Origin: an uncultured Eggerthellaceae bacterium
Lineage (GTDB): Bacteria > Actinomycetota > Coriobacteriia > Coriobacteriales > Eggerthellaceae
Reading direction: 5' to 3'
NCBI GenBank assembly: GCA_947650915.1
Contig: CANSWY010000015.1
Span: forward strand, 1 to 35,889
DNA: 35,889 nt
Made by a program: the position numbers and the translations under genes. A model generated the notes under the pieces. It was not told the DNA's origin. It ran no database searches and saw nothing but the letters and a program-made list of their open reading frames with translations. Shown piece after piece: positions 1 through 35,889 of this stretch. Within the stretch, counting starts at the first letter, position 1. Every line of letters starts with the position of its first letter.

Positions 1-80
1 CACCTGGGGAGGCCTTTTGCACCTGGGAGGCCGTTTGCACCTGGGGGGCCTTTTGCACCTCTTTTGCACCTGGGGTTTTC
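1..80. repeat. Degenerate tandem repeat, 18-19 bp unit
   Basis: Units beginning CACCTGGGG and ending in TTTTG run in tandem at about 1-19, 20-37 and 38-55. A shortened unit lies at 56-66 and a degenerate one from 67. The unit is nearly the same as the 19-bp tandem repeat at 26841-26953, which extends from the tip of a palindromic element. By analogy this is probably the right-hand tail of another such element lying just outside the window. That link is an inference; the repetition itself is plain in the sequence. Confidence 0.8.
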
Positions 81-120
81 GTGGATTGGGGCGGTCCTTT
101 GTGTGCTGGGGGGGGGTTCC

Positions 121-402
121 ATGGCTGAAGCGGGTCTTGAGCGGCAGTTCGCAGGGCAGGCGCGCTTGGTGCGCCTGCTGCTCTGGCGGGTGGGAGACAG
201 CACGGATCTGGATGCGTGCATCCGCGCTGCCGTAGACGCGAACATGATCACCGCGGAAGACGCCGCCTTTCTCATGCGCTGCATGGATGCCGAAGAACGC
301 GCCCGTGATGCGGGCTATGAGGCGGCTCTCGCGGTGACGCCTGAGGACATCCGCCTTTTGCGCCGTTGTGCCGACAAGCTCAACCGCGCAGATTCCGCCT
401 GA
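121..402 (+). CDS. Small helical protein of unknown function
   Basis: A 93-residue reading frame starting at ATG 121, with the G-rich run just upstream as a possible ribosome binding site. The frame can be extended to 64, but that stretch is repeat-derived, so the ATG at 121 is preferred. The predicted protein is soluble, rich in Ala, Arg, Asp and Glu, with no signal peptide or membrane segment. Its pattern suggests several helices (for example around residues 8-24, 31-56 and 72-88). I recognise no family. High-GC codon use and acidic/basic balance are consistent with a real gene, but the long repeat directly upstream and the lack of a known family leave doubt. Confidence 0.5.
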   Translation: MAEAGLERQFAGQARLVRLLLWRVGDSTDLDACIRAAVDANMITAEDAAFLMRCMDAEERARDAGYEAALAVTPEDIRLLRRCADKLNRADSA

Positions 403-449
403 CGACGGGTGGCGCTGCTCTGATACCATTTCTCGCGCGGTCCTGATAA

Positions 450-459
450 GGATATGGTC
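450..459. promoter_or_regulatory. GGATATGGTC motif, copy 1
   Basis: This 10-mer occurs three times in the window, each time between genes and never inside one: here, at 1408-1417 and at 9540-9549. Here it lies about 70 bp upstream of the leucine-rich-repeat gene. It could be a regulator site, or an extended minus-10 element containing TATGGT. Confidence 0.35.
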
Positions 460-530
460 TAATAACGTGATGCTGCATTCATCTGTCACAAGCAACTATC
501 CAGTGCGAGAATTGAGGTGTGCGTGAGGCC

Positions 531-1208
531 ATGTTCAGTCTGATCCTGGAGCGCTATGAAGGGGCGGGGGAGGCGCACGTCGTGGTGTCCGAGGGCGTCA
601 CGCGCATCCTTGACAAGGCCTTCGCCGGCCATGATGAGATCCAATCCATCCAGCTGCCGGACACGCTCCTCTCCATCGGCGAGAGCGCGTTCTCTGGCTG
701 CACGGCCCTCAAAGAGACGCGCATCCCCGAATCCGTGTTCGAGGTGGGCGCGCGAGCGTTCCTGGGTTGTGCGGCCCTTGAGCGCGTGACGCTGCCGCAT
801 GATCTGTTCGAAGTGGGGAACGCCACGTTCACGCTCTGCACCAGCCTGCGCGAAGTGGAGGGCGGCGACTATGTCCACACAGTGGGCATCGGGGCCTTCC
901 GCAGCTGCAGCGCGCTTGTGGCGCTTCCGCTCATGGAGCACGTGAACATCATTGGACGCGATGCGCTGGCGGGGTGCTCGTCCATCCAAGAACTCACGCT
1001 GGCAGAGGCGGTCATCTCCATCGGGCGCGAGGCGTTCAAGTGCTGCCATCGGCTCCAGCAGGTGAAGCTGCCGGTGTATGTGGAGGAGCTGGGGGATGAC
1101 CTGTTCGCGGCGTGCGGGTCGCTCGAACGCATCGAAGGCCTGACGTCCCGCCTGGCAGAGGATTTCCCCAACGCCTTCCCGGCCCGCTTCCTCGAACCCC
1201 CTTCGTAG
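531..1208 (+). CDS. BspA-type leucine-rich-repeat protein
   Basis: A 225-residue protein made almost entirely of about seven repeats of roughly 23 residues. The repeats follow the LRR_5 pattern (I..AF.GC..L....LP..V..IG), visible for example as SAFSGCTALKE, AFLGCAALERV, AFRSCSAL and DLFAACGSLER. Such repeats form a curved solenoid and usually mediate protein or surface contacts. Secreted relatives are adhesins, but no signal peptide or cell-wall anchor is present, so this one is probably cytoplasmic or exported by an unseen route. GTG 519 in the same frame is an alternative start; ATG 531 was chosen because GAGG at 514-517 is better placed for it. The partner and role cannot be read from the sequence. 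The gene stands alone, with REP-like hairpins immediately downstream. Confidence 0.8.
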   Translation: MFSLILERYEGAGEAHVVVSEGVTRILDKAFAGHDEIQSIQLPDTLLSIGESAFSGCTALKETRIPESVFEVGARAFLGCAALERVTLPHDLFEVGNATFTLCTSLREVEGGDYVHTVGIGAFRSCSALVALPLMEHVNIIGRDALAGCSSIQELTLAEAVISIGREAFKCCHRLQQVKLPVYVEELGDDLFAACGSLERIEGLTSRLAEDFPNAFPARFLEPPS

Positions 1209-1210
1209 GA

Positions 1211-1352
1211 AACGTCTTCGTAGCGCAGGCTTCAGCCTGCGACGGACAAAGGCTGAAGCCTTTGCTACGGTCCTCCTGTTCCGCAGGCTCTCCCGTTCCG
1301 TGGACCCTCTCGTTCTTTGAACGTCTTCGTAGCGCAGGCTTCAGCCTGCGAC
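1211..1352. repeat. REP-like hairpin cluster (GTAG plus GCAGGCTTCAGCCTGC)
   Basis: Two identical 33-bp copies lie at 1211-1243 and 1320-1352. Each contains GTAG followed closely by the hairpin GCAGGCTTCAGCCTGC. A third, variant copy lies inverted at 1247-1269 (AAAGGCTGAAGCCTTT then GCTACG). Copies one and three together form a larger inverted repeat, as in bacterial interspersed mosaic elements. A 5' GTAG next to an imperfect hairpin is the known layout of REP sequences recognised by RAYT transposases. Lying after the leucine-rich-repeat gene, the hairpins may also stop transcription. The interval 1353-1564 otherwise holds only A/T-rich promoter-like sequence. Confidence 0.8.
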
Positions 1353-1407
1353 CTCAACCTGCATCCCCTCGATCCTGCACTCTCTCCATCGGTGCCGCTC
1401 AACTATT

Positions 1408-1425
1408 GGATATGGTCCATCATAT
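1408..1425. promoter_or_regulatory. GGATATGGTC motif, copy 2, with ATATG-N6-CATAT dyad
   Basis: The shared 10-mer at 1408-1417 here overlaps a perfect inverted repeat, ATATG at 1410-1414 and CATAT at 1421-1425. It lies upstream of the ABC importer operon in an A/T-rich patch that stands out from the surrounding high-GC sequence. A dyad of this spacing is typical of a dimeric repressor or activator site. The regulator is unknown. Confidence 0.4.
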
Positions 1426-1448
1426 AGAAGACCACTTACTCTATTGGA

Positions 1449-1454
1449 TATAAT
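1449..1454 (+). promoter_or_regulatory. Candidate minus-10 element TATAAT
   Basis: A consensus TATAAT in an A/T-rich stretch 111 bp upstream of the first permease gene. No convincing minus-35 hexamer is present at 16-18 bp, so an activator would be expected. The dyad at 1408-1425 lies about 25-40 bp further upstream. Confidence 0.4.
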
Positions 1455-1564
1455 CCTATACTTGTGCTATGGTCGCGCACGGCGAATGAGCCGAACCGAA
1501 CGAAGGAGATGGACCTGAGCGATGGCTGCCCTCGCAAACGGACAGGGAAGGAGCGTGGTCTGAC

Positions 1565-2608
1565 GTGCCGCTCGCATCCCAGAATGAGCGCACCCAAGAT
1601 CAGCGCACCATCTTCCAATATGTGCAATTCGCCAACGGGAAGGAGGTCTTGAAGCTGGCGGCTCCCTTGGTGGTCATTGCGCTGGCCTTCATCCAGGACG
1701 CGGCCATGCCGGCGGTGTACCCGGAAGGCTACGTTGAGGCGCGCTATCCGGCCTTCCTCATGATCTCCCTCGTGGTCTACCTCCTCTTCGCCGCGCTCTC
1801 CGTCTGGTTCAAACCGGTGCGCGCGAAGGTCATCCATTTCTGGGGACTTCTGATCGTGGCCTACGGCTTGCTCATGGCCTACAACTACAACACGGTGAAG
1901 ACGGGCAACCTCCTGCTTCCCGTCATGCCCAGTCCCGACGCCATCTTGAACGGCTTCTTCGAAGACGTGGGCGGAGCGGCCAGCGGCGCCACGGGCGGGC
2001 TCTTCTTCCATTTCATGGGTTCGTTCTCGCTGTTGCTGCAAGGCGTGGCGCTCGGTTTCGTGGCGGGCATGATCTACGGCACGCTCATGGGCTATAGCCG
2101 CTTCTGGAACTACTGGCTCCAGCCCATCATCAAGATCATCGGCCCGGTGCCCAGCACCGCATGGATGGCCATCGCCATGGTGCTGGCGCCCTCCAGCCAC
2201 ACCGCATCTGTGTTCCTGGTGTCTCTCACCACCTGGTTCCCGCTTTCCGTGAACCTCTCCGGGGGCATCCGCGGCGTGCCGAAGGCCTTCATTGAACGCG
2301 CGGAGACCATGGGCGCGAGCCCCTTCTACATCATCCGTCACGTCATCTACCCGGCCGTGCTGCCGAACATCTTCACCGGGCTCTTCATGGGACTCTGCTT
2401 TTCTCTGACGGCGCTCGTCACCGCAGAGGCGCTGGGCGTCGAGGCGGGGCTGGGGTGGGTCATCAACCATGCGCAGGGCTGGAACGAATTCGATCTGATC
2501 TTCTCCAGCGTGATCGTCTTCATCCTGATGGCGTTCGTGCTGCTCACCATCCTGTTCAAAGTGCAGAAGCATTGCATGAAGTGGTCGAAAGGAGCGATCC
2601 AGTGGTAG
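1565..2608 (+). CDS. NitT/TauT-family ABC transporter permease (A)
   Basis: A 347-residue integral membrane subunit of an ABC importer of the nitrate/sulfonate/taurine type. Hydrophobic segments lie near residues 30-47, 63-81, 90-106, 148-172, 212-230, 268-290 and 310-331. The cytoplasmic EAA loop that docks on the ATPase is at about 244-267 (ERAETMGAS...YP). Family members are usually near 250-270 residues; the extra 100 or so here are an N-terminal part with about three more membrane segments, also seen in the second permease. GTG 1565 is chosen because AAGGAG at 1548-1553 sits 11 bases upstream. It is first in the order permease-ATPase-permease-binding protein. The substrate cannot be inferred. 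Confidence 0.9.
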   Translation: MPLASQNERTQDQRTIFQYVQFANGKEVLKLAAPLVVIALAFIQDAAMPAVYPEGYVEARYPAFLMISLVVYLLFAALSVWFKPVRAKVIHFWGLLIVAYGLLMAYNYNTVKTGNLLLPVMPSPDAILNGFFEDVGGAASGATGGLFFHFMGSFSLLLQGVALGFVAGMIYGTLMGYSRFWNYWLQPIIKIIGPVPSTAWMAIAMVLAPSSHTASVFLVSLTTWFPLSVNLSGGIRGVPKAFIERAETMGASPFYIIRHVIYPAVLPNIFTGLFMGLCFSLTALVTAEALGVEAGLGWVINHAQGWNEFDLIFSSVIVFILMAFVLLTILFKVQKHCMKWSKGAIQW

Positions 2609-3366
2609 CGGGCAACCATCAGCTGATCGCGGCTCACGTTTCGCGTTGGTTCACCGGCGAGGACGGCGTCAAGCTGTTGGCGCTGGATGATTTCAACCTG
2701 GAAGTGAACCAGGGCGAAGTGGTGGCCTTGATCGGGCCGTCCGGCTGCGGCAAGTCCACGTTCCTGCGCCTGGTGGCGGGGCTGGACGAGATGCAGGAGG
2801 GGACCCTCACCTATGACGGCGATCCCATCACCGCCCCCAGCCCCAACCGTGGCTTCGTCTTCCAGCAGGCGAACCTCTATCCGTGGCTCACGGTGGAGAA
2901 GATCGTGGCGTTCGGGCTGAAGGCCAACAATGAATACCAGGAGAAGAAGCTCCGCGTCCAGGAGATGATCGATCTCATGGGGCTTTCCGGCTTCGAGAAG
3001 TCCTACCCCCATCAGATATCAGGCGGCATGGCGGCGCGCGTGGCCATCGCCCAGACGCTGGTCATGGATCCGGAGGTCATCCTGTTGGACGAGCCGCTCT
3101 CCGCGCTGGACGCGTTCACGCGCGCGGTCATCCAAGATGAGATCTTGAAGATGGTGGACCGTTTCCATCCCATCGTGCTGCTGGTCACCCATGACATCGA
3201 AGAGGCGGTGTACCTGAGCGACCGCGTGATCGTGCTCTCGCCGCGCCCGGGCACGAACATCGCTGACATCCCGGTGGACCTTCCGCATCCGCGCGACCGC
3301 ATCTCTCCGGAGTTCATCGCCAAGCGCCACGAGGTCCTGGACGCGCTCAACTTCGAGGAAGCCTGA
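2602..3366 (+). CDS. NitT/TauT-family ABC transporter ATP-binding protein
   Basis: A 254-residue nucleotide-binding subunit energising the two neighbouring permeases on the cytoplasmic side. Motifs are in order: Walker A GPSGCGKST (45-53), Q-loop Gln88, signature ISGGM (139-143), Walker B VILLDEP (159-165), D-loop SALD and switch His197 in VTHD. The text after the signature reads AARVAIAQTL, where relatives usually have an RQRVALARAL-like sequence, a mild deviation. The start is GTG 2602: AAGGAG at 2589-2594 is 7 bases away, and the start overlaps the end of the permease gene by 7 bases, implying coupled translation. The frame is open further upstream, but only inside the permease gene. Confidence 0.93.
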   Translation: MVAGNHQLIAAHVSRWFTGEDGVKLLALDDFNLEVNQGEVVALIGPSGCGKSTFLRLVAGLDEMQEGTLTYDGDPITAPSPNRGFVFQQANLYPWLTVEKIVAFGLKANNEYQEKKLRVQEMIDLMGLSGFEKSYPHQISGGMAARVAIAQTLVMDPEVILLDEPLSALDAFTRAVIQDEILKMVDRFHPIVLLVTHDIEEAVYLSDRVIVLSPRPGTNIADIPVDLPHPRDRISPEFIAKRHEVLDALNFEEA

Positions 3367-3379
3367 GGATGGGGCGTCC

Positions 3380-4375
3380 ATGACCGAACAGCGTCCCCAA
3401 AAAGAGCCGATCATCAGCCGCGCCAGCCTGCGCGAGGTGGGCCGTATGCTCATCCCGTTCGCGGCCATGCTCTTGGACTATGTGGTGCACGCGGCCCTTC
3501 CGAACGTCTATCCGGAAACCTACACGCCCAAATACTGGGCACCGTGCCTCCTTGTCTGCATGGCCGTTTGGGCCGTCGTCTTCGTGGCGTCCTTGGCCAT
3601 CCGGCCGGTGCGCAAGAAAGCCTGCCGCCTTGCGTGGTTCATCGCGTTCATCTTCGTGCTCTTCGAGGCGTGGGATGTCGCCACGCTGAAGACGGGCACG
3701 CTGAAGCTGCCGTTCATCCCCAGTCCCGACAAGATCATCGAGCAGTTCATCGCGAACTGGGGCAACATCGTGAACGCCACGGTGGCGTCCTTGTCTTTGC
3801 TGGCTCAAGGGCTCGCGGTGGGCCTCGTCATCGGGTTCGCCTCGGGCGTGCTCTGCGGGTGCTCGGCCATCGCGAACTACTGGGTGTCCCCGCTGCTCAA
3901 GATCGTGGGACCGGTGCCCGGCCTCATCTGGCTGCCCATCTTCGTGATCGCGTTCCAGTCAAGCTACGCGGGGTCTCTGGCCGCCATTGTGCTGGCCGTC
4001 TGGTTCCCCATGACGCTCATCTTGTCCAACGCCATCAAGAACACGGACATCGGGCTGATCGAGCGCGCGGAGACGCTGGGCGCATCCAAGGCCCATATCG
4101 TGGTGCATGTGATGATCCCGAACGCGGTCCCCGCGCTGGCGGACGCGCTGTTCATGTCCCTGTCCGGCTCATTCGGCGCGCTGGCCGCTGCTGAGCTCTG
4201 TGGCGTCGGCACGGGGCTTGCCCTGGCCGTGCGCATGATGGGAACCATCGCGAACTTCGGCGTGGTGTTCGCCTACGTCTTCGCGATGATCCTGATCTTC
4301 TCGACGCTGACGGCGATCATGTTCGCCGTGCGTAACTGGCTCCTGCGTTGGCAGAAGGGGCTGGTCCGCTGGTGA
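3380..4375 (+). CDS. NitT/TauT-family ABC transporter permease (B)
   Basis: A 331-residue membrane permease homologous to permease A, with the same N-terminal extension of roughly three membrane segments. Its EAA loop is at about 228-247 (ERAETLGAS...MIP). The conserved phrases PSPD, KIVGPVP and VWFP recur in both permeases, so the pair probably arose by duplication and forms a heterodimer, whereas most NitT/TauT importers use one permease twice. It follows the ATPase gene after 13 bases and precedes the binding-protein gene. Several polar or Cys positions in the pore half (for example Cys159 and Cys161) differ from permease A. The substrate is unknown. Confidence 0.9.
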   Translation: MTEQRPQKEPIISRASLREVGRMLIPFAAMLLDYVVHAALPNVYPETYTPKYWAPCLLVCMAVWAVVFVASLAIRPVRKKACRLAWFIAFIFVLFEAWDVATLKTGTLKLPFIPSPDKIIEQFIANWGNIVNATVASLSLLAQGLAVGLVIGFASGVLCGCSAIANYWVSPLLKIVGPVPGLIWLPIFVIAFQSSYAGSLAAIVLAVWFPMTLILSNAIKNTDIGLIERAETLGASKAHIVVHVMIPNAVPALADALFMSLSGSFGALAAAELCGVGTGLALAVRMMGTIANFGVVFAYVFAMILIFSTLTAIMFAVRNWLLRWQKGLVRW

Positions 4376-4465
4376 TACCAGCGGGTGCGCGGTGAAGGGG
4401 AGCGCCGTGCGGTATCCGTCAGGGCCGGATGCAGGGTGCATCCGGCAGATGAGAAAGAGGGAAGC

Positions 4466-5626
4466 ATGAAAGAAGCGAAGAAGATGAGCATGAGCCGCCG
4501 CACCTTCACGAAGGCGGCGGGCGCGGCGGTGGCAGCGGGCGCCATGGCCGTGGCGGGCACCGCTTGCTCCAGCGGGTCAGAGGCCTCTTCTGCCTCCAGC
4601 GCGTCCGGCAGCGCTGCTGCTGAGAGCGCGGATGGCCTCACGCCGCTCACCATCGGCTACTGGGGCGGCAGCCCGTGCGAGCTGCCCATGTACGTGGCGC
4701 TGGAGCAGGGCTACTGGCAGCAGGCCGGCATCGAACCCAACATCACGCTCATCACCCAGGATGTGTCCATCCTGCTGGCGAACGAAAAGATCGACGTATT
4801 CGAATCCACCCCTGGCGACTTCCCGGCCATCTATCAGGGCATGCCGCTGAAGCACATCGACACCATCCACGTGGGTTGCTGGTCGGGCGTCACCAACAAC
4901 CCTGAGATCAAGAACTGCGCGGACCTCACGGGCAAGCGCGTGGGCACCACCATGATGAACGGTCCGGCCTACACTGAATGCATGGCCCTTTGCGGCCGTC
5001 AAGGCGGTGACCCGTCCCAGATCCAGTGGATCGCCTACACCGGAGCCACCATCGAGGCCGCGCTCATGAACGGTGAGATCGACGCTGCTTGCGGCTCTGA
5101 CGCCATCACCTATCCCATCCGCTACAACCATCAGGATGACGTGAACTTCTTCTACACTTCCGCTGATGAGTTGGGCGATTACTACTGCTGCTTCGTGGGC
5201 GTGAACGCGAACACGCTGGAGAAGGATCCGTCCGTGGGCGACAAGATCGCCACCGCCATGGCGCTGGCCGATGACTACATTCGCGCCAATGAGGTGGGAG
5301 CCGCGGACGAATCCATGGAGCAGGGCTACATGGATTCTGAATACCCTGAGATCCAGCGCGGTCTCACGAAGAACTATCTCTTCGGCCATGGCAACAAGGA
5401 TGACTTTGAGCGCTCCATCAAGGAGCGTTGGCGCGAATTGTACGACGCGGGCCTGCTGACCGAGGCTCCGGCGAACGCCTCTGACGAAGAGATCGATGCG
5501 TATCTGGACGGTCTGGTGGAGATGGTGGCTCGTTGGCATGGCGATGCGCCGGGCGCTGAGCCCACTGCGGATCATGACGGCGTGGTCGTGGAGCTTGAGC
5601 AGCGCGGCCCGGCATATATCATCTAA
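4466..5626 (+). CDS. Tat-exported NitT/TauT-type substrate-binding protein
   Basis: A 386-residue extracytoplasmic binding protein. The N-terminus has a twin-arginine motif, SRRTFTK (Arg11-Arg12), a hydrophobic stretch and then AVAGTAC with Cys34. This suggests Tat export and lipid attachment, although Gly at minus 3 makes the lipobox non-canonical. A Ser/Ala-rich linker follows to about residue 55. The mature part begins with LTIGYWGG and continues as in SsuA/THI5/NMT1-like proteins (DVFESTPGDFPAIYQG, LTGKRVG, GEIDAACGSDA). Cysteines are unusually frequent (CMALCGR, YYCCF). Tat export suggests folding or cofactor loading before secretion; that is an inference. ATG 4466 follows AGAGGGAAG. Its ligand is not evident. 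Confidence 0.9.
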   Translation: MKEAKKMSMSRRTFTKAAGAAVAAGAMAVAGTACSSGSEASSASSASGSAAAESADGLTPLTIGYWGGSPCELPMYVALEQGYWQQAGIEPNITLITQDVSILLANEKIDVFESTPGDFPAIYQGMPLKHIDTIHVGCWSGVTNNPEIKNCADLTGKRVGTTMMNGPAYTECMALCGRQGGDPSQIQWIAYTGATIEAALMNGEIDAACGSDAITYPIRYNHQDDVNFFYTSADELGDYYCCFVGVNANTLEKDPSVGDKIATAMALADDYIRANEVGAADESMEQGYMDSEYPEIQRGLTKNYLFGHGNKDDFERSIKERWRELYDAGLLTEAPANASDEEIDAYLDGLVEMVARWHGDAPGAEPTADHDGVVVELEQRGPAYII

Positions 5627-5656
5627 AGGAACCGAGGGCAGCAGAGAGGTGAGCGC

Positions 5657-6864
5657 ATGCGCCAGCTGATCTTCCATAGCATCCGCATGAGGAAGGTGCA
5701 ATCCGCCTCCATCCTCGTCTCCATCGCGCTCTCTGCAGCGCTCTTTCTCGTCCTGGGTGGCATCTACAGAGGTGTCACCCAGGGCATCAGTTTGTCTGCG
5801 GAGCGCAACGGCGCGGATCTTCTGGTGGTGCCCGCCGATGCGCGTTCGTATCTTGATGAGGGAGAGCTGCTCTACACCGGCGTACCGGTGCCCATGTACA
5901 TGGACAAGGATGTCATGGACGCCATCCGTGGGCTTGAGGGGGTGGAGCGCGCAACAGCGCAGTTCTTCAGTCAGACGCTCAACGCCTCCTGTTGCTGGCC
6001 ACGGACGAGACGCGCTTGGTGGGCATCAATTTGGATGATGACTTCATCGTCTCCCCGCTCCTGCCGGATGGCTTCGGCGGCCAGCTGGCAGACGATGAGG
6101 TCATCGTGGGAAGCCAGGTGGACGGCATCGTTGACGGGGTGCTGCACATCTACGGAAAGCCCTACCGGGTGGCGGCCACCATGGCCGAGTCCGGGGGAGA
6201 TCTGGACCACTCCATCATCATGGACATGGACGTTGCGCGCCAGGTGTCCGCAGAGACGGACGGCTTCGACAGCACTTGGGAGAAGTATGGTGCGCCGGAA
6301 GGCCTCATCAGCGCCATCATGGTGGACGCCACGGATGATCCTGAGTCCTACGAGAAGCTCAAGATCAAGCTGAACCTGACGGATGGCGTGGCCTACGTGG
6401 AGAACGCGGAGACGGCGGAGCGCACGCAAGACCAGATGCGCTCCGTGTTCCTGCTCTTGGCGGGAGCAGCCGTCCTGATGTTGGCCGTCACCGTGCTGCA
6501 GCTCTTCGCGCGGTTCTATTCATGCGTGTGGGACCGCAAGAGCGAACTGGCGCTCTACCGCGCCATCGGTGCCAGCCAACGCGAGATCCGTGGCCTCATC
6601 GGCGGCGAAGTGGCGTTGCTGGCGGGCGGGGGCGTCATCGTGGGCATCGTGGTCGGCTTCATCCTTTACCGGGCGCTCTTGGGCGTGCTCGCCGATTCGT
6701 TGGCGTTCCCCTTCGTGTCCGTGGGCGCGGCGGGCATGACGCTCCTCATCGCAGGGATCATCGTGCTCATCGCCGTGCTCTCGTTTCTGTCCATCATCTG
6801 GCCGCTTCGGCAGGTGGGCCGTTTGGATCCCTCGCTTGCCATGCAACAGGGGGATATCGACTGA
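5657..6864 (+). pseudogene. FtsX/MacB-like ABC permease, frameshifted near 5995
   Basis: An FtsX-like permease whose reading frame is broken. From ATG 5657 the protein runs through a first membrane segment (about residues 18-38) and a periplasmic domain to TLNASCC. It then leaves frame and would end at 6373. The continuation LATDETRLVGINLDDD and the three C-terminal membrane segments are intact in another frame from about 5992 to 6864. Adding one base near 5995-5997 restores a protein of about 402 residues. Proteins of this kind work with LolD/FtsE-type ATPases in lipid or lipoprotein handling rather than import. The downstream ATPase overlaps its stop by one base (ATGA). The break could be a genuine mutation, a sequencing error or, less likely, recoding. 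Confidence 0.85.
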
Positions 6865-7502
6865 TGACCATGCTCGAAGTGAAGGGGCTGGGGAAGTCCT
6901 ACGGTGACCAAACCATACTGGAGGGCATCTCCTTCACGGTGAGATCCGGTGAATCGGTGGCGTTCGTGTCGCCCTCTGGTTCGGGCAAATCGACGCTGCT
7001 CTCCATGTTGGGGCTGCTGCTCTCTTCCACCACGGGCACCGTGGTGGTGGATGGCCAGGACACGGATGATCTGGATGACCAGCAGCTCTCGGCGCTTCGG
7101 CGCAACGTCTTCGGGTTCGTGTTCCAGCATACGCAGCTGGTGGGCAGCCTGCGCGCGGTGGAGAACGTGGAGGCGCCAGCGCTCTTCGCGAAGGATCTGC
7201 CGTTCAACGTGCGCGAGCGGGCAGAGGGGTTGCTCAGGAGCGTAGGGCTGGGGGAGCGGTTGGAGCATTATCCGTTCCAGCTCTCCATCGGGCAGAAGCG
7301 CCGCGTGGCCTTGGCCCGCGCCCTCATGATGGACCCGCCAGTCATCATCGCGGACGAGCCCACGAACGATCTGGATGCGAAAAGCGCCCAGAGCGTGGCG
7401 GATCAGCTGTTCGCGCGCGTGGAGGAGGGCGGCATCCTCTTGTTCGCCACTCATGACGCGAACCTGGCCACCCGCGCCACCCGCGTCATGCACCTGAAGT
7501 GA
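6864..7502 (+). CDS. LolD/FtsE-like ABC transporter ATP-binding protein
   Basis: A 212-residue ATPase of the MacB/LolD/FtsE group, partner of the preceding FtsX-like permease. Motifs: Walker A SPSGSGKST (36-44), Q-loop Gln88, signature LSIGQ (140-144), Walker B VIIADEP (160-166), and His197 in ATHD. The signature has Ile where the family consensus LSGGQ has Gly, while the Ser and the next Gly are kept. The first Walker A residue is Ser instead of Gly. ATG 6864 overlaps the permease stop (ATGA), with AGGGGG 11 bases upstream. Its own stop codon at 7500-7502 forms the first bases of an inverted repeat that brackets the transposase gene. Confidence 0.9.
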   Translation: MTMLEVKGLGKSYGDQTILEGISFTVRSGESVAFVSPSGSGKSTLLSMLGLLLSSTTGTVVVDGQDTDDLDDQQLSALRRNVFGFVFQHTQLVGSLRAVENVEAPALFAKDLPFNVRERAEGLLRSVGLGERLEHYPFQLSIGQKRRVALARALMMDPPVIIADEPTNDLDAKSAQSVADQLFARVEEGGILLFATHDANLATRATRVMHLK

Positions 7503-7525
7503 CGCAGGACGGGGATACTGTCACA
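7500..7525. repeat. Left inverted flanking repeat of the RAYT module (REP-like)
   Basis: This 26-bp segment matches the inverted segment at 8478-8503 at 23 of 26 positions. It contains GACGGGGATAC followed by GTCAC. In the other copy, GACGG and CCGTC can pair as a small hairpin. It begins exactly with the TGA stop codon of the upstream ATPase gene. Confidence 0.8.
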
Positions 7526-7537
7526 CGGGATCGAGGT

Positions 7538-8314
7538 TCATACGCTGATTCTCTGAATTATCCCGCGACCGATTCCCGTGAGGCGTTCGATCTGGCGCAC
7601 TGACATCCCGTATCTACGCAGCCGTTTGATCGCAGCGTTGCGTTCCTTCGACGGCAAGCTTGTTATCGTGTCAGCGAACGTGGCACCGAACTCGTCCTTC
7701 GCGAATCTGATGGCTTCGCTATCTGGGATGGCGCGCCGTTTGGGGATGACCGCTCCATCATCGATGGTCACCTCCATTTCCCATTCATCGTCAGGGGCGC
7801 ATGCGTGGAATTCGCTGATCTGCCCCGAGTCCCCAAGCAGGCCAAGGATGCGATCTGTCACACAAAGGATCGGTCCGTCGATATATTCCAGATAGCTGCT
7901 CCAAGGGTATTCATCGTATTTAGCTATGCCTGCGCGCGTGGGGTTCAGGTGGATATAGCGCGCGAGCTCTAGGAGATACGCGTCGCTCTCAACGGGAAAG
8001 CTGTGGAATCTGTCCTGGAAAACCGGCCCCACATGGCCATGATGGCCGTTGTAGTAGCGCCCGTAGGAGGTTCCGAGAGAGCGCATCATCTGCGTGAGGC
8101 TCGCCACATCGCCGCATTCGAGCAGCATATGGATGTGGTTGGGCATGAAGCACCATGCCAGAATGCGAACGCTGGCCTTATCTGCGTATTCCGAGATCTT
8201 GGCTAGAAAGAATCGATGGTCGTCATCATCTTCGAAGAGAATTCTGCGTCCTGCTCCCCGGCTGGTCACATGGTATATACCTGTGGACGATGCTCTGCGT
8301 GGTCCTCTTGTCAT
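7538..8314 (-). CDS. REP-associated tyrosine transposase (RAYT), Y1_Tnp/IS200-like
   Basis: A 258-residue single-domain HUH transposase. Seen features: N-terminal GIYHVTSRG, the metal-binding pair His60/His62 in MPNHIHMLLE, GPVFQDRFHS, the catalytic Tyr120 in YIHLNPTRAG, and a C-terminal helix-turn-helix (about 236-256, MSVRQIERLTGIG). This is the layout of RAYT proteins, domesticated relatives of IS200/IS605 transposases that cut REP hairpins in single-stranded DNA. ATG 8314 follows AGAGAGG; an in-frame start at 8401 would add 29 unlike residues. Base composition looks lower in GC than its neighbours. It lies between two convergent genes, framed by inverted repeats at 7500-7525 and 8478-8503, as known RAYT genes often are. 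Confidence 0.9.
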   Translation of the reverse strand: MTRGPRRASSTGIYHVTSRGAGRRILFEDDDDHRFFLAKISEYADKASVRILAWCFMPNHIHMLLECGDVASLTQMMRSLGTSYGRYYNGHHGHVGPVFQDRFHSFPVESDAYLLELARYIHLNPTRAGIAKYDEYPWSSYLEYIDGPILCVTDRILGLLGDSGQISEFHACAPDDEWEMEVTIDDGAVIPKRRAIPDSEAIRFAKDEFGATFADTITSLPSKERNAAIKRLRRYGMSVRQIERLTGIGRGIIQRISV

Positions 8315-8477
8315 GGCGCCTCTCTTTTGATTCGCGTGCTCCCAGTAGGTGAGGGCGAGCAGTATAGCGAACCGCCCTTCAGCGTTTTGGGATGCGATCA
8401 TCAGCGATCGGACCGATATTCATTTCGAGCCTTCATGAGCCTAACAAGTCAAAGGGCGCGTATCGCTTGTGTGGTGT

Positions 8478-8503
8478 GGTGACGGTATCCCCGTCCCGCG
8501 TCA
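8478..8503. repeat. Right inverted flanking repeat of the RAYT module (REP-like)
   Basis: The partner of 7500-7525 in inverted orientation (23 of 26 bases). It contains GACGGTATCCCCGTC, which pairs GACGG with CCGTC. It ends exactly on the stop codon (8501-8503) of the BioB-like gene reading in from the right. Confidence 0.8.
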
Positions 8504-9496
8504 CGCGAACATGGCTGACGGACCCTCCAGCACCTCCAGGCCGCATTCCTCCAACAGCTCCGCGCAGCGCGCCACCGTCCACCCGCGGTTGTCCTCGGTT
8601 TTGTCTTTGGTGTCCCGCGGGTTCGAACCCACCTCCGCCCACAGCAGGTTCGCGCCGTTGAAAGCGGCCAGCTGGTTGGGCTCATGGGTGCAATTGCCGG
8701 TCACGTTCGTGCCGGTGATGAGGGACACGGCTGCCACGATGGTGGCCATCCGCGCGTAGGCCACCGCGCCATGCACCGCCAATTCTGACGTGGGGATGGG
8801 GGTGCGGCGCATGGCGCCTGAGAATCGTGCGCCCATCTCGCGCGTCATGATGGTCTTTTCCACGATCTCTTCCAGGGAATGCTCCGGCCCCACCGGCTCC
8901 ACACAGGTGCCGATGAGCAAGCCGGCTTCTTGGGCTGCGTGGATGGTGTCCCAACGCTGCTGCACGGGCAGGCGCGTGAATTCGCCTTCTCCCAGGCGGA
9001 TGGCGTGGTAGATGCCGGTGAATCCGGCCTTCTTGAGCTCCACTGCATAGTCATGGTCGAAATCTCCCACGTTCGCGATCAGCGGGACCTTGCCGCCGAG
9101 GGCATCCGCGCAGGCGCGGCCATAGGCGAGGAATTGCTCCTGGTCGTAGCGTGCGGTGGCCATGAGGTAGACGGCGTTCGATCCGGCCTCCTCCAGCAAG
9201 CGCGCATAATCCACCACCGTTTCCAGCTCCTCTTCGGCCGGTTCGGTGAATACCTTGTTGCTGGCCGCGAACGAGCAGAACTTGCAATCCGCGGGGCAGA
9301 GCCCGGTGTTCAGCCCCACCTGTCCGTGGATCTCCGCCTTCGGCAGCAGCTCATCGCTGAAGCGGCGGCCTGCCAGGCGCACCGCGGCTGCCTCGTCGGA
9401 GAGATCGTCCCACTTGAGCAGCTCCACGCCTTCTTCGAGCGTGAGCATCCCGCCATCCAGCGCTTTGTTGATGATCTGAGAGACCGTGCGATCCAT
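8501..9496 (-). CDS. BioB-like radical SAM protein (paralogue 1)
   Basis: A 331-residue radical SAM enzyme related to biotin synthase and HydE. The SAM-cluster motif is CPADCKFC (Cys67, Cys71, Cys74). The barrel continues with NAVYLMATARYD, GIYHAIRLGEGEF, GTCVEPVGPEH and a C-terminal part with NCTHEPNQ and WAEVGSNPRD. Canonical biotin synthase carries further Cys residues for a [2Fe-2S] cluster. The positions I would align to Cys97 and Cys128 of E. coli BioB are not Cys here; only the one in GTCVEP looks equivalent to Cys188. So a standard biotin synthase is doubtful; a type using another auxiliary cluster, or a different product, is possible. GGGAGG precedes ATG 9496. It is divergent from paralogue 2. 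Confidence 0.85.
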   Translation of the reverse strand: MDRTVSQIINKALDGGMLTLEEGVELLKWDDLSDEAAAVRLAGRRFSDELLPKAEIHGQVGLNTGLCPADCKFCSFAASNKVFTEPAEEELETVVDYARLLEEAGSNAVYLMATARYDQEQFLAYGRACADALGGKVPLIANVGDFDHDYAVELKKAGFTGIYHAIRLGEGEFTRLPVQQRWDTIHAAQEAGLLIGTCVEPVGPEHSLEEIVEKTIMTREMGARFSGAMRRTPIPTSELAVHGAVAYARMATIVAAVSLITGTNVTGNCTHEPNQLAAFNGANLLWAEVGSNPRDTKDKTEDNRGWTVARCAELLEECGLEVLEGPSAMFA

Positions 9497-9533
9497 GCGT
9501 CCTCCCGTGTTCGTCCTTCATCGGTCATGGTCA

Positions 9534-9539
9534 ATTATA
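9534..9539 (-). promoter_or_regulatory. Candidate minus-10 TATAAT for the minus-strand BioB-like gene
   Basis: On the minus strand the sequence reads TATAAT about 37 bases before the start codon at 9496. The GGATATGGTC motif (9540-9549) touches its upstream side, so a factor bound there would cover the spacer of this promoter. The minus-35 region is not recognisable. Confidence 0.45.
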
Positions 9540-9549
9540 GGATATGGTC
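9540..9549. promoter_or_regulatory. GGATATGGTC motif, copy 3, between the divergent BioB-like genes
   Basis: The third exact copy of the 10-mer, in the 120-bp divergent promoter region. A TGATATGAT sequence (extended minus-10-like, 9553-9561) for the plus-strand gene follows it directly. It is placed to affect both directions. Confidence 0.4.
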
Positions 9550-9616
9550 ATCTGATATGATGTGTCTGCTATGTGAAAGGCACAATCAGGCGCAGAGCCG
9601 GATGAGGATGGGTCAC

Positions 9617-10639
9617 ATGAAGGAATTCACGAAGGAAGAACTGGCGATCATCGACATCGTGGAGCACGGCATGGAAGGCAACGGCCTTGCTGACGATGAG
9701 ATCATGAAGCTCTACGCGGTGGACTGGCGCTCCCGGGTGGCGGCGCACATCCGCTGGGCCGGCGGCACCATGCAATATGAGATGAGCAACGGCACGGCGG
9801 AGATCCACGCGCAGATCGGCCTGAACGGCACCCCGTGCCCGAAGAACTGCAAGTTCTGCAGCTTCGCCATCGTGAACGACCTGCGCCACGACAAGCTGGA
9901 GATGCCGAAAGCGGACGTGGTGGAGTATGCCAAGATCTACGAGGACCAGGGTGCGAACGCCATCCTGCTGCTGGCTACGGCATCCTACAAGTTCAGCAAC
10001 GTGCTGGAGATGGCCTCTGCCGTGCGCGAGGTGATGAGCCCGGGCATGCCGCTCATCACGAATACTGAGGACATCACGCTGGACCAGGCGAAGCAGCTGA
10101 AGGCGGTGGGCGTGAACGGCGCCTACCATGCCGTGCGCATGCGCGAAGGCGAGGACACGGAGATTCCGGTGGAAGACCGACTGCAGACGTTCGAGAACCT
10201 GCGCGAAGCGGGGCTTTCCATCTCCACCTGCGTGGAGCCGGTGGGTCCCGAACACACTCCCGAAGAGCTCACGCGCGCTACGCGCCTGGCCATCGACAGC
10301 GGCGCGCTCTCCGCGGGCGTCGGGCGGCGCATCTCGGTGCCGGGCACGGTGATCGCGGACCGCGGCATGATCCAAGATGACCGCAACTCCATGAACGTGG
10401 CCATCTACCGCCTGGCGGCCGGCAAGCACATCCAGCCGCTCAACTGCTCCATGTCCTCTGCGCTCTCCGCGGCCTCCGGTGCGAACCTGGCTTGGGCGGA
10501 AGTGGGCACGAACCCGCGCGACGTGCAGGAGCGCACGGAGAACGGCGGCCAGGGATACGACATCGCCTACTGTCGCGATCAGTTCGAGAAGGCCGGATAC
10601 CAGGTATTGGAAGGCCCCAGTCAGGGCTGGATGCTGTAG
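9617..10639 (+). CDS. BioB-like radical SAM protein (paralogue 2)
   Basis: A 340-residue paralogue of the divergent neighbour. The SAM-cluster motif is CPKNCKFC (Cys74, Cys78, Cys81). Shared landmarks are NAILLLATASYKF, GAYHAVRMREGE, STCVEPVGPEHTPEEL, LNCSMSSALSAASGAN and WAEVGTNPRD. As in paralogue 1, Cys residues expected for the classical BioB [2Fe-2S] site are largely absent, while the Cys in STCVEP and one in LNCSM are common to both. An N-terminal domain of about 65 residues precedes the motif. ATG 9617 is chosen because GAGG at 9604-9607 is 9 bases upstream; ATG 9608 is possible. A DUF4418 gene follows after 28 bases, probably in the same transcript. The reaction is unknown. Confidence 0.85.
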   Translation: MKEFTKEELAIIDIVEHGMEGNGLADDEIMKLYAVDWRSRVAAHIRWAGGTMQYEMSNGTAEIHAQIGLNGTPCPKNCKFCSFAIVNDLRHDKLEMPKADVVEYAKIYEDQGANAILLLATASYKFSNVLEMASAVREVMSPGMPLITNTEDITLDQAKQLKAVGVNGAYHAVRMREGEDTEIPVEDRLQTFENLREAGLSISTCVEPVGPEHTPEELTRATRLAIDSGALSAGVGRRISVPGTVIADRGMIQDDRNSMNVAIYRLAAGKHIQPLNCSMSSALSAASGANLAWAEVGTNPRDVQERTENGGQGYDIAYCRDQFEKAGYQVLEGPSQGWML

Positions 10640-10667
10640 GCGGCGCGCGCGGGAAAGGATGTGGGAC

Positions 10668-11108
10668 ATGGACGGACGGGTCTGGCGGCTTCTCGGCGCC
10701 GTGCAGCTGCTCTTCATGGCGGCCATCTTCGCGGTGTGCGCGCTCTTGGGCGGCTGCGACAGCCAGGTGGAGCTGGCGAGCGGTGCTGCCACGTACATGA
10801 AATGCCACTGGACGTTCGTGGCTTGCAGCGTCTTCGCGGTGGCGGGGTTCGTCATCGCGTTGGTGGCCCAGACGGCGAAAGAGGCTCAGGCGCGCTGTTT
10901 CCTGGCTGTGGCGCTCATTGCGGTGTTCGCGGCCATCGCGTACCTGCCGACGCCTTTGGGGGTCGGCATCTGCGCGTCAGCTGACATGGCATGCCACCTG
11001 GCGGGATATCTGACCTGGGGCCTTTGTGCAGCAGGCATCATCCTGGCCATCATCCAGGCCGTGAAGGCTGACCCCGCCTCCGCCGAACGCCCCAAGATGC
11101 AGCTGTAG
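10668..11108 (+). CDS. DUF4418-family membrane protein
   Basis: A 146-residue protein with four hydrophobic segments (about 8-28, 50-68, 77-95 and 111-131) and two conserved Cys-His sites. These are CHWT (Cys46-His47) after the first segment, and GICASADMACH (Cys102, Cys109, His110). The pair of CH sites, both near the same membrane face, is the hallmark of DUF4418 and suggests metal or haem/thiol chemistry, though no function is established. As I recall, DUF4418 genes tend to sit beside FtsX/LolD-type transporters, which fits the genes at 5657-7502 here. ATG 10668 follows AAAGGA with 8 bases between. It is likely cotranscribed with the BioB-like gene upstream. Confidence 0.8.
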   Translation: MDGRVWRLLGAVQLLFMAAIFAVCALLGGCDSQVELASGAATYMKCHWTFVACSVFAVAGFVIALVAQTAKEAQARCFLAVALIAVFAAIAYLPTPLGVGICASADMACHLAGYLTWGLCAAGIILAIIQAVKADPASAERPKMQL

Positions 11109-11123
11109 ATGCGCATCTTCTTG

Positions 11124-11148
11124 CGGCGCGCATCGTTCCTATGCGCCG
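11124..11148. repeat. Inverted repeat CGGCGC / GCGCCG
   Basis: A 6-bp perfect inverted repeat with a 13-base loop just after the DUF4418 gene. No T-run follows, so it is a weak candidate for a terminator. Confidence 0.4.
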
Positions 11149-11230
11149 AATGTCGCGAAACCCTGCGGCCCTCGCTCCATTCGGCGGTGCGCTTCCGTGC
11201 GCGCAAGGGATGCCGCCCTTCCGATGTTCC

Positions 11231-11396
11231 GCACCTGACGGTGCGGCGTGCCAGCAAGCTGGCACCTATGGATCCAACCAGGGACAATGCCATATACGCA
11301 TCCGCATGGACTCAGGACCGACGCTGCAGATGGCTCCACAGGATCCACCCAGGAACAATGTTCCATAGAGATCCGCAGGTGCTGGCTTGTCAGCAC
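11231..11396. repeat. Hairpin cluster and diverged direct repeat in the 436-bp gap before prfA
   Basis: Three perfect hairpins lie close together: GCACC-TGAC-GGTGC (11231-11244), GTGCCAGC-AA-GCTGGCAC (11248-11265) and GTGCTG-N6-CAGCAC (11379-11396). A direct repeat starting GGATCCA and ending ACAATG occurs at 11270-11289 and 11341-11360 (18 of 20 bases), with similarity continuing to ATCCGCA. I see no tRNA or convincing protein gene in 11109-11544. The reading frames present are repeat-derived. Confidence 0.7.
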
Positions 11397-11491
11397 GCCT
11401 GCCGGGGCAAGGATGCAGGACCCAAAGGGAAGGGACGGGGTGGATGGGCTGGTTCGGATGCCCCGTCCCGTCGGGTGCCCTCCGTCTCTGG

Positions 11492-11497
11492 TAGAAT
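11492..11497 (+). promoter_or_regulatory. Candidate extended minus-10 (TGGTAGAAT) for prfA
   Basis: TAGAAT preceded by TG one base away, 48 bases upstream of the prfA start. The same TAGAAT hexamer lies upstream of ilvC (18859-18864). No clear minus-35 element is seen. Confidence 0.45.
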
Positions 11498-11544
11498 CCA
11501 TTCGTTTTGCATGGTTTCATTTCGGCGTGAGGATCTGAGGGCGC

Positions 11545-12618
11545 ATGGCTGATACGGATATGAAGGCGAAGCTGGAGAAGTTCCTGGAGGCATACCAGGA
11601 GCTCCAGACGAAGATGGGCAGTCCTGAGGTCTTGGCTGACCAGAAGGAATACAACCGCCTGGCCAAGGAATACGCGAACCAAGGCCCTCTGGCCAAGAAG
11701 TCCGCCGAATACATCAGCGCGCTGGATGACCTGGAGGCGGCCAAGGAGATGTTGTCTGACGCGGACATGAAGGAGTTCGCCCAGGAAGAGATAGCCGGCA
11801 TCGAAGAGCGCTTGCCCGGTTTGGAAGAGGACATCAAGTTCATGCTCATCCCGGCGGACCCTGCGGATGAGAAGGACATCATCGTGGAGATCCGTGCGGC
11901 AGCAGGCGGGGATGAGGCGGCCATCTTCGCAGGGGATCTGTACAAGATGTACGAACGCTTCGTGTCGTCCCAAGGCTGGAAGACCGAAACCTTGGACGTG
12001 TCACCGTCAGAGGCGGGCGGGTACAAGGAAGTCCAGTTCAAGGTGAAGGGTGACCATGTCTATTCGCTCATGAAGTTCGAGAGCGGCGTGCACCGCGTCC
12101 AGCGCGTTCCCAAGACGGAGAGCCAGGGGCGCATCCATACCTCAACGGCCACGGTGGCGGTGCTGCCGGAGGCGGATGAGGTGGAAGTGGAGATCAACGA
12201 GAACGACCTGCGCATCGATGTCTTCCGCGCGGGCGGCCCGGGCGGCCAGTGCGTGAACACCACGGATTCCGCGGTGCGCATCACGCATCTTCCCACGGGC
12301 CTGGTGGTGCAATCCCAGGACCAGAAGTCCCAGCTCCAGAACAAGATCGCGGCCATGAGCGTGCTGCGTGCCCGCCTGTACGAGAAGATGCTGGCCGAAC
12401 AGCAGGCCGCCGAAGGCGCTGAGAGGCTGGCGCAGATCGGCACGGGTGACCGCGCTGAGAAGATCCGCACCTACAACGGTCCGCAAGACCGTGTGACCGA
12501 CCACCGCATCGGCTTCAATTCCAGCTACAACGACGTGCTCATGGGCGACAAGCTGATGGATGTCATCAACGCGCTGCAAGCGGCCGACCGCGCCCAGAAA
12601 CTGGAGGCTGCAGTGTGA
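11545..12618 (+). CDS. prfA: Peptide chain release factor 1
   Basis: A 357-residue class I release factor that reads UAA and UAG and triggers hydrolysis of the finished peptide in the ribosome. The peptidyl-transferase motif GGQ is at 233-235 (AGGPGGQCVNTTDS). The codon-recognition PxT tripeptide is Pro189-Lys190-Thr191, in VPKTESQGRIHTS, an RF1 signature. Length is normal for RF1. GAGG lies about 11 bases before ATG 11545. The next gene, prmC, overlaps the stop (GTGA) and encodes the enzyme that methylates the Gln of GGQ, the classical arrangement. Confidence 0.97.
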   Translation: MADTDMKAKLEKFLEAYQELQTKMGSPEVLADQKEYNRLAKEYANQGPLAKKSAEYISALDDLEAAKEMLSDADMKEFAQEEIAGIEERLPGLEEDIKFMLIPADPADEKDIIVEIRAAAGGDEAAIFAGDLYKMYERFVSSQGWKTETLDVSPSEAGGYKEVQFKVKGDHVYSLMKFESGVHRVQRVPKTESQGRIHTSTATVAVLPEADEVEVEINENDLRIDVFRAGGPGGQCVNTTDSAVRITHLPTGLVVQSQDQKSQLQNKIAAMSVLRARLYEKMLAEQQAAEGAERLAQIGTGDRAEKIRTYNGPQDRVTDHRIGFNSSYNDVLMGDKLMDVINALQAADRAQKLEAAV

Positions 12619-13502
12619 CGCAACAGGCGCGCACGTGGACGGTCAAGGAAGCGCTGGAATGGACGCAGGGCTACCTTGACCGCAAGGAGGATGCGCATGC
12701 GCTCATATCCGCGCGCACGCTGCTCTCCCATGCCACCGGGCTTTCGCATCTGGAGCTCTACACCCTCTTCGACCGTCCGCTCTCCTTGGCTGAGCGGGAC
12801 GTGCTGCGCGAAGCCGTCGCGCGCCGAGGGGCAGGGGAGCCGCTGCAATACATCACGGGCACCGCGCCTTTCCGCTATCTTGAGGTGAAGGTACGTCCGG
12901 GCGTGCTCATCCCGCGCCCGGAAACGGAAGTGCTGGTGGATGAAGCGCTGGCGGTGCTCGCGGGCACGGAAGCGCCTTTGGTGGCGGACCTCTGCTGCGG
13001 GAGCGGCTGCATCGCCTGCGCGGTGGCCACAGAGGTGCTGGATGCGCGCGTGTGGGCCACGGACATCTCCCCTGAAGCGTGTGTGCTCGCGCAGGAGAAC
13101 GCGCAGGCGGCAGGGGCGGAAGCGCGCATCCACGTGCTGGAATGTGACCTGGACGCGGCCATCCCGGATGATCTGGCGGGAGCCTTCCACTGCGTGGTGT
13201 CCAACCCGCCCTACATCCCGGATGAGGTGATGGAAGAACTCTCCGCAGAGGTGAAGGACCACGAACCCGATCTGGCGCTGCGCGGCGGGGTGGATGGCCT
13301 TGACGTGTTCCGCCGCCTGCTCAAAAGCGCGCAGCGGCTCCTGCGGCCGGGCGGCGCGCTGGTGGTCGAGCTGCATGAAACGTCATTGGATGAGGCTCAG
13401 GCGCTGGCGGAGGCGGCCGGCTTCATGGATGCGCGCATCGTGGAGGACCTGGCAGGACGCCCGCGCATCTTGCGGGCGGCGAAGGGAAAGGACGCGGTCT
13501 GA
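12615..13502 (+). CDS. prmC: Release factor glutamine N5-methyltransferase
   Basis: A 295-residue SAM-dependent methyltransferase that methylates the GGQ glutamine of release factors. It has an N-terminal helical release-factor-binding domain (about 1-95), the family phrase IPRPETEVLVDEAL (99-112), SAM-binding loop DLCCGSGC (125-132; relatives usually have Thr or Gly for the second Cys) and the catalytic NPPY (197-200). GTG 12615 overlaps the prfA stop codon by four bases (GTGA), so translation is probably coupled. Length and order agree with prfA-prmC pairs elsewhere. Confidence 0.95.
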   Translation: MTQQARTWTVKEALEWTQGYLDRKEDAHALISARTLLSHATGLSHLELYTLFDRPLSLAERDVLREAVARRGAGEPLQYITGTAPFRYLEVKVRPGVLIPRPETEVLVDEALAVLAGTEAPLVADLCCGSGCIACAVATEVLDARVWATDISPEACVLAQENAQAAGAEARIHVLECDLDAAIPDDLAGAFHCVVSNPPYIPDEVMEELSAEVKDHEPDLALRGGVDGLDVFRRLLKSAQRLLRPGGALVVELHETSLDEAQALAEAAGFMDARIVEDLAGRPRILRAAKGKDAV

Positions 13503-14336
13503 ATGGAAGAGATGAAGCTTGCGGAATGGCTGCCAGGATCAGCGGCCATGCTGAAGGAGGCGCTGGGTCAGCGCCAGCCGAAGATCGGCATCATCTTGGG
13601 ATCAGGGTTGGGCCCGGTGGCCGACCAGGTAGAGGACGCGGCCATCATCCCCTTCGAAGACGTGCCCCACATGAAGGCCTCCACCGCCACCAGCCATGCG
13701 GGCCGATTCGTGGCGGGCTTTCATTCCGGCAAGCAGGTCATGGCCATGCAGGGGCGCTTGCACGGCTATGAGGGCAACTCCTCCCAGCAGATCGCGTACC
13801 CGGTCTGGCTCATGCATGAGCTGGGCGTGGAGGTGCTCATAGTCACGAACGCCGTGGGTTCCATCAATGAGAGCTACCGTCCGGGGGACTTCTGTCTCAT
13901 GCGCGACCACATCAACTTCACCGGCCGCAATCCGGTGATGGGGCTTGAGCCGGACAAGCTGGCCGACCGTTTCTTCACCATGCACGAACCCTACGACGCG
14001 GAATTGCGCAACCTGGCGCGCGCCACGGCACTGGACCTCAAGATCCCGCTGCACGAAGGCGTGTACCTGGGGCTTTCCGGTCCCAGTTTCGAAACAGCGG
14101 CGGAGATCCGTGCGTTCGGCATCTGGGGCGCGGACACGGTGGCCATGAGCGTCTGCGAAGAGGTCATCGCCGCGCGCCATGTGGGCATGCGCGTGTTGGG
14201 GCTTTCGCTGGTGGTCAACAAGGCGTGCGGGGTGGGGGGCACGAACCCGCTGGAAGACGATCCGCTGGCGGTGGCGAAGGCCCGCGAAGGGGATTTTTGC
14301 CGCCTGATCGGAAACATCGTCGGCAGAATGCCGTGA
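13503..14336 (+). CDS. Purine-nucleoside phosphorylase (trimeric PNP family)
   Basis: A 277-residue enzyme that splits purine ribonucleosides with phosphate to base and ribose-1-phosphate in purine salvage. Family motifs: phosphate-site GSGLGP (about 33-38), GRLHGYEG, ITNAVGS-like VTNAVGSIN, GPSFETAAEIR with the purine-binding Glu, and LVVNKACG with Asn at the base-specificity position. Asn there, rather than Asp, points to inosine/guanosine rather than methylthioadenosine. It starts directly after the prmC stop, with GGAAAGGA about 11 bases upstream. It is commonly called punA or deoD-like; the exact symbol is left open. Confidence 0.93.
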   Translation: MEEMKLAEWLPGSAAMLKEALGQRQPKIGIILGSGLGPVADQVEDAAIIPFEDVPHMKASTATSHAGRFVAGFHSGKQVMAMQGRLHGYEGNSSQQIAYPVWLMHELGVEVLIVTNAVGSINESYRPGDFCLMRDHINFTGRNPVMGLEPDKLADRFFTMHEPYDAELRNLARATALDLKIPLHEGVYLGLSGPSFETAAEIRAFGIWGADTVAMSVCEEVIAARHVGMRVLGLSLVVNKACGVGGTNPLEDDPLAVAKAREGDFCRLIGNIVGRMP

Positions 14337-14609
14337 TCTAGGCGTATACTCCTGGGTCACACGTTCATACTCCGAAATGCGTTGACGGGTGGAGCCGGGG
14401 CGAACGCGGTTTCTCAAGAAAGCCAGCGGGACTGGAAGCTGGCAGCCGCGCGAACCGAACGTTTCCATCCTGAGCAGTTCGGCCATGAACGCAGGGTGCG
14501 CTGACAGGCTTACCGCCGGGCGCCCTTGCCAGTAAGGCCGGGCCGGTGGACACCGTCATATGTCGCTTCGTGCAAGGGCGCGCCCGTGCACGTGCATATG
14601 GCTTTGCAT
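14337..14609 (+). promoter_or_regulatory. Structured leader upstream of the ilvDBN operon
   Basis: About 270 bases without a convincing gene between the nucleoside phosphorylase and ilvD. A TATACT (14345-14350) could be a minus-10 element. Inverted repeats include CCGAAC with GTTCGG (about 14456-14482). A long hairpin joins the two CATATG copies through CGTGCA/TGCACG and GGGC/GCCC (about 14558-14600). With the terminator that follows, this looks like an attenuation leader answering to amino-acid supply. I searched for a T-box consensus (TGGNACCGCG) and found only imperfect resemblances, and short frames in it are not rich in Ile, Val or Leu codons. The sensing mechanism is therefore unassigned. 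Confidence 0.55.
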
Positions 14610-14649
14610 CCCCGATGCCTGACCTGGAGGCATCGGGGTTTTCGTTTTT
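14610..14649 (+). terminator. Intrinsic terminator (likely attenuator) 15 bp before ilvD
   Basis: A perfect 10-bp stem, CCCCGATGCC (14610-14619) with GGCATCGGGG (14629-14638), closes a 9-base loop and is followed by TTTTCGTTTTT. It is a textbook intrinsic terminator. Since the ilvD ribosome binding site begins within a few bases of it, it probably stops leader transcripts before the operon rather than only ending the upstream one. Confidence 0.9.
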
Positions 14650-14663
14650 GGGGAAGGAGAGCC

Positions 14664-16337
14664 ATGCAGCTGAAGAGCAGCCAGATCAAGTCAGGCGTGG
14701 CGCGCGCGCCGCACCGCAGTCTTCTGAAGGCGGACGGCGTCACGGACGAAGAGATGCAGCGCCCGTTCATCGCGGTGTTCAATTCGCGCAACGACATCAT
14801 CCCGGGGCACACGAACCTGGACAAGATCGCGGAGGCGGTGAAGGCTGGCATCTATCTGGCCGGCGGCGTCCCGTTCGAGATATCCACCATCGGCGTGTGC
14901 GACGGCATCGCCATGAACCATGACGGCATGCACTATTCGCTGGTATCCCGTGAGACCATCGCGGATTCGCTGGAGATCGCCATGCAGGGCCACGCGTTCG
15001 ACGGCGTGGTGTGCATTCCGAATTGCGACAAGGTGGTGCCCGGCATGCTCATCGGGGCGCTGCGCGTGAACGCGCCCACGGTGTTCGTCTCCGGCGGCCC
15101 CATGCTGGCGGGCAAGCAGAAGGGCGGCTGCGGCTCCACCACTGACCTGAACACGCTCTTCGACGGCGCGGCGGCCGTCATGAACGGCTCCATGACCGAA
15201 GAGGATCTGGCGTTCTACGAGGACACGGCCTGCCCCACCTGTGGCAGCTGTTCAGGCCTTTTCACCGCGAACTCCATGAACTGCCTCTGCGAGGCCCTGG
15301 GCGTGGCGCTCCCCGGCAACGGCACCATCCCGGCGGTGTATTCGGAGCGCATCCGCCTGGCGAAGCATGCGGGCATGAAGATCATGGAGCTGGTCCAGAA
15401 GGACGTCAAGATCAAGGACATCATCAGCGCCGCGGCCATCCACAACGCCATGGAATGCGACATGGCCTTCGGTGGCTCCACCAACACGGTGCTGCACCTG
15501 ACGGCCATCGCGCGGGCGGCGGGGCACCCCATCACCATGGACGACTGGGACGCTGCCAGCGCCCGCACGCCGCATCTGGTGAAGCTGCAGCCGTCCGGCC
15601 CGCGGCCCTTGTCTGACCTGTACGAAGTGGGCGGCGTGCCCGTGGTCATGCATGAGCTGGCCGAGCTGGGGCTTTTGGATGAGAGCGCGCTCACCTGCAT
15701 GGGTCTCCTGCCCGAATACCTGAAAGACTGCACGCAGCCGGCAGACGGTGAGGTCTGCCGCACCCATGAGGATCCGTTCTCGCCCCAAGGGGCGCTGAAG
15801 GTGCTCCATGGCAACCTGGCACCGAAGGGCGCCATCGTGAAGAAGTCCGCGGTGGACCCGGCCATGCTCACCCATACCGGCCCCGCGCGCACGTTCAACA
15901 GCGAAGAGGAGGCCTGTGAGGCCATCAACGCGGGCAGGATCAAGGCGGGGGACGTGGTGGTCATCCGCTACGAAGGCCCGAAGGGCGGCCCAGGCATGCG
16001 CGAGATGCTCACGCCCACCTCATCCATCGTGGGGATGGGCCTGTCCTCCAGCGTGGCGCTCATCACTGACGGCCGTTTCTCTGGTGCCACGAAGGGTCCG
16101 GCCGTGGGCCATGTCAGCCCGGAGGCGGCGGCGGGCGGCCCCATCGCGCTCATCGAAGAAGGGGATTCCATCACGGTGGACATCCAGGGAGGCGCGCTCA
16201 CGCTGAACGTGCCGGACGATGAGCTGGAGCGCCGCCGCGCCGCGTTCCAGCCGCCCGCTCCCAAGCACGACCATGGCGTTCTGGCGAAGTACGCGCGGAT
16301 GGTGTCATCCGCTGACGAAGGAGCGTATGTGCAATGA
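14664..16337 (+). CDS. ilvD: Dihydroxy-acid dehydratase
   Basis: A 557-residue iron-sulfur dehydratase converting 2,3-dihydroxy-3-methyl acids to 2-oxo acids, the third step of valine and isoleucine synthesis. Cluster ligands are visible as Cys79 (GVCDG), Cys121 (PNCDK) and a Cys in [11 protein letters not shown] (190-196). Other family phrases are [10 protein letters not shown] and [11 protein letters not shown]. Its length matches the family. ATG 14664 follows GGGGAAGGAG; the frame is open upstream but only into the leader and terminator. Its stop overlaps the next start (ATGA), so ilvD, ilvB and ilvN are translationally linked. Confidence 0.97.
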
Positions 16338-18313
16338 CGGAAAAGATCTCAAGCGCGAATGACGCGTTCAAGAGTCCGGCCAAGCGCACGGCCGGTTCGG
16401 TGGGAGCCCCGCGCGGGCTGGGTTCCCGCACGGAAAAGCAAGGCCAGCGCATGCTGGGCGCGGAGGCCGTGGTGGCGTCCTTGGAAGCGGAAGGCGTGGA
16501 CACCGTCTTCGGATACCCGGGCGGCCAGGCCATCAAGATCTACGACGCGCTCTATGATTCGCACCAGCTCAACCACGTGCTGGCCCGCCATGAACAGGGC
16601 GCGGTGCACATGGCGGACGGCTATGCGCGATCCACCGGCAAGCCGGGCGTGGCCATCGTCACCAGCGGCCCCGGTGCCACCAACACGGTGACGGGCATCG
16701 CCACCGCCTACATGGATTCGGTGCCGATGGTGGTCATCACCGGCCAGGTGCCGCGCGCGGTCATCGGCACGGATTCGTTCCAGGAATCGGACATCGTGGG
16801 CATCACCATGCCGGTGGTGAAGCATTCGTTCTTGCTGCAGTCAACGGACGAGCTGACCACCACCTTCCGCGAAGCGTTCCACATCGCCACCACGGGGCGG
16901 CCGGGGCCGGTGCTCATAGACATCCCGTCAGACCTTGCCGGGTCAGAGATGGTCTTCGAATACCCGGATGAGGTGAACATCCCGTCCTACAAGCCCACCT
17001 ACCGCGGCAACGCCAAGCAGATCCGCGCTGCCTGCCGGCTGATCGAAGAGGCGGAGCGCCCCGTGCTCTACGTGGGCGGCGGCTGCGTCATCTCGGATGC
17101 CTCCGAAGAGGTGGTCCGGCTGGCGAACTTGATGCGGATCCCGGTGGTCACCACGCTCATGGGCAAGGGCGCGTTCCCTAAGTCAGACCCGCTGAACTTA
17201 GGTCCGGTGGGCATGCATGGCGCGAAATACTCCAACCTGGCCATGACGGAGGCGGATCTGATCATCGCCGCGGGCGCGCGCTTCTCTGACCGCGTCACCG
17301 GCAAGCTGGATCGCTTCGCGCCCAACGCGAAGGTCATCCACATAGACATAGATCCAGCGGAGATCGGCAAGATCCGCGAGGCCCAGGTGCCCATCGTGGG
17401 AGATCTGAAGGGCGTGCTGCAGGGCCTCATCTCCCAGCTGGAGAAGGATGACGCGCACCCGAACACGCAGACGTGGCTGGCGGAGATCGACCAATGGCGG
17501 GACCGGTTCCCCATCTACCATCCCGGCCTCAAGGACGCGGAAGATGAGATCGTGCCCGAACGGGTGATGATGGAGCTCTCCCGCCAGCTGGATCCGGCTT
17601 CCTCCATCGTGGTCACGGAGGTGGGCCAGCATCAGATGTGGGCGCATCAGTTCATCGATCGGGAAAAGCCGCGCACGTTCCTCTCCAGCGGCGGCCTGGG
17701 CACCATGGGATTCGGCTTCCCGGCGGCCGTGGGCGCTGCCATCGCGAACCCGGGAGCGCAGGTGGTCTGCATCGCCGGGGACGGCTCCTTCCAGATGAAC
17801 TCCCAGGAGATGGCCACCGCTGCCATCAACGGCGTGCCCGTGAAGGTGCTCATCATGGACAACCGCTGTCTGGGCATGGTGCACCAATGGCAGAAGCTCT
17901 TCTATGACGAGCGCTATTCGCAGACGCTCCTTGAGCCGAATCCTGATTTCGTGAAGCTGGCGGACGCCTACGGCTGGGAGGGCAAGCGCATCATGCATCC
18001 GGACGAGGTGGAGGGCGCCATCGCGGAGATGCTGGCCAGCGAAAAGCCGTATCTTCTGGACGTGGCCATCTCGCGCGAGCAGAACGTCTATCCCATGGTG
18101 GCACCGGGGTCGGCCCTGGATGACATCATGGGCGCCATAGATGTTGCGGTGGGCGCGGTGCGCACGGACATGCCCGCATCCGCGGTGCCGCAAACATCCC
18201 CCTGCGCCACCATAGACGCCCAGTTCGGCGGCCGGTGGGAAGCACAGCCGGGGGATACGGGGGAGCGCATGAGCGCAGAGGAGTTCCAGGCAGAGAAGGA
18301 GGGCGCCCGATGA
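16334..18313 (+). CDS. ilvB: Acetolactate synthase, large (catalytic) subunit
   Basis: A 659-residue thiamine-diphosphate enzyme making acetolactate or acetohydroxybutyrate, the committed step of branched-chain synthesis. Seen: catalytic Glu in [15 protein letters not shown], a central FAD/structural domain with [13 protein letters not shown], and the ThDP/magnesium motif from [11 protein letters not shown] to IMDN. It is 80-100 residues longer than E. coli homologues. The excess is an N-terminal extension of about 38 residues (Ala, Lys, Arg rich) before MLGAEAVV, and a C-terminal tail of about 50 residues after GAIDVAV. It overlaps ilvD by four bases and ilvN by four bases. ATG 16334 could be replaced by ATG 16451, which would remove the extension. 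Confidence 0.95.
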
Positions 18314-18792
18314 AACACGTGCTGTCGGTCCTCGTGGAGAACAAACCTGGCGTGCTCTCGCGCGTGACGGGTCTGGTGTCCCGCCGCGGGTTCAACATCG
18401 AATCGCTGTCCGTGGGTCCGGTGGAAGATCCCACCATGTCGCGCGTGACGGCCGTGGTGGACGCGGATGACGTGGCCTATGAGCAGATCACCAAGCAGCT
18501 GCACAAGCTCATCAGCGTGCACAAGATCACCGATCTCACCGATGACGGTGCCATAGAGCGGGAACTGGTGCTCTTCAAGGTGAATGCATCTCCTGAGCGG
18601 CGCAATGAGATTATCGAGATATCCAACATCTTCCGCGGAAAGATCGTGGACGTGGGCCGCAATTCGCTCACCATCGAAGCCACGGGAGACGCGTCCAAGC
18701 TGCAAGGTTTGGAAGACCTCTTCCGCGCTTATGGCATCAAGGAGATCGTCCGCACCGGCAAGATCGCCATGTCGCGCAACGCGAAGGATTGA
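18310..18792 (+). CDS. ilvN: Acetolactate synthase, small (regulatory) subunit
   Basis: A 160-residue regulatory subunit. It has an N-terminal ACT domain (about 1-75: HVLSVLVENKPGVLSRVTGL, RRGFNIESLSVG), which binds valine for feedback inhibition in this family, and a C-terminal ACT-like domain. The length suits the IlvH/IlvN type. It may also be named ilvH. ATG 18310 overlaps the ilvB stop (ATGA), ensuring balanced subunits. A GGCCG-CACA-CGGCC hairpin follows at 18793-18805. Confidence 0.96.
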   Translation: MKHVLSVLVENKPGVLSRVTGLVSRRGFNIESLSVGPVEDPTMSRVTAVVDADDVAYEQITKQLHKLISVHKITDLTDDGAIERELVLFKVNASPERRNEIIEISNIFRGKIVDVGRNSLTIEATGDASKLQGLEDLFRAYGIKEIVRTGKIAMSRNAKD

Positions 18793-18805
18793 GGCCGCAC
18801 ACGGC
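18793..18805. repeat. Short hairpin after ilvN
   Basis: GGCCG-N3-CGGCC directly after the ilvN stop codon, without a T-run. A second small inverted repeat, GGAGG/CCTCC, lies at about 18835-18849. They may stabilise the 3' end or pause polymerase between ilvN and ilvC. Confidence 0.4.
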
Positions 18806-18858
18806 CGAAAACAGTCGGCGGCGCGTTCAGTGAAGGAGGGCGCGCCTCCGTTATCGGA

Positions 18859-18864
18859 TAGAAT
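18859..18864 (+). promoter_or_regulatory. Candidate minus-10 TAGAAT for ilvC
   Basis: TAGAAT in a GGATAGAATC context, 39 bases before the ilvC start and inside the 110-bp gap after ilvN. This is consistent with ilvC having its own promoter. No clear minus-35 element. Confidence 0.45.
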
Positions 18865-18902
18865 CAGCAACGCTGCACACAAGGGAAAGGAAGTAGCACA
18901 CC

Positions 18903-19895
18903 ATGGCAGTCACCATCTATTACGCAGAGGACGCGAACCCGCAGATCATCAAGGACAAGAAGATCGCGGTCATCGGCTACGGCAGCCAGGGGCATGCGCA
19001 CGCGCTGAACCTCATGGATTCCGGCTGCGATGTGCGCGTGGGCCTGCGCGAAGGCTCCAAGTCCATCGAAGCCGCGAAGGAAGCCGGTCTCAAGGTCACG
19101 GACATGGCCACGGCCGCTGAGGAAGCGGATCTCATCATGATCCTGGTGCCGGATGAGCTGCAGCCTGAGATCTATGAGGAATACGTGGCACCGCACCTGA
19201 AGGCGGGGGATACGCTGGCCTTCGCCCACGGCTTCAATATCCACTACGGCTACATCACGCCTCCTGAGGACGTGAACGTCATCATGTGCGCGCCGAAGGG
19301 CCCCGGCCACATTGTGCGCCGTCAGTACACCGAAGGCTCCGGCGTGCCGGATCTGATCTGCGTTGACCGGGATGCCACCGGGGATGCCTGGGACATCGCG
19401 CTCTCTTACGCGTGGGGCGTGGGCGGCACGCGCGCTGGCGTCATCAAGGCCACGTTCGCCCAGGAGACCGAAGAGGACCTCTTCGGCGAGCAGGCGGTCC
19501 TCTGCGGCGGCCTGGTGGAGCTGGTGAAGGCCGGCTTCGAGACGCTGGTGGACGCGGGCTACCCGCCTGAGCTGGCATACTTCGAGTGCTATCACGAGAT
19601 GAAGATGATCGTGGACCTGATGTACGAGAGCGGCATCCACTTCATGAACTACTCCATCTCCAACACCGCTGAGTATGGTGAATACTACGCCGGCCCCAAG
19701 GTCATCAACGACCAGTCCCGCGAGGCCATGAAGGAGATCCTGGCGCGCATCCAGGACGGCAGCTTCGCCAAGGAGTTCGTTGATGATTGCAAGAACGGCC
19801 ACAAGTGGCTGATCGAGCAGCGCGAAGCCATCAATGACCACCAGATCGAAAAGACGGGCGAGAAGATCCGCGGCATGTTCTCCTGGATCTCCTAA
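18903..19895 (+). CDS. ilvC: Ketol-acid reductoisomerase
   Basis: A 330-residue class I enzyme that isomerises and reduces acetolactate or acetohydroxybutyrate. The N-terminal Rossmann domain has [10 protein letters not shown] (about 23-32) followed by [10 protein letters not shown], where the Arg/Ser residues suit NADPH. The C-terminal knotted domain contains the metal-binding acidic residues in [13 protein letters not shown] and YECYHE-like FECYHEMK. The length is standard for the short class. GGAAAGGAAG precedes ATG 18903. It follows ilvDBN but is separated by 110 bp. Confidence 0.97.
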
Positions 19896-19900
19896 GGAAT

Positions 19901-20002
19901 GAAGCCTCGGCAAAGCCAAGGCATGAATCCACTCAAGGGTGCGCAAACTCGTTTGCGCACCCAAAGGAAGCCTTGGCAAGATCGGCCAAGGCATGTGGCA
20001 TC
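19901..20002. repeat. Paired hairpins GCCTTGGC/GCCAAGGC
   Basis: Two related segments: 19901-19929 (GCCTCGGC-AAA-GCCAAGGC, one mismatch) and 19968-20002 (GCCTTGGC at 19970-19977 and GCCAAGGC at 19985-19992). Both begin GAAGCCT and continue GGCATG, so they form a diverged direct repeat of hairpins. They enclose the palindrome at 19937-19962. Confidence 0.65.
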
Positions 20003-20156
20003 CATAACGGGCTCACGCGCTCTGCGCGAACGCCCTAAAGCAGTGGAGCTCGCGCTCCACTGCTTTTCAGGTGCGCAAATGAGTTTGCGCACCCACGCAA
20101 GCCCCCGTCCTGCAACCAGCGGGTCTTCGTGGATGCGCAAACTCGTTTGCGCATCC
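19937..20156. repeat. Three copies of a GTGCGCAAAC palindrome
   Basis: Near-perfect palindromes built on GCGCAAAC-TC-GTTTGCGC lie at 19937-19962 (12-bp arms), 20070-20093 (loop TGAG) and 20131-20156 (GGAT...ATCC ends). A decayed fourth may follow near 20190. The flanking arm bases change together on both sides (GGGT/ACCC versus GGAT/ATCC), so pairing is conserved although the sequence varies. This is the sign of selection or of spread as a hairpin. They fill the gap between the convergent ilvC and ydcF genes and may act as bidirectional terminators. Confidence 0.8.
20037..20067. terminator. Strong hairpin with T-run after ilvC
   Basis: AAAGCAGTGGAGC (20037-20049) pairs perfectly with GCTCCACTGCTTT (20054-20066) around a 4-base loop. 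The A and T ends make it a two-way intrinsic terminator. It lies 140 bp after ilvC. Confidence 0.75.
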
Positions 20157-20253
20157 TTCAGTTCGCTTGCGTGGAGGTCGCCGATTCCGTTGCGCATCCA
20201 CGAAATCCAACGCGGCATCCATCACGAATCGTAGATGTGCAAGCGTTTCCTCA

Positions 20254-20347
20254 GGTGCAAAAGGGACGTCCCAAATCGCACATAGGAATGATGTCTCTTT
20301 GCAGATTTTCTTTTGCTATGTGCAATTTGGAACGTCCCTTTTGCACC
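20254..20347. repeat. Large palindromic element, copy E1
   Basis: A 94-bp inverted repeat with arms of about 32 bp (two mismatches) and a loop of about 28 bp. Each arm is itself a small hairpin: GTGCAA and TTGCAC (or CGCAC) frame the palindrome GGGACGTCCC. The outer ends are GGTGCAAAAG and CTTTTGCACC. Other copies are at 20883-20983, 26759-26850 and 35637 onward. The loop of E1 is clearly related to that of the copy at 26759 (both contain TCTTTGCAGATT). Confidence 0.9.
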
Positions 20348-20391
20348 TTTTGCGCCGGGTGCTCAGGGTGGGGGTTCTGCGTGGTGCTGGG

Positions 20392-20913
20392 TCAGCCATC
20401 CGTGACGTTACCGGAGCCGTCAAGGTTGATGGGTTCTCCGCCGAAAGTGGGTTCAGCTCCCAAGGCGACCATCAGCACATCCTTGGTGCGAGCGGGAGCC
20501 TCGCGCACATCCCAGATGATCTGCTGCTGGTAGGCGTGCAGGTCGGAAGGCACGCCGACGGCATCCATCCCCATGCCCAGCGCATCGTAGAGCGCGCGGG
20601 AAAGGTGGTAGCTTTGCGTGGAGACGATGATCTTCTCAGCGCCGAAGACGTGCTTCGCGCGGTGCATGGTCTCATAGGTGGAGAAGCCCGCATGGTCGCA
20701 GAAGACGTCCTCAGCTGGAACGCCCTGGCTGACGGCGTAGTCCTTCATGCCCTTCACTTCGTCGTAGGCGACGGTGCCATGGTCGCCGCTCATGATGATC
20801 TTGGGAGCCGCGCCCGCTTCGTAGAGCGCCACTGCATTGTCCAACCGGTCCTTCAGGATGTCCGAGGGCGTGCCGTCCGGGCGGATGTGCAAAAGGGACG
20901 TCCCAAATCGCAC
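20392..20913 (-). pseudogene. YdcF/SanA-like (DUF218) gene, 5'-truncated at a palindromic element
   Basis: A 173-residue frame whose body matches the YdcF/SanA-like DUF218 domain: RPDGTPSDILKDRLDNAVAL, IIMSGDH, STYETMHRAKHVFG, IIVSTQSYHLSRAL and a C-terminal GAEPTFGGEPI. Family members begin with a membrane anchor and a strand such as DxIIVLGAG directly before RPDGTPS. Here that part is missing. The first ten codons (GTG 20913 onward, MRFGTSLLHI) are encoded by an arm of the palindromic element at 20883-20983. Only 30 bases then separate the element from the upstream gene, so the 5' end is lost, not displaced. Intact relatives are thought to act in envelope or vancomycin-related functions; this copy is probably inactive. 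Confidence 0.8.
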
Positions 20914-20983
20914 ATAGGAATGAGCATTGCGTGCTGGGAGACTTCTCCTATGTGCAATTTGGAACGTCCCTTTTGCACATCCG
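20883..20983. repeat. Large palindromic element, copy E2, at the truncated ydcF end
   Basis: A 101-bp inverted repeat with 38-bp arms (two mismatches), from CGGATGTGCAAAAG to CTTTTGCACATCCG, and a 25-bp loop unlike those of E1 and E3. It lies at the broken 5' end of the ydcF-like gene and provides that gene's apparent start codon. Confidence 0.9.
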
Positions 20984-21013
20984 TAGGCGATCCGTCAGAG
21001 GAGACGGGAGCGC

Positions 21014-22339
21014 TCATGATTGGGTGCCGTCTCCGAAGTGGAGCTCCCGTTCATAGCCGGTGAGGCGCTTGCGGGCCTGTTCGCGCAGGTTGTTCATGCC
21101 AGAGAGGAACTGCCGGTACATCACGAGCACCAGATACCGTCCGCGTTCGGTGAGCAGGATCTCCTCTGCGTCGTTCACAGAGAAGGCGCCGTTCGCGGCC
21201 AGGAACGCCATCTCAACGGGCAGACCGGCTTCTACGGGCACGCCGAATTCCTGTTTGAAGCGCGCCTTGTCCAGCCGCAACCGGTACAGGTCCAACAGGA
21301 ACCGGTAGCGCATCAGGTCCCGCCGGCTCATGACCGTCTTCTCCTTCACGGACATGCGCCCGCTCTCGATCATGGCGTTGTACTTCGGCAGGCTGAACTC
21401 GTTCACGTACAGCGCGCCATCCAGATGCGTGATGGAGCCGCTGCCGATGGCGGGGTATTCGTTGTAGGACGTCTGGTATTCGTTGATCCGCACGGCATCG
21501 TCCGGCTTGCCGTCAGCGCCCAAACGGTTGAACGTCCAGACCGTCTCGCGTTCGAACAGGGGATGTTCGCCCCCCGCCAGCACGCCATCCAGGATGCGAT
21601 AGAAGTCCCATTCGCGCCCGTAGTCCATCTCTCCCAGCGTGGAGGTCATCTTGCGCATGGTGGCGTTCGACACGTACAAGGGGGAGAACGTGGTCTGGCG
21701 CGCCCCGCAGGTGGCGATCCGCTCCAGGTCAGCGAACAGGATGTCTTCTGTCTGGGACGGGAAGTTGAAGATCATGTCCACGTTGAGTGAATCGAAATAG
21801 GGAACCGCTTCACCGATGCGCTCGAAGATCTCTTGCCCGCTGCCGTACTTCTCGTAGCGGTCCATCTGCTTCAACAGCCCGTCATCGAAGGACTGCACGC
21901 CCACGGACAGCCGCTGGATGCGCCCGGTCATCTTCTCCAGGTATTCCGGCACCAGATGGTTCGGGTTCGTCTCCACGCCCACTTCCTCCACGGAGAACGC
22001 ATCCCGCGCAAGGTCGATGGTCTCGCACAGCTCATCTATCAGGACGGTGGGCGTGCCGCCGCCGAAGTACAGGCTCTCGAAGTCGTAGCCCAGGTTTTTG
22101 AGCATCATCATCTCGGCGCGCAGGTTCTTGAAGTATGGCCGCGCCAGGTCTTCCCGGAAGGGGTAGCGGTTGAAGCTGCAATAGGGGCAGAGCCGTTCAC
22201 AGAAGGGGACATGCAGATACAGCATGTAGCGCTCGCCGGCCGTGGGTCCGGGCAGATGCGTCTCGTCCGTCGGTCCGGACAGCAATGAGCGGCGGATCAT
22301 GGGCTTCAGCAGGTTCGTCAGGAATCGTTCAGCGAGCAT
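21014..22339 (-). CDS. HemW-like radical SAM protein (coproporphyrinogen III oxidase family)
   Basis: A 441-residue radical SAM protein. The cluster motif is CERLCPYC (Cys47, Cys51, Cys54) in YLHVPFCERLCPYCSF, followed by FGGGTPT, ETNPNHL, RLSVGVQSFD and VDMIFNFPSQT. All of these are typical of the HemN/HemW/ChuW group. The C-terminal part (about 300-441) holds the winged-helix-like HemN C domain. Members include a haem chaperone, anaerobic coproporphyrinogen oxidases and haem-degrading methyltransferases. CPYCSF rather than CxYCDF is not typical of HemW itself, so the substrate is left open. ATG 22339 is preferred to an upstream in-frame start (22399), which would add 20 residues. It is divergent from serC. 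Confidence 0.85.
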   Translation of the reverse strand: MLAERFLTNLLKPMIRRSLLSGPTDETHLPGPTAGERYMLYLHVPFCERLCPYCSFNRYPFREDLARPYFKNLRAEMMMLKNLGYDFESLYFGGGTPTVLIDELCETIDLARDAFSVEEVGVETNPNHLVPEYLEKMTGRIQRLSVGVQSFDDGLLKQMDRYEKYGSGQEIFERIGEAVPYFDSLNVDMIFNFPSQTEDILFADLERIATCGARQTTFSPLYVSNATMRKMTSTLGEMDYGREWDFYRILDGVLAGGEHPLFERETVWTFNRLGADGKPDDAVRINEYQTSYNEYPAIGSGSITHLDGALYVNEFSLPKYNAMIESGRMSVKEKTVMSRRDLMRYRFLLDLYRLRLDKARFKQEFGVPVEAGLPVEMAFLAANGAFSVNDAEEILLTERGRYLVLVMYRQFLSGMNNLREQARKRLTGYERELHFGDGTQS

Positions 22340-22388
22340 ATGGGGTCCAGGTCCCTTCGCGTGTGCGGGTTTGAGCGTTTTCAAGCAG

Positions 22389-22394
22389 TACAAT
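22389..22394 (+). promoter_or_regulatory. Candidate minus-10 TACAAT for serC
   Basis: TACAAT lies 42 bases upstream of the serC start in the divergent interval with the HemW-like gene. The nearest TTGAGC (22371) is only 12 bases away, too close for a standard minus-35, so this is tentative. Confidence 0.35.
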
Positions 22395-22435
22395 AGCAAA
22401 ACCCAAAAGAACCCAAGCGAAGGAGCTCACATCTC

Positions 22436-23518
22436 ATGGCACGCGTCTACAACTTCTCGGCCGGTCCCGCCATCCTTCCCGAAGAGGTCTTGCGCGAAGC
22501 GCAGGCAGGCATGCTGGACTACGACGGCACCGGCATGTCGGTCATGGAGATGAGCCATCGCTCCAAGGCCTTCGCGAACATCATTGAAACGGCCGAGGCG
22601 GACCTGCGCGATCTCATGGCCATCCCGGAGAACTACCATGTGCTGTTCCTGCAGGGCGGTGCCACGCAGCAGTTCGCCGCCATCCCCATGAACCTCATGA
22701 AGAATGGCAAGGCGGATTACATCGTGTCCGGTTCGTGGTCCAAGAAGGCTGCGAAGGAGGCGAAGCTCTATGGGGATGTGAGCATCGTGGCTTCCTCTGA
22801 AGATGGGAACTTCTCCTACGTGCCTGATGTGGACGGCCTCGCCTTCCGTCCGGACGCCGATTACGCCTACATCTGCCAGAACGAGACCATCTACGGCACG
22901 CGCTACCCGAAGCTGCCGGACACGGGCAGCGTGCCTTTGGTGTCGGACGTCTCTTCCATGTTCCTGTCCGAGCCGGTGGACGTGTCGGATTACGGCATCA
23001 TCTACGGCGGCGTGCAGAAGAACGTGGGCCCGGCCGGCGTGGTCATCGTCATCGTGCGGGACGACCTGGTGCGTGAAGACGTCATCCCCGCCACGCCCAC
23101 CATCATGCGCTACCTCACCCAGGTGGACGCGAAGAGCCTCTCCAATACGCCGCCGTGCTGGGGCATCTACGTCTGCGGCCTGGTGTTCAAGTGGCTGAAG
23201 GGCCTGGGCGGGCTGGATGTGATGAAGCGGATGAACGAAGAGAAGGCCGCCATCCTGTACGACTTCCTGGATTCTTCCAAGCTCTTCAAGGGCACCGCGC
23301 GCAAGGATTGCCGTTCCCTCATGAACGTGCCGTTCATCACCGGTGACGCTGAGCTGGACGCGAAGTTCATCGCCGAATGCAAGGACCACCGCATCGAATC
23401 CATCAAGGGCCACCGCAGCGTGGGCGGCATGCGCGCCAGCATCTACAACGCCATGCCGAAAGCCGGCGTTGAGGCGCTCGTCAGCTTCATGGCCCAGTTC
23501 GAGAAGGAGAACAGCTGA
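22436..23518 (+). CDS. serC: Phosphoserine aminotransferase
   Basis: A 360-residue PLP-dependent class V aminotransferase making O-phosphoserine from 3-phosphohydroxypyruvate and glutamate. It starts with the family phrase YNFSAGPAILPEEVL. It contains FLQGGATQQFAAIPMNL in the phosphate/PLP pocket and the PLP lysine in GGVQKNVGPAG (about 198). It ends with GHRSVGGMRASIYNAMP. The length is normal. GAAGGAG lies about 10 bases before ATG 22436. It is followed after 2 bases by serA, so two serine-synthesis steps are cotranscribed. Confidence 0.97.
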   Translation: MARVYNFSAGPAILPEEVLREAQAGMLDYDGTGMSVMEMSHRSKAFANIIETAEADLRDLMAIPENYHVLFLQGGATQQFAAIPMNLMKNGKADYIVSGSWSKKAAKEAKLYGDVSIVASSEDGNFSYVPDVDGLAFRPDADYAYICQNETIYGTRYPKLPDTGSVPLVSDVSSMFLSEPVDVSDYGIIYGGVQKNVGPAGVVIVIVRDDLVREDVIPATPTIMRYLTQVDAKSLSNTPPCWGIYVCGLVFKWLKGLGGLDVMKRMNEEKAAILYDFLDSSKLFKGTARKDCRSLMNVPFITGDAELDAKFIAECKDHRIESIKGHRSVGGMRASIYNAMPKAGVEALVSFMAQFEKENS

Positions 23519-23520
23519 TC

Positions 23521-25095
23521 ATGGCAGCGAAAGTCCTTGTCACGGAGAAGATCGCAGACGAAGGCCTGGAGATCCTGAAGGGCCGCGGCTATGACGTGGT
23601 GGAGCTTCTGGATGCGGAACCCGAAGCGCTGCATGCGGCCATCGCGGATGCGGATGCGCTCATCGTGCGCTCGGCCACCCGCGTCACGCCGGAGCTTCTG
23701 GACGCGGCGCCGGCCCTCAAGATCATCGGGCGCGCAGGTGTGACCGTTGACAACATAGACGTGGAAGCGGCGAACGAGCGCGGCATCATCGTCTGCAACG
23801 CGCCCACCTCCAACATCATCTCAGCGGCGGAGCACACCATGGCGCTCCTGCTGGCTGCAGCGCGCAACGTCTGCCAGGCGAACGCATCGGTGCATGCGGG
23901 TTCCTGGGCGCGCCATCGCTTCATGGGCACGGAGCTGTTCGACAAGACGCTGGCCATCTTCGGGTTGGGCCGCATCGGCAGCCTGGTGGCCGAGCGGGCG
24001 CGTGCCTTCGGCATGGACGTCATCGCCCATGACCCTTACTGCTCTCCAGAGCGCGCCGCCCAGCTTGACGTCACGCTGATGGATTCCGTGGAGGAGATCC
24101 TGCCGCTGGCTGACTTCATCACGGTGCATCTGCCGCTCACGCAGGACACCTACGGTCTCTTCGGCGCGGAGGAGTACGCCGCCATGAAGAACGGCGTCAT
24201 CCTGGTGAACCCGGCCCGTGGCGGCATCTTCCAGGTGGAGCCTCTGGCTGATTTCCTGGCAGCCGGCAAGATCGGCGCGGTGGCCATCGATGTCTTCGAA
24301 GAAGAGCCCTGCACGGACAGCCCTCTGCATGAGTTCGAGAACGCCATCCTCACGCCGCACATCAGCGCGGTCACCCGGGAGGCGCAGGTGCGCGCCGGAA
24401 CGGAGATCGCTGAATACGTGTGGGCGGGGCTGGAAGGCTCCATCGTGCCCACGGCCATCAATCCTTCCGGCATCCCGCCCGAGGTGATGGATGCGGTGCG
24501 GCCCTACATCCCGGCGGCGAAGGTGGCCGGGCGCATGATCTCCAGCCTCTTGGGCATCCCGAAGCAGGTGGAGGTCTGTTTGGAAGGCGCCATCGCTGAT
24601 GCGGACAGCGCACCTATCGTGGCGGGCGTGGTGGACGGCATCCTCAAGTACAAGGACATCGGCGCCATATCCCTTGAGAACGCGCGCACCATGGCGGGCA
24701 GGCACGGGATGGACGTCCGCGCCACCTCGGAGCGGGAGGCGCAGGGCTACGAATCGGCCATCCGGCTGCGCGCTGACGGCATGGAGGTGGCGTTCACGCT
24801 CTACGGGCTGGACCAGGCGCCGCGCCTCATCGCCTTCAACGGCTACCACGTGGACATCCAGCCAGCCGCGTCTGCGCTCGTGTTCGAATACGTGGATTCG
24901 CCGGGCCGCATCGGCACCATCGGCACCATCCTGGGGCAGGCCGGCATCAACATCACCACCATGCAGATCGGCACGAAGCCCGAAGAGCAGTGCGCGCTGG
25001 TCTACATGAACGTTGAAGGGAAGGTCACCCCGGAGGTCATGGCGCAGCTGGAAAGCGCCATGGAATATCGGAATATCTGGAAACTGTCCCTTTGA
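23521..25095 (+). CDS. serA: D-3-phosphoglycerate dehydrogenase
   Basis: A 524-residue long-form enzyme oxidising 3-phosphoglycerate, the first step of serine synthesis. The substrate-binding domain comes first. The NAD domain has FGLGRIGSLVAERA (about 142-155), and catalytic residues lie in NPARGGI, the EEEP region and LTPHISAVT. An allosteric-substrate-binding domain (about 320-445) and a C-terminal ACT domain (YVDSPGRIGTIGTILGQAGI) follow, the latter usually binding serine for feedback control. The domain order matches the type found in Actinobacteria and Bacillus. AAGGAGAAC precedes ATG 23521. Confidence 0.97.
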   Translation: MAAKVLVTEKIADEGLEILKGRGYDVVELLDAEPEALHAAIADADALIVRSATRVTPELLDAAPALKIIGRAGVTVDNIDVEAANERGIIVCNAPTSNIISAAEHTMALLLAAARNVCQANASVHAGSWARHRFMGTELFDKTLAIFGLGRIGSLVAERARAFGMDVIAHDPYCSPERAAQLDVTLMDSVEEILPLADFITVHLPLTQDTYGLFGAEEYAAMKNGVILVNPARGGIFQVEPLADFLAAGKIGAVAIDVFEEEPCTDSPLHEFENAILTPHISAVTREAQVRAGTEIAEYVWAGLEGSIVPTAINPSGIPPEVMDAVRPYIPAAKVAGRMISSLLGIPKQVEVCLEGAIADADSAPIVAGVVDGILKYKDIGAISLENARTMAGRHGMDVRATSEREAQGYESAIRLRADGMEVAFTLYGLDQAPRLIAFNGYHVDIQPAASALVFEYVDSPGRIGTIGTILGQAGINITTMQIGTKPEEQCALVYMNVEGKVTPEVMAQLESAMEYRNIWKLSL

Positions 25096-25112
25096 GCCGC
25101 CGCATTTTGGCG

Positions 25113-25118
25113 TATAAA
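25113..25118 (+). promoter_or_regulatory. Candidate minus-10 TATAAA for leuA
   Basis: TATAAA in the 61-bp gap between serA and leuA, 38 bases before the leuA start. leuA may have its own promoter or be read through from serCA. Confidence 0.35.
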
Positions 25119-25156
25119 GCTATCCAGCACGCACTGCAGACGGAAAGGACGCTGCC

Positions 25157-26677
25157 ATGACCCGCAAGATAGACATCTTCGACACCACGTTGCGCGACGG
25201 GGAACAATCTCCGGGCGCTTCCATGAACACGGAGGAGAAGCTGGTCATCGCGCGCGAGATGCTGCGGCTGAACGTGGATGTCATCGAAGCGGGCTTCCCC
25301 ATCTCAAGCCCGGGGGATTTCGAGAGCGTCCGCAAGATATCGGAGCTGGTGGGCTATGACGCGGTGGTCTGCGCGCTCACCCGCGCCATCGAAAAGGACA
25401 TCGTGGTGGCCGCCGACGCGCTCCAGTTCGCGAAGCGCCCGCGCATCCACACCGGCATCGGCGTGTCGGAGAGCCATATGCGCGACAAACTGCGCCTGAC
25501 GCCGGACCAAACGGTGGAGCGTGCGGTGGAGGCCGTCACCTGCGCCAAGAAGTACGTGGATGACGTGCAGTTCTATGCCGAAGACGCGGGCCGTTCTGAT
25601 TACGCGTTCTTGGCTCGGATCATCCAGGCGGTGGTGGACGCGGGCGCCACGGTGGTGAACATCCCGGACACCACGGGCTATTCGCTGCCGGAGGAGTTCG
25701 GCCGCCGCATCAAGCACCTGGTGGACAACGTCAACGGCATCGAAGGCGTCACCATCGCCGTGCATTGCCACAACGATCTTGGCATGGCCACCGCCCTCGC
25801 CATGGCGGGCGTGGCGAACGGCGCGCGCCAGATCGAATGCACCATCAACGGCCTGGGCGAGCGCGCGGGCAATACGGCCATGGAAGAAGTGGTCATGGCC
25901 ATCAAGATGCATGAGGCGGAACTGGATGCCCACACCGACATCAACACGCGCGAATTCGTGAAGGCGTCCCGTCTGGTGTCCTCCATCACCGGCATGAACG
26001 TGCAGGCGAACAAGGCCATCGTGGGCGCGAACGCGTTCGCCCATTCTTCCGGCATCCATCAGGACGGCGTCCTCAAGAAGCGCGACACCTATGAGATCAT
26101 CGATCCGGCGGATGTGGGCGCTGGTGCCAGCCAGATCGTGCTCACGGCGCGCAGCGGGCATGCGGCCCTGAAGCACCGCCTGGAGGAGCTGGGCTATGAA
26201 TTCGAACCGGAGAAGCTGGACGAGCTGTACGAGGCGTTCCTGAACCTGGCTGACAAGAAGAAGGAAGTCTACGATGAGGACCTGGAGAGCCTGGTCAACG
26301 AACGCGACCGTGAAGCGGACGCACTCTACACGCTGGAAGGCGTCCAGATCAGCTGCGGCTTCCCGCTGACGCCCACGGCCACGCTCACGGTGCGGAATCC
26401 CGAAGGCCAGTCCATCACGGTGTGCGATTGGGGCACGGGGCCGGTGGACGCGGTCTACAAGGCCGTGAACCAGGTCATCGGCACGGAGAACGACCTCATG
26501 GAGTATTCGGTGCAGTCCGTCACGCGCGGCATAGACGCTCTGGGCGAGGTCACGGTGCGCGTGAAAGCTGCAAGCGGTGAGATCTACACGGGCCGCGGGG
26601 CAGATGGGGACATCATCGTGTCCTCCACGAAGGCTTACCTGAACGCCTTGAACCGTCTCATCTCAGACCGCCGCTGA
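25157..26677 (+). CDS. leuA: 2-Isopropylmalate synthase
   Basis: A 506-residue enzyme condensing acetyl-CoA with 2-oxoisovalerate, the first step of the leucine branch. The catalytic barrel opens with [15 protein letters not shown]. It carries the metal and catalytic residues in HCHNDLGMA and NGLGERAGN, then [11 protein letters not shown] in the linker. The C-terminal LeuA dimer domain (about 375-506) binds leucine for feedback inhibition in this family. The length matches the bacterial type 1 enzyme rather than homocitrate or citramalate synthase, but the substrate is inferred from family. ATG 25157 follows GGAAAGGA. leuCDB are not in the window. Confidence 0.93.
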
Positions 26678-26721
26678 CCTCCAGGTGCGCGACAGGCTAG
26701 GCTTCGGGCCATGCAGGCCAA

Positions 26722-26758
26722 GTGCGAAAAGCCTCCCGTGTGCGAAAGGGCTCCCCGT
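26722..26758. repeat. Inverted-orientation tandem units left of element E3
   Basis: Two units reading GTGCGAAAAGCCTCCC and then GTGTGCGAAAGGGCTCCCC lead directly into the palindrome. They are the reverse complement of the 19-bp units on its right side, so the whole structure is mirrored. Confidence 0.75.
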
Positions 26759-26850
26759 GTGCGAAAGGGACGTTCCAAATTGCACATAGGAATGACGTTT
26801 CTTTGCAGATTCTCTGCTTCTATGTGCAATTTGGGACGTCCCTTTCGCAC
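26759..26850. repeat. Large palindromic element, copy E3
   Basis: A 92-bp inverted repeat with 31-bp arms (one mismatch) between the convergent leuA and gtrA genes. The outer ends here read GTGCGAAAGGG and CCCTTTCGCAC, with CG where E1, E2 and E4 have CA. The change occurs in both arms, so pairing is kept. The loop resembles that of E1. Confidence 0.9.
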
Positions 26851-26953
26851 CTGGGGAGCCCTTTCGCACCTGGGGAGCCCTTTCGCACCTGGGGAGCCCT
26901 TTCGCACCTGGGGAGCCCTTTCGCACACGGGGAGCCCTTTCGCTGGGATGCGT
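26841..26953. repeat. 19-bp tandem repeat extending from E3
   Basis: Five units of CCTTTCGCACCTGGGGAGC start at 26841, 26860, 26879, 26898 and 26917; the fifth has ACACGGGG. A partial sixth follows. The first unit overlaps the right tip of the palindrome, so the array has grown from the element's end. There are no unique spacers, so it is not a CRISPR array. Confidence 0.9.
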
Positions 26954-26973
26954 ACGGGCGGTCCCTTCGGGGT

Positions 26974-27387
26974 CTATTCCAGGGAATCCAGCACCGGTTC
27001 TTCGCCGGCGTCCAGGAAGATCTTGCGGGTGATGAAGTTCCACACCATCACGATGAACGTGGCCACCAGCTTCGTGATCAGATAGCTGATGCCCCAAAGT
27101 CCCGTGCCCAGCCACATGATCAGATCGTTGATGCCCAATCCGATGACGGACAGCACCACGAAGATGATGAACTCGCGCCGCTTCGACATGCCTTCCCTGT
27201 GCCGGAAGACGTAGCGCATGGACGCGAAGTAGTTGAACGTCACGGACACCGCGAAGGACACCGTGGCGCTCAAGAGGTAGTTCACGCCGAACGCTTCGGT
27301 CAAGAGCACCATGAGGCCGTAGTCTATGGCGAACGCGATGACGCCCACCACGCCGAACTTCATCAACTGGGCTATGAGCTTCTTCAT
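26974..27387 (-). CDS. GtrA-family membrane protein
   Basis: A 137-residue protein with four membrane segments (about 10-30, 37-57, 74-94 and 99-120). It has the GtrA/DPMS-like pattern: FGVVGVIAFAIDYGLMVLL at the start, FNYFASMRYVF, and NFITRKIFLD at the end. Family members are thought to flip or handle polyprenyl-linked sugars for cell-envelope glycosylation. No glycosyltransferase partner lies nearby. It reads toward leuA, with the E3 repeat structure between them, and diverges from the rimP operon. ATG 27387 is the only reasonable start. Confidence 0.9.
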   Translation of the reverse strand: MKKLIAQLMKFGVVGVIAFAIDYGLMVLLTEAFGVNYLLSATVSFAVSVTFNYFASMRYVFRHREGMSKRREFIIFVVLSVIGLGINDLIMWLGTGLWGISYLITKLVATFIVMVWNFITRKIFLDAGEEPVLDSLE

Positions 27388-27435
27388 GCCGCTCCTGTCC
27401 GTCTTCTCAGATCGTCCGCTTTGCGCATGTCCGCC

Positions 27436-27446
27436 TGATATGGTAC
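27436..27446 (+). promoter_or_regulatory. Candidate extended minus-10 (TGATATGGT) for the rimP-nusA operon
   Basis: TGATATGGTAC resembles an extended minus-10 (TG-N-TATGGT). It shares GATATGGT with the three GGATATGGTC motifs elsewhere, which supports reading those as promoter elements rather than operators. Confidence 0.4.
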
Positions 27447-27493
27447 TATCCCGTGCGTTGCATCATCAATTGACTTTTCGCGTCTCCGGAAAA

Positions 27494-27518
27494 GTGGGCC
27501 ACCTGACCCGCTTTTTTT
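27494..27518 (+). terminator. Possible attenuator in the rimP leader
   Basis: GTGGG (27494-27498) can pair with CCCGC (27507-27511, one G-U pair) across an 8-base loop, followed by seven T. It lies between the putative promoter and rimP. NusA, encoded downstream, acts on exactly such structures, so autoregulation is conceivable. The stem is short, so this is tentative. Confidence 0.4.
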
Positions 27519-27559
27519 ATTGCACGGAGCATGCGGAGGCCACGGACGGATTTGAGGAC

Positions 27560-28024
27560 ATGCTCACAGCGAAGGAACAGAGCCTGCTGGATGCGCTGGA
27601 GGCGCATGCAGAGGCGCACGGGATCAGCATCGTCACGGTGGAGGTGGCGGGCGCCAGCAAATCGCCGGTCATCCGCGTCTACATCGACGCGCCGGGCGGA
27701 GTCTCGTTCACAGAGCTCACCGAAGCGCAGGAGTGGATCGGCACGCTCATGGACGAACTGGACCCGTTCCCGGGCGCGTACGTGCTGGAGGTCTCGTCCC
27801 CGGGCATCGACCGTCCGCTGCGCACCCCCGCTCATTTTCAAGCAGCGGTGGGCGAACAGGTCAAGGTGAAGACGTCGGAGGCGGTGGAGGGCCGCAAGCA
27901 CTTCAAGGGCGCCCTCGTCTCCGCAACGGAAGATGCGGTGGTGATCGAAGTGGACGGCGCAGAGGTCGCGCTGCCGTTCGCGATCATCTCGAAAGCAAAC
28001 ATCATCGGCACGGTCAAGTTCTAG
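27560..28024 (+). CDS. rimP: Ribosome maturation factor RimP
   Basis: A 154-residue protein required for maturation of the 30S subunit. The N-terminal domain contains VTVEVAGASKSPVIRVYID, and the junction has the family signature VLEVSSPGIDRPL. The C-terminal SH3-like domain includes GRKHFKGALVS. The length fits if the start is ATG 27560; the frame is open further upstream (to 27326) but that part crosses the promoter region and lacks homology. GAGG at 27554-27557 is very close to this ATG, so the exact start is less certain. It is first in the rimP-nusA-infB operon. Confidence 0.9.
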   Translation: MLTAKEQSLLDALEAHAEAHGISIVTVEVAGASKSPVIRVYIDAPGGVSFTELTEAQEWIGTLMDELDPFPGAYVLEVSSPGIDRPLRTPAHFQAAVGEQVKVKTSEAVEGRKHFKGALVSATEDAVVIEVDGAEVALPFAIISKANIIGTVKF

Positions 28025-28043
28025 CGAAGGGAGCAAGGGCAAC

Positions 28044-29279
28044 ATGGCTGACGAGGAATACTCATTGATAGAAGCGCTCCAGATGCTGGCGCATGAGCGC
28101 AAGATAGATGAGTTCTACATCATCGAGCGTCTGGAGGAATCGCTTGCGCGCAGCTACGAGCGCATCCTTGACCTGGAGCATGACGCGCGCGTCACCATCG
28201 ACCGCCAGACCGGCAAGATCTACGTGTATGAGCTGGTGCCGGTAGGGGAGCCTGAGATCACGGTTGACGAGGAAACGGGCGAGGAGATCCGCACCTATTC
28301 GGAATTCGAAGAGCGCGACGTCACGCCCGCCGACATCAGCCGCATCGCCGCGCAGAACGCGAAGAGCGTCATCTCCTCCATCGTGCGCGACGCCGCGCGC
28401 CGCTCCATCTACGAGGAGTTCTCCGATCGTTCAGGGGATCTGATCACCGGCACGGTCCTGCAAGGCACGCAGGATTTCACCATCATCAAGATCCGCGATG
28501 GCGTGGAGGCGGAGCTGCCGCACTACGACACGAAGAAGAACCCCGGCGAGCGCAACGAGCGCCCGTCGAACGAGCACTATCGCCACAATCAGAGGCTGAA
28601 GGTGCTCATCATCGACGTGCGCGATCCTTCCAGCGAACAGACGCGCGCCCGCGGCGAACAGTCCCGTCCGCCCATCATCGTCTCGCGCACCCATCCGGAT
28701 CTCATCCGGCGCCTGTTCGAGATAGAGGTGCCTGAGATCTACGACGGCATCGTGGAGATCAAGTCCATCGCGCGTGAGCCGGGCGCTCGCTCGAAGGTGG
28801 CCGTGGCTTCCCGTGAGCCGAACCTGGATCCGGTGGGCGCTTGCGTGGGCCCGAAGGGCAGCCGCGTGCGCATGGTGGTGGAAGAGCTGCGCAACGAACG
28901 CGTGGACGTCATCCAGTGGAGCGAGGACCCGGCCACCTATGTGGCGAACGCGCTCTCGCCCGCGCACGTGTCCCGCGTGACCATCGACCCTGAGAACAAC
29001 TATGCTACCGTCATCGTGCCGGACGACCAGCTCTCCTTGGCCATCGGCAAGGAGGGCCAGAACGCGCGCTTGGCGGCGCGCCTCACCGGTTGGCACATCG
29101 ACATCAAGTCCGACAGCTTCCAGGGCAAGCCCTTGGCTGCTGAAGAGACGCTGATCGATGACGAGGACGGCGTTGAGGATGATTTCTGTGCCTACGTCAG
29201 TGAAGACGGCACGCGTTGCCGCAATCATGCCCGCGAAGGCTCGCGCTTCTGCGGCGTGCATGCGGACAGCGAAGCGTAG
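28044..29279 (+). CDS. nusA: Transcription elongation/termination factor NusA with a C-terminal Cys/His tail
   Basis: A 411-residue protein binding RNA polymerase and nascent RNA to control pausing, termination and antitermination. It has an N-terminal polymerase-binding domain (about 1-125), an S1 domain (about 130-205) and two KH domains ([20 protein letters not shown] and [19 protein letters not shown]). It lacks the acidic repeats of E. coli NusA, as in many Gram-positives. Unusually, the last 30 residues carry Cys382, Cys392, His395, Cys403 and His406 in a C-x9-C-x10-C-x2-H pattern. This resembles small zinc-binding motifs such as DUF5763. The metal binding is an inference. GGGAGCAAGG precedes ATG 28044. 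Confidence 0.96.
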
Positions 29280-29303
29280 GCGCGGCTGAGGCGGGGGCGC
29301 AGG

Positions 29304-29588
29304 ATGGCGGAACGGCTGAGGACCTGCATCGGGTGCCGCACCACGGCTTCCAAGCGTGAGCTGTTCCGCATCGCGCGCACGCCTGAAGGTGCCGTGTTCG
29401 ACGCCACGGGAAAAGGGCCGGGACGTGGCGCCTATGTGTGTTCGCTCCCGTGTTTCCAGGCCGCGCGCAAAAGCGGCCGCATCGCGTCAGCGCTGCGGTG
29501 CAAGGTGGATGCGGAGGCCTGCGCGGCCATAGAGGATGGTTTGAAGAAGGCAGCGAGCGTTGCCGCTCAAGGATGCGAGGGGTGTTAG
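29304..29588 (+). CDS. rnpM: YlxR/RnpM-family RNA-binding protein
   Basis: A 94-residue protein of the DUF448/YlxR family, which in Bacillus subtilis binds and modulates RNase P RNA (hence RnpM). Signature residues are seen as RTCIGCRTTASKRELFRI and then GKGPGRGAYVCSLPCF. The paired Cys motifs (CIGC, CSLPC) suggest a metal site. The C-terminus adds a Cys pair, GCEGC, that may be incidental. It lies between nusA and infB, the standard place. Its stop is directly followed by the infB start. RnpM is the newer name for ylxR. Confidence 0.93.
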   Translation: MAERLRTCIGCRTTASKRELFRIARTPEGAVFDATGKGPGRGAYVCSLPCFQAARKSGRIASALRCKVDAEACAAIEDGLKKAASVAAQGCEGC

Positions 29589-32315
<2,727 letters not shown>

Positions 32316-32347
32316 CCGAACAGCCGTTGCGTGAAGGAGGCATCGCC

Positions 32348-32725
32348 ATGAAAGAGGGGAACCGCAAAGTGGACGAACAGGCGCGGGAGGTCATCTCCAG
32401 CATCCTGCTGTTCGAAGTCTCTGATCCGCGCCTTGAAATGGTCACGGTCACCGGCTGCAAGGTGAGCTATGACCGTGCTTACTGCGACATCTACTACACC
32501 TGCGAACCGGAGCGGTATGCGGAGGTGGAGGCGGCATTGGCGTCCGCGAAGGGCCACATCCGGTCTCTCATGGCGAAGAAGCTGGATTGGAAGCAGGCTC
32601 CGGAGCTGCGCTTCCATGTGGATGAGACGGTGGATGCCGCGGAGAAGCTGGGCAAGTACTTGAGCGCTGAGAAAGCGCGCCAGGCCACCTATGAGGACAC
32701 GGTGGGCGAAGGCGAGGAATTCTGA
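32348..32725 (+). CDS. rbfA: 30S ribosome-binding factor RbfA
   Basis: A 125-residue KH-like protein that assists late 16S rRNA 5'-end processing and cold adaptation. Family landmarks are RKVDEQAREVISSIL, the DPRLEMVTVTGCKVSYD strand-turn segment, and RFHVDETVDAAEKL near the end. AAGGAGG lies 8 bases before ATG 32348. It sits between infB and nrnA as in most bacteria. The length is normal. Confidence 0.95.
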   Translation: MKEGNRKVDEQAREVISSILLFEVSDPRLEMVTVTGCKVSYDRAYCDIYYTCEPERYAEVEAALASAKGHIRSLMAKKLDWKQAPELRFHVDETVDAAEKLGKYLSAEKARQATYEDTVGEGEEF

Positions 32726-32730
32726 CCCCT

Positions 32731-33723
32731 ATGGCAGAGCCTTCTTTCCGCCAGGCATCGTACGAAGAGATCGCGCAGGCGCTGCGCAGCCATGACGGGT
32801 TCACGGTCTGCGGACACGTGAATCCCGATGGCGATTGCATCGGATCCGTTCTGGGCTGTGCGCATCTTTTGCGGGCGCTGGGCAAGGAAGTGCAGCCCAT
32901 CGCGGCGTTGAAGGACCCGTTGGATCCATCCCTTGCCAGCATCCCGGGTGCGGATGCCATCGTGCGCGCCGAAGACGCCCGCCCCACGCCCGTGTTCATC
33001 ACAGTTGACGCCACGGCTGATGAACGGCTGGGAGAGGCTGCGGCTGCGCTCCGTGCCCAGGTGTCTTTTCAGATAGTCCTGGACCATCATGAAGTGCGCT
33101 CATGCGCGGCTGATCTTTGCCGCATCGAACCGGAGGCGGCTTCCACCACCTGTTTGGTATGGGATCTGGCGCGCGCCGCTGAGGTGCCGCTCACGGAGGA
33201 TCTTGCCGCCTGCTGCTACACCGGCCTCATGACGGACACCGGCCGCTTCCAGTACCAGAACGCGGATGCGCGCGCATTCCGCTCCGCTGCTGAGATGGTG
33301 GCCTGCGGGATAGACGTCTCTCTCATATCTCAGGAGTTCTTCCAGAACAAGACCGTGGCCGCCCTTCGTGCAGAAGCTCTGGCGGTGGAGCGCATGGAGT
33401 TCTTGAACGGAGGGGATGCGGTCCTTTCTTGGATCAGCCGGGAAGACCTCCAGCGTCTGGATGCGCGCCGGGATGACTGCGAGGGCATCATCAACGCGCT
33501 CCGCTCCATCGGGCGTGTGCATGTGGCCTGCGTGCTCAAGGAATACGATGAAGGCCTCGTGCGCGGCAGCTTCCGTTCCAAGGACGGGACGGACGTGGCC
33601 GCTCTGGCGGCGCGGTTCGGTGGCGGCGGTCACAAGGCGGCTGCAGGATTCACGCTGGAATGCTCTCTGGACGAGGCGCTCTGCCAGGCACGCGAGGCGC
33701 TCTCCAGCTTGAAGGACGCCTGA
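32731..33723 (+). CDS. nrnA: Bifunctional oligoribonuclease / pAp phosphatase, DHH-DHHA1 family
   Basis: A 330-residue phosphoesterase degrading very short RNAs and 3'-phosphoadenosine 5'-phosphate. The DHH domain has HVNPDGDCIGS (from His29, with Asp33 and Asp35), DATAD, LDHHE (118-121) and GLMTDTGRF, all metal ligands. The DHHA1 domain ends with the substrate-binding FGGGGHKAAAGF. Order and length match B. subtilis NrnA. Its place between rbfA and truB is typical of Gram-positive operons. The start follows the rbfA stop by 5 bases; GAGGAA lies about 12 bases upstream of ATG 32731. Confidence 0.94.
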   Translation: MAEPSFRQASYEEIAQALRSHDGFTVCGHVNPDGDCIGSVLGCAHLLRALGKEVQPIAALKDPLDPSLASIPGADAIVRAEDARPTPVFITVDATADERLGEAAAALRAQVSFQIVLDHHEVRSCAADLCRIEPEAASTTCLVWDLARAAEVPLTEDLAACCYTGLMTDTGRFQYQNADARAFRSAAEMVACGIDVSLISQEFFQNKTVAALRAEALAVERMEFLNGGDAVLSWISREDLQRLDARRDDCEGIINALRSIGRVHVACVLKEYDEGLVRGSFRSKDGTDVAALAARFGGGGHKAAAGFTLECSLDEALCQAREALSSLKDA

Positions 33724-33731
33724 TCCCGGCC

Positions 33732-34733
33732 ATGAAACGCGGGCAGTCCGATCTGAGCTTGATGCTGGCGGTGGACAAGCCGCGCGGCATGACCTCCCAT
33801 GATGTGGTGAACGCCTGCCGTCGCATCTTCGGGGAGCGGCGCGTGGGCCATGCGGGCACGTTGGATCCCATGGCGGAAGGCGTGCTCATCATGCTCATCG
33901 GCCCCGCTGCGCGCCTGAACGCCCAGCTGGAGCTGCATGACAAGCGCTACGCTGCGCGTATCGCGCTGGGCGCCTGCACGGACACCGATGATGAAGAGGG
34001 TTCTGTCATCCGCACTGCGCCCATCCCCGCTGAAGCGGCCGATGAAGCGTTCGCGCGGTCAGTGCTCAGCGGGTTCATGGGTCCTCAGATGCAGATGCCG
34101 CCCATTTATTCCGCCATCAAGAAAGCGGGCGTGAAGGCCTACGAGGCGGCCCGTGCGGGCACAGTGGTGAACCTCCAAGCACGCCCCATCAATGTTGAGG
34201 AAGCGGAGCTCATCTCCATATCGGAAGAGGATGGACGCCTCTCTTGGCAGGTGCGCTTCAACGTTTCCAAAGGAACCTACATCCGTGCGCTGGCGCGGGA
34301 CATCGGGCGCGCAGCGGGGACAGAGGCGCATCTGAGCGCGCTCCAGCGCTTGAGCATCGGATCCATCTCGCTGCGCGATTGCGTCACGCTGGAAGCGCTG
34401 GAGTCAGTGCGCGAACGGGCGGCATTGGATCCGGTGAAGGCGCTGGGCCTGCGGTTCGCCTATGCCGAAGGCAAGCAGCGCGCATCCCTTGAGAACGGCG
34501 GGAAGCTCTCCGCGCGCGCCACGATGCTGCACGAATACGCCCGCTCTCACGCATTCGATGACTGCGCGTGCACCTCAGGGGTCGTGGAGTCCTGCTGTCC
34601 GCCGAGGGCGGGGGAGCGCATTTCCGTCCTTTTGGACAATGCGCTCAAAGCCATCTACCGCTTCGATGCGGATGCGGGCGCCTATGTGCCGGACTGCGTG
34701 TTCTCGAAGGCGGTGATTCGCGGTGTCGTGTGA
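33732..34733 (+). CDS. truB: tRNA pseudouridine(55) synthase
   Basis: A 333-residue enzyme making pseudouridine at position 55 of the tRNA T-loop. The catalytic Asp45 is in GHAGTLDPMAEG. Further family motifs are MQMPPIYSAIKKAG and KGTYIRALARDIG. The C-terminal part (from about 235) is longer than a minimal TruB and contains five Cys residues (CACTS, ESCCPP), not a known family feature. ATG 33732 lies 8 bases after the nrnA stop. The end overlaps ribF by 11 bases, so the two are probably coupled. Confidence 0.95.
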   Translation: MKRGQSDLSLMLAVDKPRGMTSHDVVNACRRIFGERRVGHAGTLDPMAEGVLIMLIGPAARLNAQLELHDKRYAARIALGACTDTDDEEGSVIRTAPIPAEAADEAFARSVLSGFMGPQMQMPPIYSAIKKAGVKAYEAARAGTVVNLQARPINVEEAELISISEEDGRLSWQVRFNVSKGTYIRALARDIGRAAGTEAHLSALQRLSIGSISLRDCVTLEALESVRERAALDPVKALGLRFAYAEGKQRASLENGGKLSARATMLHEYARSHAFDDCACTSGVVESCCPPRAGERISVLLDNALKAIYRFDADAGAYVPDCVFSKAVIRGVV

Positions 34734-35637
34734 GGTGCTGCCAGCGAAAGACGTTCCATTCTCAGGCGCCTCCTGTGCCTTCGGCGTGTTCGACGGCGTG
34801 CATGAGGGACATCGCTTCATCATCGAGCGCGCCCAGGAGGACGCGCGCGCTCGTGGCAGGAGGGCCGTCATCATCACGTTCAGCCAGGACCCCTCAGAGC
34901 TCTTCTGTCCGGAGGCCCGGGACAAGCTCATGGGCAACGATGAGCGGCTGCGCGCCCTGGCGGCCACGGGGGCGGATGCGGTGGCGGTCGTGCCTTTCAA
35001 CGGGGAGGTGGCGGCAGAGGGCCCTGATGCGTTCTTGGATGGCCTGTTCGCCCAAGGCGCGCCCGCGACGCTCTTCGTGGGCGAAGATGTGCATTTCGGA
35101 CGTGGCGCTCAAGGCGCGCTGGCGGACCTCCAGACATGGGGGAGCGCGCATGGGATGGAAGTGCGGGGGGTGCCGCTCCTTGAACGGGATGGCGCGCCGG
35201 TCACGTCCACGCGCATCCGCAAGCGCCTGGCCGCTGGCGATGTGGAAGAGGCGGCGGATCTTCTGGGGCGTCCCTATGCCCTGGAGGGCCGCGTGGTCTC
35301 TGGCAGACAGGCTGGGCGGGAAATGGGCATCTGCACGGCGAACCTGAGCGTGGCGGCCGACCGGCTGGTGCCCGCAGACGGCGTGTACGCGGCCTATGCG
35401 GACGTCCAGGGCGCGCGCTGCAAGGCGGCCGTTTCCGTGGGGGTGCCCGTCACCTTCGAAGGCGTCACGGAATCCACCATCGAAGCGCACCTGCTTGATT
35501 TCGACCAGGACATCTACGGGGATGCGCTCACGCTCTCGTTCGTGCGCCGCCTGCGCCCCATGGTCAAGTTCGCGAGCACGGACGAGCTGGTGGCTCAGAT
35601 CCAACAGGACATCGCCCGCACCCGCCAGCTTCCCTGA
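34723..35637 (+). CDS. ribF: Bifunctional riboflavin kinase / FAD synthetase
   Basis: A 304-residue protein making FMN and FAD from riboflavin. The N-terminal nucleotidyltransferase half has FDGVHEGH (23-30) and STRIRKRLAAGD. The C-terminal kinase half begins at about 185 (GRPYALEGRVVSG). In it the usual G-(F/Y)-P-T-A-N motif reads GICTAN: Thr and Asn are kept but Pro is Cys. The start is GTG 34723, inside the end of truB, so translational coupling is likely. It is the last gene of the operon, followed directly by palindromic repeats. Minor sequence deviations do not argue against function. Confidence 0.93.
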   Translation: MSCEVLPAKDVPFSGASCAFGVFDGVHEGHRFIIERAQEDARARGRRAVIITFSQDPSELFCPEARDKLMGNDERLRALAATGADAVAVVPFNGEVAAEGPDAFLDGLFAQGAPATLFVGEDVHFGRGAQGALADLQTWGSAHGMEVRGVPLLERDGAPVTSTRIRKRLAAGDVEEAADLLGRPYALEGRVVSGRQAGREMGICTANLSVAADRLVPADGVYAAYADVQGARCKAAVSVGVPVTFEGVTESTIEAHLLDFDQDIYGDALTLSFVRRLRPMVKFASTDELVAQIQQDIARTRQLP

Positions 35638-35668
35638 TGTGCAAAAGGGACGTCCCAAATTGCACCTG
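35637..35668. repeat. Solo half of the palindromic element
   Basis: A single arm, GATGTGCAAAAGGG through AAATTGCACC, begins at the last base of ribF. Unlike the full elements it has no inverted partner before the next copy. It shows that the 27-bp hairpin arm (GTGCAA...TTGCAC around GGGACGTCCC) can exist alone. Confidence 0.85.
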
Positions 35669-35679
35669 CGGGATCACTT

Positions 35680-35889
35680 GATGTGCAAAAGGGACGTTCC
35701 AAATTGCACATAGGAAGAATCTTTCCGTACGCATCGCCCTTTTCCTATGTGCAATTTGGGACGTCCCTTTTGCACATCCCCACATAGGAAGAATCTTTCC
35801 GTACGCATCGCCCTTTTTCTATGTGCAGTTTGGAACGTCCCTTTTGCACATCCCCACATAGGAAGAATCTTTCCGTACGCATCGCCCTT
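35680..35889. repeat. Palindromic element E4 amplified as a 74-bp tandem array
   Basis: A complete palindrome (about 35680-35779) is followed by repeats of its loop plus right arm. The segment starting CACATAGGAAGAATC occurs at 35707, 35781 and 35855, exactly 74 bp apart, and runs out of the window. The loop (AATCTTTCCGTACGCATCG) is shared by the three units and differs from those of E1, E2 and E3. The second unit has small changes (a C-to-T in the loop end, AGTTTGG for AATTTGG), so the copies are slightly diverged. Confidence 0.92.

Follow-up and report, generated by a model that had tools for sequence, protein, structure and literature searches.

A replication-polar population of REPIN-like palindromes in an Eggerthellaceae genome, probably derived from the terminal hairpins of a Y1 transposase

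Introduction

Single-stranded transposition is the presumed mode of movement of REP and REPIN repeats, although the evidence for it is mostly biochemical or comes from a few excision reads. The REPINs of Pseudomonas (PMC3116915) resemble the palindromes reported here in consisting of two inverted conserved REPs around a less conserved spacer of set length, in showing compensatory changes and better conservation of doublets than of singlets, and in being extragenic and present in hundreds of copies. Unlike them, the present family has no GTAG tag and no repeat-flanked transposase found in the genome, and its two arm types stand in an order that follows the direction of replication. The BIMEs of E. 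coli (Y and Z REPs, GTAG-3 heterodimers) likewise contain heterodimers of two REP types and form mosaic tandem clusters with distinct linkers (PMC3733652, PMC8266576), but the arms here lack the GTAG tag, are about 29-34 bp long and have a GGGAC core. Heterodimers are common among REP families, and no obvious explanation was given for this (PMC3733652). Dimers, frequently heterodimers, are also formed by CGTC-tagged REPs, for which the genome yielded no dedicated transposase (PMC3733652); in our family, however, CGTC lies mid-arm, in the core, and not at an unpaired end, and sequence and stem length differ.

TIR repeats with their TIRYT transposases (PMC3733652), probably subclass 2.1 (PMC6006769), share with the present system a Y1 protein of ~260-290 aa bounded by inverted repeats, which here are GGGAC-core hairpins and not GTAG REPs. 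TIR families were called moderately abundant (PMC3733652), and subclass 2.1, with which TIRYT was provisionally equated, was reported without REP-like sequences nearby (PMC6006769). In contrast, one terminal hairpin is present here at ~1,100 copies, mostly as dimers. IS200/IS605 elements such as IS608 have a Y1 HUH enzyme and hairpin ends, and their transposed single strand inserts into the lagging-strand template (PMC6006769), so that insertion of this type at forks predicts an orientation bias as seen here; the elements described below differ in encoding nothing, and their movement is predicted. The phylum Actinomycetota is not mentioned in the REP classification paper (PMC3733652), and a literature search for Eggerthellaceae palindromic repeats found none.

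The first-pass annotation of this locus did not recognise the family. That verdict can be replaced: the family behaves as a REPIN/BIME population of TIR-type Y1 transposases and, judged by most of its features, is one. As a REPIN-like population of the TIR/TIRYT branch it is of a known kind, while this branch and its polarity are apparently new. We consider it probable that the palindromes are non-autonomous mobile elements that arose from Y1/HUH terminal hairpins, spread as single strands and inserted in a fork-directed manner.

Results

Four palindromes in the window

The window, by which we mean the whole 35,889-nucleotide stretch that was analysed, is contig C15 of an Eggerthellaceae MAG (1.98 Mb, 61% GC). 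The arm coordinates confirm the four full copies of the first-pass annotation, and further arms lie next to the last of them:

20254..20347, + strand: E1, full palindrome; C-type arm 20254-20287, 26-nt loop 20288-20313, T-type arm 20314-20347
20884..20981, + strand: E2, full palindrome; C-type arm 20886-20919, loop 20920-20945, T-type arm 20946-20979
26758..26851, - strand: E3, full palindrome; T-type arm 26758-26791, loop 26792-26817, C-type arm 26818-26851
35680..35778, - strand: E4, full palindrome; T-type arm 35682-35715, 27-nt loop, C-type arm 35743-35776
35636..35665, + strand: satellite C-type arm, a direct repeat just upstream of E4, linker TGCGGGATCACTT
35781..35889, + strand: tandem repeats of loop plus right arm, 74-bp unit, extending off the contig end

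Each of the four pairs one GACGTCCC arm with one GACGTTCC arm. The earlier statement that every full copy is C/T-asymmetric thus holds in the window, but genome-wide it applies to 329 of 345 dimers and is not universal. The CA-to-CG change noted in both arms of E3 is real and compensatory. The loops of E1, E3 and E4 match the loop consensus in one orientation (15-17 of 26 positions), and that of E2 is too diverged for orienting (12 versus 13 of 26 matches). E1 is intergenic and E2 touches the 5' end of a SanA-like ORF (20392-20913). This ORF starts within E2, matches its profile from position 65 onwards only, and was possibly truncated or re-started through the E2 insertion.

Other repeats accompany these copies. 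Loop-plus-arm tandem repeats of 74 bp span 35707-35889, into the contig end, and a 19-bp tandem array (CCCTTTCGCACCTGGGGAG) grows from the outer arm of E3 at 26840-26943, with inverted units beyond. Three copies of another 26-bp palindrome (GGGTGCGCAAACTCGTTTGCGCACCC type) lie within 220 bp at 19937-20156. True GTAG-type REPs (CGTAGCGCAGGCTTCAGCCTGCGAC) stand at 1211-1243 and 1320-1352. A search of the window against Rfam gave no match.

The palindromes belong to one very large genomic family

The family was catalogued in nearly the whole genome, leaving out one 40-kb stretch and three tiny contigs. A 25-base arm pattern gave 869 genome matches with up to 3 mismatches versus 0 for the reversed control, which excludes chance and establishes the further copies whose absence would have spoken against a family. 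A looser scan yielded 1,113 arms, 704 of which form 352 inverted pairs; the dimer analyses rest on the 345 pairs with complete flanks. Arms and loops together make up ~2.7% of the genome.

The family unit of ~98 bp consists of a GATGTGCAAAAGGGACGTYCCAAATYGCACATAGGA arm, a 26-nt loop and the inverted arm. Each arm is a hairpin in itself and nearly invariant save at positions 5, 6, 16, 23, 32, 33 and their mirrors. The spacer is 26 nt long in 309 of 347 dimers (~90%). The loops had been taken for at least three unrelated types; this was rejected, since genome-wide they form one alignable, diverged family (consensus ACAGTCTTTCAGTGCTCATTCTCTTT) with a mean pairwise difference of 37%, versus 72% for random sequences of the same composition, in either orientation.

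Satellite arms stand as direct repeats on either flank of the dimers, with side-specific linkers (CGYGAGGTTGCCT on one side, ATAGGGTCAACGTTCCGG on the other), and this layout of arms and linkers is a BIME-like mosaic. The repeats also break the assembly, as an arm is found less than 150 bp away from 55 of the 92 contig ends. On contig C8, two satellite arms (about 6691-6719 and 8477-8505) carry the core CCCCGCCCC in place of GGGACGTCCC, perhaps through core conversion.

The two arms covary and are conserved as a unit

The outer stem covaries between arms, at position pairs 6/87 (MI 0.43), -2/95 (MI 0.31) and 5/88 (MI 0.22) and also at 0/93 and -1/94; pair 6/87 is A-T in 226 copies and G-C in 44, with few other states. 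Within an arm, pairs 5/23 and 6/22 show no covariation (MI 0.001). Because the covariation runs between the arms, we rejected the notion of independent hairpins without long pairing. The relation of arm changes to pairing extends over many copies beyond E3. Since satellite arms at one locus often share the same variant, local copying between arms, and not selection, may explain part of it. Pair 23/70 varies independently, without covariation, and pair 16/77 is nearly always mismatched, as C-A or T-G; only 16 of 345 copies are perfectly paired there.

Mismatches at conserved positions number 0.18 in doublets, 1.31 in clustered singlets and 1.0 in isolated singlets (p = 5e-55). Between nearest loop relatives, the loops differ at 8.7% of sites and the constrained arm positions at 0.9%. 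This better conservation of doublets than of single arms is the REPIN/BIME signature. The other hallmarks of REPINs are present as well, namely over-represented inverted doublets with a fixed-length spacer (~345 doublets), compensatory changes and an extragenic location. A GTAG-type unpaired end tag is absent: the arm ends read GATG and CATAGGA, and true GTAG REPs exist separately in this genome. Having neither GTAG nor CGTC end tags, the arms are not members of those superfamilies.

The insertions are missing from a congener

The first-pass annotation described the elements as seemingly mobile or selected as structures; the covarying outer stem agrees with this, and so does comparison with relatives. 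A congener (G001), whose DNA is 84% identical over the window region, has 0 copies. At the E3 site, a gap of 309 bp here corresponds to 19 bp in the congener with the flanks aligned, and further compact gaps with aligned flanks (771 versus 30, 382 versus 31, 330 versus 33 and 230 versus 32 bp) provide empty sites. Of 397 genomes of the order, nearly all lack the family. Eggerthellaceae MAGs are among the relatives in which related arms occur, and a search of viral contigs for the arms gave no match. With genes predicted by a home-made gene finder, 7 of 345 copies fall within genes, and elements are present in 53% of convergent gene pairs, in 20% of divergent ones and in 13% of those with the same direction.

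Terminal inverted repeats, a size of ~100 bp and the high copy number would also suit a MITE of a classical DDE insertion sequence. We regard this as highly improbable: there is no target duplication in the 112 copies without neighbouring arms, every arm is itself a hairpin, the spacer length is fixed, the tandem layout is BIME-like, and a relative has a Y1 gene enclosed by similar arms (see below). The intergenic location with enrichment between convergent genes, the near-invariant arms next to drifting loops and the strong replication polarity (next section) could instead point to resident replication-polar chromosome signals, similar to KOPS and selected in place, with protein-binding arms and a loop serving as neutral filler. 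Such signals are quite unlikely, however, given the absence from the congener and from nearly all genomes of the order; the empty sites, the tandem satellites, the decay of singlets and the relative's arm-bordered transposase fit mobility better. Elements that first spread as mobile DNA may also have been co-opted later as chromosome signals.

The order of the arms follows replication

The constant asymmetry had been read as implying strand polarity, and in this one MAG it proves to be a genome-wide polarity relative to replication. Heterodimers were scored for having the C arm on the left with respect to the local leading strand, which was inferred on the MAG contigs from the sign of the GC skew within 40 kb on each side. 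The C/T polarity agrees with the leading strand so inferred in 249 of 285 heterodimers (87%, p = 2e-40) and in 27 of 29 contigs, the two exceptions having weak skew. Only two of the four window copies have the majority polarity. The bias holds between convergent genes (70 with versus 13 against the leading strand) and between divergent genes (26 versus 2), which means that gene direction does not explain it. Transcription is disfavoured as the driver: direct conflicts between the two are too few to decide (10 versus 5), but the convergent and divergent contexts favour replication. A plain strand mutation bias was rejected, since leading-strand C to T change would yield the opposite polarity.

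Clustered satellites obey the same rule: 156 C arms run along the leading strand and 22 do not, while 83 T arms run against it and 13 do not. Loop orientation tracks replication less well, and where arms and loop disagree, the arms follow it by 27 to 7. Other REP families of this genome show no orientation bias, though their copies are few. A remark on SBW25 states that tandem arrays on opposite sides of the genome have opposite orientation (PMC3116915); apart from it, our literature search found no description of replication polarity of REP dimers. Both the C/T asymmetry that follows replication direction and this branch of the family look new.

The main rival to directed insertion is selective loss. 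Perfect long palindromes on the lagging template would be deleted or cleaved by an SbcCD-like activity, and mainly copies with a C-A mismatch in the lagging-template hairpin would persist, giving polarity without any insertion preference. The rarity of copies perfectly paired at 16/77 agrees with this, as does the common polarity, in which the lagging template bears C-A while the more stable G-T falls to the opposite strand; at a second variable pair there is a weak tendency in this direction (CA 50, TG 33, p = 0.08). But only one position behaves so: pair 23/70 is fully paired in 177 of 260 copies and the outer stem stays paired. The direct-repeat satellite arms, which lie outside the main dimer, also follow the C/T rule. 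With pair 23/70 and the satellite arms speaking against it, such a filter is an unlikely source of the polarity.

Mobility of the IS200/IS605 type, with strand-specific excision and insertion of a single strand, is predicted on the indirect evidence of the replication polarity and the missing target duplication. The ~345 elements carry their own mark of polarity and, with 87% of them oriented with replication, constitute a genome-scale record that is consistent with single-strand insertion at the fork.

Terminal hairpins of Y1 transposases as a probable origin

A search for Y1 transposases gave seven matches in this genome, of which one lies in the window:

7538..8401, - strand: transposase gene, Y1 (HUH), REP-type, TIR branch; direct reading shows the HUH motif as NHIH and the Tyr motif as RYIHLNP
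8479..8504, - strand: its upstream terminal hairpin, stem GTGACG, core CGGGACGGGGATAC, read from sequence
7499..7524, + strand: its downstream terminal hairpin, GTGAC-GCAGGACGGGGATACT-GTCAC, read from sequence

We treat this predicted transposase as a relative and assign it no role as mobiliser of the arms. The Y1 gene at C1:138 kb is flanked by true GTAG REPs of the CGTAGCGCAGGCTTCAGCCTGCGAC family, and other Y1 genes have hairpin ends such as GTGACG-CGGGACGGGGATAC-CGTCAC. None of the seven genes is bordered by the arms (borders were inspected for seven and neighbouring arms checked for six), which suggests that the mobiliser was lost, is unassembled, lies in the left-out 40 kb or acts in trans. 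A search of this genome for a long transposon ended by the arms showed that inward-facing unpaired arms are nearly all satellites ~100-190 bp apart; one such pair is 4.1 kb apart.

A REPtron, with a cognate RAYT bounded by repeats in the same genome, was thus not found here but is present in a relative, G295. On its contig CANOCK010000037, TGTGCAATT-GGGACGTTCCA-AATTGCACA and an inverted copy directly enclose a 263-aa Y1 gene; these two arms closely resemble those of the genome studied here and are both T-type. G295 also has one complete family element, whose T/T arms have exactly the core TGCAAAAGGGACGTTCCAAATTGCACATAG of our arms and whose loop is similar. This arm similarity and the shared whole element tie the arms of our genome to the TIR/TIRYT branch.

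Relatives of the G295 Y1 protein occur in 56 of 138 Eggerthellaceae genomes searched. At many of 30 such loci the gene is flanked, on one side or on both, by hairpins that share a GGGAC core but not their stems (for example AAGGGACACCCCTAA, AAGGGACGGGGTCAA and GGGACGGTCCTT); a simple search found no terminal hairpin at about ten. Inverted terminal hairpins with a G-rich core around a Y1 gene, as in TIR/TIRYT, are therefore seen in G295 and in many relatives. When a C-terminal helix-turn-helix was looked for, Pfam reported only Y1_Tnp at E < 0.05; a long C-terminal part is present. In the congener G001, a separate dimer family, GGGGACGGAGGAGTGA, forms inverted pairs whose offset is constant at 33 bp (L232-L251). 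With differing stems around a GGGAC core and separate dimers in the congener, the arms seem to be part of a set of terminal hairpins whose stems are interchangeable and which related Y1 enzymes would read.

The typical element is a heterodimer of two REP-like hairpins, one C-type and one T-type, around a spacer of fixed length. Its proposed source is the terminal hairpins of a TIR-associated Y1/HUH transposase (TIRYT), an enzyme that is probably of TnpA-REP subclass 2.1. Transposition would use the leading-strand sequence, on which the C-type arm is the 5' one; left and right ends would be told apart by the C/T difference, most elements would then keep one direction relative to the fork, and repeated use of the same ends could generate tandem satellites with side-specific linkers. 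More tentatively, and with less than even confidence, the C/T core base may itself tell the transposase left end from right, leading to one-way insertion of the population and a chromosome-wide replication-polar pattern. Both transposon ends of G295 are T-type, so such marking cannot be needed in general.

One TIR-type terminal hairpin thus appears, from sequence comparison, to have become a very large REPIN-like population. This suggests that TIRYT/subclass 2.1 enzymes, although reported without REPs, can seed very large REP-like populations, and it makes the preference of REP dimers for two different arms, left unexplained in PMC3733652, testable. In some relatives (L158:1380-1450, L157 and L159-L160), tandem GTGCAATTG units precede an arm, as if the outer stem had been multiplied.
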